Of a stretch of 64,000 bases of DNA, positions 1 through 64,000 are shown piece after piece. Position numbers and translations under genes: made by a program. Source of the stretch: Oceanospirillaceae bacterium (lineage in GTDB: Bacteria > Pseudomonadota > Gammaproteobacteria > Pseudomonadales > Litoribrevibacteraceae); NCBI GenBank assembly GCA_015665455.1, contig JADFAD010000013.1, positions 158,888-222,887 on the forward strand. The letters run 5' to 3'. Each line of letters opens with the position of its first letter. Position 1 is the stretch's first letter. The notes under the pieces are model-generated. The model was not told where the DNA came from. It ran no database searches and saw only the letters and a list, made by a program, of their open reading frames with translations.

Positions 1-257
1 GGTGTCCTAGGCCTCTAGACGAATGGGACTCCGTACTTCTTACTGACCTCGTCAGAAAGTGCGCGTATACTAATAACCGAGTGGAAAACTGTCAACTATT
101 AATCTCACTTTTTTTATTTTTTCTTATAAATAGCCTAACGCCTTGAGTTATAGTGATTTTAGTCGATAACAATACTAATATTAGATAAGGCAGCCATGTT
201 TGATCGGCCAGCCTTTATTGTCATGCTTAATATGTAAATAAAAGGATAAGCTCGTTT
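1..257. other. Window-edge stretch, no assigned gene
   Basis: No gene can be assigned here. Frame 3 of the + strand is open from the window edge to a TGA at 144-146 (48 codons), so the tail of an upstream gene is possible, but the short translation is not recognisable. Bases 110-257 are AT-rich and probably carry the promoter of the following gene. An AAGGA-like ribosome site lies at about 242-246. Confidence 0.3.
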
Positions 258-1052
258 ATGTCATCCGGACTCACCACGGGACTCATTGTTATAGGTATCG
301 TTGTTATCCTTATTGGGATTGCCTACATCAATCAACAAATGGATAAGAACCGTATTGAGCGATCTCGCATCGCCCAAAACCTACACGACCAAATAAACAT
401 GCTGGAGTCTTTACTTAGAGATCTCCCTCCCCACTACCTGCACAAAGGCCTAAAACGATTATTGACTGAAAGTATGATGTATAAAGCCAACCATCTATTC
501 TCTGTTGGCGACAAAAATCAGAAAACCTTTGCAAAACAGATGCTGGGTGAAGCACAGAACCTGCTTAACCAGATTGCCAAACAACAAAATGAGCCAAAAG
601 AAGTTCCACTGAAGACAGCAGAACAAGTTCGAAGAACCAGAAACCTCTTAGAAGTGCTTAATCAACATATTCTTAGCTTAGCAAGAGCCGGTAAAGTAGG
701 AAAAGATAAAGCCAAGAGTTACCACACATTAGTAAAGTACTTATATACACAAGCAGCGTTCGAGTTCTATCGAGCTAGAGCAGAAGAGCTTGAATCGAAG
801 AACAAACTGCGCGGCGCAATCCATCAGTACTACCAAGAAGTCACTGAGTTGGAAAAATTTGCCAATAAGAACGGCGACAGAATAGAATACGTTCGCAGTA
901 AGATCACCGCACTTAAACGCAAGGCGGATGAAGAAGCTCTGGAAAAGAGAAATCATCAGATCGATAAAAACAAGCCAACAGAACTGGAAAAAGGAATGCA
1001 GGTTCTGTCAGCAGATGAAGAAGCAGGGAAGATGAAACAGGTTTACGACTGA
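258..1052 (+). CDS. Unknown membrane-anchored coiled-coil protein
   Basis: I do not recognise this 264-residue protein. It starts with one hydrophobic segment (about residues 7-25, rich in Ile/Val/Gly), followed by a long, charged, mostly helical region with no Cys pairs, no nucleotide-binding motif and no recognisable enzyme signature. Residues 30-120 and 170-235 have heptad-like Leu/Ile spacing and many Glu/Lys/Arg, suggesting coiled coils. The topology is probably a single N-terminal anchor with a large cytoplasmic part, because positive charges (KNRIERSR) directly follow the hydrophobic stretch. A hybrid histidine kinase follows on the same strand after about 110 bases, so the two may be co-transcribed. 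No function is proposed. Confidence 0.75.
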   Translation: MSSGLTTGLIVIGIVVILIGIAYINQQMDKNRIERSRIAQNLHDQINMLESLLRDLPPHYLHKGLKRLLTESMMYKANHLFSVGDKNQKTFAKQMLGEAQNLLNQIAKQQNEPKEVPLKTAEQVRRTRNLLEVLNQHILSLARAGKVGKDKAKSYHTLVKYLYTQAAFEFYRARAEELESKNKLRGAIHQYYQEVTELEKFANKNGDRIEYVRSKITALKRKADEEALEKRNHQIDKNKPTELEKGMQVLSADEEAGKMKQVYD

Positions 1053-1163
1053 TTTGAACCTGTCGAATAATAATTCATCTACTATTATAAATGGATACGA
1101 TCCAAGGACATTAGCGCACCGACGCATAACTTAGCATTATACGAAAGGTGCGCAGCTACATAC

Positions 1164-3530
1164 ATGAGAATACCTACAAGACAACGCCTTTCCTATCGTC
1201 AAGCTAGAAACACGTTATGCGTTGCATTTCTACTAGGCTCTATATTCAGTCTCTCTCTTATCACAATAAACTACTATCGCATGCAAGAAGGTGTCGAGGA
1301 GCAGGTTGAAGCACTAGCCAGCATTACCATTGATCCTGCATCACGTATTGCTTATAACATCGACATTGAACTCGCTAAAGAGTTGCTTAAAGGGCTGGTA
1401 CAAGTTCCTTTAATTCGACAAGCAACGATCATTGAACCGTCAGGAAACATACTCGCCTCCTCGTACAAAGAAGTCCCAGAGAATCAATACACCACCATCA
1501 TTGAATACTTATTCAGCAAATCTCCCCAATATGCATTTAGACTCTCAGTCTCTCATGACCCAACTGAAGAACTGGGCGAATTACACTTAACCATTAATAT
1601 GCAGCCTACGGCTGAAAGCTTTATCAATGAAAGCCTCACCCTACTTGGTACCGTTCTCGTTCAAGCTTGTGTCTTGGCCATTGCGCTCTTAGTCATGTTT
1701 TATTTCATGCTAACAAAACCGCTCAGTTCTATTACTGCACAGCTCGCAAACATCCGATCCAGTGACTCAAGCTCCACACATCGACTGGCCCCCCTCCCCC
1801 AGCACAGAAAAGATGAAATCGGGCTTCTGATTGACACAACCAATCAACAGCTTAGTGACATCGAACAAAACTTCCATAACCTTAAACAGGCCGACGAAGA
1901 AAGAAAGCGATACACAGAGCGATTAGAACAGGCCGTTGAGTCTCGAACAAAAGAGCTGACAGAAGCAAACAGCGAACTGACCAATGCCAACATTAAGCTG
2001 GAAGAAACAAAAGAAGAAGCCGTAAAAAGTAATGAAGCCCGAGCTATTTTCCTAGCCAACATGAGCCATGAGATTCGTACCCCCTTAAGTGGTGTACTAG
2101 GTATGATAAGCCTTGCACTTGATTCAAAACCCGACCAAAACATTCAAGAACAACTTGAACTTGCTAATGCGTCAGGTGAAACCCTTCAGCAAATACTTAA
2201 TGATATTTTAGACATCGCCAAAGTAGAATCAGGAAAGATTAATTTAGAATCCGTTGAATTTAATCTACGAGATACCATTGAACAAACGGCAGGACTGCTC
2301 AAGAATTCACCGCAAGCTGAGAATCTCAATTTATTCTTAAACATTAGCCCCAACTTTCCGAAAACTATTTGTGGTGACCCAACCAGAATTAAGCAAATAC
2401 TTACCAACATTCTAAGTAATGCTCTAAAGTTCACCGAAGAAGGTCATGTTGCCATCATCGCCGAATACAACAAAAACGGCTTTAACGATCATAGCGCCAT
2501 CTCTTCGTCGAACCTCCAAAACATAAGAATCCGCATTATCGATACCGGTATTGGAATGACGGAAGACGAGCAAGACAGGATATTCACGCCGTTCACCCAA
2601 GCCTCCTCTAAAACAACACGCAAATATGGCGGTACAGGCCTTGGGCTTACGTTAGTTAAACAACTGACTGAGTGCATGAATGGTACGGTGTCCATCAATT
2701 CAGAAAAAGATAAAGGAAGCTGTTTCACTTTAACCTTTAACTTTGAGACCTTACAAGAAACACCCGAAGAGCAATTCTTAAAACCTTCGTCTAAAATCAC
2801 GGTCTTAAAAACCACGCCAATTTATGACATTGAAAGCGAAGCCCTTATGAACCAACTTCGCTTTTGGGGTGCCTCTCCTATCCTAGAAACAGATCCGGCA
2901 AATCTAGAGATCGATAACGACTTAATTATCTGTTTATCACTGCCTGACGACCAAAGCAATTTAACACTTGAACAGACCCTACTTATTTCAGATAAGTCCG
3001 AAAATACGCACTACAAACAATTGCAAAGACCAATCACCCACAATCAATTAAAAGAATCCTTAAAGTCCCTTGTTGATACGAAAGGCTCAAGCCCAATAAC
3101 CAGAAACGCCCCTGTAACTTCAGAATCTTTAAATGGCCTAATCAGACCAGAACGAATTCTTATCGTAGAAGACAATGAAGTTAATCAAAAAGTAGCAAGA
3201 GGCTTGCTCAAAAAGCTAGGATTTAAAGACGTGGTACTGGCAGAAAACGGCAAAGTTGCAGTCGATCAAATTAAAGAAAACCCATTCAACCTGATCTTAA
3301 TGGACTGCCACATGCCAGTCATGGACGGTTACGACGCAACCCGTGCAATCCGTAATCTACCGAAAGGAAAAGACATCCCAATCATTGCTGTCACAGCAAA
3401 CATAATGAACGAAGACAGAGAAAAGTGCTTTGATTGCGGTATGAATGACTTTTTAACTAAGCCTTACCGTAAAGAAGATCTCACAGTGAAGCTAGATTTA
3501 TGGTTGGAAAGCCAAGACTCTGAAGCCTGA
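1164..3530 (+). CDS. Hybrid sensor histidine kinase with C-terminal receiver
   Basis: Membrane sensor kinase of 788 residues. Order of parts: first membrane segment about 17-37, a periplasmic sensor of about 120 residues, second membrane segment about 160-182, HAMP-like linker, coiled coil about 235-290, then the DHp domain with the H-box FLANMSHEIRTPL, whose phospho-accepting His is residue 302. The ATPase domain shows the N box (NILSNALKF), G1 (DTGIGM) and G2 (GGTGLGL). The last 120 residues are a receiver starting RILIVEDNEVNQ, with phospho-acceptor Asp714 in MDCHMP and the conserved Lys in TKPYR. Residues about 544-640 between ATPase and receiver look like a second receiver fold without an Asp acceptor. 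The signal is unknown. The stop directly abuts the stop of the convergent ohrR gene. Confidence 0.9.
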   Translation: MRIPTRQRLSYRQARNTLCVAFLLGSIFSLSLITINYYRMQEGVEEQVEALASITIDPASRIAYNIDIELAKELLKGLVQVPLIRQATIIEPSGNILASSYKEVPENQYTTIIEYLFSKSPQYAFRLSVSHDPTEELGELHLTINMQPTAESFINESLTLLGTVLVQACVLAIALLVMFYFMLTKPLSSITAQLANIRSSDSSSTHRLAPLPQHRKDEIGLLIDTTNQQLSDIEQNFHNLKQADEERKRYTERLEQAVESRTKELTEANSELTNANIKLEETKEEAVKSNEARAIFLANMSHEIRTPLSGVLGMISLALDSKPDQNIQEQLELANASGETLQQILNDILDIAKVESGKINLESVEFNLRDTIEQTAGLLKNSPQAENLNLFLNISPNFPKTICGDPTRIKQILTNILSNALKFTEEGHVAIIAEYNKNGFNDHSAISSSNLQNIRIRIIDTGIGMTEDEQDRIFTPFTQASSKTTRKYGGTGLGLTLVKQLTECMNGTVSINSEKDKGSCFTLTFNFETLQETPEEQFLKPSSKITVLKTTPIYDIESEALMNQLRFWGASPILETDPANLEIDNDLIICLSLPDDQSNLTLEQTLLISDKSENTHYKQLQRPITHNQLKESLKSLVDTKGSSPITRNAPVTSESLNGLIRPERILIVEDNEVNQKVARGLLKKLGFKDVVLAENGKVAVDQIKENPFNLILMDCHMPVMDGYDATRAIRNLPKGKDIPIIAVTANIMNEDREKCFDCGMNDFLTKPYRKEDLTVKLDLWLESQDSEA

Positions 3531-3992
3531 TCAACTAACATCAGCTAATCGTTTATTTAGCACTTTTAGCTGTTCCATCAGTTGCATTTGAGCCGCCATA
3601 TCTTGGCTGTCAGACTCAACTTTACACATCAATTTCAAAGGCACTAACTCAGCACGTTCTCTTAACGCGCAACCCTTCTCCGTCAAAGACGCAATCACTT
3701 TTCGCTCATCGTCCTGACGTCGTTCCCTGATAAGAAACCCTGTACCTTCAAGCCGTTTTAACAAAGGTGTCAATGTTCCCGAGTCCAGCTTCAAAGCTTC
3801 TCCTATATCCCCGACAGAAAGCCCGTTTTTATCTTCAGCCTCCCATAACACCAACATAACTAAGTATTGAGGATAAGTTAATCCCAACTCATCAAGCAAA
3901 GGACGATACAAGCGCGTCATTGAACGAGAAGCACTGTACAACAAAAAACACAACTGATTATCAAGCTTCAACTGCTCAGGGTAACACGCCAT
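3531..3992 (-). CDS. ohrR: OhrR-type MarR-family peroxide sensor
   Basis: Winged-helix repressor of 153 residues. The N-terminal part (KLDNQLCFLLYSASR) matches the OhrR signature that carries the single reactive Cys sensing organic hydroperoxides. The wing and recognition helix are seen as LDSGTLTPLLKRLE and RRQDDERK, as in Bacillus OhrR. I chose the ATG at 3992 because an AAGAG ribosome site lies six bases before it; a TTG 18 bases upstream would give a longer form without support. It lies downstream of the glutathione peroxidase gene on the same strand (82 bases apart). No ohr gene is visible in the window. By family, oxidation of the Cys releases DNA; the likely operator is the palindrome at 4577-4596. 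Confidence 0.88.
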   Translation of the reverse strand: MACYPEQLKLDNQLCFLLYSASRSMTRLYRPLLDELGLTYPQYLVMLVLWEAEDKNGLSVGDIGEALKLDSGTLTPLLKRLEGTGFLIRERRQDDERKVIASLTEKGCALRERAELVPLKLMCKVESDSQDMAAQMQLMEQLKVLNKRLADVS

Positions 3993-4049
3993 AATTATCT
4001 CTTTTACCAACCAAATCTATGTAAATTAACTTATCCAAGACCCTACTTT

Positions 4050-4080
4050 TTAATATTAAAGCTGCGCCTTAATATTAAAG
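4050..4080. repeat. Two AT-rich palindromic direct repeats
   Basis: The 12-base word TTAATATTAAAG occurs at 4050-4061 and 4069-4080, with starts 19 bases apart. The first copy sits inside a perfect palindrome TTTAATATTAAA. The second copy overlaps the last codons of gpx. It lies in the gap before ohrR and could be a protein-binding site or a chance AT-rich repeat. Confidence 0.5.
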
Positions 4081-4551
4081 AAGCTTCTCAATATCCGACT
4101 TCAATTTTTCAGGCTTCGTCGTAGGGGCAAAACGGTCAATAACTTTTCCGTCTTTGCTAATTAAGAACTTAGTAAAGTTCCACTTAATGTTTTCACTTCC
4201 CATCAAGCCCTTCGCTTCCCCTTTTAAATACTTATACAGAGGGTGCGTACCTGAACCATTGACCTCAATCTTTTCAAACATAGGAAATGAAACACCGTAA
4301 TTCTTCAAACAAAAAGAAGAAATATCACTGCTATCACCCGGCTCTTGCTGACCAAATTGATTACAAGGAAACCCCAAAACCTCTAAACCCTGGCTATTCA
4401 TTTCCTTATATAAAGATTCCAACCCTTCATACTGAGGAGTCAAGCCGCATTTCGAGGCTGTATTTACAATCAAAACCACCTTGCCTTTGTATTGCTCTAA
4501 AGATACTTCTTCACCTGCTAACGTTTTTACAGAAAAGTCATAAACACTCAT
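4075..4551 (-). CDS. gpx: Glutathione peroxidase family protein
   Basis: Thiol peroxidase of the GPx family, 158 residues, reducing hydrogen and organic peroxides in the cytoplasm. The peroxidatic Cys is residue 35 in [15 protein letters not shown] (Cys, not selenocysteine). The second signature [12 protein letters not shown] and the WNFTKFL motif supply the Gln, Trp and Asn of the active site. A further Cys in SSFCLKNYG matches the resolving Cys of thioredoxin-dependent members, so thioredoxin is a likelier reductant than glutathione. I start it at the ATG with AAAGGTGG upstream; a longer reading frame would place the promoter and palindrome inside the gene. ohrR follows on the same strand. 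Confidence 0.92.
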
Positions 4552-4576
4552 AGCGCCACCTTTTGATTTTGTAAAA

Positions 4577-4616
4577 TTATATTGTGCACAATATAAAATA
4601 TCCAACAAAGAGTCAA
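4577..4616 (-). promoter_or_regulatory. gpx promoter with palindromic OhrR-like operator
   Basis: A perfect 20-base palindrome at 4577-4596 (core ATATTGTGCACAATAT) overlaps a sigma-70-like promoter read on the minus strand: -35 TTGACT at 4616-4611, a 17-base spacer, and -10 TATTGT at 4593-4588. The start codon of gpx is 26 bases beyond the palindrome. The position over the -10 is right for a repressor. The ATTGTGCACAAT core resembles sites described for OhrR/MarR proteins, and an OhrR gene is two cistrons down. Confidence 0.72.
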
Positions 4617-4661
4617 ATCCAATTAAACACACCTTCATAGCAAACACATTACACGATAGCT

Positions 4662-5060
4662 TTAACTCAATATATCGGGCTCAAAATTTAAAGAAGCACT
4701 GTTCACACAATACCGAAGCCCTGTAGGAAGCGGCCCATCGTTAAACACATGTCCAAGGTGAGAACCACAGTCACTGCAAGTGATTTCTACTCGCTCCATT
4801 CCGAGAGAAACATCTTTGGTTTCATCCACTGCACCTTTTGTTATTTCCTGAGAAAAACTCGGCCAACCCGAGCCGGAGTCATATTTTGTAGTAGAACTGA
4901 ACAAAGGTTTATTACAGCAAATACAGTAAAACAGCCCGCTACGAGACTCATGATACAGAGCTCCCATATATGCAGCCTCGGTTCCCTTTTCTCTACACAC
5001 TCTAAACTGCTCTTCTGTCAGCAACTCACGCCATTGACTCTCCGTCTTGATTATTTTCAT
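4662..5060 (-). CDS. msrB: Peptide methionine-(R)-S-oxide reductase MsrB
   Basis: Repairs oxidised methionine (R-sulfoxide) in proteins, using thioredoxin. The 132-residue length is usual for the stand-alone enzyme. Catalytic Cys118 is in [12 protein letters not shown]. Two CxxC pairs (CICC and CSDC) form the structural zinc site. GSGWPSF and GSHLGHVF are further family signatures. The ATG at 5060 is chosen for the GGAG ribosome site just upstream; a longer frame adds ten residues without support. It lies directly upstream of the gpx promoter on the same strand, so readthrough into gpx-ohrR is possible. The three genes form an oxidative-stress group. Confidence 0.93.
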
Positions 5061-5162
5061 AGTTTCTCCAATTAATTGTTCAGCGTGCATTTACAGTGCT
5101 GTTTCAGCGCAGGTATTATTGCATTTCATTGTTAAGTTAAGGGTAATACCGAGTCTCTGTCT

Positions 5163-6374
5163 ATGAATACTATTAATAAATCCAATAAGTTACTCAACGT
5201 TTGTTACGATATTCGTGGACCTGTACTTCAAGAAGCTCGTCGCCTAGAAGATGAAGGCCATAAAATACTTAAGTTAAATATAGGTAATCCAGCGCCATTC
5301 GGCTTTGATGCGCCCGATGAAATTGTTCAAGATGTCATTAGAAACCTGCCAGATGCCCAAGGTTACTGCGAATCCAAGGGCTTATTCTCTGCGCGTAAAG
5401 CCATCATGCACGACTGCCAAAATAAAAACATTCAAGGCGTAGGCATCGATGATATATACATTGGCAACGGAGTCAGTGAATTAATCACTGTATCGACCCA
5501 AGCACTGCTTAACAATGGTGACGAACTCCTTATCCCTGCTCCCGATTATCCTCTCTGGACCGCATCTACCAGCCTTGCTGGCGGCACAGCCGTACACTAC
5601 ATATGCGATGAACAGAGTAACTGGATGCCTGATATCGACGATATCAAGCGAAAAATAACAGACAAAACGCGCGGAATCGTGATTATTAACCCTAATAATC
5701 CAACAGGGGCGGTTTACTCTGACGAAGTATTATTGGATATCATCGAGCTGGCCAGACAACACAACCTAATTATATTTGCCGATGAGATCTACGACAGAAT
5801 CCTATACGATGGAGTGACTCATACCCCCCTCGCCTCGCTTTCTGAAGATATATTGACCATTTCATTTAACGGCCTTTCAAAAGCCTATCGCGCGGCGGGA
5901 TTTCGCTCTGGCTGGATGTTTATTTCAGGCCCTAAGCATTTAGCAAAAGATTACATTGAAGGCTTGGATATTCTTTCGTCCATGCGACTATGCGCAAATG
6001 TCCCTAGTATGCACGCCATCCAAACGGCGCTAGGTGGCTACCAAAGCATCAATGAATTAATCCTCCCCGGCGGCCGCTTAAAAGAACAAAGAGATATTTG
6101 TTACGAAGCATTGAACCAAATACCGGGTATCAGCTGCACTAAACCAGATGGCGCTTTATATTTGTTTGCAAAAATGGATAAACGCTTCAACATCCAAGAC
6201 GATGAGCGGTTCGCAATGGACTTACTGCGACAAGAAAAAATCCTAATTGTACAAGGAACAGCCTTTAACTGGCCTCACCCTGATCACTTTAGAATTGTGT
6301 TCTTACCGCACAAAGAAGATTTGGTAAACGCGACGGATAGAATCGAACGTTTTTTCAGTCGATACAGCCAGTAA
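5163..6374 (+). CDS. alaA: Alanine aminotransferase AlaA-type
   Basis: PLP-dependent class I aminotransferase of 403 residues, converting pyruvate and glutamate to alanine and 2-oxoglutarate. It matches the E. coli AlaA (YfbQ) pattern along its length: VCYDIRGPVL near the start, NIGNPAPFGFDAPDE, GYCESKGLFSARKA, IINPNNPTGAVYS, and the PLP-binding Lys240 in NGLSKAYRAAGFRSGW. The conserved Arg for the substrate carboxylate is in FRIVFLPH near the C-terminus. It is transcribed divergently from msrB across about 100 bases that must hold both promoters. An unknown gene follows 57 bases downstream. Confidence 0.93.
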   Translation: MNTINKSNKLLNVCYDIRGPVLQEARRLEDEGHKILKLNIGNPAPFGFDAPDEIVQDVIRNLPDAQGYCESKGLFSARKAIMHDCQNKNIQGVGIDDIYIGNGVSELITVSTQALLNNGDELLIPAPDYPLWTASTSLAGGTAVHYICDEQSNWMPDIDDIKRKITDKTRGIVIINPNNPTGAVYSDEVLLDIIELARQHNLIIFADEIYDRILYDGVTHTPLASLSEDILTISFNGLSKAYRAAGFRSGWMFISGPKHLAKDYIEGLDILSSMRLCANVPSMHAIQTALGGYQSINELILPGGRLKEQRDICYEALNQIPGISCTKPDGALYLFAKMDKRFNIQDDERFAMDLLRQEKILIVQGTAFNWPHPDHFRIVFLPHKEDLVNATDRIERFFSRYSQ

Positions 6375-6430
6375 CATTTACTACTAGCAATTACTACTAA
6401 CAATAGCCAACAAAGAGCATCGTTCATAAT

Positions 6431-6853
6431 ATGGATGAACTTCACATCGACGATTTCTATAAAGACTGCGCAGTCGTGCTTCTACGACTGTATAGAAGCT
6501 TTCCTAGAAAGACATCCATATACGTTGGCGACTTGTGTGGCTACGAAGAAACCGATGAAATTGGTCTATACAGTGATCGCTTTCAAGCATGCTTCGCTGC
6601 AATTATGTGGTTGGCTGAAGAAGGTCACATACGGTACGCGGGCACCATCGGTCAGGAAGCAATTGAGCTTGCAACATTATCTCAAAAGTCATTCACTCTG
6701 CTTTCAAACAAACCAGTGGAATACTCTAACAACGATCAACACGAAGAAAGCCCTACCCTCGCTAAACAAATTCACCGAGCGATAACACAGGGAACTTCAA
6801 ATCAAGTAAGTTATCTAATCAGTCAGCTTCTTAGTCAAACCGTGGTTCATTAA
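6431..6853 (+). CDS. Small conserved-looking protein, possible winged helix
   Basis: I do not recognise this protein of 140 residues. The first 95 residues look folded, with alternating helices and a pattern (KTSIYVGDLCGYEETDE, then FQACFAAIMWLAEEGHIRYAG) that could be a winged-helix core, where EEGHIRY would be the start of the wing. The C-terminal 45 residues are polar and may be flexible. It has no membrane segment or signal peptide. It sits between alaA and htpX on the same strand. A role in regulation is only a guess. Confidence 0.65.
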   Translation: MDELHIDDFYKDCAVVLLRLYRSFPRKTSIYVGDLCGYEETDEIGLYSDRFQACFAAIMWLAEEGHIRYAGTIGQEAIELATLSQKSFTLLSNKPVEYSNNDQHEESPTLAKQIHRAITQGTSNQVSYLISQLLSQTVVH

Positions 6854-6935
6854 TTCAGACTTCTAACCGATGCATAACCCCTAAGAATCATGACTTTGTC
6901 ATCCCTAGTTAATGACATCAACGGATAATGAATCA

Positions 6936-6961
6936 CTTGAAAAAAAATATTACGACCATAT
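6936..6961 (+). promoter_or_regulatory. Candidate sigma-32 heat-shock promoter for htpX
   Basis: CTTGAAA at 6936-6942 matches the sigma-32 -35 element exactly. GACCATAT at 6954-6961, after an 11-base spacer, matches six of eight positions of the -10 CCCCATNT. The htpX ATG is 33 bases further on. HtpX is heat-shock controlled in E. coli, which fits. Confidence 0.55.
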
Positions 6962-6994
6962 ATTTAAAATATTAGAAATTGTTGAGGAACAATA

Positions 6995-7879
6995 ATGCTT
7001 AGAATCGGTTTATTTTTACTAACCAACCTTGCGGTCATAGTCGTTGCGAGTATTACTCTCAACCTGCTTGGCGTTGGCTCTTATCTTGATGCTCAAGGTG
7101 GGCTAAATCTAACAAGCCTTCTTATTTTCTGTGCGGTCTTTGGGTTCAGTGGTGCATTGGTTTCTCTGTTCATATCCAAATGGATGGCCAAAAGAACAAC
7201 AGGCACTGAACTGATTACACAAGCACGCAATGCGGATGAGCACTGGTTACTTGAAACAGTTCAAGAACTTTCTAACAAGGCAGGCATTAAAATGCCAGAA
7301 GTTGGCGTTTTCCCTGCACAACAAGCCAACGCATTCGCAACAGGCTGGAATAAAAACGCGGCGTTAGTTGCGGTCAGTGCAGGCTTACTTCAACGCTACA
7401 GCAAAGAAGAAGTTCGTGCGATCCTTGCTCACGAAATTGGACACGTTGCCAATGGCGACATGGTCACGCTTGCGCTGGTACAAGGCGTTGTAAACACATT
7501 CGTAATGTTCTTTGCTCGTATTATTGGTCACACAGTTGACCGAGTTATTCTAAAGAATGAAGAAGGTCATGGTATTGGCTACTACATTTCCACATTCGTT
7601 GCTGAGATTATTCTCGCCTTTTTGGCTCAAGCGATTGTAATGTGGTTCTCTCGTCGTCGAGAATTCAAGGCTGATGAAGCAGGTGCATACCTAGCAAGTC
7701 CTGCGGGCATGATTGCAGCGCTTGAACACCTTAAAGCTGAAACGGAAGTACCGAACCAAATGCCAGACGCACTTGTAGCCTTTGGCATTAACCAAGGTAT
7801 GAAGAGCGGTTTACAAGCCATTTTTTCAAGCCACCCACCTCTCGATGATCGAATTCAAGCGTTAAAAGCAAACGCTTAA
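6995..7879 (+). CDS. htpX: Membrane zinc protease HtpX
   Basis: M48-family metalloprotease of 294 residues in the inner membrane, degrading damaged or misfolded membrane proteins. Two hydrophobic segments lie at about 4-25 and 36-57. The catalytic HEIGH is at 146-150 ([12 protein letters not shown]). Two more membrane or hairpin segments lie at about 160-180 and 195-215. The third zinc ligand is the Glu in EFKADEAGA. Length is as usual for HtpX. A GAGGA ribosome site precedes the ATG. A probable heat-shock promoter lies just upstream and a terminator hairpin follows, so it looks monocistronic. Confidence 0.95.
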
Positions 7880-7898
7880 TACTCAAAGTCAAAACACG

Positions 7899-7923
7899 AA
7901 AGCCCTGTTTACAGGGCTTTTTT
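7899..7923 (+). terminator. Intrinsic terminator after htpX
   Basis: Stem AAAGCCCT/AGGGCTTT with a short GTTTAC loop, followed by a run of T, 20 bases after the htpX stop. Confidence 0.85.
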
Positions 7924-8054
7924 GTGCCTAAAGTTCTCGTTCTCCTTATATTCACAAGCAGCCTTTTCCTACATTAAAGACATATACTTTCGTTAGGCTT
8001 ACCTAAATTTCTGATTCTATATTTAATAATAAATTTAAAAAGAGTGAATCGGAC

Positions 8055-8297
8055 ATGCCTTTAAAATATCAATTACTGCCTGACTGTTCGCAAGATTCAG
8101 ATCAAAGGTTTCGGATTATTGAAGCGCTTGAATCTGAAATCAGACATTTCAGCAAAGCAATGGAGGCCATTGAAAACCTTCCTAGCAGTTCTGACAGTCA
8201 GATGAATGAGGCTTATCAAGCGTACTGCAAAATGATTGATGCTTACCAAGAAATGATAAGCGTTCGAATGAGCATTATTCAGCGACTGAAAGCCTAA
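8055..8297 (+). CDS. Small helical protein of unknown function
   Basis: An 80-residue protein I do not recognise. It is almost wholly helix-forming, with two helices (about 17-45 and 52-78) separated by the loop LPSSSDSQ. Acidic and polar residues suggest a soluble cytoplasmic helical hairpin. No cysteine cluster, signal peptide or catalytic motif is seen. It stands alone between the htpX terminator and a convergent gene. The ribosome site is weak (a GA-rich stretch before the ATG). Confidence 0.55.
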   Translation: MPLKYQLLPDCSQDSDQRFRIIEALESEIRHFSKAMEAIENLPSSSDSQMNEAYQAYCKMIDAYQEMISVRMSIIQRLKA

Positions 8298-8326
8298 GCG
8301 GAATAATGCTCATGATCAATATCCAA

Positions 8327-9484
8327 CTAATTAGAATTTTCAGGTGCAGTAACACCATCTGAAACAGGATATACAATCTCGTCCTGATAGCCACTTACCA
8401 CTCGATACCACCCGCATAACTCCTTATCCAGAGCTATATCACCCGTATCAACCAGCATAGGACGCCCATCAAGCGTCTTTATTTTGGTCTTTGTCGCTAA
8501 CACTTGAATGCGGTCACGACCGAGCAACCTAATGACTTTTGGACTTAACTGCTGATTCCCTCGACCAAAGATATGCCCTTGCCCTCCGATGACAGAAATA
8601 ATCAATTGCGATTCATCTGCATCGGCTAGAGCATTAAGAATCTTTGATTCAGATACATCACTTTCTACCAGCTCATGATTCATGACCAAATCAACACCTA
8701 ATAAGGTATTTTCAAGCCCCAAATTATCCATTATCGCCTGAGTTGTGGCACCGGAACCTATGATATACAGAACATCATCTTCCATTCTTTCAACCATTTC
8801 AGCGGCTATATCCGCAACAACCCATTCTTCTTTCTCAATGCCACCACACTTCATCATCTGAACATAGCGACCTTCCTCTGGCACCAACATCTCACCAAAT
8901 AACTTCGCCTTCACCACGCCAGAACGAAATGCCTCTTCGTCAATATCTCTGACATCCGACATTCTCAGGTTAACCAACTCACCCTTCAGCATTTCAAGAA
9001 GTAAGGCACCAGCCGCTTGCGGATTGATCGCATAAACAGCGGAATGAATTTTTACACCCGCAGGAATTCCCACCACAGGAATGCCTTCTGGTAATACAGC
9101 GCATATATCTCGAGCAGTACCATCGCCACCAGCAAAAACCAATAAGTCGATATCATGCGTTACCAAGGCCGCCACTGCAGAGCGGGTATCATCCGCCGTG
9201 GTACCCCCCAGTTCACATGAACTGTCCTCTAAACCAACTTCGGTAATCTGAAACCCCATTTGATTGAGAAGATCGCCCCCCATCAATCCAGGAGGACAAA
9301 AGAATTCGATGTAACTTTTATATTCAACCAACTCGGAAAGGGCTTGCTCTACACGGCCTTGAGCTTTAGGTTGCGCGCCCAACTCCATTGCCAAACTTGA
9401 ACACCCATCACTCCCTTTAAGAGCGACACTGCCACCCAAACCTGCCAAAGGGTTAATTATTAAGCCAACTTTCATTGTATTCAT
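8327..9484 (-). CDS. ATP-NAD kinase family protein (AcoX-like)
   Basis: A 385-residue member of the ATP-NAD/diacylglycerol kinase fold group, often named AcoX-like. The N-terminal MKVGLIINPLAGLGG and the phosphate-binding FAGGDGTARDI motif are the family marks. Downstream segments IPVVGIPAGVKIHS and IGSGATTQAIMDNLG support the same fold. The true substrate is not known for most members. Its start overlaps the stop of pdxB in a TAATG arrangement, so translation is coupled. The ATG at 9484 is kept, although a second ATG three codons later is possible. Coupling to PdxB may hint at cofactor metabolism. Confidence 0.82.
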   Translation of the reverse strand: MNTMKVGLIINPLAGLGGSVALKGSDGCSSLAMELGAQPKAQGRVEQALSELVEYKSYIEFFCPPGLMGGDLLNQMGFQITEVGLEDSSCELGGTTADDTRSAVAALVTHDIDLLVFAGGDGTARDICAVLPEGIPVVGIPAGVKIHSAVYAINPQAAGALLLEMLKGELVNLRMSDVRDIDEEAFRSGVVKAKLFGEMLVPEEGRYVQMMKCGGIEKEEWVVADIAAEMVERMEDDVLYIIGSGATTQAIMDNLGLENTLLGVDLVMNHELVESDVSESKILNALADADESQLIISVIGGQGHIFGRGNQQLSPKVIRLLGRDRIQVLATKTKIKTLDGRPMLVDTGDIALDKELCGWYRVVSGYQDEIVYPVSDGVTAPENSN

Positions 9485-10626
9485 TATGATTTCACTTTTA
9501 CTTTAAAGCCTGCAGCTTCATACATCGATGTATTCGCCGTATCGTTACGTCGCATTTTCACGGTCAGAGAAGAAAATTCACGGCGAACAGGGTAATTCTT
9601 CCTTAACCAGTCAAAAGATTCACTGATCCGATCTGTCTTCGCTATCGCTCTTCTTAACAATCGATCATCTCTACGAATGTCATAGGCAACTTGCACCAGT
9701 CGAGGAAACACATCATCAAAGTTAGCGCCAGTTGCAAACCCAACATGTACTAAATCTGGCTCAGGTAACATTTGAGGCAAGCGCTTCCGCATTGGAAGTC
9801 CGAGAAATTTACAAGCAGCAGTATAAATTTGATGAGTCCCGTTGTACTTACCATCCAAACTGTAACCCGCAATATGAGCAGTGCCCAAATCAACTAAATC
9901 AAGAAGCTCACGGTCAATTTCAGGTTCACTCTCCCAAACATCCAACACAGCCTTAAACCCAGCATGCACTTTAAGATGTGCTTTAAGAGCAAGATTATCA
10001 ATCACAGCCCCGCGAGAAGAATTGATTAGAATCGAATCAGAACCCATTTTTTCTAGAGCGGTTTGATCAATTAAATGAAAGGTAGGGTGATCTCCCTCTT
10101 TCGTAATAGGAACATGCAAAGAAACCACATCACACGCCAAGACGTCATCAAGGGTTGTTAAAGGGAGATCATCACTCTGAACAAAAGGATCAAACGCTTT
10201 GACAACCACACCCAGCTTTTTCAGCCTCTGAATAAGCCTTCTACCGACATTACCTGTACCCACAACGCCTACAGATAAGTTCTTCATCATCCGTTCGTCA
10301 TCCTGGCAAAGACAAACAAGTGCACTTATAACGTAATCCACGACGGAATGCGCATTACATCCTGGAGCGCTGGTAAATTCGATACCACTTTCTGACAACC
10401 AATCAAGATCAATATGATCTGTCCCAATAGTCGCAGTGCCCACAAACTTAACACGACTGCCACTCAGTAACGCTTCATTTACCCGAGTGACCGATCTTAC
10501 CAACAAAATATCTGCATCTTTAACATCTTCGGGCGTCATTAGGCGACCAGGCAGCCTTTGCACCTGACCAAGTTCACCAAATAACGAATCAACCAAAGGC
10601 ATGTTTTCATCAGCAACAATTTTCAT
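9484..10626 (-). CDS. pdxB: Erythronate-4-phosphate dehydrogenase
   Basis: Second enzyme of the DXP-dependent vitamin B6 pathway, oxidising 4-phosphoerythronate. The 380-residue protein has the D-2-hydroxyacid dehydrogenase layout: KIVADENMPLVDSLFGELG at the start, the Rossmann motif VGVVGTGNVGRRL, DVVSLHVPIT, INSSRGAVID with the active-site Arg region, VLDVWESEPEID carrying the Glu, and TAHIAGYSLDGK with the catalytic His. The PdxB-specific C-terminal dimerisation region (about 290-380) is present. A kinase-like gene is translationally coupled downstream. A 180-base gap to the divergent WGR gene holds its promoter. Confidence 0.95.
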   Translation of the reverse strand: MKIVADENMPLVDSLFGELGQVQRLPGRLMTPEDVKDADILLVRSVTRVNEALLSGSRVKFVGTATIGTDHIDLDWLSESGIEFTSAPGCNAHSVVDYVISALVCLCQDDERMMKNLSVGVVGTGNVGRRLIQRLKKLGVVVKAFDPFVQSDDLPLTTLDDVLACDVVSLHVPITKEGDHPTFHLIDQTALEKMGSDSILINSSRGAVIDNLALKAHLKVHAGFKAVLDVWESEPEIDRELLDLVDLGTAHIAGYSLDGKYNGTHQIYTAACKFLGLPMRKRLPQMLPEPDLVHVGFATGANFDDVFPRLVQVAYDIRRDDRLLRRAIAKTDRISESFDWLRKNYPVRREFSSLTVKMRRNDTANTSMYEAAGFKVKVKS

Positions 10627-10807
10627 GAGATTTTCTTATCGTTTCCATTCAGGTCATAGGTAGCAATCAAAACACACCAAATAAGTATGTTGATCAATCA
10701 GCAAGTGCAGGACACATCCTTTTTGCTCAGATATAATCATCGACATCCTGCTCAAAAAAGCAACGGGATGCACACTTTAATTTCAATAATACATAAGTTT
10801 AAGAATC

Positions 10808-11068
10808 ATGCTCATACGCTGGCATAAAGACAACTCGTACTTCATTGCGCACGTTCAGCAAGATTTATTTGGAGGCTGGGTGCTCACCCAGTCAACGGGC
10901 ACGATTGGCAGCAACAACGGGAAAGTTAAAAACATTCCTGTATCTTGTCATACGGAAGCCATTCAAAAACTGAATATCATAATATCCAAGAATAAGAAAA
11001 GCGGTTACATACTGAAAGAACGAAGTGACGAACCCACTCAACTCGATTGGATTTTGGAATACACTTAA
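10808..11068 (+). CDS. Small WGR-domain protein
   Basis: An 86-residue protein consisting almost only of a WGR-like domain: RWHKDNSYFIAHVQQDLFGGWVL followed by GTIGSNNGKVK, where the family usually has the W-G-R pattern in G-W-x-L and W/T-G-x-x-G. The Trp-Gly-Arg triplet itself is not intact (GTIGSN). WGR domains occur in PARPs and small bacterial proteins and can bind nucleic acids; the role of stand-alone versions is not established. It is divergent from pdxB and convergent with the RNA helicase gene. Confidence 0.65.
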   Translation: MLIRWHKDNSYFIAHVQQDLFGGWVLTQSTGTIGSNNGKVKNIPVSCHTEAIQKLNIIISKNKKSGYILKERSDEPTQLDWILEYT

Positions 11069-11071
11069 ATA

Positions 11072-11100
11072 TAAAGGCTCACCAAAATGGCAAGCCTTTA
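11072..11100. terminator. Possible weak terminator hairpin
   Basis: Inverted repeat TAAAGGCT/AGCCTTTA with a 13-base loop in the 40-base gap between the convergent WGR and rhlB genes. The T runs are short, so efficiency is uncertain. Confidence 0.35.
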
Positions 11101-11108
11101 ATAAAAGA

Positions 11109-12548
11109 TTAAGACTCTACGTATTCCATCTTAAGCTTTTCACCCACGTACGCTTCGATCTCTGGAATCACAAACGCATCATCTTCACATGCAAAACTGA
11201 TGGCATTGCCCGTACGGCCTGCTCGACCAGTACGACCAATCCGATGCACATAATCTTCAGGGTCTTCAGGTAACGTATAGTTAATTACATGTGTGATATC
11301 GTCCACATGAATCCCTCGACCAGCAACGTCCGTCGCAACCAAGACCTTAATATTCCCTTTCTTAAAGTTTTCTAAGGTCTTTAGACGTTTATTTTGAGGA
11401 ACATCGCCAGACAGAATGGCCACTTTAAAGCCATCTTTTTGAAGTCGCTCATAGACCTTGCGCGTTTGATCTCGTCGATTTAAGAACACAATAACCAAAC
11501 CGACGTCCGGTCCAGAAATAACTTTCTTAAGTTGGCTATAACGTTGTGATGCTTCAATCAGAAATACTCTTTGATCAATTCGTTCAGAGGTCACTTGCTC
11601 GGGTTCAATTTCAATACGAACAGGGTCGACAGTCCACTGCTCTGTCAAACGGATGATGTCCTCGTTATACGTTGCACTAAACAATAATGTCTGACGATCA
11701 TCTTTATGAGGTGTATTCCTAACAATTTTACGAACATCAGGAATAAAGCCCATATCGAGCATTCGGTCGGCTTCATCAAGAATCAACATCTCAACCTGAT
11801 CTAGGTAAACGTCTTCTTTAAACATGAAATCAATCAATCGACCCGGAGTAGCAACCAAAATATCTACAACGGAATCACGCAACAAGTTACGTTGCTTTTC
11901 ATAATCCATACCACCAACAACGCACACAACATTTAGATCAGAGTAACGTGTTAGCTCACGAGCATCTTTTTCAATCTGAAGGGCAAGTTCACGCGTTGGG
12001 GCCAATGCCAGAACCCTGGGCTCACTTGCGTAGCGCTCACCATCGTAAGGATTATTAAGAAGATTCTGTATGACTGAAATAAGAAACGCTGCCGTTTTAC
12101 CCGTACCGGTTTGCGCCTTACCCGTAATATCTTTGTGTTGAAGAGCAATTGGAATTGCAGATGCCTGAATCGGCGTGCAATAAGTAAAGCCTGACTTACA
12201 AATTCCCTGCATCAGTTTCGGGTGTAAATCAAAGTCATGAAAGCGAACCTTACCCTCTTCGGCTGGTACAACAAATTGCTCAAGAGACCATGTATCTTCA
12301 ACGGCTGATTTCTTCTGATGCTTCTGGTGATGCTGGCCGCGCGGTTTAGACTTTGTATGATTGTGCTTTTTTGATTGCGCATTATTGGAAGAAGATCTCG
12401 ATTTACTTCCTTTGTCCCCCTTATTAGGGTTGCCTCCCGCCGACTTCTCGTTTTTACCCTTAGGCTTTGATTGAGATTTATTATCTTGCATATCCGAAGC
12501 GGCTGGCTTCTTAGATTTACCAGCCCATGTTTTTAGTGCTTTTAGCAC
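11109..12548 (-). CDS. rhlB: DEAD-box RNA helicase RhlB-like
   Basis: ATP-dependent RNA helicase of 479 residues, expected to act in RNA decay or remodelling. The first 110 residues are a Lys/Ser/Gln/His-rich, low-complexity tail that probably binds RNA. The core then shows the Q motif (YCTPIQASAIP), Walker A (AQTGTGKTAA), PTRELA, DEAD (LDEADRMLD), SAT (FSATYNED), and the C-lobe ARGIH and HRIGRTGRAG motifs. The HDFDLHPKLMQGI lead into the core resembles Pseudomonas RhlB. Translation starts at a GTG with AGGTG a few bases upstream. epmC lies just upstream on the same strand, 12 bases away, suggesting an operon. Confidence 0.9.
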   Translation of the reverse strand: MLKALKTWAGKSKKPAASDMQDNKSQSKPKGKNEKSAGGNPNKGDKGSKSRSSSNNAQSKKHNHTKSKPRGQHHQKHQKKSAVEDTWSLEQFVVPAEEGKVRFHDFDLHPKLMQGICKSGFTYCTPIQASAIPIALQHKDITGKAQTGTGKTAAFLISVIQNLLNNPYDGERYASEPRVLALAPTRELALQIEKDARELTRYSDLNVVCVVGGMDYEKQRNLLRDSVVDILVATPGRLIDFMFKEDVYLDQVEMLILDEADRMLDMGFIPDVRKIVRNTPHKDDRQTLLFSATYNEDIIRLTEQWTVDPVRIEIEPEQVTSERIDQRVFLIEASQRYSQLKKVISGPDVGLVIVFLNRRDQTRKVYERLQKDGFKVAILSGDVPQNKRLKTLENFKKGNIKVLVATDVAGRGIHVDDITHVINYTLPEDPEDYVHRIGRTGRAGRTGNAISFACEDDAFVIPEIEAYVGEKLKMEYVES

Positions 12549-12560
12549 GTGTTCACCTAC

Positions 12561-13121
12561 TTATTCTGTATACCCTAACTTACTTCTATCAAACCACGCA
12601 GGTTCAAGAGCATCTTTATTACGATAAAAGTTAAGGAATGTTGATATCAATTTAGCAGAGCGACTGTTCACACCATTCTCAAGGTATGCCAATACTTGTT
12701 TATGTACTCGATCTGCGAACCCTTTTGCATCGACAGGCTTACCATTAAGGTTATCAAAACTAAGCCTAAACGGAAAAGCTGCTGCTTCAGCAAATATCCA
12801 TTCAAGTGCTTGTGGCTCAACTTCCACCTGTTCGAACAAAGTTTGTTGTTCTTCTGTTCGGCCATCGGGACAATACCAATAACCGTAGTCGACCTTTTGA
12901 CGACGTTCATAACCTGCAATACACCAATGGCTTATTTCATGCAGCCCACTAGCAAAATAATCTTTGGTAAAAAATATAGCATGAAGCGCTTCACCTCGAA
13001 CTGTATTAGGTACATATTCGGGTTCAGGGTTGTTACCTATTAATTCTGTTTGTTCTGATTCTTTAAAACATAAATTAAATAAACTAATTAAACCGTCCGA
13101 ACAATGCGATTGAACATTCAT
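12561..13121 (-). CDS. epmC: Elongation factor P hydroxylase EpmC
   Basis: Hydroxylates the beta-lysylated Lys of elongation factor P, the last step after EpmB and EpmA. The 186-residue protein carries the family core: ASGLHEISHWCIAG with the metal-binding HExxH, VDYGYWYCPDGR, and VEPQALEWIFAEAA. The ATG at 13121 is chosen because GGGGG lies about eight bases before it; a TTG 15 bases upstream would give five more residues. efp, epmA and epmB are not in the window. It is transcribed ahead of rhlB. Confidence 0.92.
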   Translation of the reverse strand: MNVQSHCSDGLISLFNLCFKESEQTELIGNNPEPEYVPNTVRGEALHAIFFTKDYFASGLHEISHWCIAGYERRQKVDYGYWYCPDGRTEEQQTLFEQVEVEPQALEWIFAEAAAFPFRLSFDNLNGKPVDAKGFADRVHKQVLAYLENGVNSRSAKLISTFLNFYRNKDALEPAWFDRSKLGYTE

Positions 13122-13272
13122 CCAGAAAGCCCCCAAACTATATGATGCATTCGCTTAACCACTACTACCCTTTACCAAAGACAGGGCGTAGTATAGCGAT
13201 CCTTCCTTCATAAGTCTGTTTTACTTATACAGGTCTCGTATTATATGCGATCCCTAACGGCCATCTTATAAA

Positions 13273-14730
13273 ATGAACAATCTTTCAAGCGCAAAATCAG
13301 AAGCTAACGTATTGATAAAACTGGCGGTACCTATTGTAAGCGCATTGGTTTTATCATGCCTGATGTCTGTTATTGATACCGTAATGGCAGGGCAGGTTTC
13401 AGCAAAAGATTTGGCTGCTGTCTCCATAGGATCCGCCATATGGAACATGGTGTTTTTGACCATGAATGGGGTATTAATGTCTCTCACCCCCCAAATAGCT
13501 AACCTCATTGGTCGCAAACAACAATATTTAATAAAACCATGGTTTCGAGGCGGTCAGTTATTCGCGCTTATAATCATGTTATTTTTCCTTGCTGTGTCTC
13601 AAATTGGCTTAAACATCATCAACAAATTGGGAGCAACACCTGAAACAAGCCAACTGGCACAACAGTATTTGATGTTTATTCTTTTTAGTTTACCAGCGGC
13701 GGCATTGTTTCAATCACAACGAAGCTTATCCGAAGGTAGTGCAGCCCCTCATCATGTGCTGATTGTTACTGCAATGGGCTTGGCATTGAACATCCCTTTA
13801 AATTATTTATTTATTCATGGGCTAACAATTTCAACAGAAAACGCGACCTATCAAATAATAGATGCGTATGGAGGTGCTGGTTGCGGGATAGCAAGCGCCA
13901 TTGTGCTTTGGGTAATACTCATAACAATGAGCGGAATCCAAAAGAAGAATAAACGCTTACAACGCCTGATGAATGCAAATAGTTCCTTCTCTCCGCCAAA
14001 AACAACAGACATATTTAAACACCTAGGCCGAATAGGAATCCCTATTGGTCTGGCGATATTCGCAGAAGTATCTGTCTTTACTTATATTCCCCTTGTCATA
14101 GCGCACTTAGGGGAAGATAAAGTAGCAGCACATCAAATTGCATTGAATGTTTCATCCGTTATGTTCATGGTCCCTTTAGGACTAAGTCAGGCAATTACAG
14201 TAAGAACAGGCTTTCAATTAGGCAGAGATCGAATAGAACTTGCGAAGGTGTCTTCACGCACGGGAATATTCATTGCTTTCATTTTTGGCATCTGCTCAAT
14301 GACACTTATCATGTTGAACAGCGAAACCATTCCGAGACTTTACACGACCGACCTTGCGGTTATTGGCTTGGGGAGCAGCCTCTTAATTCTAGCGGCATTA
14401 TTTCAACTTACGGACACCATACAAATAACCACAGCAGGCGCTTTGAGAGGCTATCAACTGACAACGATCCCCATGATTATCACTGTCCTTTCATTCTGGG
14501 CAATATCAATGCCTGCTGGCTACATTCTGGGCTTAGATTCTCAGTTTAGAGAATTCATTGCGGACTTCATATACCTTCCAAACACTATGGGCGTTAGGGG
14601 CTTCTGGTATGGACTGATCATTGGCCTAACTGCAAATGCAGTGATGCAAATGAGCTATCTATACTTTATTCAATATGCAGTATCCAAGAAATGTTCAGTA
14701 TCCAAGAAATGCTCAGAACCCAAGAAGTAG
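13273..14730 (+). CDS. MATE family multidrug efflux transporter
   Basis: Inner-membrane exporter of about 12 hydrophobic segments, 485 residues, probably driven by Na+ or H+ and expelling cationic drugs (NorM-like). Family marks include VIDTVMAGQVSAKDLAAVSIG near the first helices, NGVLMSLTPQIANLIG, PLGLSQAITVRTGFQLG in the second half, and ADTIQITTAGALRGYQ-type spacing (seen here as TDTIQITTAGALRGYQ). The last 18 residues consist of an imperfect threefold repeat (VSKKCS, VSKKCS, EPKK) coded by an 18-base tandem repeat. It is convergent with the cyclotransferase gene, 14 bases away. Confidence 0.9.
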   Translation: MNNLSSAKSEANVLIKLAVPIVSALVLSCLMSVIDTVMAGQVSAKDLAAVSIGSAIWNMVFLTMNGVLMSLTPQIANLIGRKQQYLIKPWFRGGQLFALIIMLFFLAVSQIGLNIINKLGATPETSQLAQQYLMFILFSLPAAALFQSQRSLSEGSAAPHHVLIVTAMGLALNIPLNYLFIHGLTISTENATYQIIDAYGGAGCGIASAIVLWVILITMSGIQKKNKRLQRLMNANSSFSPPKTTDIFKHLGRIGIPIGLAIFAEVSVFTYIPLVIAHLGEDKVAAHQIALNVSSVMFMVPLGLSQAITVRTGFQLGRDRIELAKVSSRTGIFIAFIFGICSMTLIMLNSETIPRLYTTDLAVIGLGSSLLILAALFQLTDTIQITTAGALRGYQLTTIPMIITVLSFWAISMPAGYILGLDSQFREFIADFIYLPNTMGVRGFWYGLIIGLTANAVMQMSYLYFIQYAVSKKCSVSKKCSEPKK

Positions 14731-14731
14731 T
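14678..14731 (+). repeat. 18-bp tandem repeat at the MATE gene 3' end
   Basis: Two near-identical 18-base units (14678-14695 and 14696-14713) and a third degenerate unit (14714-14731) beginning CAG.A.CCAAGAA. They encode the Lys/Cys-rich C-terminus and run into the stop codon. Confidence 0.8.
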
Positions 14732-14744
14732 GAGCCAAAAAGAA

Positions 14745-15203
14745 TCACTCATTTGTCGAGACCTGAGTTAAACGACGAAAATAATCCTCAGATAGAAATT
14801 CTTTACCCGCTAAAAGGTGCTCTAGATACCAACGATCTGGCTTTAATTGATCACTAATGGTTGCTTTGTTGGCAATATAGACCCATGACGAAATAACCCC
14901 TTCATCCGTTTCAATGTCGAATATTTCGCGACTGTATAGCCTAGGCGTTCCTTCAAAGGGGTCCATTTTTGCAATCTGCTGAGTATCCTCCAGCGGGTAC
15001 AGCACCCCTTCCACCATAGAGTTTGGATCAAAAACAATGTTTGCATAAGATCGAGACGGGTGATCCCAAGCCTTCTTATTAAACGCTAATCGGTACCCCT
15101 GCATCCAACCCCTGATAGGTTTTGAGTACTCTAACCCCCTTACAGACATTCGCTCCGGATTCATATTTGATCCGTACGCAAAGTAATAATGTTTTTCTAA
15201 CAC
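14745..15203 (-). CDS. Gamma-glutamylcyclotransferase family protein
   Basis: About 152 residues with the cyclotransferase fold: the N-terminal YYFAYGSNMNPERM glycine loop binds the substrate, and the Glu in KMDPFEGTPRLYSRE is in the position of the catalytic acid-base. Members cleave gamma-glutamyl dipeptides or gamma-glutamylamines to 5-oxoproline; the exact substrate cannot be told. There is no ATG at the front; I favour a GTG at 15203 with AGGGG about ten bases upstream. A TTG at 15230 is the alternative, giving nine more residues. It is convergent with the MATE gene and divergent from an unknown gene. Confidence 0.82.
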   Translation of the reverse strand: MLEKHYYFAYGSNMNPERMSVRGLEYSKPIRGWMQGYRLAFNKKAWDHPSRSYANIVFDPNSMVEGVLYPLEDTQQIAKMDPFEGTPRLYSREIFDIETDEGVISSWVYIANKATISDQLKPDRWYLEHLLAGKEFLSEDYFRRLTQVSTNE

Positions 15204-15281
15204 AAGCCGATAACCCCTATTGAGAACCAACGATTATATTTTTAATAAAACTGTAGATATTTCAATACAGAAGAAGAAATT

Positions 15282-16010
15282 ATGCAAACAGAAGCTCAAA
15301 GCAATGTCATTGAACTGGATAATTATCGTAAAGATAAAAGCACCAAGCCCAGTATTGTTCGCATCAGCTCAGAGCTGGATGGACTGGAAGCCTTGTATTC
15401 AAATGATTTGAGCAATGAAAAGCTGTTCACCATAAAAATATTGTTTTGGGCTCTGCTCGACAATGGAAACGTTTGCGCAATTATTCCTTGGTTAAAGGAC
15501 ATAATTACCACCAACGAACTGAATAACCCTTCCACGGGCCAATGGCATGGTTATTACGACCAGAGGCTGGATCGCATCATGTTTAAGCCCCCCGAGTTTA
15601 AAGTTAAAGAACTGGAACTTGGACACCATTATTTCGCATCAGAAGATTTACACAAAGAATCAAGGTTATACCTTAAAAATCCAATGGATGCCTGCCCTGA
15701 AATCAAAGACTCCAAACAAGAACTGCCTGATCATCTAGGCACCCACGCAGCGTTCAAACATCAAGATAAAAAAGGCTTCTATTTGAAGCCTGTCATTAGT
15801 TGGAAGCTAACCCTCGATGGCAGCCTTCAAGCAATGACAATTAAGCAAGACAGTAATAACATTACGCCACTACCGGGATCTGAAGACCTTGAGCCAGCGT
15901 CTAACGACGAAAACTTTCGATACTTTTTCCAACACGGCATTGCGTCCCGTTTAAAAAAACACGATCCCGACACTTTAACGGCCGTTTCTTTACTGATTGA
16001 CCTTGTATAA
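15282..16010 (+). CDS. Unknown protein of 242 residues
   Basis: I do not recognise this protein. It has no signal peptide or membrane segment. Two regions look folded: about 25-110, with the phrase IIPWLKDIITTNELNNPSTGQWHGYYD, and about 130-240, which starts with DHLGTHAAFKHQDKKGFYLKPV and ends in a helix with a hydrophobic tail. The middle (about 110-130) is charged. A GA-rich ribosome site precedes the ATG. It stands alone between a divergent cyclotransferase gene and a DMT transporter gene on the same strand. Confidence 0.7.
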   Translation: MQTEAQSNVIELDNYRKDKSTKPSIVRISSELDGLEALYSNDLSNEKLFTIKILFWALLDNGNVCAIIPWLKDIITTNELNNPSTGQWHGYYDQRLDRIMFKPPEFKVKELELGHHYFASEDLHKESRLYLKNPMDACPEIKDSKQELPDHLGTHAAFKHQDKKGFYLKPVISWKLTLDGSLQAMTIKQDSNNITPLPGSEDLEPASNDENFRYFFQHGIASRLKKHDPDTLTAVSLLIDLV

Positions 16011-16096
16011 CACGTCAACTTCATGATTATACCTCGCCATTCGTGCTAGACTCCGCGCCCTTATTTCCCGTACCGATAATTCACTGAATACCTTCT

Positions 16097-16969
16097 ATGT
16101 TGGCATCCAATACTCTCCGAGCTGCATTATTACTTTTAATAGCTGAATTTCTACTGGCCTCAATGGGCGCGATCATCAAAGTACTGGCCTTAGAGCTTCC
16201 CAATGAAATGATCGTATTCTTTAGAAACCTATTTGGTCTCATTGCCATCCTGCCTCTTATCATCACAATGGGAAAGAAGCTCTTTATAACCAACCGCTTT
16301 CACTTGCATCTATTACGAGCGACCGTTGGTGTTAGTGCCATGTATTGTTTTTTCTACAGCATCGGCCACATTGCGTTTGCTGAAGCCATGTTAGTAAAAC
16401 TATCAGCGCCGCTATTCATCCCAATCATCGCCTATATTTGGTTAAAGGAACGCATTTCTATTTGGTCAAAAGCGGCCATAATGATTGGTTTTATCGGTGT
16501 CGCCATCATATTGGACCCTGATGCGAGCGAATTTACGTTAATTGCGCTTATAGGATTAGGTGGGGCAGGTCTTGCCAGTTTGGCAAAAGTTACAATACGA
16601 AAAATGGGTACAACAGAGCCCAGCGCAAGAATTGTTTTTTATTTTGCGCTATTAAGTTCCATCATCTCGTCTGTACCACTCATTTGGGCTTGGGTCACTC
16701 CCAGCTGGTTTGAATTAGGCATGCTTTGCCTCATGGGGACAATAGGAACCATCGGCCAATTAATGATGACCAAAGCTTATACCCTTGCAGTACCGGGCCG
16801 AGTCGCGCCCTTTACGTACGCTTCACTTGTGTATGCATCCATTTACGGGTGGGTCTTCTGGGATGAACAACTTAGATGGGCGACGCTTGCAGGCAGCCTA
16901 CTAATATTTATAGCAGGCCTTTTAACACTAAAGAAACCGAAAAAATCAACGACTAGCGGCGACGAATAA
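16097..16969 (+). CDS. DMT/EamA-family permease
   Basis: Inner-membrane transporter of 290 residues with ten hydrophobic segments in two EamA repeats (about 5-140 and 150-283). The first repeat has the typical phrase [19 protein letters not shown] and ends with [27 protein letters not shown]. The second ends in [23 protein letters not shown]. Substrates of the family are usually metabolites such as amino acids or purines and cannot be predicted here. Its 3' end overlaps the 3' end of the convergent tusA gene by 17 bases. Confidence 0.88.
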
Positions 16970-17210
16970 AGTAGACGTAAATATCCCCAGCGTCTTGCTT
17001 AAGTTCATTTTGGCTCAACAAGGTATGATCCAGCATATTACAGAACTGAGGAATATCTCGAGCCGTCGATGGGTCTGTTGCTTCAACCTTTAATACTTCT
17101 CCGGACGCCATTTCGCGTACTTTCTTATGCAGCATCATCACAGGTTCAGGACACATCAAGCCTTTCGCATCTAATGAATGTTGAAACTCAGGTGTATTAT
17201 TATCTGTCAT
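16953..17210 (-). CDS. tusA: Sulfur carrier protein TusA
   Basis: Small cytoplasmic sulfur-transfer protein of 85 residues that passes persulfide sulfur, in E. coli from IscS to TusBCD for 2-thiouridine in tRNA. The CPxP motif with active Cys20 is in [19 protein letters not shown], and the [12 protein letters not shown] segment is typical. An AGGT ribosome site precedes the ATG. It lies directly downstream of an unknown gene with C-terminal CxxC pairs on the same strand (14 bases apart), so the two are probably co-transcribed. Confidence 0.93.
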
Positions 17211-17224
17211 AAAATTCTATACCT

Positions 17225-17710
17225 TTACGTTATACGCTCACTGGCGCAAGTCGGGCAAACATGCTTTTGATCATTTACCAACCACTTTAGTGCTTTTAAT
17301 CTAGAACGGGCATGAAATACCTGCGCTTCTTGGCGATCCCCTAAATTACACACAAACTCCAACGGATAAGTTACCTGGCATTCATCACAAATCACTTGCC
17401 AAGTAAAAATACTCAGCGTTTCAAAAGCCACGCCTCTTAACTCAGCTTGCCATTGATCTACAGGCTCAATGAAATATCTAATATCCTCTATAAGAAATTC
17501 AAGCGATAAATCTTTACTTCCTTTAAGTGTTAGATAAAGCGTGTCACCTACTTCAAGCCCTTCTCCTCGGCCTTCCGCCCGATAAGCCCCCACAGCCTTT
17601 GAATTAATTGATAGCAGTTCCCTGCCTTTCGTTTTTGCTTTAACCGAGGAACGGTAATCGAAACGCGATTCGAACACGCCATCACAACGATTAATTTGAA
17701 TTTCTTTCAT
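17225..17710 (-). CDS. Unknown protein with C-terminal CxxC zinc-type motif
   Basis: A 161-residue protein I do not recognise. The first 110 residues look beta-rich (VGDTLYLTLKG, LEFLIEDIRYFIEP, WQAELRGVAFETL) and faintly recall a PilZ-like barrel, but the RxxxR and D/NxSxxG motifs are not clear. The C-terminal part has CDEC at about 115-118 and CPTC close to the end, which could bind one zinc. I start it at the ATG; a TTG 15 bases upstream is possible. It is the likely first gene of an operon with tusA. Confidence 0.62.
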   Translation of the reverse strand: MKEIQINRCDGVFESRFDYRSSVKAKTKGRELLSINSKAVGAYRAEGRGEGLEVGDTLYLTLKGSKDLSLEFLIEDIRYFIEPVDQWQAELRGVAFETLSIFTWQVICDECQVTYPLEFVCNLGDRQEAQVFHARSRLKALKWLVNDQKHVCPTCASERIT

Positions 17711-17896
17711 CAACGTTACAACCAAAGAAAGGAAATAATTTAATTGACCAAAAGGTCAAGTCTGTATCACACTACAGGGTCTTAGTTTATCAGTTTCATA
17801 ATCAAAGTTAGCTTGGAAATGAACGCTTTTCGTAGAAAACCCGCATGTGACCAGCTAAACTCTTATTATTAGGCATATTATCAAAAGGAGCGCATT

Positions 17897-18181
17897 GTGA
17901 TTAGAGTTTTAATCGAAAGAAACATTATGGATGGCCTTGAAGACATCTACGAAGATGGCGTCCGAAGCACTCTGCAAATAGCCCTTCAAGCAGCAGGCTT
18001 TTTAGCGGGTGAATCAATGAAAGACAGCAGCAACCCAAACCGACGTTTAACACTGTCAAAATGGCGCTCAATTCAGGATTGGAGCAACTGGTTCCATTCG
18101 CAAGAGCGAACCGAGCTCATGTATAAAATCGAGCCTATGCTTTCTGAGCCTGAAAAAATTACCATTCTTGAACACGCTTAA
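17897..18181 (+). CDS. ABM-type dimeric ferredoxin-fold protein
   Basis: A 94-residue protein with the look of an antibiotic-biosynthesis-monooxygenase (ABM) domain: an N-terminal beta strand (IRVLIERNIM), a helix with GVRSTLQIALQAAGFLAGESMKD, the strand-helix RRLTLSKWRSIQDWSNWFHSQERTEL, and a final strand. These domains are dimeric and often have unknown or oxidative roles. Translation starts at GTG with a strong AGGAG six bases upstream. It stands between divergent and downstream genes of unrelated roles. Confidence 0.7.
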   Translation: MIRVLIERNIMDGLEDIYEDGVRSTLQIALQAAGFLAGESMKDSSNPNRRLTLSKWRSIQDWSNWFHSQERTELMYKIEPMLSEPEKITILEHA

Positions 18182-18394
18182 CCCTCGTAAATAACGCCAC
18201 AATTCAGTTCTAGGTATGTAAACCACTGCCTGAACTGAATTGACAGAACAATTACGTCTCAATAATATCCTTTTCCTGCCGAAAGACTAAGATGAACTAA
18301 TATTAAGACAGTTCAATATCGCGCTTACCTACATGCGTCTACAATTTTTTAGATAGTGCCAACTCCATTGGCATGCAGTTATCGAGTTATAAAC

Positions 18395-19942
18395 ATGAGA
18401 AACAATCAGCCCATTACCAACCGCAATGTTCCTGTGGAATCAAGACATGAAATAGTGTCCGTCACCGATGCAAAAGGCGTAATTTCAGACATCAACGACG
18501 ATTTCGTAGAACTGGCAGGCTTTACCCGCGAAGAACTTATTGGCCAAGCTCATAACTTAATTCGACACCCCGATGTACCTCAAGCGGTCTTTTCCGACCT
18601 TTGGAAGCACCTTAAGGCAGGTAAATCATGGATGGGTATAGTCAAGAATAGAGTCAAGAATGGCGATCATTACTGGGTGGATGCTTATGTAAGCCCGATC
18701 AAGGAAAACGGCCAAATTACAGGTTATGAATCTGTACGAAGAAAAGCATCTGACGAACAAATTAAACGATCAGAAGAAGTTTATAAGCGACTAAACAGTG
18801 GGCAACAACCAGTACCATTATTGGCTAGGCTCGCTGAACTCTCTGAATATTTCATATGTTTCCTTTTATTCTTAGCAACGATCGCCTGCCATGAATTTAT
18901 AGGTTGGTATGCAAGTGTCCCTGCAGCTATTATTTTTTGCACTCTGTCGGGCAAAACATTCAAGCGACAACTCAAGCTAGCCCTCCCTCACTCTTCAGAC
19001 AATGCAGATTCTGATTTTATACAATATATGTACCTAGGAGCACCTCATAAAGCGAATGAGCTTTCTCTCAATTTAAAAGCCGCTCAATTTAAACTAAAAA
19101 CAGTATTAAAGCGCATTACTCTCAGCTCAGAAGAACTGACAAAAACAGCAAGCGAAAGCTTTAAAACCACAGATCACGGCAGACAACAACTGAATAATCA
19201 GCAAAGTGAGTTGTCCGATGTTTTTGGTGAAATTTCAGAAATACTTGAAGCAATCACATCTGTATTCGACAAGATCGAGTCCTCTCGGGAACTTACCGAT
19301 CAAGCTCAAAAGCTAACGAATAAAGGTGACTACATTATTAAAGAGACGATAAAAACAATCAAAGAGTCGTCTGAAAACGTAGAGAAAGCAGAGAAAACAG
19401 TCGATCAATTGGCTCAGCGATGCGAACAAATCAGTAAATTCGTCGATGTAATTAAAGGCATTGCAGATCAAACCAACCTTCTTGCGTTAAACGCAGCCAT
19501 TGAAGCAGCCCGAGCGGGTGAGCAAGGCAGAGGGTTTGCCGTTGTTGCAGACGAAGTCCGATCACTGGCAATGAAGACGCAAGAATCCACCAATCAAATT
19601 CATGAAATTATCGAATTACTAAGCAGTGATGCCGCCGAAGCAGTAAAAACCATGCAAACCAGTAAAGAGACGACCGACGCAGGCGTTGATCAAGTCAACG
19701 AAGCCGGAGATGCGCTGCATTCAATACAACAAGTCGTGGACGAGATTAAAATAGTCTCCGAAGAAGTTTCTGCGTTTACAGAACAACAATCTCAGCAAAC
19801 CAATATCATTCAACAAAAGTTAAATTCTGTCATGAGCCACAGCACAGACACACTTCGTGAGATAGATCATGCCTCCAACCTAAGCCAATCATTAAAAGAA
19901 TTGGCTAAAGAACAAACCCAGTTATTAAATCAATTCTCATAG
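18395..19942 (+). CDS. PAS-containing methyl-accepting chemotaxis protein (Aer-like)
   Basis: Chemoreceptor of 515 residues with the Aer-type plan: an N-terminal cytoplasmic PAS domain (about 18-125; [40 protein letters not shown]), which in Aer binds FAD, then two close membrane segments (about 155-195), and a long cytoplasmic signalling region. The receptor tip is [38 protein letters not shown], which contacts CheA and CheW. No C-terminal CheR-tethering pentapeptide is seen. The ATG at 18395 is chosen over a GTG 39 bases upstream. Aer receptors steer cells by redox or oxygen; the cbb3 oxidase genes lie 0.9 kb away. Confidence 0.9.
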
Positions 19943-19954
19943 CGAATAATCTAT

Positions 19955-19989
19955 TTGCTTTAAAAGGGCCAACAACCCTTTTAAAGCAA
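19955..19989. terminator. Bidirectional terminator hairpin
   Basis: Perfect 14-base stem (19955-19968 with 19976-19989) and a seven-base loop, with A and T stretches within both arms, in the gap between the chemoreceptor and the convergent hydrolase gene. Confidence 0.85.
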
Positions 19990-20008
19990 ACCTCAAATCA
20001 GACGTTAT

Positions 20009-20650
20009 TCAACGATTCCCTAGCATCCAATCAACGGAAGCCAATACAGCCTCTTGAATGTTTTGCTCCTGCGTTACCCCTGAAGCTTTCCTAGGTTTTA
20101 AATCGTGATTACCATCTTTTAGCCAATGATGAGTAACATGAGGAAAACCGCTATAAGTTGCAACCTCTTCTCTAGTACCAAAAGCATCTCGATCACCCTG
20201 TAAAATCAACACAGGCTGGGAGATATGTTCGAAATGCTCATTTCTGACTTTATCAGGCTTGCCTGGCGCATGATAAGGGTAACCAAAACATACACAGCCT
20301 TTTATTGGTAACTCATTTTCAGCCAGCAACATTGTAGACATTCGTCCTCCCATGGACTTACCACCGACAAAAACCGCCCCCTTTGCGTTTTCTATCAGCT
20401 CATCAACAATGGTTTTCCAGTATGCAACCAACTTTGGTGCACGATCAGGCGGGCGCTTCTTGCCCATAGTTCGACGTTCTTGCATATAAGGGAATTCAAA
20501 CCGAACAACTTTCACCCCTTGTTTACTATATATAGCAGCAAGAGAATCCATAAATTCTGAATCCATTGGCGCGCCAGCACCGTGCGCTAATATTAAAGTT
20601 ATGTCTTTATTGTCACTTTCATTAATTGGGTTAGAAATTAGTAATTTCAT
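20009..20650 (-). CDS. Alpha/beta hydrolase, KANL3/Tex30 type
   Basis: A 213-residue cytoplasmic hydrolase. The nucleophile Ser lies in FVGGKSMGGRMST, the acid is probably the Asp in LQGDRDAFG, and the His is in DGNHDLKPRK, which together form the triad. LILAHGAGAPMDSEFM is the oxyanion-loop region typical of this group, which is often called dienelactone-hydrolase-like. Substrate unknown. The ATG at 20650 is used because AGGGA lies just before it; a longer TTG start is less likely. It is divergent from the ccoN operon. Confidence 0.85.
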   Translation of the reverse strand: MKLLISNPINESDNKDITLILAHGAGAPMDSEFMDSLAAIYSKQGVKVVRFEFPYMQERRTMGKKRPPDRAPKLVAYWKTIVDELIENAKGAVFVGGKSMGGRMSTMLLAENELPIKGCVCFGYPYHAPGKPDKVRNEHFEHISQPVLILQGDRDAFGTREEVATYSGFPHVTHHWLKDGNHDLKPRKASGVTQEQNIQEAVLASVDWMLGNR

Positions 20651-20708
20651 GATTTCCCTACTATGTTCTACTCTCAGAACGTTCAAATCATACAAAAAGA
20701 CCTAAATA

Positions 20709-20722
20709 CTGACATAGATCAT
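20709..20722. promoter_or_regulatory. Weak FNR/ANR-like box before ccoN
   Basis: CTGACATAGATCAT matches seven of ten specified positions of TTGATNNNNATCAA. It lies about 140 bases before the ccoN start, in the hydrolase/ccoN divergent gap. No convincing -10 is placed for a class II site. ccoN operons are commonly under FNR/ANR, and an fnr gene is 9 kb downstream. Confidence 0.3.
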
Positions 20723-20861
20723 ATGGTTATATAGCCGATGCCCATTCATTTCCAAATGAAGAACTTCTATAATTCAAACCATCGTTTGCATTGTATAGCG
20801 CTTTTAAGCATACTTGCGCGCGATTTCATAAACCATAACTAACTAAAGCCTGGAAACTGAT

Positions 20862-22307
20862 ATGAGTACTACTGCGAATCAGTCTACCTTTGAACACCCA
20901 ACCTATAACTATGGGGTTGTGCGTCAGTTCGCTATTATGACCGTGATTTGGGGTATTTTCGGTATGGGCATGGGTGTACTAATTGCAACCCAGCTTCTAT
21001 TTCCCGAATTTAACCTTGACCTACCTTGGACGCATTTTGGCCGTCTTCGCCCACTACATACAAACGCTGTAATCTTTGCATTCGGTGGATGTGCTCTTTT
21101 TGCTACATCGTACTACATTGTTCAGAGAACATGTCAGACACGCTTAGCTTTTGAACCATTGGTGAAATTCACTTTTTGGGGTTGGCAAGCAGTAATCGTA
21201 TCTGCTGCGATTACACTTCCTCTAGGTTTAACAACTTCGCACGAGTATGCTGAAATGGAATGGCCAATTGATATTCTTATCACATTGGTTTGGGTTGCGT
21301 ATGCTGTAGTATTCATTGGTACAATTAGCCAGCGTAAAACAAAGCACATTTATGTTGCTAACTGGTTCTTTGTTGCATTTATTTTGACGGTTGCTGTTCT
21401 TCATATCGTAAACAGTGCTCAAATCCCTGTAACGCTTTGGAAGTCATACTACGTTTATGCTGGCGCCGCTGATGCGATGGTTCAGTGGTGGTATGGCCAT
21501 AACGCGGTAGGTTTCTTCCTAACAGCCGGTTTCTTGGGCATCATGTATTACTTTGTACCTAAGCAAGCTGAACGTCCGATTTTCTCTTATCGTTTGTCTG
21601 TTGTTCACTTCTGGGCGTTAATTTCTATCTACATTTGGGCGGGTGCACACCACCTTCACTACTCTGCTCTTCCTGAGTGGGCTCAAAACGTAGGTATGGT
21701 TATGTCTGTTATTCTTCTTGCTCCATCTTGGGGTGGTATGATTAACGGTATGATGACTCTGTCTGGTGCATGGCATAAGCTTCGTACAGACCCTATTCTT
21801 CGATTCTTGGTTGTTTCTTTGTCTTTCTATGGTATGTCTACCTTCGAAGGCCCAATGATGGCAATCAAATCTGTAAATGCTCTATCTCACAACACAGACT
21901 GGACTATTGGCCACGTACATTCAGGCGCATTAGGCTGGGTTGCTATGGTTTCTATCGGTGCTCTATATCACTTGATTCCTCGTGTTTATGGCCGCAAAGA
22001 AATGTTTAGCATCAGTGCAATCAATCTACACTTCTGGTTAGCAACTATCGGTACAGTTGTATACATCGTAGCTATGTGGATTAACGGTATTGGCCAAGGC
22101 TTGATGTGGAAAGCTGTAGACGTTGACGGCACCTTGAAGTTCAGCTTCATCGACAGTCTAATTTACAGCAAGTTTGGCTACGGTATGCGTATTATTGGCG
22201 GTGCAATCTTCTTGAGCGGCATGTTTGTCATGTTATACAACGTTATCCGCACGATTAAAGTAGCCAAAGCGGAATATGCAAGCACCACACAAACTCAAGC
22301 TGCGTAA
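20862..22307 (+). CDS. ccoN: cbb3 cytochrome c oxidase subunit I
   Basis: Catalytic subunit of the high-affinity cbb3 terminal oxidase, reducing oxygen to water and pumping protons in the inner membrane. The 481-residue protein has about 12 membrane helices. Conserved His ligands of hemes b and b3 and CuB can be seen in [47 protein letters not shown] and [14 protein letters not shown]. Codon choice here and in ccoO/ccoP is richer in CGT, GGT and other highly used codons than in the neighbours, which fits high expression. A terminator closes the operon after ccoP. Confidence 0.97.
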
Positions 22308-22330
22308 CTGGCAAGAGCAAGGAGTAGAAT

Positions 22331-22939
22331 ATGCAACACGAAACGGTCGAAAAGAACATCGGGTTAATGATTGTTCTTACTTTAATCGGTATCAGCTTTG
22401 GCGGACTGGTTGAAATTGTTCCTTTGTTCTTCGCAAAGGAAACCACTGAGCCGGTTGAAGGCCTTAAGCCTGTTACCGCTCTAGAACTTGAAGGTAGAGA
22501 CATCTACATTCGCGAAGGTTGTCACGTTTGTCACACACAGATGGTTCGTCCTCTGCGTGCTGAAGTTGAACGTTATGGCCATTACTCTGTAGCCGGTGAG
22601 TTCGTTTATGATCACCCGTTCCTATGGGGTTCTAAGCGTACAGGTCCTGATCTACACCGCGTAGGTGGTAAGTACAGTGACGAATGGCATCGAGCGCATC
22701 TATATGATCCTCGTGATGTTGTACCTGACTCTAACATGCCTGGTTTCCCATGGTTGTTTGAGAATAAGCTTTCTGGCGATAACACAGGTAAGAAGATGGC
22801 AGCACTAAGGGCTGTTGGCGTTCCTTACTCTGATGAAGAAATCGACAGTGCACGTGCAGATGTTCGCGGTAAACGTGAAATCGACGCTCTAGTAGCTTAT
22901 TTGCAAAACCTAGGTACAGCACTTAAAGACAAGCGTTAA
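22331..22939 (+). CDS. ccoO: cbb3 oxidase subunit II, monoheme cytochrome c
   Basis: Membrane-anchored c-type cytochrome of 202 residues that passes electrons within the cbb3 complex. One membrane helix at about 13-33 is followed by the periplasmic domain. The single heme-binding CxxCH is in [16 protein letters not shown] Met ligand is likely in [11 protein letters not shown]. An AAGGAG ribosome site precedes the ATG and the gap to ccoN is only 23 bases, so this is one operon. Confidence 0.96.
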
Positions 22940-22964
22940 TTTAGAAATAAAATTGGACTAAACA

Positions 22965-23132
22965 ATGGACATTAATGATTTAAGAAGTCTTTCCACGGTA
23001 TTCATGGCTGTAGCATTCACAGGCATCTTACTTTGGGCGTACAGTTCAAAACGCAAAAAACCATTCGATGAAGCAGCAAATCTTCCTTTCGAGGAAGACT
23101 CTGCTGCTGCTGAAAAGAAGAACCAGGAGTAA
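22965..23132 (+). CDS. ccoQ: cbb3 oxidase small subunit CcoQ
   Basis: A 55-residue FixQ/CcoQ protein. It has one membrane helix (about 9-26, STVFMAVAFTGILLWAYS), then KRKKPFDEAANLPFEED, the usual CcoQ signature, and a charged tail. CcoQ stabilises the complex of CcoN, CcoO and CcoP. It lies between ccoO and ccoP, with three bases before the ccoP start. Confidence 0.92.
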   Translation: MDINDLRSLSTVFMAVAFTGILLWAYSSKRKKPFDEAANLPFEEDSAAAEKKNQE

Positions 23133-23135
23133 ACC

Positions 23136-24038
23136 ATGGCAGAAGCAAATGTGCTTTCAGAATTTTGGCACTGGTGGACTGTAATCATCAGCGTAGGCCT
23201 AATTCTTAGCTTCTTATACTTACTGCATTTTGCAAAGAACATTAAAGGTTCTGATTCACCGGACCGTAAAATGCACCATACTTTCGATGGAATCGAAGAA
23301 TATGACAACCCAATGCCTAAGTGGTGGTTATGGTTGTTTTATGGAACTATCTTTTGGGGTCTAGGTTACTTGGCTGTCTACCCAATGGGTTATTGGCCTG
23401 GCCTTTCTGGTATGAGCAACCTGTCTCGTCTTGAAGGCGATCAGCAGAATCACCAGGAAAAATATGGCCCGATCTTTGAAAAGTTCGCAGCAGTTCCTGT
23501 TGAAGAACTTTCAAAAGATGAAGACGCTACCAAGATTGGTCGTCGTCTATTCCTAAACAACTGTGCTGTTTGTCACGGTCAGGATGCTCGTGGAAGTTAT
23601 GGCTTCCCGAACCTTACTGACAATGACTGGTTGTACGGTGGTTCAGGTGACGCGATCAAGACAACTATTCTTAGTGGTCGTAAGGGTATGATGCCTGCAT
23701 GGGGTGAATCTCTAGGCGAAGACGGTGTTACTGACGTTTCTAACTATGTTCTAACACTGAGCAATCGTGAAGAAGCAGATCAAGAGTCAGCAGAACGCGG
23801 TAAAAAGCTTTTCGCTACTACCTGTGCTGCATGTCACGGTCCTGACGGTAAAGGAGTTCAAGCTCTGGGTGCTCCTAACCTAGCAGACAACACTTGGTTA
23901 TACGGTGGTACTCTACAGCGTATTAAGCACACCATTCGTAATGGTCGTAATGGGGTAATGCCTGCCCATAAAGATCTGCTTGGTGAGCAAAAAGTGCATA
24001 TCTTATCTGCATATATCTACAGTTTATCTAATAACTGA
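23136..24038 (+). CDS. ccoP: cbb3 oxidase subunit III, diheme cytochrome c
   Basis: Electron entry subunit of cbb3 oxidase, 300 residues. Two N-terminal hydrophobic segments (about 10-32 and 58-80) belong to the FixP_N domain, with HTFDGIEEYDNPMPKWW between them. Two cytochrome c domains follow with heme motifs CAVCHGQ and CAACHGP. Met ligands are probably in GMMPAWGE and GVMPAHKD. The CCAGGAG ribosome site overlaps the end of ccoQ. A strong terminator follows. Confidence 0.97.
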   Translation: MAEANVLSEFWHWWTVIISVGLILSFLYLLHFAKNIKGSDSPDRKMHHTFDGIEEYDNPMPKWWLWLFYGTIFWGLGYLAVYPMGYWPGLSGMSNLSRLEGDQQNHQEKYGPIFEKFAAVPVEELSKDEDATKIGRRLFLNNCAVCHGQDARGSYGFPNLTDNDWLYGGSGDAIKTTILSGRKGMMPAWGESLGEDGVTDVSNYVLTLSNREEADQESAERGKKLFATTCAACHGPDGKGVQALGAPNLADNTWLYGGTLQRIKHTIRNGRNGVMPAHKDLLGEQKVHILSAYIYSLSNN

Positions 24039-24060
24039 TTTATATCAGCATAGACAAAAA

Positions 24061-24088
24061 ATGCGGCCCCTTGGCCGCATTTTTTTTA
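24061..24088 (+). terminator. Intrinsic terminator after ccoP
   Basis: Stem ATGCGGCC/GGCCGCAT with loop CCTT, then eight T, 22 bases after the ccoP stop. It separates the structural operon from the assembly genes. Confidence 0.92.
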
Positions 24089-24163
24089 TAGCTAAACTAT
24101 ACATTTAGGCACTAGATACACATAATACCCACCGCATGACTACTGCTTAGCGAAGAGGCTACT

Positions 24164-25588
24164 ATGGGTAATAAAATCCCAACTAAGAACGTTGAATCAG
24201 AACCAGTAATACAATTCACAGGTAACGATGCTGTTCAAAGTCGAGATAAGATCCAAGTACGCTCAGTGGATGGTCGATTTACAAAATTCAGAATAATTGG
24301 GGGTTGGTTACTGTTCGCCCTGTTTTTTGGTACCTCTTGGATTAATTGGAATGGTCACCAAGCCGTTTTATGGGATATTCCAAACCGTCAATTCAACATT
24401 TTCAGTATCACACTTTGGCCCCAAGACCTTGTTCTTCTCTCCATGCTATTGGTGATTTGCGCATTTGGATTATTTGCCGTCACTATGTTTGCTGGCCGTA
24501 TATGGTGCGGTTATACCTGCCCTCAAAGTGTGTGGTCCTGGATATTTATCTGGATCGAAAAGAAAGTCGAGGGTGAACGCAACGCCAGAATTAAATTAGA
24601 TAAACAACCGTTCAGTCTTAAAAAGTTGGGCTTACGCCTGATTAAACACAGTCTATGGCTATCCGTAGGTTTCGCCACAGCAATTACCTTCATTGGATAT
24701 TTCACACCAGTCAGAGACTTGGTAATTGAAATTTTCACGTTCAGCTTGGATTCAGGCACATTTGCTTGGCTCGCCTTTTTTACCGTAATGACTTATTTAA
24801 ATGCAGGTTGGTTGAGAGAACAGGTCTGCATTTACATGTGCCCATACGCACGATTCCAAGCAGTGATGTTCGATAAAGACACGCTCATTGTCTCCTACGA
24901 CGAGAAACGAGGTGAAAACCGAGGCCCGCGAAAGAAATCTGCAGACCCTAAAAAGCTGGATCTTGGCGACTGTGTTGATTGCTCCCTCTGTGTGCAAGTT
25001 TGCCCTGTCGGTATTGATATCCGTGATGGCCTACAATATGAATGCATAAGCTGCGCTAAATGCATTGAAGCCTGTGACACCGTAATGGATAAAGTTGGAT
25101 ATGAACGAGGTTTAATTAGCTACACAAGCGAACACCAACTGGAAGGCAATGATTGGAAACTACTCCGCCCTCGGTTCTTGGGGTATATTGCATTATTCGT
25201 TGCAATGTTAGCAGGCCTTCTATTTTCTCTTTTCACGTTAATACCTGTTGATTTGGAAGTTGATCGAGGCAGAGGTGCGAACCTTTTCAGAGAGAACTTC
25301 CGAGGAGATATCGAAAACAGCTACAACATTCGGATTATGAATAAATCCCAGCACGAGCAAAGCTACATCATAACGGCAACCGGTTTTGATGATTTATCCG
25401 TTATAGGTGACACTAAAATCAACCTAGGTTCCGGCGAAATCAGCCAGGTTCCCATCAGTATTGTGGTACCAGCAAAGAAATTAGATTCTCGTAGCGAACC
25501 CATTTATTTCAGAGTTGATGCAATCGATGATGAATCCATCTACGCAGAAAGCGAAAGTCGCTTTATGGGTCCAAGACAAAGAAATTAA
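24164..25588 (+). CDS. ccoG: cbb3 oxidase accessory protein CcoG
   Basis: Membrane iron-sulfur protein of 474 residues needed for cbb3 assembly; family work links it to reduction of Cu2+ for the oxidase. Membrane segments lie at about 45-65, 85-110, 160-180, 195-215 and 335-355. Cys motifs include CGYTCPQSVW, and a 2x[4Fe-4S] ferredoxin part with DCVDCSLCVQVCP and CISCAKCIEACD. The C-terminal 110 residues (from about 365) form a periplasmic Ig-like domain. AGAGG lies five bases before the ATG. It is the first gene of the ccoGHIS group. Confidence 0.95.
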   Translation: MGNKIPTKNVESEPVIQFTGNDAVQSRDKIQVRSVDGRFTKFRIIGGWLLFALFFGTSWINWNGHQAVLWDIPNRQFNIFSITLWPQDLVLLSMLLVICAFGLFAVTMFAGRIWCGYTCPQSVWSWIFIWIEKKVEGERNARIKLDKQPFSLKKLGLRLIKHSLWLSVGFATAITFIGYFTPVRDLVIEIFTFSLDSGTFAWLAFFTVMTYLNAGWLREQVCIYMCPYARFQAVMFDKDTLIVSYDEKRGENRGPRKKSADPKKLDLGDCVDCSLCVQVCPVGIDIRDGLQYECISCAKCIEACDTVMDKVGYERGLISYTSEHQLEGNDWKLLRPRFLGYIALFVAMLAGLLFSLFTLIPVDLEVDRGRGANLFRENFRGDIENSYNIRIMNKSQHEQSYIITATGFDDLSVIGDTKINLGSGEISQVPISIVVPAKKLDSRSEPIYFRVDAIDDESIYAESESRFMGPRQRN

Positions 25589-25670
25589 TCCATTAGAGAG
25601 ACGACACTATCTGACCGTTTACTTGTCAGATAGCAGAACATTTAAATACCCTAAATATTGAGAGACAGAG

Positions 25671-26177
25671 ATGACTGAACAAAACGAAAAAAAAGGCAAC
25701 TGGAACCAGCCATGGCTTTGGTTCACTCTTGCACCCCTCATGCTATCGGTCATCCTTGGTACAAGCATGTTGGTTATTTCTTTGAATATCGCAGACGGCC
25801 TTGTAACCGATGATTATTCAAAAGAAGGCCTCGCGATCAACGAAATTATCGAGAGAGAAAGCAAAGCAAAAGACATGAATCTACAGCTTACGCTTAATCT
25901 TGATCAACTTACTGGCGATTTAACAGCGGATGTTTCCGGTAATTTTAGTGAATATCCATCAACCTTACACCTTAATCTTGCTCACCCCGTCAGGAAGGAA
26001 CTCGACAGCAAAGTTAACTTAGTTCATCAGAAAGATGGCCGCTATATTGGCCAAGTGACCGAAGTTCAAGAACAAAAACGATACGTTAGCTTATTTGATC
26101 CGATGAATGATGTTTGGGTTTTAAAAGGCGAACTGCACTTCCCTCTTTCGGATAAAATCACCATCAGCGCAAACTAA
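25671..26177 (+). CDS. ccoH: cbb3 oxidase assembly protein CcoH (FixH)
   Basis: A 168-residue FixH-family protein anchored by one helix (about 18-40, preceded by WNQPWLWFTLAPLM) with a periplasmic Ig-like domain. The short segment DGLVTDDYSKEGLAINE right after the helix is the family signature. It helps assemble cbb3 together with CcoI and CcoG. It lies 82 bases after ccoG and 100 bases before ccoI. Confidence 0.92.
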   Translation: MTEQNEKKGNWNQPWLWFTLAPLMLSVILGTSMLVISLNIADGLVTDDYSKEGLAINEIIERESKAKDMNLQLTLNLDQLTGDLTADVSGNFSEYPSTLHLNLAHPVRKELDSKVNLVHQKDGRYIGQVTEVQEQKRYVSLFDPMNDVWVLKGELHFPLSDKITISAN

Positions 26178-26277
26178 TGGCACCCTGAATAGGCTTAAAA
26201 TAATTAAGCCTATTCAATTAACAGCACCAACTTAATTCGTTGCTCTACTTTTTTCTAAACCTCTGTATTCGGTAATT

Positions 26278-28665
26278 ATGAATAATCACCCCTGCTATCA
26301 TTGTGGAGAAGACATTCCACCAAACATCGATGTTAAATGCGATATTGACGGAACCGATCAAGCATTTTGTTGTTATGGCTGCCAAGCTGTAGCAATGACC
26401 ATATCCGATGCAGGTCTTTCAAATTATTACCAGTTTAGAACTGAAAACGCGCCACAAGCATCAGACAATAAAGAGCAGCAAGAAAAGTACTCTTTATTCA
26501 ATGAAAACACCGTTCAGGAGCGATTCTGTACATACGAGGGCGAAACAGCCTCTGCTACATTACTCATTAGTGGCATCTCGTGCGCAGCCTGTGTGTGGCT
26601 ATTGGAGAAGCATTTAGAAAGCATTGAGGGTATTGATGATGCCCAAGTAAATCTTACGACCCACAGAGCTACAATCACATGGAATACGGAGCAGCTTAAG
26701 CTGAGCTCTATTTTCTTTGCCATTGATGCCATTGGCTATCATGCCGAACCTTGGAAGGCGACCAAAGCGGCACGCCTCCAACAAAAGGAAAGCCATTCCG
26801 CATTGGCTCGTTTAGGAATCGCGGGCATTTGCATGATGCAAGTATCCATGATGGCTAACGCCCTATATTTTGGTCACTACACTGGCATCGACCAATCATT
26901 TGAATCGTTCATTCGGTGGGCCAGCTTATTTCTGTCCACCCCCGTTGTTCTCTATTCTGCATTTCCCTTCTTTAACACCGCGATACGTGACTTAAAAGCA
27001 CGCCATTTGACCATGGATGTTCCTGTGTCCATTGCCATTGCTCTGGCTTATACATCAAGCATCTGGGCCACCTTTAATGGTAAAGGCGAAGTCTACTTTG
27101 ATTCTGTTTGTATGTTTACATTCTTCCTTCTGCTCGGCCGCTACTTTGAAATGAAAGCTCGCCATCAAAGCTCTCAAGCAAGTAACGAGCTGATCAGTCT
27201 ATTGCCTAATACCTCCTTGGTATTAAACGATGGCGAATACAAAATAACGCCCACAGAACAGATCAAGTTAGGCGATAAGGTTTTAATTAAGCCCGGCCAT
27301 ACAGTACCGTCTGACGCAAAAGTTATCGAAGGTACCGCTGACATTGACGAATCAGCACTGACAGGCGAATACCTTCCCGTCAATAAAACCGTCAATGATG
27401 ATGTTCTTGGCGGAACCGTGTGCCTTGATCACCCGATTATTGTTGAAGTGACGAAGATTGGTCACCAAAATACACTGAACCTAGTCGTTGAGTTAATGAA
27501 CAAGGCTGAGTCCTCAAAGCCAAAAATCGCTCGTATTGCTGATTCCATAGCGAGTCGCTTCGTCGCCGCCGTCCTCATCACCGCTGGTACGGTATGGGCT
27601 AGCTGGATGTTCATAGACCCAGATAAAGCCTTCTGGATTGCGCTGTCAGTGCTTGTTGTTACTTGCCCTTGCGCTTTATCACTTGCGACACCCACGGCCA
27701 TCACAGCCGCCACCTCCGCACTTAAACGCTCGGGATTAGTTATTACGAGTACTCATGTACTTGAAACACTACCAACCACAACAGATGTCCTATTTGATAA
27801 GACGGGAACTCTGACCCAAGGAAAGCTAACTCTCGCGGAAGTAAAGCCCTGCGACGGCTTTACAGAAGAACAGGTTTTAGAGCTTGCCGCTCAAATTGAA
27901 GGGGTATCAGAACACCCTATTGCTAGAGCATTCCCTAAGAGTGCCAATCACGCGACGGAAGTAGAGATCACACCAGGTGGTGGAATATCTGGCGTTATAG
28001 GTAATGAGCTTTACCATATAGGGCACACGAAGTTCATATCAAAACAAATTAATGCCTCCATTCAATCTCCTCCTGATCAAGATCACTGGATAATATTAGC
28101 CAACAATCAAAAACCAATTGCTTGGTTTAAAATCGAAGATACTGAGAGAAATGACGCAGAACAAACCATTAGCGAACTGAGAGAAAAAGGACTTAATGTC
28201 CACATGCTGACAGGAGATCACTCCCAAGCGGCTCAAATTATAGGCAACAAGCTTAGAATACCAAATATTCACTCAGGTCTTTCTCCTCAAGATAAACTTG
28301 ATCAGTTGAACAACCTCCATAAAGAAAACAAACAAACGCTTATGGTGGGTGATGGTATCAATGACATTCCCGTACTTGCTTCCGCTGGCGTTTCCATCGC
28401 AATGAGTGATGCAACGGACTTGGCAAAAACTAAATCCGACATGGTTCTAATGAATGGACAACTGACCTCCATAAGCAAAGCATTCCAAATTTCCAAAAAG
28501 TGCCGTCAAGTAATAAAACAGAACCTGACGTGGGCTTTAATGTATAATCTGATTGCCCTTCCCTTAGCCGCAACAGGATATATTCCACCTTGGGCTGCCG
28601 CTATTGGAATGTCTACTAGTTCTCTTGTCGTTGTTTTAAATGCCTTGAGATTGCGAAAAATTTAG
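26278..28665 (+). CDS. ccoI: Copper-transporting P-type ATPase CcoI
   Basis: A 795-residue P1B ATPase that supplies copper to the cbb3 site. The N-terminal metal-binding region has CYHCGED and CCYGCQAVAM (Cys-rich, typical of FixI/CcoI), followed by an HMA domain with SGISCAACVWLL. Eight membrane segments are expected. The transmembrane CPC is at 463-465, phosphorylation Asp507 is in DKTGTLTQG, the HP site is in SEHPIARAF, and MVGDGINDIPVL is the hinge. It is exactly as expected for the CcoI branch, not CopA. ccoS follows 31 bases later. Confidence 0.96.
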   Translation: MNNHPCYHCGEDIPPNIDVKCDIDGTDQAFCCYGCQAVAMTISDAGLSNYYQFRTENAPQASDNKEQQEKYSLFNENTVQERFCTYEGETASATLLISGISCAACVWLLEKHLESIEGIDDAQVNLTTHRATITWNTEQLKLSSIFFAIDAIGYHAEPWKATKAARLQQKESHSALARLGIAGICMMQVSMMANALYFGHYTGIDQSFESFIRWASLFLSTPVVLYSAFPFFNTAIRDLKARHLTMDVPVSIAIALAYTSSIWATFNGKGEVYFDSVCMFTFFLLLGRYFEMKARHQSSQASNELISLLPNTSLVLNDGEYKITPTEQIKLGDKVLIKPGHTVPSDAKVIEGTADIDESALTGEYLPVNKTVNDDVLGGTVCLDHPIIVEVTKIGHQNTLNLVVELMNKAESSKPKIARIADSIASRFVAAVLITAGTVWASWMFIDPDKAFWIALSVLVVTCPCALSLATPTAITAATSALKRSGLVITSTHVLETLPTTTDVLFDKTGTLTQGKLTLAEVKPCDGFTEEQVLELAAQIEGVSEHPIARAFPKSANHATEVEITPGGGISGVIGNELYHIGHTKFISKQINASIQSPPDQDHWIILANNQKPIAWFKIEDTERNDAEQTISELREKGLNVHMLTGDHSQAAQIIGNKLRIPNIHSGLSPQDKLDQLNNLHKENKQTLMVGDGINDIPVLASAGVSIAMSDATDLAKTKSDMVLMNGQLTSISKAFQISKKCRQVIKQNLTWALMYNLIALPLAATGYIPPWAAAIGMSTSSLVVVLNALRLRKI

Positions 28666-28696
28666 CAGTACCAACCACTTAAATAAGAGGTTCAAA

Positions 28697-28876
28697 GTGG
28701 ACAGTATTTTATTTCTAATACCGATATCAATCATCTTTCTAACGATTGCTATCATCGCGTTGGTTTGGAATATCAAAAGTGGTCAATTCGATGATTTAGA
28801 GTCCCCCGCTCATAAAATCCTTTTTGATGACGATGACGACCTTCAACCCAAAGATAAGCCAGCGAAGAAAAACTAA
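28697..28876 (+). CDS. ccoS: cbb3 oxidase maturation protein CcoS
   Basis: A 59-residue membrane protein with one helix (about 3-24), then NIKSGQFDDLESPAHKILFDDD, the CcoS mark, and a charged C-terminus. CcoS is needed for inserting heme b and copper in the oxidase. It starts at GTG with AAGAGG six bases upstream, which fits the usual close spacing after ccoI. Confidence 0.93.
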   Translation: MDSILFLIPISIIFLTIAIIALVWNIKSGQFDDLESPAHKILFDDDDDLQPKDKPAKKN

Positions 28877-28906
28877 CCCTTTCACAGCAATAGACAGAAA
28901 ACTTCT

Positions 28907-29743
28907 ATGACTATAGATACACTATCATTCACTGCTGCGTTTCTAGTTGGCCTTCTTGGTGGTGCACATTGCATTGGCATGTGCGGCGGAATAACTGGTG
29001 CGTTTGGGTTAAATACATCTGGATCTGCAAAAAAACGTTTCTTACTAACGTTAGGATTCAACAGTGGCCGAATTATAAGCTATACCGTTGCCGGATTAAT
29101 AATTGGCCTAATCAGCTCAATTTTTACGAGCATCAACCCGATGGTAGGAATGATACTAAGGATCATTGCAGGCATCTTTATTATCCTGATGGGGCTTTAT
29201 GTCGCAGAGTGGTCAAGAGCAATTACTTCCATTGAAAAAGTCGGCCAATTTATCTGGAAATTCATCCAACCGTTAACCAAACCCTTCTTACCACCGACAA
29301 GTCCTTCAAGAGCCGTTGCCCTAGGACTACTGTGGGGATGGTTACCTTGTGGCCTGGTTTATAGCACCTTAATTTTAGCCTCAGCCAGCCCAACCGTTCT
29401 TGGTTCCGCATTTGTCATGCTCGGCTTTGGTTTAGGAACGGTACCAACCATGCTGTTGACTGGCATGCTTGCTTCACAGCTTACAAACATTATCCGTAAT
29501 AAAAACGTCCGCTACGCGGCTGCTATACTAATGATATTAATGGGTGCGTGGATCATCTATGGAAACAGCCAACATTTATTCGGACATGCTGGTATGGATC
29601 ACTCTAAGATGAATCATGGAAACATGAATCACCAAGAAATGGATCATTCTAAAATGGACCACTCGGAGATGAATAAAGCAAACGAGAATAGTATGGAGAT
29701 TGACCATTCAAAAATGGATCACTCTTCCATGGGGCACAACTAA
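28907..29743 (+). CDS. TauE/SafE-like permease with Met/His-rich tail
   Basis: A 278-residue membrane protein of the sulfite exporter TauE/SafE-like group (COG2836-type) that often lies next to ccoS. It has six or so hydrophobic segments, with GGAHCIGMCGGI in the first and WGWLPCGLVYSTL in the fourth. The last 50 residues are a Met/His/Asp-rich tail with MDHSKM-like repeats, about nine MxH or MDH units. This is typical of copper-binding sequences. Substrate is not known; given the neighbours, copper handling for cbb3 is the best guess. The tail is a notable addition. fnr follows 130 bases later. Confidence 0.85.
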   Translation: MTIDTLSFTAAFLVGLLGGAHCIGMCGGITGAFGLNTSGSAKKRFLLTLGFNSGRIISYTVAGLIIGLISSIFTSINPMVGMILRIIAGIFIILMGLYVAEWSRAITSIEKVGQFIWKFIQPLTKPFLPPTSPSRAVALGLLWGWLPCGLVYSTLILASASPTVLGSAFVMLGFGLGTVPTMLLTGMLASQLTNIIRNKNVRYAAAILMILMGAWIIYGNSQHLFGHAGMDHSKMNHGNMNHQEMDHSKMDHSEMNKANENSMEIDHSKMDHSSMGHN

Positions 29744-29872
29744 AAACCCATCCAATCAGACAAGATTTTATTTTTAGATTATTAAAACCTAATAACCTTA
29801 AAATGTATAAGTGCTTTATCCCGTACTTATCATGTGGTATAAAATCGAAAATTTTATAGAAGAAGCGCTAAG

Positions 29873-30652
29873 ATGACACAAAAAATCTTAAGTACTGTAA
29901 AAAACTGTGGAACAGCAGTAAGTTGTCAGGACTGTTCTTTGAGCTCTTTATGCCTTCCCCTTTCTTTGGATGGTCAGGATATAGATCGCCTAGATGCCAT
30001 CATTAAACGAGGCAGGCCTTTCCAAAAAAACCATACTATTTGGCGACAAGGCGATGACTTCCATTCAGTACTCGCAATCCGATCAGGAAGCGTCAAAAGC
30101 TTCGTAACCAGCCCATCTGGTGAAGAGCAAATTGTAGGGTTTCACTTTGCGGGTGAGATAATCGGTTTAAATGGCCTCTTCAATAAAAAGTATCCAATTA
30201 CTACCGTCGCCTTAGAAACAACAACGGTTTGTGATATCCCTTATGACAGTTTAGATGCCCTAGCGGATGACTTACCAGAACTGAAAGACCAGATACTTCA
30301 GAGCATGAGTCAGGAAATCTCAGAAGATCAGCAGATGATGCTTCTTTTGAGTAAGAAGACTTCGGATCAGCGCTTAGCTACATTCCTAGTTTCTCTTTCC
30401 GAGCGATTCCATCGCAGGGGCTACTCTGCCTCTCGATTTAGATTAACGATGTCACGTAATGACTTGGGGAATTTCCTTGGATTGGCGGTAGAAACCATCA
30501 GTCGTATTTTCAGTAAATTTCAACAACAAGAGATATTACGCTTCATAGACAGCAGCCGAGATATTGAGCTACTCAATATGAACAAACTCTATGAGCTTGC
30601 TGATTATCAAGATTCAGAGAACAAGCCTTGCGGCACAAGAAACGTAAGCTAA
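29873..30652 (+). CDS. fnr: Oxygen-sensing regulator FNR/ANR
   Basis: CRP/FNR-family activator of 259 residues. The [4Fe-4S] ligands are Cys18, Cys21, Cys27 and Cys120; a further Cys12 also sits in the N-terminus. The cNMP-like fold covers about 35-150, and the C-terminal HTH carries NDLGNFLGLAVETISRIFSKFQ, where E, S and R read the TTGAT half-site. In low oxygen it activates anaerobic and microaerobic genes. It is placed right after the cbb3 assembly genes, a common arrangement. A terminator follows. Confidence 0.95.
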   Translation: MTQKILSTVKNCGTAVSCQDCSLSSLCLPLSLDGQDIDRLDAIIKRGRPFQKNHTIWRQGDDFHSVLAIRSGSVKSFVTSPSGEEQIVGFHFAGEIIGLNGLFNKKYPITTVALETTTVCDIPYDSLDALADDLPELKDQILQSMSQEISEDQQMMLLLSKKTSDQRLATFLVSLSERFHRRGYSASRFRLTMSRNDLGNFLGLAVETISRIFSKFQQQEILRFIDSSRDIELLNMNKLYELADYQDSENKPCGTRNVS

Positions 30653-30658
30653 AACACA

Positions 30659-30693
30659 AAGAACATAAGCCTTAACTGGGCTTATGTTCTTTT
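30659..30693. terminator. Bidirectional terminator between fnr and ppnN
   Basis: Stem of at least 11 bases (GAACATAAGCC with GGCTTATGTTC) and a seven-base loop, flanked by A and T runs, in the gap between the two convergent genes. Confidence 0.9.
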
Positions 30694-30714
30694 CTGTACA
30701 TTCCTTCCTAAATA

Positions 30715-32085
30715 TTAAGTTACAACCTCGTAGCATGGTACGTACTTACTGCCTGGTAACTTCATTCTTTTCTGATTAACAAATGAAGTCAGTAACTTAT
30801 CTAACTTCTTCATTAACTCCACATCCCCATGAAGCTTGAATGGCCCATGCTTATGGATCTCTGATATCCCTTGCTCTTTCACATTACCCGCAACAATGCC
30901 AGACATAGCCCGTCTAAGTTGAGACGCTAAAGCATGAGGCGGTTGTTCCATATGCAGATCCAGTTCAGACATGGACTTATGTGTGGGAGTGAAAGGCTCT
31001 TGAAAAACGGAATTTATTTTTAGCAACCAATTAAAATAGAAAGCATCCTGAATCGACTTTCGATTGGCTTTCACATCGACCATACGCTCCTTCATACGAA
31101 TGGCTAATTGTTCAGGATCTCCAATAATAATTTCATAAAGACTCTGGGCTTCTTTCCCAAGTGTACTTCCTACAAACTCATCAATATTCTTAAAATAATC
31201 CGCTGATTCTTCTGGCGCCGTAAAATACACAGGGAAATCATGCCCATTATCACTCCCCATCAAAACACCTAAGAGATAAAGAATTTCTTCTGCCGTTCCT
31301 GCGCCCCCTGGAAAAACAACGACTCCATGACCTAAACGGATAAAAGCCTCTAAACGTTTCTCTATATCAGGAAGAATAATCAATTCATTAACAATTGGGT
31401 TAGGTGATTCAGCCGCAATAATTCCTGGCTCTGTAAGACCGATATAACGAGGGGTTCTAATCCTTTGTTTAACATGGGCAACGTTTGCTCCTTTCATCGG
31501 TCCCTTCATTGCTCCTGGTCCGCAGCCAGTGCAAATATCAAACCCTCGCAACCCTAATTGATAACCCACTTCTTTGGTATAGTCGTACTCAACACTGCCA
31601 ATGGAGTGACCGCCCCAACATACAACAATATTAGGATCTACCCGTGCTTGAAGTGCATTCGCTTGTCTCAACGTATGAAAAACCGCTTCGGTTATTTGAG
31701 GTCCACTTCCTATGTCATTCAACTCATCCAAATCAAGCTGAGTGCTTAAATAGATGATGTCTCTGAGCACTGAAAAAAGATTCTCTTTCACCCCTTGAAT
31801 CATTTTCCCATCAACAAATGCTCTAGCAGGTGCATTCTGAACTTCTAAGCTCGCCCCCCTTGCCTGAGGAACTATGTTAATCTCAAAATCTCTATACTGA
31901 TTTTCCAACTGTTCAATATCGTCATTATCAATACCGCTATTCATTACCGCTAACGAACAACGTCGAAACATTTCGTACATTTTTCCTTTGTTCAATCCAC
32001 TTAACTTATTAACTTCATTCATTGATAGCACATCTAAGCTACCAACTGGCGAAAGAACCGAATAATCAATGACTTCTGATGGCAT
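30715..32085 (-). CDS. ppnN: Pyrimidine/purine 5'-nucleotide nucleosidase PpnN
   Basis: LOG-family hydrolase (former YgdH) of 456 residues, cleaving nucleoside monophosphates to base and ribose-5-phosphate; in E. coli it is stimulated by (p)ppGpp. It shows the GFDICTGCGPGAMKGPMKGA segment and the PGGAGTAEEILYLLG motif of the active site. The N-terminal SVLSPVGSLDVLS and the C-terminal regions are of the full-length PpnN form. AAGGAG lies six bases before the ATG. Confidence 0.94.
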   Translation of the reverse strand: MPSEVIDYSVLSPVGSLDVLSMNEVNKLSGLNKGKMYEMFRRCSLAVMNSGIDNDDIEQLENQYRDFEINIVPQARGASLEVQNAPARAFVDGKMIQGVKENLFSVLRDIIYLSTQLDLDELNDIGSGPQITEAVFHTLRQANALQARVDPNIVVCWGGHSIGSVEYDYTKEVGYQLGLRGFDICTGCGPGAMKGPMKGANVAHVKQRIRTPRYIGLTEPGIIAAESPNPIVNELIILPDIEKRLEAFIRLGHGVVVFPGGAGTAEEILYLLGVLMGSDNGHDFPVYFTAPEESADYFKNIDEFVGSTLGKEAQSLYEIIIGDPEQLAIRMKERMVDVKANRKSIQDAFYFNWLLKINSVFQEPFTPTHKSMSELDLHMEQPPHALASQLRRAMSGIVAGNVKEQGISEIHKHGPFKLHGDVELMKKLDKLLTSFVNQKRMKLPGSKYVPCYEVVT

Positions 32086-32151
32086 AATGCTCTCCTTGCC
32101 GATAATTCCATGATTAAGTTTAGCTTATGAGCAGCACTCTGAACTTATTGC

Positions 32152-32697
32152 CTATTCCTCTATCGCCATTTCATCTTCAAACAGCTGGGTTAATTCAGTA
32201 GACCATCGATTGAAGTGCTCTAAGTCTTCATGAGTACCGTTTTCATTCCAACCGATCGAAATTGAATTACTCATAATCGAAATTGCAAATAGCCTCTCTT
32301 TATATTGACCTACCAATTGTGACAAATGTTCAATTATTTCATTAGGCAGATCACTTTGTTCTATGTACCAGCCCCAATTTAATATAGGCATGGTATTTTT
32401 TTCCTGATTTTCAAGAGAATCGGACTGATCATGATTGCGAATTAGCATCCATCCCGATTTAACCTCTGGTAACTTTACCTCAACAAAACTGTAGTTAGCA
32501 CCTTCGAAACAATTCTCTTCCACTCGACCAGAAGGATTAATCATTGGGTATTTCATTATCTTCACTTTAATACCCGATAATATGGCTTGCTGCCTTAACT
32601 TAGCTATTTTCCTGTCCTGCTTAGAAGGCATGATCCACATAACGGAACCAACAACCAATAAAAAAGACAATAAAGTAACAACAACCCAAACTTCCAT
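32152..32697 (-). CDS. Unknown membrane-anchored protein
   Basis: A 181-residue protein starting with one hydrophobic helix (about 3-22), then a basic stretch (KQDRKIAKLRQQ), so the rest should face the cytoplasm. The remainder has WMLIRNHD, WGWYIEQSDLP and a helical C-terminus. It is similar in layout to proteins sometimes misnamed YajC, but I see no true YajC domain. An AAGGA ribosome site is present. It lies upstream of ppnN on the same strand; the gap is 66 bases. Confidence 0.68.
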   Translation of the reverse strand: MEVWVVVTLLSFLLVVGSVMWIMPSKQDRKIAKLRQQAILSGIKVKIMKYPMINPSGRVEENCFEGANYSFVEVKLPEVKSGWMLIRNHDQSDSLENQEKNTMPILNWGWYIEQSDLPNEIIEHLSQLVGQYKERLFAISIMSNSISIGWNENGTHEDLEHFNRWSTELTQLFEDEMAIEE

Positions 32698-32896
32698 AAC
32701 TGCTTATCCTTAACTTAAAAAATCAATTCTTTGATCTAACTCAGCTATCAACAACCCAATTAAGATGATACTCATAGTTGAAACATCGCCGTCTTGCTCC
32801 AATAATAAGATCATAGTCTTAAAACATGGTCTACAGACAAATTAGCCAAGACCGCTCAGATTTGCTCATTGGTATTGGCTTAACGAGGGTATCTAT

Positions 32897-33325
32897 ATGT
32901 CTCACTACAAAACCATATTACTTGCGATTGATCTATCAGATGAGTCCGAAAAAATTATAGAACCCGCTAAAAAGTTCATAACTGCTTTTGATTCAAAGGT
33001 TCACGTACTTCACACCATTGAGCCATTTGCATTCGCTTTTGGTGGGGACATTCCTTTTGATGTGGTTGAAATACAAGACCAGCTCATAGACCACGCCAAA
33101 ATCAATTTACAAAAACTGATTGAAAAAAGTGATCTAATGACCGAAGAAGTGGACGTTGTAGTGGGGTCGGTAAACTCTGAAGTTCACAGAAAGGCAAAAG
33201 AAATTAATGCAGACCTAGTTATTGTAGGCAGCCATGGTCGTCATGGTTTAGCATTGCTACTCGGGTCTCATGCTTCGGATGTGATTCACCACGCCGAATA
33301 TGACGTATTAGCCGTACGAATTTAG
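32897..33325 (+). CDS. Universal stress protein (UspA family)
   Basis: A 142-residue Usp with the alpha/beta fold: TILLAIDLSDESEKIIEPA at the start and DLVIVGSHGRHGLALLLGSHASDVIHHAEYDVLAVRI at the end. The GSHGRHG...GS run is near the nucleotide-binding motif of ATP-type Usps. Usps help survival under stress and growth arrest. GAGGG lies seven bases before the ATG. A hairpin terminator follows. Confidence 0.92.
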   Translation: MSHYKTILLAIDLSDESEKIIEPAKKFITAFDSKVHVLHTIEPFAFAFGGDIPFDVVEIQDQLIDHAKINLQKLIEKSDLMTEEVDVVVGSVNSEVHRKAKEINADLVIVGSHGRHGLALLLGSHASDVIHHAEYDVLAVRI

Positions 33326-33344
33326 CCTTGAGCGGTATCTTACG

Positions 33345-33382
33345 CTAAAGCAAAGCAGTCTTCTTGCCTTGCTTTAGTCTTT
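33345..33382. terminator. Terminator hairpin between usp and uup
   Basis: Stem CTAAAGCAA/TTGCTTTAG around a 15-base loop and followed by TCTTT, between the convergent usp and uup genes. Confidence 0.55.
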
Positions 33383-33394
33383 CTCAAGATAGCA

Positions 33395-35311
33395 TCAATC
33401 GCCGCTTGCCATGGCTTCTAATTCAACCCATCGTTCCATCATATCTTCTAGAGTCTGCTCAGCTTCAGACATTTGCTCTAACTGTTCAGTCACATATTCA
33501 TGATCTTTTTGATAGAAGTCAGAAGCGGCTACCACTTCCTGAAGGCTTTCCACAAGCAATTCTTGTTCGGCTAGCTTATCAGGCATTTCATCCAACTCTC
33601 GTTGAATTTTATAGCTGAGCTTCTTAGGCTTTGCTTTTACTGTCTCGGTCGCAACAACCGGTTCAGAAATACTCTCTTGCGCTGTAGTCTCTTGTAATTT
33701 TTGAGACTTATCGGAATCCAGATTCTCAAAACGACCACCAGAACGCTGCCAATCAGTGAAACCGCCAATTAGCTCTTCCACTTTACCGTTACCATGGAAG
33801 ATCAGTGAATTACTCACTACGTTATCTAAGAAAGCACGATCGTGACTGACCAATAGAATTGTGCCATCAAATTCCATTAAGAGTTCTTCTAATAGTTCAA
33901 GCGTTTCCATGTCCAAGTCATTGGTTGGCTCATCCAGAACCAAAACATTAGCCGGCTGGCTGAATAATCGAGCAAGCAACACTCGATTCTTCTCGCCCCC
34001 AGATAAGGCTTTAACAGGTGTACGAGCCCTCTCTGGAGTGAATAGAAAATCACCCAAATAGCTAATAATATGCTTACTTTGACCTCCAATGGTAATACTG
34101 TCTCGACCTTCTGAAACATTATCAATAATGGACTTTTCAAGTTCTAAATTACCGCGAAGCTGATCAAAATACGCAACTTCCATCTTAGTCCCTAATTGGA
34201 CTACGCCAGAATCAGGCTTTAACTGGCCTAGGATCGTTTTTAATAAAGTACTTTTACCAACCCCGTTTGGCCCGATCAAACCGACACGGTCGCCTCTCAT
34301 TAATAGAAAATCCAAATTCGAGAATATTTTCTGATCACCAAATGAATGAGATACATTTTCCAACTCAGTAACAAGTTTGCCTGAACGATCTGCTGATGAA
34401 ATAGAAAATGATGCCTTACCCACTCTATTTCGACGCTCGCTTCGCTCTTCTCTCATAGCCTTCAAAGCGCGAACACGACCTTCATTTCGAGTCCTTCGAG
34501 CCTTTACGCCTTGTCTTATCCAAACTTCTTCTTGAGCCAGCTTTCGATCAAATTCATGCCAGCGCTTTTCTTCTGCTGCCAACCAATCAGCCTTTCTTTC
34601 CAAATAAAGCTCATAGGTGCAATCCCAGCTGGTTAAGTTTCCTCGATCCAACTCAAGAATACGGTTAGCAACGGCTTTTAAGAAACTTCTATCGTGGGTA
34701 ATAAGTAAGATACTGCCATCGAATTGCTTAAGTTGTTTTTCAAGCCATTCAATTGCAAGAATATCAAGGTGGTTGGTTGGCTCATCTAATAACAAAAGAT
34801 CAGGTTCGGCCACCAAAGCTCTGCCCAACACAACTCTGCGCCTCCAACCTCCTGATAGTTCAGACATTTTTTTATCTTCAGGAAGGTTCAACTTCTTAAT
34901 AATCTGATCAATCTTTTGTTCAATCGACCAACCATCTTTTGCTTCAATTGCCGTTTGAACTCGAGCTAATTTATCCAAATCAGCGTCAGGGTTATGTGTT
35001 AATTCATGAAACTCTGCAATCAACTGACCGACATCAGCTAAGCCACCAGCAACCACCTTATAAACGGTTTCATCATCTGCATCCGGCAAATCTTGCTGTA
35101 AAACGCCTATTTTTAAACCATCGCTTCGGACAATATTACCGCTGTCAGGAAGCTGTTCACCAGCAACCAATTTAAGTAAAGAAGACTTACCCTGACCATT
35201 CCGGCCAATAATCGCTATACGCTCGCCTTTATTGATCGTAAGCGACGCATTTTCTAATAAAGGCTTATCACCATAAGCCAGACATAACTGATCTAACTGC
35301 AGTAAATTCAT
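33395..35311 (-). CDS. uup: ABC-F ATPase Uup
   Basis: A soluble ABC-F protein of 638 residues with two ATP-binding domains. First: Walker A GRNGQGKSS, signature LSGGWRRR, DEPTNHLDI. Second: GPNGVGKST, LSGGEKNR, DEPTNDLDM. The linker has RRTRNEGRVRALKAMREERSERR, a Uup feature. The C-terminal coiled coil (about 555-635) is present and in Uup binds DNA. Uup acts on ribosomes and affects precise transposon excision. It is convergent with usp. Confidence 0.94.
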   Translation of the reverse strand: MNLLQLDQLCLAYGDKPLLENASLTINKGERIAIIGRNGQGKSSLLKLVAGEQLPDSGNIVRSDGLKIGVLQQDLPDADDETVYKVVAGGLADVGQLIAEFHELTHNPDADLDKLARVQTAIEAKDGWSIEQKIDQIIKKLNLPEDKKMSELSGGWRRRVVLGRALVAEPDLLLLDEPTNHLDILAIEWLEKQLKQFDGSILLITHDRSFLKAVANRILELDRGNLTSWDCTYELYLERKADWLAAEEKRWHEFDRKLAQEEVWIRQGVKARRTRNEGRVRALKAMREERSERRNRVGKASFSISSADRSGKLVTELENVSHSFGDQKIFSNLDFLLMRGDRVGLIGPNGVGKSTLLKTILGQLKPDSGVVQLGTKMEVAYFDQLRGNLELEKSIIDNVSEGRDSITIGGQSKHIISYLGDFLFTPERARTPVKALSGGEKNRVLLARLFSQPANVLVLDEPTNDLDMETLELLEELLMEFDGTILLVSHDRAFLDNVVSNSLIFHGNGKVEELIGGFTDWQRSGGRFENLDSDKSQKLQETTAQESISEPVVATETVKAKPKKLSYKIQRELDEMPDKLAEQELLVESLQEVVAASDFYQKDHEYVTEQLEQMSEAEQTLEDMMERWVELEAMASGD

Positions 35312-35596
35312 ATAGAAATAATAATCTCAACATTAAGACCAAGCTATTTGTTAGCTCGGTTGGAAGTCTTCTAGTAATAACGGCTAGTTTTTTACAATTT
35401 ATTAAACACAGATACAAATTGAAACACATAAAAATCAACAAGATAGAAACTAAAGTTAATATTTTATGATAATTAACCTTGCCAAACTTAAAATTAGCTT
35501 TAGTCTTATGAATATCAGACCAATATTTAAACTATGTTAAGTGCTTTCAGACCAGTATGTGGCCTTCTGTCAGCAGTTACAATCAGCGGCAGCGTC

Positions 35597-37561
35597 ATGT
35601 TAAAACTACGGTTCGTTATTCTTTTTATTATAACCCTACTGCCAGCACATTTGTTGGCAAAACTTAACGCAAACCAACAAAGTTATATCGACGCAATAGA
35701 TGCGTTGAATGAAGGTCAAGTTGAGATCTTTGATAAACTCAGTCATTCCCTCTCAGACTACGTATTAAGTCCTTACCTTGAGTACGAGCGAATTCGATAC
35801 GGTAAGTATTCAGACGTCGATGCAATTCAAGCATTTATTGATAAGTACCCAGGTCAATCTCTAAGTCACCGATTAAAGCTAGAATGGTTACTTAGCTTCC
35901 CTGCTAAAAACGATTGGCAAGCACTATTAGATAATTACGACAGTACAATCTACTCAAGAAACCTTCGCTGCTATTACCTCAGAGCACTATATAAAACAGG
36001 AAGCAAAAAAGAAGCATTACAAGGTGCGCGTGATGTTTGGGTCGTTGGTCGATCCGCCCCTAAATCTTGCGACCCACTGTTCAAAGTATGGTTAAAATCC
36101 AGCTTTTTCAAAACGGACTATGCATACGAACGAGTTAAGTTATCCTTAAAAAAGGGCCGAACCTCTCTTGCAAGCTACTCTTCAAATTTCTTAAAGGGAG
36201 ATCAGAAAAAAGCGGCTTCAATGATGATTTGGGCGCATAAGAACCCTGGAATATTATCAAGCACAACGCGCTTTCCATCTGCGAACCCATACATGAAAGA
36301 TGCCGTTGTTCATGGCATAAAGCGAAGAGTAAGAAGAAAACCTGATGCTGCATTAGCCTATTGGAAAAAGCATCGCAATCGCTTTAACTTTTCACCTGAA
36401 ACGTCTCATCAGGTAGAACAGCGTATTTATCTTGGTTTGGCTCGCCAATACAATAAAAACGCTTCAAACCTGCTGTCTTCATTAAGCTCAGAATATGACT
36501 CTGAAAAAGTTCTTGAGTGGCAAATACGAGTAAGCCTACGCAACCGTGACTGGCCTTCTGTATCGCGTTGGATTAATGAGTTGGAAAGCACAGGTAATAT
36601 GGACGATGACTGGCTTTACTGGAAATATAAGTCGTTCCTAAATCAAAACCTTCAGCCAACTCAACTGGCAAAACAACAATTCATTAAGCTTTCTAAGCAA
36701 CGATCTTACTACGGGTTTCTTGCGGCAGAACTTCTTGGTAAATCACTGACACTGACAAATATTCCTGTTCCTATTACTCAGGACTTCCACAAAAAGATTA
36801 AGAACTTACCTGAGATCAGCCGAGCCAAAGAACTCATAGAAATCGGTCACTTACAGCGCGCCCACAAAGAATGGCAATTTGCAGTAAATAAGCTGGATCA
36901 ACAAGGCTTAATGGCTTTAGCTCGCGTCGCTAACGACTGGGGCTGGCACAACAGGGCAATACGAACAATCATTGATGCCAATCATTGGAACGATCTCTCT
37001 ATACGCTTTCCAATGCCTTATGAAAAATCATTCGGAAAAGCAGCCTCGACAGTAAAACTGCCTTCCTCCTGGCTTTTTGCCATCGCCCGACAAGAGAGCG
37101 CATTTTCTGAAAAAGCTAGATCAAGTGCAGGTGCTCGAGGTTTAATGCAATTAATGCCCGCAACGGCCAAACAAACAGCACGAAAAATAGGTCTTAAGAG
37201 CCGAGGAAACTCACTTTATGACCCAGAATTCAATATCAAGCTAGGTTCAAGCTACCTTTCTATGATGCATGATCGTTTTAAGAAAAATAGAGCGCTTGCA
37301 ACGGCCGCCTACAATGCAGGCCCTCATAGAGTGGATCGTTGGATTAAATCGGCTGTCGCCCTTCCTATCGATGCTTGGATAGAAACAATCCCCTATGATG
37401 AAACTCGTAGATACGTTAAGAACGTACTCGCTTTTGATGCCATCTATCAATATAAGCTGGGTGAAAAAAATCCGAAACTGTTCCTTCATCATGAGAAAGT
37501 ATTTTTAGGCAAACAAATTAAGAGCAGTTTAGAAGAATCCATAATAGCCTCTGCTGAATAA
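35597..37561 (+). CDS. slt: Soluble lytic murein transglycosylase
   Basis: Periplasmic enzyme of about 654 residues cutting the MurNAc-GlcNAc bond with 1,6-anhydro ring formation. Signal peptide: MLKLRFVILFIITLLPAHLLA (first 21). A long superhelical U/L domain of alpha repeats covers most of the protein, as in Slt70. The catalytic Glu is about residue 500 in RQESAFSEKARSSAGARGLMQL, followed by GSSYLSMM and AAYNAGPHRVDRW. I prefer the ATG at 35597 because it starts at the signal peptide; an ATG at 35534 would add 21 residues. Neither has a strong ribosome site. Confidence 0.88.
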   Translation: MLKLRFVILFIITLLPAHLLAKLNANQQSYIDAIDALNEGQVEIFDKLSHSLSDYVLSPYLEYERIRYGKYSDVDAIQAFIDKYPGQSLSHRLKLEWLLSFPAKNDWQALLDNYDSTIYSRNLRCYYLRALYKTGSKKEALQGARDVWVVGRSAPKSCDPLFKVWLKSSFFKTDYAYERVKLSLKKGRTSLASYSSNFLKGDQKKAASMMIWAHKNPGILSSTTRFPSANPYMKDAVVHGIKRRVRRKPDAALAYWKKHRNRFNFSPETSHQVEQRIYLGLARQYNKNASNLLSSLSSEYDSEKVLEWQIRVSLRNRDWPSVSRWINELESTGNMDDDWLYWKYKSFLNQNLQPTQLAKQQFIKLSKQRSYYGFLAAELLGKSLTLTNIPVPITQDFHKKIKNLPEISRAKELIEIGHLQRAHKEWQFAVNKLDQQGLMALARVANDWGWHNRAIRTIIDANHWNDLSIRFPMPYEKSFGKAASTVKLPSSWLFAIARQESAFSEKARSSAGARGLMQLMPATAKQTARKIGLKSRGNSLYDPEFNIKLGSSYLSMMHDRFKKNRALATAAYNAGPHRVDRWIKSAVALPIDAWIETIPYDETRRYVKNVLAFDAIYQYKLGEKNPKLFLHHEKVFLGKQIKSSLEESIIASAE

Positions 37562-37702
37562 GAGGCTTACTTTATTATCTAAACATTAGCCCTAGAACTG
37601 ATGATTTTGATAATAACTGAACGTATAAATATCACTTAGAAGAACAGATAACTTTCAATACCTTTCGACCCCAAGCAGGCTCTGCGGCTTAAAAACCTAA
37701 AA

Positions 37703-37742
37703 AGCTTAGAAAGCTTAGAAAGCTTAGAAAGCTTAGAAAGCT
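37703..37742 (+). repeat. 9-bp tandem repeat AGCTTAGAA
   Basis: Four exact copies of AGCTTAGAA (starts at 37703, 37712, 37721 and 37730) and a partial fifth. A degenerate copy may precede them. Confidence 0.95.
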
Positions 37743-37777
37743 CAAGAGCACAACGCTTTCACAGTTGAATTATCAAA

Positions 37778-37934
37778 TTAAATCAAAGAATTATTATTCT
37801 GAGGAATCTCCAGAGGGAAACCTAACACCATATAAATATCTTGCTCAGGCTCCACTAACGTAATATTTTTTTGTGCGTAGTTCTAACTCGTCAAGTGAAA
37901 TATTAAACGCTGCCCTTACCTCTCTAGTGTTGCA
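37778..37934 (-). pseudogene. Possible frameshifted gene remnant
   Basis: Read on the minus strand, one frame (from 37934) gives NTREVRAAFNISLDELELR and KKYYVSGA before a stop; a second frame from near an A7 run gives ITLVEPEQDIYMVLGFPLEI and ends at a TAA at 37778-37780. Both halves look protein-like and join at the A7 run, as if one frameshift broke the gene. The 5' part is missing or scrambled. It is not a known family to me. It could also be chance. Confidence 0.35.
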
Positions 37935-38029
37935 CTAAAGAAAACATACCTTGCGGAGCACTATAGGAAAGTAGACATGACCTCTTTCCGTTTTAGATTT
38001 CGAGATTAAACTCAGCAAGGCACTAAAGA

Positions 38030-38341
38030 TCATTCAGATTCTTTTGTTTTTAATCCATCCAGAAGATCTTCAGTTGATGTTGGCCAATCAGAAAATGGGA
38101 AAGGCTTCTGATTGCTGTTATAAGTCAAATATCTATAAATTTGAAAGTAATAACAACTAATACCGTCCCCGACTTGTCGCAATGTTTCATTGTCTTTATC
38201 CGTAATAACATGAAACAAAAATTGGGCAACCGCTATCAGTAAAAGGACGATGTCCAATACCTTATATATCACAACAAAAAATACCATAAAGACTAAACGA
38301 AGTAGCTTTTGTTCCAACTTTGCCTGATCATCAAAATTCAT
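38030..38341 (-). CDS. DUF4389 membrane protein
   Basis: A 103-residue protein of the DUF4389 family. It has a hydrophobic pair at about 15-45 (LLRLVFMVFFVVIYKVLDIVLLLIAVAQF) and the typical tail with QIYRYLTYNSNQKPFPFSDWP. Function unknown. It starts two bases after the gpsA stop, so it is translated with gpsA; this pairing is also seen in Pseudomonas. Confidence 0.85.
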   Translation of the reverse strand: MNFDDQAKLEQKLLRLVFMVFFVVIYKVLDIVLLLIAVAQFLFHVITDKDNETLRQVGDGISCYYFQIYRYLTYNSNQKPFPFSDWPTSTEDLLDGLKTKESE

Positions 38342-38343
38342 AA

Positions 38344-39369
38344 TTACTTACCGTCCTTTAACGTAAACTCTACATCCTGTTTATGCGCACCTAACATCAA
38401 GCCTCGCGCAACCTCTTTCACCGTAGCCCCATCAAAAAGAACCTGATATAAACCTGAAACTAATGGCATATAAACTTCCATATCTTCTGATTTATCACGC
38501 ACAATCTTCAATGTATTAATGCCCTCAGCGACTTCGCCTAACTCATCTACGGCTTCTTCTAAGTTTTTTCCTTGCCCAATCGCGTAACCAACACGGTAGT
38601 TACGACTCAGAGGAGACATACAAGTCACAATCAAGTCACCTACGCCAGACAAGCCTAAGAATGTCATTGGGTTCGCTCCCAACTGGACCGCAAATCGACT
38701 CATCTCAGCTAAGCTTCGAGTAATTAGCATGCTCTTCGTGTTTTCACCAAGTCCTAATGCCGCTGCTAAACCTGAAATAATAGCGTAGATGTTTTTTAGG
38801 GCTCCACCAAGTTCAACGCCGTAATTATCGTTACTGGCATAGACTCGAAAATAGTCATTGCCTAGAATTTCTTGGATAAGCTGACAATGCGACTCATTCG
38901 AAGAAGCAACAACCGAAGCCGTTAAATGACGTTTCGCGATTTCTTTCGCAAGATTGGGACCACTTAAGACACCGACAGATTCCGTAGATAACTCTTCTCT
39001 GATGATTTCACTCATCAACCTAAAGGACTCACCTTCAATGCCTTTAGTTGTGCTAATAAATATTTGATTGGGGTTAATAAATGGCTTTATACGAGAAACC
39101 ACATCACGAAAGGACTTACTTGGAATCGAAACAAAGACAACGTGTGCGTCAGTCACTGCTTCAGCCAGATCATTCGTAGGAATTAAGTTTAAGCTTAATT
39201 CATAATCAGGCATGTATCGTTTATTTTGGCGAGTCAATTTAATTTCTTCGACAGACTCTTTACTACGCATCCATTGGTATACTTGATGCCCATTTTCAGC
39301 CGCAATATTAGATATTGCTGTTCCGAAACTGCCGCCACCTAAGACAGCGACCTTGACTGCTCCAGTCAT
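38344..39369 (-). CDS. gpsA: Glycerol-3-phosphate dehydrogenase (NAD(P)+)
   Basis: Makes sn-glycerol 3-phosphate from dihydroxyacetone phosphate for phospholipids. Length 341 residues. The Rossmann motif is [16 protein letters not shown], then [14 protein letters not shown], the active-site Lys in [12 protein letters not shown], and [16 protein letters not shown] lies six bases before the ATG. It is the third gene of a set with rssB and the STAS gene. Confidence 0.96.
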
Positions 39370-39387
39370 CTAACGTCCTATATTCAA

Positions 39388-39882
39388 TTAATTATGCTTA
39401 CCTTCACCTTCAAGGGTGTAGACCAACTCCCTAAAGGTTTCTTTATTAGAGTCATTCATTTCCATTAAAATCTTATGAGCTTCGAGTACCTTTGCATGCA
39501 CTAAAGTTTCTGATCCAGCAATCACTGGAAGCTCATTAAGTTGAGATACATTGGAAACGGGACTGTCTAAAATCACAAAAACTCGATGAAAGCCCATGCT
39601 TTCAAGAATACGAGTTATATCTTGATTGGTTGAAACAATAACAGGAATAAGATTGTACTTTTTACGGGCAAGAACAGATATCTTAGCCAATAACCCCAAT
39701 GAAGTACTATCAATACCTTCTGTTTCTGTAAGGTCGATCAAAATAGCGTTTAACAAATTGCTGCAACACATAGATTCTAGAAAATCATCTAGAGTTGCAC
39801 ACAAAGTCAGTCGTACATCACCTATAAATTTAAGAATGTACGTACCGCTATTCTCCGAAACGAGAATTTTACCGTTTTCCAT
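39388..39882 (-). CDS. STAS-domain anti-sigma factor antagonist
   Basis: A 164-residue STAS protein. LIDLTETEGIDSTSLGLLAKI carries the conserved Ser in DST-S, the residue phosphorylated in partner-switching proteins. The last 55 residues extend beyond the STAS domain. It starts one base after the rssB-like stop (TAGCATG), so translation is coupled. By family it should be dephosphorylated by the neighbouring phosphatase and bind an anti-sigma factor, but no such kinase gene is visible here. Confidence 0.88.
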   Translation of the reverse strand: MENGKILVSENSGTYILKFIGDVRLTLCATLDDFLESMCCSNLLNAILIDLTETEGIDSTSLGLLAKISVLARKKYNLIPVIVSTNQDITRILESMGFHRVFVILDSPVSNVSQLNELPVIAGSETLVHAKVLEAHKILMEMNDSNKETFRELVYTLEGEGKHN

Positions 39883-39883
39883 G

Positions 39884-41068
39884 CTACATCCGGCGAGTCA
39901 AACTAAAAATTGCAATATCATCAGGCGCATCCTGGATGTTATCCAACCGTAAGCGCTCACAAATTTCTTCAATGCTGTTAGTCCCTGCTTTTACAATTTC
40001 GAGCAGCATCTGTTCTTTTTCAGCTAGGCTTTTATCTTCTAGAATCTCCAAGATCCCATCAGAAAAAGTTAAAAGCGAGAAGTCTTCAGGAAGGTCTGTA
40101 ATCGTTTTCTGACTGAATTCCGCTTCTTCGAATAAGCCTACTGCAAAACCACCATCATTGGAAAGAAATTCACACTTCCCCCCACGCTTAACGATAGGCA
40201 GAGGTAAATGACCACCAATACTGTATACCAAAGAATGTTCAACAATATCCAAGACACCATAAAAGATGGTCAGATGTTTACCCATTCCTGTCTCTAGAAG
40301 TTCTTTATTAATTCGTTCAAGAACCTTAGAAGGCTGGAGAATATCATCTTTACCGTTCTTCGTGTACGCCTTTCTCAAGCGAACCGTTAAGTTCTTCAAT
40401 AGTACAGTAACAAAGGCCGAAGACGCACCATGACCTGATACATCAGCCATATACAGTAGAATTTTATCATCGGTAATTCGAAAGTAATCAACGAAATCAC
40501 CACTTAGATATAAAGAGGGAAAGAGCCGATGCTCAATGAAATACTCTCCCGCTTGATATTTCTCTCTAGGAAGCATTCGCTGCTGAATATGACGCCCAGC
40601 TTTTTGATCTTGCTTAAGTAGAGATATACGCTCCCTCAGCTCTAAATTAGCAGACTCTAATTCTTCTCTGTATATCCTATTCTGATCAATCAGCTTTCGT
40701 CGCTCTAAGTTTTTCTCAACCGAATGAACAAGGATTTCCATGTCAACTACGGGCTTAACGATGTAATCAGATGCACCTAACCTAATCGCTTGCACTACAT
40801 CCGTCATCACTCCCGCACCTGAAACTACAATGACAGGCGTATCAGACGACATCTCTTTAATATTTGATAGGACAGTCAATCCATCCATTTTCGGCATTCT
40901 AAGATCGCACAAAACGATGTCTGGATTTTCAACTTGAAATAACTTCAGTCCGCTTTCACCATCTTCCGCTTGATAAACTTGATAACCACTGTCATCTAAG
41001 TATGCAACGAGGCTCTCTCTAACGGCATCGTCATCATCAATAATTAAAATTTTCCCCGGCGCTACCAT
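39884..41068 (-). CDS. rssB: Response regulator with PP2C phosphatase (RssB-like)
   Basis: A 394-residue protein: receiver 1-125 (ILIIDDDDAVRES; acceptor Asp in IVLCDLRMPKMDG; Lys in IVKPVVD), coiled-coil link 135-170, and a SpoIIE-type PP2C domain (SGDFVDYF, YMADVSGHGASSA, FSDGILEI, DDIAIFSL). The metal-binding Asp residues are in SGDF, ADVSGHG, SDG and PDDIA. In Pseudomonas the equivalent RssB and STAS partner control RpoS stability. It probably dephosphorylates the STAS protein downstream. Confidence 0.9.
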   Translation of the reverse strand: MVAPGKILIIDDDDAVRESLVAYLDDSGYQVYQAEDGESGLKLFQVENPDIVLCDLRMPKMDGLTVLSNIKEMSSDTPVIVVSGAGVMTDVVQAIRLGASDYIVKPVVDMEILVHSVEKNLERRKLIDQNRIYREELESANLELRERISLLKQDQKAGRHIQQRMLPREKYQAGEYFIEHRLFPSLYLSGDFVDYFRITDDKILLYMADVSGHGASSAFVTVLLKNLTVRLRKAYTKNGKDDILQPSKVLERINKELLETGMGKHLTIFYGVLDIVEHSLVYSIGGHLPLPIVKRGGKCEFLSNDGGFAVGLFEEAEFSQKTITDLPEDFSLLTFSDGILEILEDKSLAEKEQMLLEIVKAGTNSIEEICERLRLDNIQDAPDDIAIFSLTRRM

Positions 41069-41365
41069 CTAGTAAAATACCTTTATATAGTTAACTTAGG
41101 TCATGATCATCAAAAGCAATTCGTACATCCATTTTGCCTAATCTTCATGTCCTCTATTGTTTTTCTTCTTTTGTAGACTAGTTTAGCGTTATGCAACAAA
41201 TAAGCATACCAATCTATGTAAATGACAAACAGTGCACAATTTCACAGAAAGTTGCTTCATCTTATCCGACAAATTTTGTCCTTTCTTTACAGAGAGCTAA
41301 ACTAGCAGTATAAAGTTACCTATTCATGGATATAAAAATAAATACCGAAAACTGAGGTATTGAGA
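41069..41365. other. Divergent control region, rssB and PilZ genes
   Basis: About 300 bases with no gene. It is AT-rich and must hold the two divergent promoters. I see no clear operator or terminator in it. Confidence 0.55.
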
Positions 41366-41662
41366 ATGTTAGCTCGCGATTACCAAGAAAAAAGAAACTT
41401 CATCCGGATGCAAATGGATGTACAAGCAACAATTACCCTTAAACACGAAGGCGCCTTGATAAAAGCTCGATGCTTAGATTTAAGTGGGAATGGTATGCTA
41501 ATTATGTCACCAGAACCGGTGCCAGAAGATTCAATCTTTAATATTGTTATTTCTTCCACTCGACCAAATTTGCCCCCTCTTGAAGCAGTGGTCAAGGCTA
41601 TGCGCTGCATCGAGAAGGATGACCAATATGAAATTGGCGTAATCATCGAAGATATAAATTAA
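41366..41662 (+). CDS. PilZ-domain c-di-GMP-binding protein
   Basis: A 98-residue single PilZ domain. The two c-di-GMP motifs are intact: RxxxR in RNFIRM and D-x-S-x-x-G in CLDLSGNGM. The rest is a beta barrel. It should sense c-di-GMP and act on a partner. The ATG at 41366 has GAGGT seven bases upstream; a TTG six bases earlier is less likely. It lies divergent from the rssB-STAS-gpsA group, as in some Pseudomonas. Confidence 0.9.
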   Translation: MLARDYQEKRNFIRMQMDVQATITLKHEGALIKARCLDLSGNGMLIMSPEPVPEDSIFNIVISSTRPNLPPLEAVVKAMRCIEKDDQYEIGVIIEDIN

Positions 41663-41670
41663 GAACAACA

Positions 41671-41697
41671 AAAAGGGCTCATCATGAGCCCTTTTTA
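41671..41697. terminator. Bidirectional terminator, PilZ/mlaA
   Basis: AAAAGGGCTC / GAGCCCTTTTT hairpin with a short loop in the 64-base gap between the convergent genes. Confidence 0.92.
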
Positions 41698-41726
41698 TAA
41701 GTCTTTCTTTATTTATAGTAATGTCT

Positions 41727-42458
41727 TTATTCAGGCAAGTCTTCGAATTCGTCCATTGAATCTGCGAACGGGTCTTCTACCTGACCATCCTTCACTTGAT
41801 ATTCCCTACTCTGTAGATATGCATCTCTAATAAAGACATATTTATCATCACCAAAGATAACGTTCTCAGCGGCCAATAAATCCGCTCGTTTATCAATTGC
41901 CTTAACCCCTGTCATTCCCCAACGAGCATCCCGATGAAACTCCTCGTTTAGCGGGTCATAATTCAAAGGATCTGTATAGGTATCAGCAAATCGACCTGTA
42001 GTATCCCTTACTGTGCTTGGACCAAAGAAAGGCAACATAAGGTAAGGCCCATTAGGTACACCCCAGTAACCAAGGGTTTGACCAAAATCTTCGTCTCTTA
42101 CATGAATTCCTGCATCCGATGCAATATCAACCAAACCAAACCAGCCAACCGTCGAGTTGAGAGCAAAGCGAGTCACACTGACCCCCGCATCAGCAAATTT
42201 CAGTTGAAGTAAACTATTCGCTGTATTTTCAACCTCTCCTAGATTCTTAAAAAAGTTGGTGATACCCGCATCGACCAAACTCGGCGTAACCGCTCGATAA
42301 CCAACAGCAACAGGTCTTGCAATATATTCGTCCAACCATTCATTCATAGCAAAAATACTACGATTGAAAGACTCCCAAGGATCTGTATCACCTTCCTCTG
42401 ATGAATACACATTAAAAGACAACAAGCTCATAAGAGCGAAAGGCAGTAACTTTTTCAA
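41727..42458 (-). CDS. mlaA: MlaA/VacJ family outer-membrane lipid protein
   Basis: Member of the Mla system that takes misplaced phospholipids from the outer membrane. Family marks: DPWESFNRSIFAMNEWLDEY, NFFKNLGEV, and FGQTLGYWGVPNGPYLMLPFFGPSTVRD. I start it at TTG 42458, where AAGGA lies seven bases upstream and the protein opens as the signal peptide MKKLLPFALMSLLSFNVYSS; an ATG at 42482 gives eight more charged residues. No lipobox Cys is present, so it may not be a lipoprotein. 243 residues. Confidence 0.88.
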   Translation of the reverse strand: MKKLLPFALMSLLSFNVYSSEEGDTDPWESFNRSIFAMNEWLDEYIARPVAVGYRAVTPSLVDAGITNFFKNLGEVENTANSLLQLKFADAGVSVTRFALNSTVGWFGLVDIASDAGIHVRDEDFGQTLGYWGVPNGPYLMLPFFGPSTVRDTTGRFADTYTDPLNYDPLNEEFHRDARWGMTGVKAIDKRADLLAAENVIFGDDKYVFIRDAYLQSREYQVKDGQVEDPFADSMDEFEDLPE

Positions 42459-42567
42459 TCTTCTATCCTTAAATTCAAACATATCCAACAGACGATAAAG
42501 CTACCGATTGATCCCGTAGATTACAAGGGCAAAAGTCTTAATTTGACTTTTGAATACACAGAAAAGC

Positions 42568-42592
42568 AAAAAGGGACCCGAAGGCCCCTTTT
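42568..42592 (-). terminator. Intrinsic terminator after porin gene
   Basis: Minus-strand hairpin GGGGCC/GGTCCC closed by a TTCG tetraloop and followed by a T run, 24 bases past the stop. Confidence 0.9.
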
Positions 42593-42615
42593 AACTTACT
42601 GCTGTCTTATTGATC

Positions 42616-43608
42616 TTAGAACTTCTGCTCTAGACCTAGACCGTATACAGTGTACTCATCATCACCGTCGTTTTCACCGTCAGCGTAGTAAACGTAAGTT
42701 TTAGTTTTCTTGCCTAGCTTGTAGTCAACGCCCAAAGTGAAAAGTTCGCCACCTTCACCATCAATGTTGCCCTTAGCATCTACACTCTGATCAGAACTGA
42801 TGTACTGACCTTTTAGAGTCACTTTATCCATCTTGTAAGCAGCACTTACTAAGAAACCGTCTTCATCGTAATCTTTGTTAGATTCCAACTCACCTTCAGA
42901 CGTTTGGTACAAAGCACCTAACGTAAGCGCATTGATTTTATAGCCAGCAACAGCACGGATTGTGCTAATGCCTTTGTTTTCAGTTAAATCGTTATCGTAT
43001 GCTAACGCTGCATAGAAAGGTTGCTTCTTATATTTCTTATCACCCGCAGTAATTGCAATAGAAGTACCTTCTGCAATACCGTCACGCTCATTATCATCTG
43101 CATCAGTAGCACCATCACCCACTTCGATCATAGTGTTAATAGTGAACATATTTGCGAATTTAGGCGATGTGTAGTTGATTGCATTATCCTGACGGTTTTC
43201 ACCATCAAGGAGAAGATTCATGTCAACGATATCGCTGAACAAGTCAACTTTACCTTGAGCTTTCTTAAGCGGTGTATCCATGTTACCTAGCTTCAAAGTA
43301 CCGAAGCCACCTTTAAGACCCACAAAAATATCACGCTGCTTGAATGTATCATCTGATTCTCCACCGTCTTCTTGATCTGGAGAAATTTCATATTCCATTT
43401 GGTAAATAGCAGTTAAACCGTAATCTAATTCTGCATCGCCTTTAAAACCTAAACGTGATGCGTGGCTTTCCAATTCCCAAGTGTCTTCACCAGTATCAAC
43501 ATTACGAACAGATACATTTAACTTACCGTAGATAGTTGCATCAGCTATAGCAACACCAGGAACAGCTACTGCAGCAGCGATTGCGAATGGTAGTAGTTTA
43601 CGCTTCAT
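42616..43608 (-). CDS. Gram-negative outer-membrane porin
   Basis: A 330-residue porin, trimeric beta-barrel type. Signal peptide MKRKLLPFAIAAAVAVPGVAIA is cut before DATIYGKLNVSV. SRLGFKGDAEL, TAIYQMEYEIS and DIFVGLKGGFGTLKLGN are the typical early strands, and it ends with EQKF (terminal Phe, needed for BAM). Aspartate-rich loops suggest cation selectivity. Codon choice is that of a highly expressed gene. It has its own terminator, and 280 bases upstream hold its control region. Confidence 0.94.
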   Translation of the reverse strand: MKRKLLPFAIAAAVAVPGVAIADATIYGKLNVSVRNVDTGEDTWELESHASRLGFKGDAELDYGLTAIYQMEYEISPDQEDGGESDDTFKQRDIFVGLKGGFGTLKLGNMDTPLKKAQGKVDLFSDIVDMNLLLDGENRQDNAINYTSPKFANMFTINTMIEVGDGATDADDNERDGIAEGTSIAITAGDKKYKKQPFYAALAYDNDLTENKGISTIRAVAGYKINALTLGALYQTSEGELESNKDYDEDGFLVSAAYKMDKVTLKGQYISSDQSVDAKGNIDGEGGELFTLGVDYKLGKKTKTYVYYADGENDGDDEYTVYGLGLEQKF

Positions 43609-43889
43609 TTTATGCTTCCCAATTATAAATATATTAAGTGCTTAGTTTTAAACTCGAGCTAGAGCCTGAGCTCATTCGATGAAGCGTATTCTTAGCTAGT
43701 AATGTTACAAAAGAATAAAAATTTCATTACAAATATATTTCAGTTATAAAAAAGTCATTTAGTTCCCTAAATTTACGGTTGACCATTCTATTTGTATTCA
43801 TGGGCTAGGAGCAGCCGAAAAATAACGCTAGAATCCCACCCCTTCAATGGATCAATAATTCCAACGGTTTCTTCAGGAAATTTCTTTTT
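43609..43889. other. Porin/lpxL divergent control region
   Basis: AT-rich region with no gene. TTACAAA occurs at 43705 and 43727, 22 bases apart, the sort of spacing seen for tandem regulator half-sites, but no known motif is met. It must hold the porin promoter. Confidence 0.4.
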
Positions 43890-44804
43890 ATGGCTAAAAA
43901 ACATAAGTTTAAACCGCTATGGCACCCAGCACTTATCCCGTCATGGCTAATGGTTTTTCTCTTATTTTGCATATCCCTACTGCCTATGAGCTGGAAGCAA
44001 TCTCTAGGCGAAAAGCTTGGCCGATTTGGCTTTAAGAAGCTAAAAGGTAGAACTAAAGTAGGCAAAAAAAACATCGCTGCTTGTTTTCCTGAATTAAGCG
44101 ATCAAGAACAATCTAAACTTGTAGAAGATACTTTTATTGCATGTTCGAAAGGTTTTCTAGAAACCACCCATTCCTGGTGGAGAGACGTAACACCCTACGT
44201 GGATAACGTAATCATTACAGGTCAAGAACACTTAGAAGAAGCTCAAAACAGAGGAAAAGGAGTTCTGCTTTTAGGCGGCCACTTTAGTATTTTTGATCTG
44301 GCCCTTCCCTTTTTCGCAGCACGCATGGACAAACCCGGGTACATGTATAGGCCAAACGATAATCCTGTTATTGACAGAATGATTGAACGAGGCCGCCGCC
44401 GACATTACGGCATACAAGGCTTCGATAAACGCCGCCTAAAAGATATGATTCAATACATAAAAGAAGGTGGAGCGGTCTGGTATGCGGCCGATCAAGACTT
44501 CGGGAAAAAATGCGAAGTATTTGTGCCTTTCTTTGGTGTTAATGCTGGCTGCATTACAACACCCAGCTGGATTGCTAACGAGTCCGGCGCAACAGTCATG
44601 CAAGTCAGTCAATTTCGCCATCCAAACGGTCAATACGAGATTGCGTTCTCACCTATCCTAGAAGGCTTTGGGGAAAACCCTGAGCAAGACGCTAAAGACT
44701 GGAATGAACAACTTGAATTAGCCATCCGCCGTTACCCAGACCAATATCTATGGCTGCATAAGCGTTTTAAAACTCGTAAAAAGGGTGAGAAGCCCTTCTA
44801 TTGA
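43890..44804 (+). CDS. lpxL: Lipid A acyltransferase, LpxL/LpxM family
   Basis: A 304-residue inner-membrane acyltransferase adding a secondary acyl chain to lipid A precursor. An N-terminal membrane segment (about 14-34) is followed by the HX4D motif, His131 and Asp136 in LLGGHFSIFDLALP. MYRPNDNPVIDRMIERGRRRHYG and WYAADQDFG are further family marks, as is YLWLHKRFKTR at the end. LpxL or LpxM cannot be told from this. Confidence 0.92.
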   Translation: MAKKHKFKPLWHPALIPSWLMVFLLFCISLLPMSWKQSLGEKLGRFGFKKLKGRTKVGKKNIAACFPELSDQEQSKLVEDTFIACSKGFLETTHSWWRDVTPYVDNVIITGQEHLEEAQNRGKGVLLLGGHFSIFDLALPFFAARMDKPGYMYRPNDNPVIDRMIERGRRRHYGIQGFDKRRLKDMIQYIKEGGAVWYAADQDFGKKCEVFVPFFGVNAGCITTPSWIANESGATVMQVSQFRHPNGQYEIAFSPILEGFGENPEQDAKDWNEQLELAIRRYPDQYLWLHKRFKTRKKGEKPFY

Positions 44805-44818
44805 TCTGAAACTTCAAC

Positions 44819-44846
44819 AAAAAGAGCCTGAAAAGGTTCTTTTTTC
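44819..44846 (+). terminator. Intrinsic terminator after lpxL
   Basis: AAAGAGCC / GGTTCTTT stem (one G-T pair) with a short loop and T run, 15 bases past the stop. Confidence 0.75.
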
Positions 44847-44914
44847 ATTTAAACGTCTCTAATTTCCGTTGATCTGTTAGAATGCCCACTGTTTCATTCT
44901 AAGGGTGTTTTTCC

Positions 44915-46300
44915 GTGTCAAATATTGAATTCCAATCACTTAACCTACCTGCTGCTCTTCTCGATAATCTTAGTAAACTGGGTTATTCGCAAATGACAGA
45001 GATTCAGGCACAGAGCCTACCTGTTACGCTAAAAGGCAAGGATCTAATAGGTAAAGCTAAAACCGGAAGCGGTAAAACAGCCTCTTTTGCAATACCAATG
45101 TTAACCAAATTAAACCCAAGATTTTTCGGTATTCAAGGTATTGTTTTATGCCCAACTCGAGAATTAAGCACTCAAGTTGCGAATGAAATACGAAAAGTCG
45201 CGCGCTACCAAGCAAATATTAAAGTCATTACTCTTTGTGGTGGCCAACCAATTGGACCACAAATAGGCTCTCTTGAGCATGGTGCTCATATTGTCGTTGG
45301 CACACCCGGTCGAATAAAAGACCACCTAAGAAAAGGCACTCTTGATCTTGAATCTGTTGATACATTTGTTCTAGATGAAGCGGACAGAATGTTGGATATG
45401 GGGTTCCTTGACGAAATCAGTCACATCGCCAGTTTCATGCCAAAGAAACGCCAAACATTACTCTTCTCTGCCACCTTTCCTGAAGACATTGAAAACTTCA
45501 GTAAAGAATTTCAACAGTCACCAGAAACCGTTGAAGTAGAAAGCAGTCATTCTCAAAGCCAAATAGAACAGCTCTTTTATAAAGTTGAAAAAGGCCTTGA
45601 GAATAAAAATGACGGTTTGATTCGAATATTACAAAACCACACGCCAAAACAAGCGGTTGTTTTTTGTAATACCAAGCAAACGTGCAACGATGTAGCAATG
45701 TTCCTTCGTGAGAACGGCTATGCGGCACTTCCTCTTCAAGGCGATATGGAGCAACGCGACCGAGATTTAACGTTAGTTCGATTTGCCAACCAAAGCTCAT
45801 CCATTCTTGTTGCAACTGATGTTGCGGCCAGAGGCATTGATATTGAAGACCTAGATGCGGTGATCAATTACGACCTACCTAGAGACCCTGAAGTCTATGT
45901 TCATCGTATAGGAAGAACAGGACGAGCAGGAAAAAGCGGTCAAGCATTCAGCCTTTACCTTGGCTCAGAAAAAATGCGTTATGACTTAATCAATAGCATG
46001 CAATCAAACCCTATCGACATATTAGGCATTGAAAAGTTAAAACAATATCAAAACAAACCAGACAAACCTGAGATGGTCACGATTGCTCTTGATGGCGGTA
46101 AAAAGCAAAAGATTCGCCCTGGTGACATCCTTGGCGCATTAACAGGCACCATCGGGATACCTGGCAGCAGCGTAGGTAAAATCAACATTTTCGATTTTGC
46201 TAGCTACGTAGCAGTAGCCCGTTCTGATGCAAGAATGGCATTGAATGGTTTAGGTGAAGGAAAAATCAAAGGGAAGAAACTTCGCGTACGAAGAATCTAG
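44915..46300 (+). CDS. dbpA: ATP-dependent 23S rRNA helicase DbpA
   Basis: DEAD-box helicase of 461 residues for large-subunit ribosome assembly. Q motif MTEIQAQSLP, Walker A GKAKTGSGKTASF, DEAD in VLDEADRMLDMGF, SAT, and HRIGRTGRAG. The C-terminal 75 residues (VTIALDGGKKQKIRPGDILG ... GKKLRVRRI) form the DbpA RNA-binding domain for hairpin 92. Translation starts at GTG with AAGGG upstream. It is flanked by terminators, so it is probably monocistronic. Confidence 0.94.
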   Translation: MSNIEFQSLNLPAALLDNLSKLGYSQMTEIQAQSLPVTLKGKDLIGKAKTGSGKTASFAIPMLTKLNPRFFGIQGIVLCPTRELSTQVANEIRKVARYQANIKVITLCGGQPIGPQIGSLEHGAHIVVGTPGRIKDHLRKGTLDLESVDTFVLDEADRMLDMGFLDEISHIASFMPKKRQTLLFSATFPEDIENFSKEFQQSPETVEVESSHSQSQIEQLFYKVEKGLENKNDGLIRILQNHTPKQAVVFCNTKQTCNDVAMFLRENGYAALPLQGDMEQRDRDLTLVRFANQSSSILVATDVAARGIDIEDLDAVINYDLPRDPEVYVHRIGRTGRAGKSGQAFSLYLGSEKMRYDLINSMQSNPIDILGIEKLKQYQNKPDKPEMVTIALDGGKKQKIRPGDILGALTGTIGIPGSSVGKINIFDFASYVAVARSDARMALNGLGEGKIKGKKLRVRRI

Positions 46301-46322
46301 CTCAGCACCTAATTGTCTGTCT

Positions 46323-46351
46323 AAAGCCGCTCTTCTTAGCGGCTTTTATTT
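46323..46351 (+). terminator. Intrinsic terminator after dbpA
   Basis: AAAGCCGC / GCGGCTTT stem with loop, followed by a T-rich run, 22 bases past the stop. Confidence 0.88.
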
Positions 46352-46538
46352 CAATTAAAAGCACAACAGTAAGCCTACTCTTAATCCTCCATTAAGCGAC
46401 TTTTTCATTCTACTTTTGATCCAGATTAAGCTCTGTGCACTTTCTCCGTTTTTCCGTTCAGATAAAAAAAGCTTTGTGGTAACTTCCTGCCCAAATTCAC
46501 TACTTGACCAGAAAGTACTTTACCAACGGAGTATCGTA

Positions 46539-47960
46539 ATGAAGTATCTGCTTCTTCTAATTGCAAGCTTAAGCTTCTCAAGTTTAGCTGGCGCCACTGC
46601 ATCCCCGGATGAAATTCTAGACCTCACTCAAAGCGTGGCAGGTTACGTTGCTATTGCGATCTTTGCTGTTGCTTACGTCTTCGTAATCTTAGAAGAAAAA
46701 ATTCATATGCGAAAATCCAAACCTGTTTTGTTGGCAGCCGGATTAATTTGGATTTTAATCGCTCTCACCTACAACAATTACGGCATGTCTCATGCGGTTG
46801 AAAATGGTATACGTCATAACTTCCTTGAATACACAGAACTCTTCTTTTTCTTATTGGTTGCGATGACGTATATCAACGCCATGATAGAACGAGGCGTGTT
46901 CGAAGAATTACGAAACTGGTTAGTATCTAAAGGCTTCAGCTACAAAGCATTGTTTTGGATAACCGGAATTCTTGCATTCTTTATCTCACCTATCGCCGAC
47001 AACCTAACAACCGCTTTAATAATGTGCGCAGTTGTTCTGGCCGTTGGCGAAGGACAACCAAAGTTTGTCGCCATTGCCTGTATAAACATTGTAGTTGGTG
47101 CTAATGCCGGTGGAGCATTTAGCCCTTTCGGAGACATAACGACTCTGATGGTTTGGCAAAAAGGCGTCATTGATTTCTGGGGGTTCTTCGCATTGTTTAT
47201 CCCTTCTGTCGTTAATTTTGTCGTGCCCGCATTCATCATGCAATTTGCATTACCATCAGGTAAACCAACATCAAAGAATCTAACGACTGACCAATCATCG
47301 ATCAAGTATGGTGGGCTCGTTATCGTTGGTTTATTCATTGCGACCATTGCAACGGCCGTCAGTTTTCATAACTTCTTACACATTCCACCTGTATTCGGAA
47401 TGATGATGGGTTTAGCCTATCTAAAATTGTACGGCTTTTACCTTCGCCAAAAATCCAGAACTTGGGATCAGTTTACTGATAATCCACCAAGCTCAGACAG
47501 CCTAGATAAAACTGAAGAGAACCCATATAGCTTTGACATATTTTCTGAAATTTCACGAGCAGAATGGGACACACTATTTTTCTTCTATGGCGTCATTCTT
47601 GCGGTGGGTGGTTTAGGGTTTATAGGGTATTTAAACGTTGCGTCTGCCTTCATCTATGGTGACTTAGGGCCCACAACGGCGAATATATTAGTAGGAATCA
47701 TGTCTGCGATTGTAGACAACATCCCTGTTATGTTTGCAGTACTGACTATGGAGCCAGAAATGTCGCACAATCAATGGCTACTCGTAACATTGACTGCGGG
47801 TGTGGGTGGTAGCTTACTATCCATTGGCTCCGCTGCGGGGGTTGCTTTAATGGGGCAAGCCAGAGGTCAGTATACGTTCTTCAGCCATTTAAAATGGACG
47901 CCTGTCATTGCGCTTGGTTATGCAGCCAGTATCGGAACGCACTTCCTAGTTAACGGGTAA
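46539..47960 (+). CDS. nhaD: Na+/H+ antiporter NhaD
   Basis: A 473-residue inner-membrane antiporter of the NhaD type, expelling Na+ or Li+ for H+, common in marine and alkaliphilic bacteria. It has about 12 hydrophobic segments; FFISPIADNLTTALIMCAVV and NAGGAFSPFGDITTLMVW are the family phrases, and SAIVDNIPVMFAVL is in the second half. The N-terminal segment looks like a cleavable signal peptide (SSLAGATA). The ATG at 46539 has ACGGAG seven bases upstream; a long N-terminal extension is not likely. Confidence 0.93.
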   Translation: MKYLLLLIASLSFSSLAGATASPDEILDLTQSVAGYVAIAIFAVAYVFVILEEKIHMRKSKPVLLAAGLIWILIALTYNNYGMSHAVENGIRHNFLEYTELFFFLLVAMTYINAMIERGVFEELRNWLVSKGFSYKALFWITGILAFFISPIADNLTTALIMCAVVLAVGEGQPKFVAIACINIVVGANAGGAFSPFGDITTLMVWQKGVIDFWGFFALFIPSVVNFVVPAFIMQFALPSGKPTSKNLTTDQSSIKYGGLVIVGLFIATIATAVSFHNFLHIPPVFGMMMGLAYLKLYGFYLRQKSRTWDQFTDNPPSSDSLDKTEENPYSFDIFSEISRAEWDTLFFFYGVILAVGGLGFIGYLNVASAFIYGDLGPTTANILVGIMSAIVDNIPVMFAVLTMEPEMSHNQWLLVTLTAGVGGSLLSIGSAAGVALMGQARGQYTFFSHLKWTPVIALGYAASIGTHFLVNG

Positions 47961-47969
47961 CGCCTAATT

Positions 47970-47999
47970 AGGTATTAGGGCTCTTCTACCCTAATACCT
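47970..47999. terminator. Terminator overlapping the hrpA 3' end
   Basis: Perfect 11-base stem (AGGTATTAGGG with CCCTAATACCT) around an eight-base loop between the convergent nhaD and hrpA genes, with the hrpA stop and last codons inside it. Confidence 0.7.
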
Positions 48000-50900
48000 G
48001 ATCCCAAACCTCTTCTAATCGCTTACTCGAAACCTTTTGGGTCGTTCCTAATGTTTGAGCAAAATAAGAAACGCGTAATTCCTCAATTAGCCACCTAAAG
48101 TTAAGAAGATTTGGATCGTATTGATGACGTGTTTTATTTTTCTCTAGGGCTGAAGTGTATCGATCCCAGAACTCATTCAAGGTATTCATATAGTCTTGAG
48201 CTTTTAAAATATTGCCTTGGAGCTTATCAAGACGATATTCAATCGCATCCAAATACCTTGGCAAATGATCTAACGCGTCTTTGGGGGTTTCTGTTAAAAA
48301 GTTCTTATACACCAGTTGAGAAAGATGCTTCTTCTCATCACTGAAGACAAAAGCCGTAGTAAGTGTAAACTTACCTTTAAGCTTCTTCGCTAAGCTCTGA
48401 TATTTCAACATGATTTGGTTTAATAACAGAGCCAGCTCGCACCCATCATCAAAAACATTCTGCTTAACCGTTTCAACCAGTTCATCAAAAGAAGACGCAT
48501 TCCGAACATCAATTGCTTGATCAACGTATCGAAGCAATAAGGCTGTAACAAAGTCGTCTGTCAGTTGCTGACGATTACCAACCGTCGCGTAACACAAAGC
48601 AGTCCGCTCAAATTTAGGCAACTGTTTAACCAAATGCTGGATCTGAGATTTGAGTGAAATCTTCAATAATCGGTTGACACCGAAACGATGCTCATGATTT
48701 GCCCAATGTTCCGAATCACTCAAAGCAATCGAAGAAGAGCTTTGGTCATCTTGCAAATACGGGAACCCCTTAACCACCACCCCAGATGTTTCATACTCCC
48801 AAGACTTAGGCAGCTCATTGAAGTCCCATGCAATGATTTCTTTCCTATTGAACTCTTCAGGCGTGTCACACGAAACACTTAACTGCGTGGACTTCTCACC
48901 CCACTTTTCAAGTAATGCGTTTAAATCTCGACCTTGGTCAATCACCTTGCGTGATTCATCCACCAACTGAATATTCATATTCAAATGGGGGTCTATATCA
49001 ACTCGTTCCCAATGTTCATCCGCAACTCTGATAGACGTTAAATAATAAAGTTGATCTGCAATCTGTTTTGATAACTTACCGTTACCTTGAATTAGCCTAG
49101 GTAAGATCTTTTGAACATAATCAGGAACAGGAACAAAATTTCGGCGGTATTGTTTAGGCAGCCCCTTAATTAAAGCAACACATCGCTCTTTAAGATAAGC
49201 AGGTATCAACCAATCTAAATCATCAAAAGGTACTTGCTTTAAAGCAGATAATGGCACCGTAACTGTAACACCGTCTTCTTCTTTACCTGGCGCAAAAGCA
49301 TAACTTAATGGCAACTTTAAAGCCCCGAAAGACATCACGTCAGGATAGCTCTCATCCTGGATAGCAAACTCTTTACTATTAAGAAGCATGTCTTTCGAAA
49401 GCAATAGACTGGCATCATTAGCTTGATCACCTGATTGGTCTTTACGCTTTCGCCACTTTTCAAATGATATATGGCCAGTTACTGACTCAGGGATAAGTGC
49501 ATCATAAAACTCATAAAGCGCATCATCATTCACCAATATATCTCTGCGACGAGTCTTTTCTTCCAGTTCAACAATCTCTGAAACTAAAGATCGGTTTTTC
49601 TGGAAAAAAGGCGCTCGAGTATCATAGTCGCCCTCAACCAGCGCGGTTCTGATGAAGATTTCTCGGCACAGCTTAGGATCATGCTTTTGGTAAGAGACCT
49701 TACGCTTCGGAGTAGTCGTCAATCCATAAAGGGTTACACGTTCATAGGCAACAACTTCTGCTCTCTTCCTCTCCCAATGAGGTTCTGAATAATTTCTCTT
49801 TATTAGAGACTGACCCATCTCCTCAATCCATTGAGGTTCAATTTTTGCGACCATGCGCGCAAATAATTTATGGGTCTCCATCATCTCCGCAGCAACGACC
49901 CACTTAGGGGTCTTACGACCAAAAGAGGCCCCTTGCCCAATATAAAACAGTCGTTGTCTTGCACCTTGATATTCTTTTTTCTCTTTAAGCTGCCCTACTT
50001 GACTTAATAAACCCGTTAATAACGCTTTATGTAATGACGCATAGTCTGCGCTTTCTGAGTTGCCTTTCAATTCAAGGTTTTTAGCTAACATATGCAACTG
50101 CCGGTGCATATCTCGCCACTCACGCATCCTCATATAGGAAATAAAGTTCTTCTGGCACCACTTCCTGAGCTGACTGCTACTCAGTTCTTGACGCTGCTCT
50201 TCATACGCATTCCATAAATTGATAAGCGTCACAAAATCGGAACTTTCGTCTTTAAAAACACTGTGTTTTTCAGTGGCTTGCTGTTGTTTATCTTGAGGCC
50301 TTTCTCTCGGGTCCTGTAAACCCAATACACCAGCGACAATAATAACTTCAGATAAACTCCCTAACTCATGGCCTGCAATCACGATTCGTGCAATTCTTGC
50401 ATCTAATGGCAGCCTTGCCATTTGCTTACCCACATGGGTAAGTACTTGCTTATCAACAGCCCCAAGCTCTTGGAGTAAACGATAGCCATCATTTACAAAA
50501 CGGCTGTCCGGTGGCTCTACAAATGGAAAACTCTGAATGTCACCCAATCGAAGATCTAACATCTGCAATATAACGGTCGCCAAATTCGTACGATGAATTT
50601 CGGGGTCCGTAAACTCAGGCCGTTGAATATAATCTTCTTCAGAAAACAATCGAATACAAATACCTGGAGCGGTACGACCACAACGACCTTGCCTTTGATT
50701 GGCACTGGCCTGAGAAATGGCTTCAATAGGCAAACGTTGTACTTTACTTCGATAACTGTATCGGCTTATTCGAGCGACACCCGAATCAATAACATATCGA
50801 ATACCCGGAACGGTAAGCGATGTTTCTGCGACATTGGTTGCCAAAATGATTCGCCGACCGGAGCCCGTTGGCTTAAATATTTTATTTTGTTCTGAACTAC

Positions 50901-51966
50901 TTAAACGTGAATAGAGTGGTAATATGCTGGTATCCCGATATTGGCGACCTCTCAGTTCTTTAGCGGCTTCACGAATTTCTCTTTCACCGGGAAGAAAGAC
51001 AAGAACATCACCGTTGCGAGATAACTTCTGCCCGTCTGATCCACCTGACCGTTCCAATTGCTCCAGCTCTTCTACTGCCCCTGCTATCGCTTGAAACAAA
51101 TCGAGATCCGCTTCATCTTCATCATGTGAAGCAAGTGGACGATACAATGTCTCAACAGGGTAAGTTCTTCCTGAAACCTCTATGACCGGAGCATCATTGA
51201 AGTGCTTTGAGAAACGCTCTACATCAATAGTTGCAGATGTAATAATAACTTTAAGGTCTGGGCGTTTAGGAAGAATATTTTTAATGTAACCCAATAAGAA
51301 ATCAATGTTCAGGCTTCGTTCATGAGCTTCATCAATGATGATGCAATCATACTGATTAAAGAAACGATCAAAACGTGTTTCGTTTAAGAGTACACCGTCC
51401 GTCATTAACTTTATGAATGTTGAATCGGAAGAATTGTCTTTAAAACGGACCTGAAACCCAACTTCTTTCCCGACTTCTACCTTTAGTTCTTCAGCCAAGC
51501 GTGCAGCAACTGATGTAGCAGCCAATCGACGTGGCTGAGTATGTGCAATACGAGCTTTACGACCAAAACCTAACTCCAGACAAACCTTAGGTATCTGAGT
51601 GGTTTTACCTGAACCTGTCTCTCCAGCAATAACAACAACTTGATGCTTGTCTATTGCCTTTTTTATTTCATCTACACGCTGAGAAACAGGCAGAACATCT
51701 GGATATTCAATGCCTAAAGTGACTTGCTCTCTCTGTTTCCTCAACGCCTGAGATTTTTCAATCCAGCCTTGCAATTGCTCAAGGCTAGGGAGCTTTTTAC
51801 CTGATGAGGACTTCCTTTTTCCAGACTTCGTTTGACGTTCTGAAGACTCAGGTGAATTAGAGGCTCTCTGAAGTTCATTTAACAGACGTGAAAATCTACG
51901 TTGATCTTTCAACATAGATTGAGAAGAAAGCGCTCTTAATTCTTTAAGTGATATAGACTTAGACAT
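47986..51966 (-). CDS. hrpA: ATP-dependent RNA helicase HrpA
   Basis: A DEAH-box helicase of 1326 residues, the usual HrpA length. Walker A GETGSGKTTQIP, DEAH in IIIDEAHERSLN, SAT in ITSATIDVERF, and QRQGRCGR-type motif VI (ANQRQGRCGRTAPG). The C-terminal part is the HrpA-specific extension. HrpA rescues stalled ribosomes and processes mRNA. Its ATG at 51966 is preferred to a TTG nine bases earlier. The 3' end overlaps a terminator hairpin. Confidence 0.96.
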   Translation of the reverse strand: MSKSISLKELRALSSQSMLKDQRRFSRLLNELQRASNSPESSERQTKSGKRKSSSGKKLPSLEQLQGWIEKSQALRKQREQVTLGIEYPDVLPVSQRVDEIKKAIDKHQVVVIAGETGSGKTTQIPKVCLELGFGRKARIAHTQPRRLAATSVAARLAEELKVEVGKEVGFQVRFKDNSSDSTFIKLMTDGVLLNETRFDRFFNQYDCIIIDEAHERSLNIDFLLGYIKNILPKRPDLKVIITSATIDVERFSKHFNDAPVIEVSGRTYPVETLYRPLASHDEDEADLDLFQAIAGAVEELEQLERSGGSDGQKLSRNGDVLVFLPGEREIREAAKELRGRQYRDTSILPLYSRLSSSEQNKIFKPTGSGRRIILATNVAETSLTVPGIRYVIDSGVARISRYSYRSKVQRLPIEAISQASANQRQGRCGRTAPGICIRLFSEEDYIQRPEFTDPEIHRTNLATVILQMLDLRLGDIQSFPFVEPPDSRFVNDGYRLLQELGAVDKQVLTHVGKQMARLPLDARIARIVIAGHELGSLSEVIIVAGVLGLQDPRERPQDKQQQATEKHSVFKDESSDFVTLINLWNAYEEQRQELSSSQLRKWCQKNFISYMRMREWRDMHRQLHMLAKNLELKGNSESADYASLHKALLTGLLSQVGQLKEKKEYQGARQRLFYIGQGASFGRKTPKWVVAAEMMETHKLFARMVAKIEPQWIEEMGQSLIKRNYSEPHWERKRAEVVAYERVTLYGLTTTPKRKVSYQKHDPKLCREIFIRTALVEGDYDTRAPFFQKNRSLVSEIVELEEKTRRRDILVNDDALYEFYDALIPESVTGHISFEKWRKRKDQSGDQANDASLLLSKDMLLNSKEFAIQDESYPDVMSFGALKLPLSYAFAPGKEEDGVTVTVPLSALKQVPFDDLDWLIPAYLKERCVALIKGLPKQYRRNFVPVPDYVQKILPRLIQGNGKLSKQIADQLYYLTSIRVADEHWERVDIDPHLNMNIQLVDESRKVIDQGRDLNALLEKWGEKSTQLSVSCDTPEEFNRKEIIAWDFNELPKSWEYETSGVVVKGFPYLQDDQSSSSIALSDSEHWANHEHRFGVNRLLKISLKSQIQHLVKQLPKFERTALCYATVGNRQQLTDDFVTALLLRYVDQAIDVRNASSFDELVETVKQNVFDDGCELALLLNQIMLKYQSLAKKLKGKFTLTTAFVFSDEKKHLSQLVYKNFLTETPKDALDHLPRYLDAIEYRLDKLQGNILKAQDYMNTLNEFWDRYTSALEKNKTRHQYDPNLLNFRWLIEELRVSYFAQTLGTTQKVSSKRLEEVWDQVLG

Positions 51967-52019
51967 GGAAAACAAAAAACTCAGGCAGAAATGAAGTTAT
52001 TAAACAGATATTTTACAAA

Positions 52020-52050
52020 CAAAAAAGCCTCGCTACATTAGCGAGGCTTC
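52020..52050 (-). terminator. Intrinsic terminator after first fadD
   Basis: On the minus strand GCCTCGCT/AGCGAGGC stem then six T, about 30 bases past the fadD stop and before hrpA. Confidence 0.9.
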
Positions 52051-52078
52051 TTAAAGAGCTCAAGTGCTTTTTATAAAA

Positions 52079-53764
52079 TTAAGCAGCACCGATCTTCTTT
52101 AACTCTTCATCACGTAGTTCACGACGAAGAATCTTACCTACGTTTGTTTTAGGAAGTTCTTCACGGAACTCAACAAACTTAGGAATCTTATACGCTGTTA
52201 ACCCATCACGACAGAAGTTACGAACTTCCTTATCCGTTAGGTTCTTATTAGTAGTAACAGCAAAGACTTTAACCGCTTCACCGCTCTTATCATCAGGCAC
52301 ACCAACAGCAGCACACTCAACAATATCAGGGTGACTTACAATGAAATCTTCCAGTTCATTTGGGTAAACGTTGAAACCAGAAACAATGATCATATCTTTC
52401 TTACGATCAACGATCTTCATGTAGCCGTCATCTTTAATAACTGCAACATCACCAGTCATCAACCAGCCATCTTCTGTGATGGTCTTAGCCGTTTCATCTG
52501 GACGCTGCCAATAACCTTTCATTACCTGTGGGCCTTTAACACAAAGCTCACCACGATCACCTAACGGCAAATCATTACCATCGTCATCGATCGTTTTACA
52601 AATAGTGTTTGGCGCAGGGATACCAATTGAACCAATCTGGCCATAGCCAGGCGGGTTAAAAGATACGATAGGTGACGTTTCAGTCATACCGTAGCCTTCA
52701 GAAACAACACAACCAGTGACTTGTTCCCATTGCTCAGCAGCATCTTTAGTTAATGCCATACCACCAGAGATCGTCAGCTTTAGAGAGCTAAAGTCTAACT
52801 TTCTGAAATCTTCGTTATTGCATAGAGCCACAAACAAAGTATTAATACCTAGCATTCCAGAGAAATCCCAATTTCCCAATTCCTTAATGAAACCAGGAAT
52901 ATCACGAGGATTTGGAATAAGAACACTGTGGTTACCTGTATACATCATGATCATACAGTTAACTGTGAATGAATAAATATGATAAAGCGGTAACGGAGCA
53001 ATAACCGTTTCTTGGCCTTCATTCAGCACTGCTTCAAAGAACACATGCGCTTGACACATATTCGAAATCAGGTTGCCGTGTGTCAACATAGCACCTTTAG
53101 CAACGCCTGTTGTACCACCGGTGTACTGCAATACAGCAATATCATCTCGGGTAAACGATGCAGCATTATACTTACCTGAAGAACCTAGCTTAAGCGCTTT
53201 GTTAAGAGAGGTATATTCAAGTGAATCATAAGCAGGGACCATCTTTTTAACACGTTTAACAACGGTGTTGATGATTTGCTTTTTAGGGAACGGATGCAGA
53301 TCTGCAATTTCCGTAACAATAACGTGTTTAACACCTGTTCGAGGAACAACACTTTGCGCCAAAGAAGCCATGCCTGCATAGCAAACCAACGCTTTAGCAC
53401 CGGAATCAGTAAACTGGTGTTCCATTTCACGTTCAGTGTATAGAGGGTTCGTATTCACAACGATCATGCCTGCACGCATAGCGCCAAACACAACAACAGG
53501 GTACTGAACAATATTAGGTAACTGAACAGCAATACGATCGCCTTTTTCAAGACTTGTATGATTTTGCAAATAAGAAGCAAACTGAGCCGAAAGCTTATTC
53601 AGTTCACCATAAGTCATGGTGCGACCCATGTGAGTGAAAGCTGGCTTTTCAGCAAACTTGCCGAAGGAGTCTTCCATTACTTCAACAACGGAATTGTATT
53701 TTTCTACATTTACTTCACTTGGAATACCTTCTGGGTATTTATCCTTCCAGAAATTCTCAATCAT
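52079..53764 (-). CDS. fadD: Long-chain fatty acid-CoA ligase, downstream copy
   Basis: Acyl-CoA synthetase of 561 residues that activates fatty acids with ATP and CoA. Motifs: LQYTGGTTGVAKGA (P-loop), YGMTETSPIVSF, KGYWQRPDETAKT, MKIVDRKKDMIIVSG, and Lys in TNVGKILRRELRD. The ATG at 53764 is chosen for the GGAGG ribosome site five bases upstream. It follows a second fadD on the same strand with about 150 bases between; the two look like a tandem duplication, as in Pseudomonas fadD1/fadD2. Confidence 0.95.
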   Translation of the reverse strand: MIENFWKDKYPEGIPSEVNVEKYNSVVEVMEDSFGKFAEKPAFTHMGRTMTYGELNKLSAQFASYLQNHTSLEKGDRIAVQLPNIVQYPVVVFGAMRAGMIVVNTNPLYTEREMEHQFTDSGAKALVCYAGMASLAQSVVPRTGVKHVIVTEIADLHPFPKKQIINTVVKRVKKMVPAYDSLEYTSLNKALKLGSSGKYNAASFTRDDIAVLQYTGGTTGVAKGAMLTHGNLISNMCQAHVFFEAVLNEGQETVIAPLPLYHIYSFTVNCMIMMYTGNHSVLIPNPRDIPGFIKELGNWDFSGMLGINTLFVALCNNEDFRKLDFSSLKLTISGGMALTKDAAEQWEQVTGCVVSEGYGMTETSPIVSFNPPGYGQIGSIGIPAPNTICKTIDDDGNDLPLGDRGELCVKGPQVMKGYWQRPDETAKTITEDGWLMTGDVAVIKDDGYMKIVDRKKDMIIVSGFNVYPNELEDFIVSHPDIVECAAVGVPDDKSGEAVKVFAVTTNKNLTDKEVRNFCRDGLTAYKIPKFVEFREELPKTNVGKILRRELRDEELKKIGAA

Positions 53765-53819
53765 ACTGCCTCCAAAACAGAGCATCATCCTAAAGAAACT
53801 ATCCAAACCCTTAAACGAG

Positions 53820-53849
53820 CGAGGCAGAAGCCTATCAGCTTTCTGCCTC
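53820..53849. repeat. Inverted repeat between fadD copies
   Basis: GAGGCAGAAG and CTTTCTGCCTC form a near-perfect stem with a loop. No T run follows on the minus strand, so it is not a clear terminator; it may be a processing or attenuation structure. Confidence 0.5.
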
Positions 53850-53913
53850 TGTTCAAAGGTAAATCAACATTAAGTTTTCATCCATGTTAAAACTCAATGT
53901 TTCACCTATGTAC

Positions 53914-55614
53914 TTACTTAGCAACCTCTGCATCACGCAATTCACGACGAAGAATCTTACCAACGTTAGTCATTGGTAATTCTTCACGGAACTCATAATG
54001 TTTTGGCACTTTGTAACCCGCCAGATTCTCACGGCAATAAGCTTTGATTTGATCAACAGTTACGTTCTTATCTTCAAGAACAACAAACAGTTTAACTGCT
54101 TCGCCCGTTTTCTCATCAGGCAAACCAATAACCGCCGCATGTTCAATGCCTGGCAACTTAGCAACAACGTCTTCAATTTCGTTTGGATAAACGTTGAAAC
54201 CAGAAACAAGGATCATATCTTTCTTACGATCAACGATTGCGATGTAACCCGCTTCATCAATTTGTGCAACATCACCCGTCTTCAACCATTCCCCATCAAG
54301 GAATGTTTCAGCCGTAGCTTCAGGACGCTTCCAATAACCCTTCATTACCTGAGGACCACGAACACAAAGCTCACCACGTTCGCCTTCAGGTACGTCTACA
54401 CCGTCGTCATCAACTAAACGAATATCTGTAGAGGCTACCGGCATACCTACAGTACCGTGTCGAACATAATCACCCACAGGGCTCAAACAAACCGCCGGAG
54501 AGGTTTCAGTCATACCATAACCTTCACCGATATCGCAGCCTGTCATCTCTTTCCACTTATCAGCAGTTGCACGTACTAACGCAGTACCGCCTGAAAGCGT
54601 CATTTTCAGCTTACTGAAATCAAGATTCTTAAATTCTGGATCTTGCATCAAACCAACAAACAAGGTGTTCAGACCTGCAAATGCAGTAAACTGGAACGGT
54701 TTGATGATTTTGATGAACATAGAAGGATCACGAGGGTTAGCAACCAATACGTTATGGTTACCGAGAGACATCATGCACATACAATGGCAAGTAAACGCAT
54801 AGATATGGTAAAGCGGCAATGGCGCAATAATTGTTTCATTACCAACGTCCATAAACGGACGTTTAGTTTCAGGGTTTTCTTGCTGTAGTGACGCTCTAAC
54901 CTGAAGCATATTAGACACAAGGTTGCGATGCGTCAGCATTGCACCCTTAGCAACACCCGTAGTACCACCTGTATATTGTAAAACTGCTACATCATCAGGA
55001 TTAGGACTTGCTAACTTGAATTGGTGCTTAGCACCTTGCTTCAAAGTAGTACGGAAAGAGATCGCCTGAGGCAAGTTAAAATCAGGAACCATCTTCTTTA
55101 CATGCTTAACAGCACCATTAATCAACCAGCGCTTCGGCGCAGAGCGCATATCAGCCAAGCTAGTTACGATTAATGTTTCAATGCCTGTTTCAGGCAGTAC
55201 TTCCTGAACCTTATCTCCGAACGTATCCATGAAGATAAGTGCTTTAGCACCAGAATCATTAAACTGATGCTTCATTTCACGAACAGTGTATAAAGGGTTC
55301 GTATTTACCAGAACCATACCCGCTCTCAATGCACCGTATGCAGCGATTGGGAACTGTGTAATGTTTGGCATTTGGATCGCAACACGATCCCCAGGCTGAA
55401 GGTTTGTATGATTTTGCAGGTAAGCAGCAAAATCAGCACTCAAACGATCGATATCGCCCCAGGTGAACGTTTTAAAAACACTAGTAAAAGCGGGTCTGTC
55501 AGCGTATTTTTTTACAGACGTTTCGAATACATCTACAACGTTTTTGAATTCTTCAGGATTAATTGTATCTACAACACCTGGTGGACGTTTGCCACTCCAG
55601 AAACTGGCATCCAT
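53914..55614 (-). CDS. fadD: Long-chain fatty acid-CoA ligase, upstream copy
   Basis: Acyl-CoA synthetase of 566 residues, first of the tandem pair. Motifs as for the other copy: LQYTGGTTGVAKGAM, YGMTETSPAVCLSP, KGYWKRPEATAETF, IAIVDRKKDMILVSGFNVYPNE and TNVGKILRRELRDAEV. The two copies are alike through most of the length but differ in the segment after residue 230 (RASLQQENPETKRPFMDVG here). AGGGAG lies seven bases before the ATG. Its promoter is in the gap shared with the divergent lipase gene. Confidence 0.95.
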   Translation of the reverse strand: MDASFWSGKRPPGVVDTINPEEFKNVVDVFETSVKKYADRPAFTSVFKTFTWGDIDRLSADFAAYLQNHTNLQPGDRVAIQMPNITQFPIAAYGALRAGMVLVNTNPLYTVREMKHQFNDSGAKALIFMDTFGDKVQEVLPETGIETLIVTSLADMRSAPKRWLINGAVKHVKKMVPDFNLPQAISFRTTLKQGAKHQFKLASPNPDDVAVLQYTGGTTGVAKGAMLTHRNLVSNMLQVRASLQQENPETKRPFMDVGNETIIAPLPLYHIYAFTCHCMCMMSLGNHNVLVANPRDPSMFIKIIKPFQFTAFAGLNTLFVGLMQDPEFKNLDFSKLKMTLSGGTALVRATADKWKEMTGCDIGEGYGMTETSPAVCLSPVGDYVRHGTVGMPVASTDIRLVDDDGVDVPEGERGELCVRGPQVMKGYWKRPEATAETFLDGEWLKTGDVAQIDEAGYIAIVDRKKDMILVSGFNVYPNEIEDVVAKLPGIEHAAVIGLPDEKTGEAVKLFVVLEDKNVTVDQIKAYCRENLAGYKVPKHYEFREELPMTNVGKILRRELRDAEVAK

Positions 55615-55761
55615 AATAGGACTCCCTGTTCGTATTTAGTTTATTGTTATTTGCTTGATTTTTTTTATGAGTAGGGACATTAACAATTATGTAAAGTTTT
55701 GTGAATAGCTGAACTTATATTTATCTCTTCCATTTGTCTAAAAGCGCCATACAGTTCTCGT

Positions 55762-55775
55762 AAGTTATGTAACTT
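55762..55775. promoter_or_regulatory. Inverted repeat in fadD/lipase divergent gap
   Basis: AAGTTA-TG-TAACTT is a perfect inverted repeat in the 250-base gap between divergent fadD and lipase genes. It could be a regulator site; it is not the FadR or PsrA consensus that I know. Confidence 0.4.
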
Positions 55776-55864
55776 GCTTCCTATTTGGAAAGCAAACGGG
55801 TTAAAATCCCCTCCAAAATATAAATCTTATTTCTTAAATAACCCCCAAATGGACTGATCACTGC

Positions 55865-56794
55865 ATGGAAAGCTGTACCGGTACGGCCCACGGCGCCGAC
55901 AACTCACCTATTTTTTATCGCTGCTGGCTACCAGAAGATGCAACTCAAGCCTCTTGTGTATTGCATATTGCTCACGGAATGGCAGAACACAGTAAACGCT
56001 ACGAATTATTTGCAGAACAATGTGTAAAAAAGAACATTGCCGTTTATGCCCATGACCATAGAGGCCATGGACACACCGGAGCCAAAGACATGTTAGGCCA
56101 TTACAACGATGTAAATGGCTGGCAAATGGTTCTGTCTGATATGAACGACATACAAACGATGATTAGAACAAATCATCCAGGACTTCCTGTCTATATAATG
56201 GGCCACAGTATGGGGTCTTTTATTACACAAGGCTATGTATTCAAGTATCAACCAAATATTAGAGGCTTAATACTTTCGGGCAGCAACTTTGGAGCACCGT
56301 TCAAATACAAAGCAGCTCGTCTTGTTGCTAAGTTAGAACGGTTTAGAAAAGGGCCTCGTTTCCGTAGCAAGTTATTCGAAAAGCTAACATTTGGTTCTTT
56401 CAATAATCGGTTCAAACCAAATCAAACCAATTTCGATTGGTTATCCAGTGATTTAACTGAAGTTCGAAAATACATTGAAGATCCACATTGCGGTTTCGTT
56501 TGCACAACTCAACTGTGGTGCGACTTACTAAAAGGCCTTGCTAGCATCTCAACAGAAAGTGCGTTCAAAAGACTTCCCACTGAAACACCACTATTAATCT
56601 TCGGTGGCCAAGAAGATCCAGTAGGCCACTATGGTAATGGTCTAATTAGCCTTGCCCATCAATACTCGACTGCAGGGGTGAAAGATATCGATCTTCAGAT
56701 ATATCCCGACGGAAGGCATGAAATGTTGAATGAGATAAATAAGACTGAAGTTGGATCTCATGTAATCAATTGGATTGAATCCAAACTTCATTAA
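55865..56794 (+). CDS. Monoacylglycerol-lipase-like alpha/beta hydrolase
   Basis: A 309-residue serine hydrolase of the lysophospholipase / monoacylglycerol lipase group. Nucleophile Ser in IMGHSMGSFITQ, Asp in FGGQEDPVGHYG, His in DGRHEMLNE. HIAHGMAEHSKRYELFA and HDHRGHGHTG are typical. No signal peptide, so cytoplasmic. Its place next to the fadD pair fits release and activation of fatty acids. No strong ribosome site before the ATG. Confidence 0.9.
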   Translation: MESCTGTAHGADNSPIFYRCWLPEDATQASCVLHIAHGMAEHSKRYELFAEQCVKKNIAVYAHDHRGHGHTGAKDMLGHYNDVNGWQMVLSDMNDIQTMIRTNHPGLPVYIMGHSMGSFITQGYVFKYQPNIRGLILSGSNFGAPFKYKAARLVAKLERFRKGPRFRSKLFEKLTFGSFNNRFKPNQTNFDWLSSDLTEVRKYIEDPHCGFVCTTQLWCDLLKGLASISTESAFKRLPTETPLLIFGGQEDPVGHYGNGLISLAHQYSTAGVKDIDLQIYPDGRHEMLNEINKTEVGSHVINWIESKLH

Positions 56795-56804
56795 TGAATA
56801 AAGG

Positions 56805-57191
56805 TCAGTTAAAACACTGACCATTATTCACTTGAAAGGTTAGGTTTTCTCTGTTTTCAAACTGAAGCTCCAAAACAGAGAGACGCCCAATGCCTTCAAC
56901 TAAATCAGAAAAGCGCTCTGTTTCAGCTACAGGCACTGAATTCAAATGAGTCAAGACCTGCCCGTCACGTAATCCTGCTTGATAAAGAAAATTCTGAGAA
57001 TCCAGATGCGTGATCTCAAACCCTTCCAGTACTTGGTTCTTAATAACAGGTTCGTACGAGACTTCCCTGTCCCACAGGGATCTATCTTGAGACCAACTGG
57101 TTAAAAGGCCTTGAGGCAAGTAACTGCACTCAGCATAGCTGTTCAACGGCAGAATAAGACCCAAAACAAAAATTAATACGCTTCGATACAT
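56805..57191 (-). CDS. Periplasmic PDZ-like protein
   Basis: A 128-residue exported protein. Signal peptide MYRSVLIFVLGLILPLNSYA. The C-terminal half looks like a PDZ fold, similar to the GspC type: LEGFEITHLDSQNFLYQAGLRDGQVLTHLNSVPV. Two Cys remain (near residues 22 and 126), able to form a disulfide. TGAGG precedes the ATG. It is the last gene of the minus-strand TolQR/AgmX cluster, 78 bases after it, and may be part of it. Confidence 0.7.
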   Translation of the reverse strand: MYRSVLIFVLGLILPLNSYAECSYLPQGLLTSWSQDRSLWDREVSYEPVIKNQVLEGFEITHLDSQNFLYQAGLRDGQVLTHLNSVPVAETERFSDLVEGIGRLSVLELQFENRENLTFQVNNGQCFN

Positions 57192-57269
57192 AAGCTTTCC
57201 TCAGAAAACATTGTAAGGCTTAATCAATGCACCCAAGGTCTAGAAGAGATCCTGAGTACATCAACAACA

Positions 57270-58220
57270 TTAGCCTTGAGTAAATTCATACCATAAACGA
57301 TATGTACCCTGCTCAACGTTTCTAGCACCAAAATCAAATAAACGAATACGCGCAACAAGCCTTGATTCAAGCTTACGATCATCTAGCTCGCTAGACGCTA
57401 CACGACACGCAGAGACAGATCCATCCGGCTCAATAGTAAACTCAAACTGGACCTTACCTTCTAGTAACGGATTCTTACGCAGTGCACGGTTATAAATAGT
57501 AAACATAGGGCCTTTATTCGCATCAAACACTCTACGAATTTCTTCATCACTACGTTTACCTTTCTTACCTGCTCGTGCTTTTTGCTCCGCTTCAGAGCGA
57601 ACATCCGCTAATGCAGTCTCATCGTTAAGATCTGCGACCTGCCCTTGTAAACCAGAGCCTGCAGTACCTCGAGAAACACCCGCAGCAGAAACACCCCCAC
57701 TGCCAGAAACAGCATTAGAAGAAATTACTGCTCGTTCTACCTTCGTGGCCTTATTGCCCCCTTGATTAATATTAGAACCTTTAGCCAAAGTACTTAAATT
57801 AAGCGACTGCCGAAGATCCTTTAAAGCATCCGTGTGCTTTAACAGACCAGATTGCTGAGCCTTTTTCCGAGCTTTTTCCACATTCTTTGGATCTGGCTTA
57901 GGTTTCGGTTTTTCAACTTTTTTTTCTGGTTTAGGCTTTTCTTTCGGTTTCTCTTCTTTTACTTCAGGTTTCGCTTCCTCTTTTTTCTCCTGTTTAGGAG
58001 GCGGCGGTGGCGCTTTTTTCTTCTTCAAAATAACTTTAGAAAGCTGAGGAGGCAGTTTCTCTAACTCTTCACGTTCTGGTTCAGTTAATGTGATAAAAGG
58101 GATTACTAGCCCCAACAGTAAACAAACAATTAAGAGGGTTGATAATATCTTCCTGAAACGAGACTGCTCTTCAGGATCAATACTCCACGGCAATCGATAA
58201 TCAAATGCTAATGTTGCCAT
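57270..58220 (-). CDS. TonB-like AgmX/PglI C-terminal domain protein
   Basis: A 316-residue energy transducer. One membrane segment (24-45) is followed by a Pro/Lys/Glu-rich span (about 66-112, starting APPPPPKQEKKEE) long enough to cross part of the periplasm, a Gly/Ser-rich middle (145-205), and a C-terminal domain (about 228-316: RRVFDANKGPMFTIYNRAL, GKVQFEFTIEPDGSV, GTYRLWYEF) of the AgmX/PglI kind. This end resembles Myxococcus GltJ (AgmX). A very strong AAGGAGG ribosome site is present. It starts at the ExbD stop. Confidence 0.9.
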   Translation of the reverse strand: MATLAFDYRLPWSIDPEEQSRFRKILSTLLIVCLLLGLVIPFITLTEPEREELEKLPPQLSKVILKKKKAPPPPPKQEKKEEAKPEVKEEKPKEKPKPEKKVEKPKPKPDPKNVEKARKKAQQSGLLKHTDALKDLRQSLNLSTLAKGSNINQGGNKATKVERAVISSNAVSGSGGVSAAGVSRGTAGSGLQGQVADLNDETALADVRSEAEQKARAGKKGKRSDEEIRRVFDANKGPMFTIYNRALRKNPLLEGKVQFEFTIEPDGSVSACRVASSELDDRKLESRLVARIRLFDFGARNVEQGTYRLWYEFTQG

Positions 58221-58724
58221 TTACACCTCCTTTGTCACTTTACGGTTAACCGCAAGTGAGATGTTGGTGTAATTTGCGTCAGCACACGTAGCCATGATCC
58301 TTTTTAGAAGATTATAAGGAATTAACTTATCACCAACGATCGTAATAGGACGCCCTTCTTGTTCCTGTTCAGAAGTCAACAAACGCTGTTTGGATGCTTG
58401 ATACAGAAGTTCTTCTTTCAATGCTGGTATCAGCGCATCCTCACCTTGCAAGTCGCTCACTGTAGCCACAGCACGCCCCTGAACCAAGATGCTGTCTTTA
58501 TTTACAAAAACAACCAAAGCCTCTTCAGGCAAACTCTGAGCCGTAGACTCAGGTAGTTTAATGGATTCACTGCTCTGAAGGACACGAACATCCGACTGAT
58601 TGACCATCAAGAAAAACACCAGAATGGTAAAAATATCCATGAGAGATACAAGGTTCAATGCTGGTTGTTTCTTATTCCTAGCAAAGTGCCTAGACATCCG
58701 TTTTGCACGACGTGACATTTTCAT
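58221..58724 (-). CDS. ExbD/TolR-family protein, Asp-containing
   Basis: A 167-residue channel partner. One membrane helix (about 24-44) carries the proton-path Asp30 in LVSLMDIFTILVFFLM, as in ExbD and TolR. The rest is periplasmic: LVVFVNKDSILVQG and PITIVGDKLIPYNLLKRIM. Its ATG overlaps the stop of the other exbD (ATGA) with GGAGG upstream. The AgmX-like gene follows with no gap. It should be the energised partner for the TolQ-like channel. Confidence 0.92.
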   Translation of the reverse strand: MKMSRRAKRMSRHFARNKKQPALNLVSLMDIFTILVFFLMVNQSDVRVLQSSESIKLPESTAQSLPEEALVVFVNKDSILVQGRAVATVSDLQGEDALIPALKEELLYQASKQRLLTSEQEQEGRPITIVGDKLIPYNLLKRIMATCADANYTNISLAVNRKVTKEV

Positions 58725-59242
58725 GCATCACCTCCTGCTTGCTTCTCACCGGCTAATGGCTCAGGCGCATCCCCTATGGATATATCAGGAAATAGCTCTG
58801 CATCCACCACGGAGGCAACGACTACTGTTTTATAAGATCTCACAGAATCCATCACCGCTACGAGCGTCTGATATTCTGTGCTTTCTTCTGCCAGAAGCGT
58901 AATGTCTCTTTTTTCAGGTACTTTCTTTTTGATGGTTACCAATAACTTAGAAAGGCCAGAAAAGTCGTGACTGTCTTTAATTTTTGGAAACTCTTGAATA
59001 GGCCCTTTAATCGTATCTGCCAACACAAGTCGATCAGTACGAATTACAACTTCCAGCTGTAATTCATTAAGATCCAATTGATCATCAACCGATTGATTTG
59101 GAAGCTTTAACTCAAGAACCGTGATATTGGCAAAAACCATACTTAACAAAAGTACAGGCACCAAAATAATCATCAGGTTCATGAAGGCCGTAATATTGAG
59201 CTCCGCTTCATCAGCTTGATGCCGAATGCGCTTTTTCAACAT
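58721..59242 (-). CDS. ExbD/TolR-like protein lacking the channel Asp
   Basis: A 173-residue ExbD-like protein. The membrane helix reads ELNITAFMNLMIILVPVLLLS; Asn22 replaces the Asp of the ExbD family, so it should not carry protons. The periplasmic part (DLNELQLEVVIRTDRLVLADT, KKKVPEKRDITLLAEE) keeps the usual fold. It lies three bases after the TolQ stop and overlaps the next exbD by four bases. It is likely a structural partner with the Asp-bearing subunit. Confidence 0.88.
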   Translation of the reverse strand: MLKKRIRHQADEAELNITAFMNLMIILVPVLLLSMVFANITVLELKLPNQSVDDQLDLNELQLEVVIRTDRLVLADTIKGPIQEFPKIKDSHDFSGLSKLLVTIKKKVPEKRDITLLAEESTEYQTLVAVMDSVRSYKTVVVASVVDAELFPDISIGDAPEPLAGEKQAGGDA

Positions 59243-59245
59243 CAG

Positions 59246-59920
59246 TTATTCGCCTTGCGGTGCAGCTGTATTAGTTGTTGGCTGATTTGGTTTACGGTCA
59301 AAAATGGTATTTAAAACTTTAACGCCTGCCATTTCGAAACTATCAATAATTTCATTTGTCTTTGTTTGAAGAAGCGCATGGCAGATAAGCAAAGGAATCG
59401 CAGTCATTAAACCAAAGGCCGTAGTGTTCATCGCAACAGAAATACTTTGCGAAAGAAGCGTTGCTTTTTCAGCGGGATCAGCATTAGCCACAGCAGTAAA
59501 GGCTGCAATCAAACCAATAATTGTTCCCAAAAGACCTAGCAAGGTAGCAACGTTAGCCATTGTCGCTAAATATGGTGTTCTTTTCTCAAGACGAGGCAAT
59601 GACTCCATCAAACCTTCTTCCATTGCATACTCAACATCGTCACGTCGCGCGCCACCTGATAAGCGTGAAATACCAGCAGCAACCAACTCACCCATAGCAG
59701 CACCGGACTCATTACCGACCTTCATCGCACTTTTAAAGTCTCTCTTCGAGATCATTGGCATCATTGTTTCGAACACTTTACGGTTCGTTCTTCTCGCAGC
59801 GGTTAGATAGACAAAACGCTCTATTGCAATTGCAATCCCGATTGCAGCAACCACTGCAATTGGATACATAAACGAACCACCTTCCTGAAAAAAGCGAACA
59901 ATAACTTCAAACGATCCCAT
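59246..59920 (-). CDS. MotA/TolQ/ExbB proton channel
   Basis: A 224-residue inner-membrane channel with three helices (about 16-36, 118-142 and 157-182). TPYLATMANVATLLGLLGTIIGLI and SVAMNTTAFGLMTAIPLLI carry the conserved Thr and Gly residues of the proton path. The cytoplasmic loop is basic. AGAGGA lies four bases before the ATG. It is first in a tight four-gene run with the two exbD and the AgmX-like gene, after a 131-base gap. Confidence 0.94.
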   Translation of the reverse strand: MGSFEVIVRFFQEGGSFMYPIAVVAAIGIAIAIERFVYLTAARRTNRKVFETMMPMISKRDFKSAMKVGNESGAAMGELVAAGISRLSGGARRDDVEYAMEEGLMESLPRLEKRTPYLATMANVATLLGLLGTIIGLIAAFTAVANADPAEKATLLSQSISVAMNTTAFGLMTAIPLLICHALLQTKTNEIIDSFEMAGVKVLNTIFDRKPNQPTTNTAAPQGE

Positions 59921-60051
59921 GAAATCCTCTCTCGTATAACTTATCTATTTTAAATAAAAAAATATGAACTCAAAAAATCTTCATCGAAAACTAAAATCTA
60001 TACCATCAATTTATAAATCAAATTCGATAGACCTAACCCCGAGATTTTATT

Positions 60052-60330
60052 TTAAGGGCTCTCTGATGATTTTAAATTCTTTTGAAACTGTTCAACTTGC
60101 CGCTTAAAACCAAAATAGTCCAAATACCCATCCGTTGGCTCTAAATCGGGTTTGATATTCTGCTTTAAGCCGCTTAGTTCAGCATCCGTTTGCCAAGGTG
60201 TAATAAATAAAACCTTTGGCTGCTCCTGATTACCTCGAACAAAAATGCCCTCTAACTCAATAACTTCTGCAGCCATTAACGTTTGAGGTAATAATCCAAC
60301 TAAAACAATAAACAAGTACTTATGAATCAT
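60052..60330 (-). CDS. Small periplasmic protein of the TolQ cluster
   Basis: A 92-residue exported protein. Signal peptide MIHKYLFIVLVGLLPQTLMA, cut before AEVIELEGIF. The mature part reads IFVRGNQEQPKVLFITPWQ with a strand-rich start and a helical, charged end. It does not match a family I know. Its ATG overlaps the stop of the TPR lipoprotein gene (ATGA), with AAAGGTG upstream, so it is translated with it. Confidence 0.8.
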   Translation of the reverse strand: MIHKYLFIVLVGLLPQTLMAAEVIELEGIFVRGNQEQPKVLFITPWQTDAELSGLKQNIKPDLEPTDGYLDYFGFKRQVEQFQKNLKSSESP

Positions 60331-60983
60331 TGAGCACCTTTAGCTTTGAGGCGACGTTCTAGATCAATGATCCATCCCTTGACCGTTCTATCTGAATTAT
60401 CTATTAAAGCTAGATACTTCTTATATTGTTGTAACGCAAGTTTTGGTGTTTGTAGATAGAGATCAAGTAAAATCCCGTAGTTTTTATGTACGATTGGGGA
60501 CTGCTCCTCAAAACCAAGACAAACTAAGTACACTTCTTCAGCGTCTTTGAATTTTCCATGCGATCTAAGTTCACGAGCATAAGCGGTACAAACAGAAGTA
60601 TTTGCAGGATCAATAAAATGCGCTTGCTGGTAAAAACTCAGCGCTGAATCTGAATCGCCTGAGGATTGAGCTAAATAAGCTCGATTATAAATAGGCGTTA
60701 CTAAATCAGGCCTCTGACGGATTAAAGAATCCAACAGCTCTGCTGCCTTCTTACTTTTTTTATTTTTCATTGCCGAAGCCGCTAACGAGAAATCATTCCG
60801 ATAGGATGCATCAACATTCATCAACCCTATCGAGGCGTATTCACTGTAGTCAGTCACAATGACGGGTTTTTCCTTTGTCACAGGTGCAGGGTCACCCGTT
60901 GAGAACTTATTTGACGCACAAGCACTTAATAAAACAACAGAACCCAATAATATTAATTTATTGAATAACTTCAGCATACCCAT
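60327..60983 (-). CDS. TPR lipoprotein, 218 residues
   Basis: Exported lipoprotein with lipobox LLSAC (Cys22). Four or five TPR-like units span about 65-200 (KAAELLDSLIRQRPDLVTPIYNRAYLAQ; ALSFYQQAHFIDPANTSVCTAYA; AEEVYLVCLGFEEQ). The residue after Cys is Ala, so outer-membrane sorting is likely. Its start overlaps the end of the larger TPR gene by 26 bases. A second ATG two codons on is possible. It is probably a scaffold in the cluster; compare GltE of Myxococcus, by role only. Confidence 0.88.
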   Translation of the reverse strand: MGMLKLFNKLILLGSVVLLSACASNKFSTGDPAPVTKEKPVIVTDYSEYASIGLMNVDASYRNDFSLAASAMKNKKSKKAAELLDSLIRQRPDLVTPIYNRAYLAQSSGDSDSALSFYQQAHFIDPANTSVCTAYARELRSHGKFKDAEEVYLVCLGFEEQSPIVHKNYGILLDLYLQTPKLALQQYKKYLALIDNSDRTVKGWIIDLERRLKAKGAQ

Positions 60984-63867
60984 CTACCTGTTCGTCTTTT
61001 GCATAACGGGCTGGCAAAATGATTGCCAACTTACTAAAGCTTTCTTTAACCCAACGATCGTAAACACCTTCTTTTGTTCGAGCAATATTTGTTTCATAGA
61101 CTTCAATTGACGTCTCTTCAAAAGGATACGCTTGTTCTTCAAGAAGAATATCGTACTGCTCTAATTCAAGTTCATTCAAACCTTTTGGTCTTTGAGACCC
61201 CATTAAGTCTTTACCCATTCGATAATAAGCATCAGCAATTCGATGCGTTGATGCTGTACTGTATTCAGAAACACCGTATTCAGCGATTGCTGTGTATTTC
61301 TTAATGACTGACTGCATTACCTTTTGCTTACGTTTAATCGATTTTCCCAAAGGCAAGGTGAGTTTTGCACGTGTAAACCGTTTCCAATCATCTTCGGCCA
61401 GTTCAAAAGATGCGGATGCAGCTAGGTATTTAGAGCGAGAGGATCTATTTGCGCCAGCATTCCGATCATTTTTGATTATCTTTTTAAGCCAGAATTTTCG
61501 TTTATTCACTTCATTCTTAGTTTTGTATAAACCGGCCAGTTTATTTTGAGTCTCAAGATTAACAACAAATGGCGCAGGATAACCATGGGCGTACGTGCGA
61601 TATCTATCTATAGCTTGATCTGTTTTACCGCCCTTTTCGAAATACTCAGCCGCTTGGTATAGCGCCTTTCTACGGTCATCTTTTTCTAATTTATCATCGT
61701 TCGCCATTGATGTAAGTTCATTCGCAGCTTCTGGCCAGCGCTTACTTTGCTCGTAAGCATAAATGAGCTTCTCACGAATGCCTGATGACAACTTATTCTT
61801 TGGATAAGTCTTACGGAAAGCAATTAACTTCTTAATGGCAGGCGACCACTGCTCTAGAATCAAATACTGAGCAATAATGTCGTATTCAGTTTGAACTTTA
61901 ATTTCAGCTTCAGGCACAACCACCAAAACACGTAGGTATTGATCAAGCGCCTTCTGATTCTCTTTTAATTTCGCAAACTGCTCACCTTGGCGATAGATGC
62001 TGATCGCCAATCGTTGCCGAAGCGAAGCGTAAAGCTCATGTTTACGATTCATCAATCGAAGAGCTTGGGTGTAACCGTGTTCAGATTTTGCGTAATCAGC
62101 AAGTTCAAAAGACGCGTGTGCTACAACAATCCAAGACGCCCTTCGATGTTTACGAGAGGAATAAGGTTTCCAATTTAAAGAACGTCTTGAGTTATCAATG
62201 GAGTATTCGGACTTTCCAGACTCAAGTAGCTTTACAATCACGCCTTGAGCGGTATTGCGCGCTACTTCATAGTCATCCAATTTTAATAAACTTTCTGAAG
62301 CATCCACTAAAACACCGATTGATCGGGAGTCATTAGCAAATTCTTTGGCATATTTTAAGGATTGATCAATCTTGTTTCGCTGATCGACTTCTTTTTTACT
62401 TATAGAAGCAATGGATTGGTAGGCAACAACAGCCGAATATCCCGCAGAAGAGCGCTCTGATATTTCATATTCAGGATAATCATAAGCAGCACTTAAATAA
62501 GCCGTGGCTGCATTTTCATGCTGCTTTAGTAACGCATAAACATCACCGGAACGATGGTACTTCTGTGCAACATCTACTTCTTTAGGGAAATCTTGTATGT
62601 ATGTTTTGTACCAATTAATCGCCAAGCCAAAGTACTCGACCTGTTTCTTAGGCTGCCTTTTCGACTTCTGGCCACGCGTATGATAGTAACTAGCCAATTG
62701 GCTAATGTATGTTTTCAGCCTTTTAGTATGTGTTTCTTCAACCCTTGTCTGTGCTTTATTCCACTGACTGTGCACCCCATATCGGGTTGCATATTCAGAT
62801 TTCGCAGGAATAATAACCGAAGGGAAACGGCCCAACTCATAAACCTTAATAACACGCGCATATACATCTGGCCCATCAGCAGCTAAAGGATGTCTCTCAA
62901 TGTAAGCCAGGTAGGTATCAGCCGCATCCTGATAGCGTTCTTTACTTTGGTACAGTAACCCTAACGATGAAAACACCAAAGATTCGTAATGACGTTTCCC
63001 AAACTTGTTAAAATGAGAAACTACGGATGAACCGCCTTCTTGATAAGAAAAGGCATAGCTCATAGCTCGAAAGGAGTCTTCAATCAGTGCTTTTTGGTTT
63101 CTGGTTAACGATTGGTAAACCTGCTTACTTGGCGCTAACTGATCCAGCAATAACGTAAATTGATCTAATGAGTCAGCGTACTCTGATTGTTTAAACATGG
63201 ACCAAGCCATCATATAACGCGCATTCACCGCGAATTTTGAGTCAGGGTCTTTCTTTAAAACCTGCTTATAAGCCTTCTCGGCATTAGAATATTTTTTATT
63301 ACTATAAAAGTATTCCGCTCGACGATAATTGGCCTCCGCAGCCAAAGAAGAGTTAGGATATCGAATCAGCATCTGTTCAAGTAACTTATCACTGGTACCG
63401 ATTCTGCCTTTTAAGCCATAGGCTTTAGCTAACTGATAGTAGACTTTGTCGTTATCAGGAGAATCAGGATAGTCCTTTAAAAGTTTTTTGTAAGATAGGA
63501 TCGTTGAATCAAACTTGCTCATTGCTACTTTCTGCTGTTCAACAGTTTCGCCCAGTACTTGCAGTTCTTCACTTTCAACCATCGCCAAGCCAGCTAAACG
63601 CCGTTCAATACGAGCTTTTATTGCTGGATCAGAAATCATCGCCAAAGCACTCTGATAACTTTTAACAACAGACGTATGAGTTACTGCTTTGGTATTTACA
63701 GCCTCAACATCAGGTATCCGAGCAGGATTCACTTGATCGTTGCTCTCAATTTTAGGCTTTAATGATTCGACTTCAGGGTCATCAATAGAAATAACTTGTT
63801 CAGAAGCACAAGCAGCAAGAAACAAAGCCCCGAGCATTAAAAAAGCTGAGCGTAATAAATGCTTCAT
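60958..63867 (-). CDS. Large TPR lipoprotein, 969 residues
   Basis: Lipoprotein with lipobox LAAC (Cys20) and Ala next to it, fit for the outer membrane. The protein is made of many TPR/Sel1-like helical pairs, such as DNDKVYYQLAKAYGLKGR, AAEANYRRAEYFYSNKKYS and DAADTYLAYIERHPLAADG. It lacks an enzyme motif and looks like a long scaffold. Its ATG overlaps the stop of a preceding gene (ATGA). The size and place are like the TPR proteins of Agl-Glt sets. Confidence 0.9.
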   Translation of the reverse strand: MKHLLRSAFLMLGALFLAACASEQVISIDDPEVESLKPKIESNDQVNPARIPDVEAVNTKAVTHTSVVKSYQSALAMISDPAIKARIERRLAGLAMVESEELQVLGETVEQQKVAMSKFDSTILSYKKLLKDYPDSPDNDKVYYQLAKAYGLKGRIGTSDKLLEQMLIRYPNSSLAAEANYRRAEYFYSNKKYSNAEKAYKQVLKKDPDSKFAVNARYMMAWSMFKQSEYADSLDQFTLLLDQLAPSKQVYQSLTRNQKALIEDSFRAMSYAFSYQEGGSSVVSHFNKFGKRHYESLVFSSLGLLYQSKERYQDAADTYLAYIERHPLAADGPDVYARVIKVYELGRFPSVIIPAKSEYATRYGVHSQWNKAQTRVEETHTKRLKTYISQLASYYHTRGQKSKRQPKKQVEYFGLAINWYKTYIQDFPKEVDVAQKYHRSGDVYALLKQHENAATAYLSAAYDYPEYEISERSSAGYSAVVAYQSIASISKKEVDQRNKIDQSLKYAKEFANDSRSIGVLVDASESLLKLDDYEVARNTAQGVIVKLLESGKSEYSIDNSRRSLNWKPYSSRKHRRASWIVVAHASFELADYAKSEHGYTQALRLMNRKHELYASLRQRLAISIYRQGEQFAKLKENQKALDQYLRVLVVVPEAEIKVQTEYDIIAQYLILEQWSPAIKKLIAFRKTYPKNKLSSGIREKLIYAYEQSKRWPEAANELTSMANDDKLEKDDRRKALYQAAEYFEKGGKTDQAIDRYRTYAHGYPAPFVVNLETQNKLAGLYKTKNEVNKRKFWLKKIIKNDRNAGANRSSRSKYLAASASFELAEDDWKRFTRAKLTLPLGKSIKRKQKVMQSVIKKYTAIAEYGVSEYSTASTHRIADAYYRMGKDLMGSQRPKGLNELELEQYDILLEEQAYPFEETSIEVYETNIARTKEGVYDRWVKESFSKLAIILPARYAKDEQVDGYAEVIQ

Positions 63868-64000
63868 AGCCCACCACCTACACCAGCAAAAGAAGGCTCT
63901 TTAATTGGAACGGATGAACTCAATTCATTTGCTATTTCGTCACGAATTCTCGCCGACGCTAAAATGGATTGTTCCAAATAGTTTTGAGCAACCCTCTCTT
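63864..64000 (-). CDS. Partial gene upstream of TPR cluster (3' end)
   Basis: Only the last 44 residues are in the window: a helical, charged segment (NYLEQSILASARIRDEIANE) and a Gly-rich end (SFAGVGGGL). The stop overlaps the ATG of the large TPR gene (ATGA), so it belongs to the same operon. The full protein is cut off by the window edge and cannot be identified. Confidence 0.8.
   Translation of the reverse strand, partial: ERVAQNYLEQSILASARIRDEIANELSSSVPIKEPSFAGVGGGL

Follow-up and report, generated by a model that had tools for sequence, protein, structure and literature searches.

An Agl-Glt/Nfs-type core complex with an asparagine-bearing AglQ and linked redox genes in an Oceanospirillaceae bacterium

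Gene content and order at the locus

We analysed a window of 64,000 nucleotides from an Oceanospirillaceae bacterium (assembly GCA_015665455.1, contig JADFAD010000013.1). Its end, positions 56805-64000, is occupied by a collinear run of minus-strand genes that leads from a PDZ gene to a GltC gene cut by the window edge, and neighbouring ORFs share short overlaps at several joints:

56805..57191, minus: PDZ-like exported protein, 128 aa; accessory and lineage-specific (PDZ_6 18 bits, below cut-off)
57270..58220, minus: GltG-like TonB/TolA-type transducer without FHA (NF033760 and NF033768)
58221..58724, minus: AglS orthologue, ExbD family, motor Asp present in SLMDIF (orthologue alignment)
58721..59242, minus: AglQ orthologue, ExbD family, Asn at the motor-Asp position in ITAFMNLM (orthologue alignment)
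59246..59920, minus: AglR orthologue, TolQ/ExbB/MotA family proton channel (MotA_ExbB 1e-29 and gammaproteobacterial profile)
60052..60330, minus: 92-aa exported protein, probable GltF/CglF (position, profile rank and hhalign)
60327..60983, minus: GltE-like TPR lipoprotein, 218 aa (weak NCBIfam GltE match and gammaproteobacterial profile)
60958..63867, minus: GltD-like TPR lipoprotein, 969 aa (gammaproteobacterial-profile matches to Myxococcus and Hyalangium GltD)
63864..64000, minus, edge-cut and continuing to ~65900: GltC-like periplasmic TPR protein, 678 aa (full gene G000:C7:222751-224787)

An earlier note on this DNA had described such a run with overlapping joints. All of its ORFs were recovered at their place and on their strand, and the Pfam and NCBIfam matches agree, with ExbD at 1e-17 and 1e-13 in two proteins and TPR repeats in the lipoproteins. 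Its edge-cut gene is indeed present and encodes the GltC-like protein, while its PDZ gene turned out to be an inconstant member, as L030, the nearest genus, is alone in having a homologue beside the cluster. The PDZ, hydrolase and fadD genes were accordingly rejected as machine parts, since they adjoin the cluster in that genus only. The bulk of GltC and the outer-membrane barrel and redox genes lie past the window edge and thus outside the reach of the earlier note, which also made no mention of the missing motor Asp.

The synteny with other gammaproteobacteria was borne out: the order p207-GltC-GltD-GltE-(92 aa)-AglR-ExbD-ExbD-GltG is the same in ~20 other genomes of the order, a recurrence far above chance, and p207 lies before gltC in nearly every cluster compared. 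The run extends ~10 kb beyond the window edge, up to apbE.

Kinship with the Agl-Glt and Nfs machines

The locus is almost certainly the Agl-Glt core complex, the already described ancestral form of the myxobacterial gliding machine. Orthology was assessed with profiles built from gammaproteobacterial members alone, which were run against Myxococcota proteins with reversed sequences as control. These profiles retrieved the Myxococcota counterparts of GltD (3e-89), GltE (2e-41), GltG (3e-20) and GltC (6e-11), as well as those of the motor proteins AglR (4e-55), AglQ (8e-22) and AglS (1e-29), while the best reversed-sequence match had an E of ~1; the kinship to the Agl-Glt machine that the earlier note had proposed is thereby upheld. 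Specifically, the GltC profile matched two Myxococcota GltC/NfsC-type ORFs (6e-11 and 4e-10), one of which is recognised by NCBIfam GltC at 2.4e-62, and the GltD profile matched the Myxococcus and Hyalangium GltD ORFs (5e-86 and 3e-89). The lipobox Cys20 of GltD is unchanged across 20 orthologues. For GltE the NCBIfam match was weak (6e-4), and the 2e-41 match of the profile was to the Hyalangium protein.

A seven-gene "core complex" in non-gliding Gammaproteobacteria was reported by Luciano et al. in 2011 (PMC3169522) and revisited in 2013 (PMC3858216), so the machine itself is not new. As in that report, the group B set of seven (gltC, gltD, gltE, gltG, aglR, aglQ and aglS) is complete and lies in one run, although most of gltC lies past the window edge, and the host has no documented gliding. 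Both also include one gene without a myxobacterial homologue. Here this is p207, for which nothing better than E 4.5 was found among 903 Myxococcota ORFs, and which may be the gene in Fig. S1 of that paper. The main text of the paper makes no mention of an Asn in AglQ, of a gene resembling gltF, of OMP_myx_plus barrels linked to the cluster or of a redox module, and it lists gltA, gltB and gltF as restricted to Myxococcales and Bdellovibrionales (PMC3169522). The AglQ Asn, the likely GltF with the adjoining barrels, and the redox module in the run go beyond the published record as we found it.

The 92-aa protein is probably GltF/CglF. Its gene takes the position of gltF, between gltE and the motor and gltG genes, and the family carries the motif V-x-G-N-x-E-Q-P-K-V-L-Y-I-V-P-W. 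With the family profile, the top four among the 903 Myxococcota ORFs were the four F-position ORFs (best 2e-3), and hhalign related the family to the F-position proteins at 76.5% (E 2e-5). The assignment is based on position, profile rank and hhalign because the NCBIfam GltF/CglF models gave no direct match in the gammaproteobacterial proteins; the Hyalangium ORF alone matched CglF. Genes for GltA/GltB-type outer-membrane barrels adjoin just upstream. Of 245 genomes, 63 had OMP_myx_plus barrels that passed the cut-off, and 62 of these 63 were gltD-positive. GltA, GltB and GltC are known to interact directly (PMC4488436).

The transducer has one TM helix, a Pro/Lys-rich linker and a C-terminal AgmX/PglI domain. 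The earlier note had called it an AgmX/PglI-domain TonB-like protein. The domain was confirmed (NF033768, 65 bits with the cut-off at 40), but GltJ/AgmX was rejected as the identity of the protein since the GltG model matched better (NF033760, 1.2e-19, against 6.5e-06 for AgmX/GltJ). The GltG match covers only model positions 395-628 of 650. No FHA was found on GltG or in a domain search of the cluster proteins, as the earlier note had also observed, and no GltI, GltJ, GltK or CglB was recognised in the cluster.

The presence of TolQ/ExbD/TonB-like domains, together with matches of the 969-aa protein to YbgF/CpoB TPR models, might suggest that the locus serves uptake or outer-membrane integrity in the manner of TonB or Tol, systems with which it does share an energiser of the 5:2 motor family. 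However, no cluster subunit reached the tolQ, tolR, exbB, exbD or tonB equivalog cut-offs (tolQ 65.9 bits against 221, exbB 43 against 206, tonB_Cterm 21.2 against 27.1), while the genome's own TolQ, on another contig, scored 308.6 bits, above cut-off. Unlike Tol-Pal and TonB-ExbBD, the cluster has two distinct ExbD proteins, one of which lacks the motor Asp, and no pal, tolB or TonB-dependent receptor gene was found in it. With the Glt orthology far stronger, we regard this reading as very unlikely and rejected Tol-Pal or TonB membership.

A natural D28N state in the motor

Among 38 AglQ orthologues, the motor-Asp position holds Asn in 35, Ser in two and Asp in one, whereas the AglS orthologues carry the motor Asp in 38 of 38. 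The two types are apart in the tree (support 100/99), and gammaproteobacterial AglQ has a full TM helix and the ExbD domain. The Asn site aligns with D28 of Myxococcus AglQ, and Asp28 is absent from the AglQ of the window. In Myxococcus, the D28N change in AglQ does away with proton conductance and leaves the machine paralysed (PMC3858216). Judged by alignment, the AglQ of the window is thus naturally in the very state that stops the Myxococcus motor, and D28 is a mark of that motor rather than of the published core gene set. This means that many bacteria naturally bear a substitution fatal to the Myxococcus motor, which bears on 5:2 proton motors in general: do two differing ExbD-type subunits heterodimerise, and are both aspartates required?

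With Asp on the AglS-type and Asn on the AglQ-type subunit, the motor would be a half-active heterodimer if both subunits pair. We assume this pairing here; the pattern would be matched just as well by AglS-type homodimers beside an AglQ with a role of its own. AglR might thus work with AglS-only homodimers, leaving the AglQ-type ExbD as a structural or regulatory protein outside the proton channel, for instance a peptidoglycan anchor. The Asp that is invariant in AglS and lost from AglQ speaks for such an arrangement, as does the unsettled homo- or heterodimer state of AglQ/AglS (PMC9389320), but D28 of Myxococcus AglQ is itself essential (PMC3858216) and the helix and ExbD domain of the gammaproteobacterial protein are intact. 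We consider it possible, though on the unlikely side.

The linked redox module and the proposed work of the machine

Between the barrel genes and gltC lie redox genes that belong to the same gene run, which includes DUF3570 (a barrel), DUF4266 (a CxC lipoprotein), TlpA, an HZS-alpha cytochrome lipoprotein and ApbE. DUF4266 was present in 66 of 83 gltD-positive and 21 of 162 gltD-negative genomes (counts uncorrected for phylogeny). Of 133 DUF4266 genes, 26 lay within ~18 kb of gltD, against ~1.9 expected for a 30-kb limit, and this linkage spans 13 family labels and two arrangements. Many core clusters have no adjacent redox module, and DUF4266 is missing from 17 of the 83 gltD-positive genomes, which means that a redox cargo cannot be universal.

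ApbE, DUF3570, thioredoxin and DUF4266 are the same four families as in the flavinylation clusters of Meheust et al. 2021 (PMC8238504), here joined to a Glt core; the text of that paper does not mention TolQ, ExbD or TPR. In contrast to those clusters, and despite apbE in the run, the DUF3570 of the window lacks the [ST]GA[ST] flavinylation motif (SSAS and YASP stand in this genome and in L030), and its flavinylation was rejected. Among the cluster proteins scanned only ApbE itself bears the motif, which is found in DUF3570 of most divergent-type clusters examined.

On balance, we read the locus as an Agl-Glt/Nfs-type, proton-driven trans-envelope machine that moves or positions surface cargo and does not serve gliding. 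In the inner membrane, AglR and the two ExbD proteins would form a proton channel in which the AglS-type subunit alone carries the proton-bearing Asp. Proton flow would act on GltG, a TonB-like rod spanning the periplasm that is known to bind AglR in two-hybrid assays (PMC3169522), and GltG in turn on a set of periplasmic partners, namely GltC, GltD and GltE with their TPR repeats and the small GltF, which may connect to the GltA/GltB-type barrels. The output would be as in the Agl-Nfs machinery, which serves sporulation in Myxococcus xanthus (PMC3858216): outer-membrane or surface cargo is moved or positioned and cells are not. The Agl-Nfs machinery is likewise standalone, and nfs-type clusters share the order barrels, C, D, E, F, G (cf. 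L206), but the present machine has its motor genes within the cluster between F and G, a GltG without FHA, no recognised GltH counterpart, and the redox genes between barrels and C.

Its likeliest cargo is probably the redox module, which with the barrels makes a concrete candidate. More tentatively, a naturally asymmetric stator, with one AglS Asp helix and one AglQ Asn helix, might place or move a surface electron-transfer assembly of DUF3570 barrel, cytochrome and DUF4266 lipoproteins in gammaproteobacterial core complexes. About as doubtful is the alternative in which a basal transporter for envelope upkeep or polymer handling shifts surface polysaccharide or lipoproteins, as Nfs does spore coat polymer (PMC3858216), with the redox module merely a frequent neighbour. 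The Nfs precedent and the clusters that no redox module adjoins (L033, L037, L038, L046) are consistent with such a transporter, but genes for making or exporting glycans were not recognised inside the cluster, and the linkage of DUF4266 and OMP_myx_plus, far above chance across 13 family labels, argues against it.

That the organism glides by means of the machine is most improbable, even though its motor, transducer and TPR proteins are orthologous to the gliding core of Myxococcus. We read it as non-gliding because MglA is absent from the genome (best match E 0.41); GltG has no FHA, and Luciano et al. argued that the core genes are insufficient for motility (PMC3169522). The core complex is thought to be the ancestor from which myxobacterial gliding was built, and we found no paper in the literature on its function in Gammaproteobacteria. 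By their description, ACP86_00815-00830 of Marinobacter atlanticus (PMC8233155) resemble GltG-ExbD-ExbD-ExbB; that paper did not recognise them as such.

The gene run and its relationship to Agl-Glt proteins

All open reading frames listed in the earlier note were present at the positions it reported, on the minus strand and closely spaced or overlapping. Domain scans bore out MotA_ExbB, two ExbD, the TPR lipoproteins and the AgmX/PglI C-terminal domain of the transducer (65 bits, cut-off 40). Read past the window edge, the edge-cut gene encodes a TPR protein of 678 aa, upstream of which the run continues, on the minus strand throughout:

Genes upstream of the edge-cut gene (source genome G000, contig C7, on which the window spans 158888-222887; positions in loci L002 and L003 in brackets)
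224778-225401 (L002:14779-15402), minus: p207, signal peptide and Ig-like part (weak Big_3_5)
225310-226491 (L002:15311-16492), minus: DUF3570
226451-226732, minus: DUF4266 lipoprotein, C-terminal GGCGCN
226739-227239, minus: TlpA
227259-227927, minus: OMP_myx_plus barrel (TIGR04565)
227924-228721, minus: SH3-barrel
228721-229206, minus: 161-aa lipoprotein
229233-232142, minus: lipoprotein of ~969 aa with HZS_alpha, PD40 and heme-binding CxxCH motifs
232239-233279 (L003:2240-3280), minus: apbE

From apbE to the PDZ gene, adjacent genes overlap or are separated by gaps of <135 bp.

The Agl/Glt relationship proposed in the earlier note was tested with profiles built exclusively from gammaproteobacterial members, which were searched against loci of Myxococcus sp. 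CA023, Hyalangium, Sorangium, Minicystis, Nannocystis and Enhygromyxa, genomes found via their MglA. All seven components were matched: top matches were GltD (3e-89), AglR (4e-55), GltE (2e-41), GltG (3e-20) and GltC (6e-11). Of the two ExbD proteins, the first corresponds to AglQ (8e-22, against 4e-3 for the other ExbD profile), the second to AglS (1e-29, against 1e-8 for the other). The GltE profile matched a longer paralogous TPR ORF even more strongly (1e-51), and a reversed-sequence control gave no match better than ~E 1. NCBIfam identified the Hyalangium target ORFs as GltC (2e-62), GltE (3e-29) and GltG (6e-111). While the Myxococcus loci are split, Nannocystis and Enhygromyxa (L199, L200) keep everything in one cluster in the gammaproteobacterial order GltD-GltE-AglR-AglQ-AglS-GltG, the motor genes lying between those for GltE and GltG. 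The window locus is thus almost certainly an Agl-Glt/Nfs-class machine; that it might merely be a Tol-Pal or TonB system was checked and excluded.

AglR of this type occurred in 15 of 398 sampled Pseudomonadota genomes, all from the same class. One locus (L236, G591:C2) carries a second AglR copy with an in-frame TAA stop, possibly in a decaying duplicate core cluster. GTDB lists as Comamonas sp. KCTC 72670 a record (L053) whose MglA is 99% identical to that of M. xanthus; it is probably a mislabelled Myxococcus.

Precisely these genes (gltC, D, E, G and aglR, Q, S) make up the core complex of Luciano et al. 2011 (PMC3169522). In that paper they form clusters in Gammaproteobacteria, Marinobacter, Teredinibacter and Saccharophagus among them, together with one extra gene without myxobacterial homologues, and the authors argue that this complex alone does not power motility. 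Wartel et al. 2013 (PMC3858216), who demonstrated transport of spore-coat polymer by the paralogous Agl-Nfs, regarded the core complex as possibly a basal machine for transport. The window locus therefore belongs to a group already described. Its use for gliding is highly improbable; MglA is absent from the genome, and FHA is absent as well.

Active-site residues of the motor

In M. xanthus, AglQ D28 is required for proton conductance, and D28N paralyses gliding and blocks sporulation (PMC3858216); Asp is likewise residue 28 in AglQ of Myxococcus sp. CA023. At this position gammaproteobacterial AglQ orthologues carry Asn (35/38), Ser (2/38) or Asp (1/38), whereas all 38 AglS orthologues carry Asp. 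Orthology of the two ExbD types to AglQ and AglS is supported by the ExbD tree, which places them on opposite sides of one branch (support 100/99). AglQ of Nannocystis and Enhygromyxa also has Asn, yet its closest partners in the tree are paralogues with Asp (92/90). This modestly supported grouping suggests that Asn arose there independently, as a second change.

A review (PMC9389320) gives Asp in both AglQ and AglS and describes the choice between homo- and heterodimer as unknown. A search of the open-access literature returned no report of Asn in AglQ, which is a new detail beyond the described core complex. Asn in AglQ and Asp in AglS therefore imply either a half-active heterodimer motor or AglS homodimers that do the work. 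By homology, the machine would quite probably be proton-driven via the AglS Asp; for an AglQ-AglS heterodimer with one active site we consider the chances even.

Accessory genes and the redox module

The 92-aa gene occupies the position of gltF. Its profile, searched against 903 Myxococcota ORFs, gave as top four matches the four small exported ORFs at the gltF position, and hhalign paired the two families at 76.5% (E 2e-5); the protein is probably, though not provenly, GltF. The p207 family precedes gltC in nearly every core cluster, and no myxobacterial homologue of it was found.

Of the order's 245 genomes, 63 have OMP_myx_plus barrels scoring above cut-off, and gltD is present in 62 of these 63. 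Linkage of the barrels to the core is a new detail that makes the gammaproteobacterial locus fuller than the published core. In one Hyalangium cluster, the gammaproteobacterial barrel profile matched (1e-4) the ORF that lies upstream of a GltC paralogue; this ORF itself scores 57 bits against TIGR04565 (cut-off 60). Because of these matches, and because the M. xanthus outer-membrane barrels GltA and GltB bind GltC (PMC4488436), orthology to GltA/GltB appears likely but weakly supported.

DUF4266 was present in 66 of 83 gltD-positive versus 21 of 162 gltD-negative genomes (Fisher 3e-25, uncorrected for phylogeny). Within a 30-kb limit, 26 of 133 DUF4266 genes lay near gltD (~1.9 expected), all within ~18 kb. 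These cases, spread over 13 family labels, show two main arrangements: same strand, 3.6-6 kb upstream, or opposite strand, ~13-18 kb upstream (divergent type). Meheust et al. 2021 (PMC8238504) had already described ApbE-DUF3570-thioredoxin-DUF4266 clusters, but TolQ, ExbD and TPR are not mentioned in the text of that paper; the link to the core is new. The window-run DUF3570 has SSAS instead of the flavinylation motif [ST]GA[ST], which is kept in most divergent-type clusters. The motif is likewise absent from the other scanned cluster proteins, although the apbE at the head of the run looks intact. That the redox proteins are cargo or client of the machine is a tentative reading, somewhat short of an even bet.

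Divergent-type clusters L207-L211 and L217-L219 have a conserved trio between core and redox operon:
Tat-signal protein, ~539 aa, without Pfam match
cytochrome-LamG lipoprotein, ~850-908 aa
DUF1585-like cytochrome protein

Flanking the window cluster (window 52079-56794) are two fadD-like genes for acyl-CoA synthetases, side by side, and a convergent gene for a hydrolase resembling monoglyceride lipase; one of the fadD genes and the hydrolase gene occupy the same position in the nearest genus (L030).
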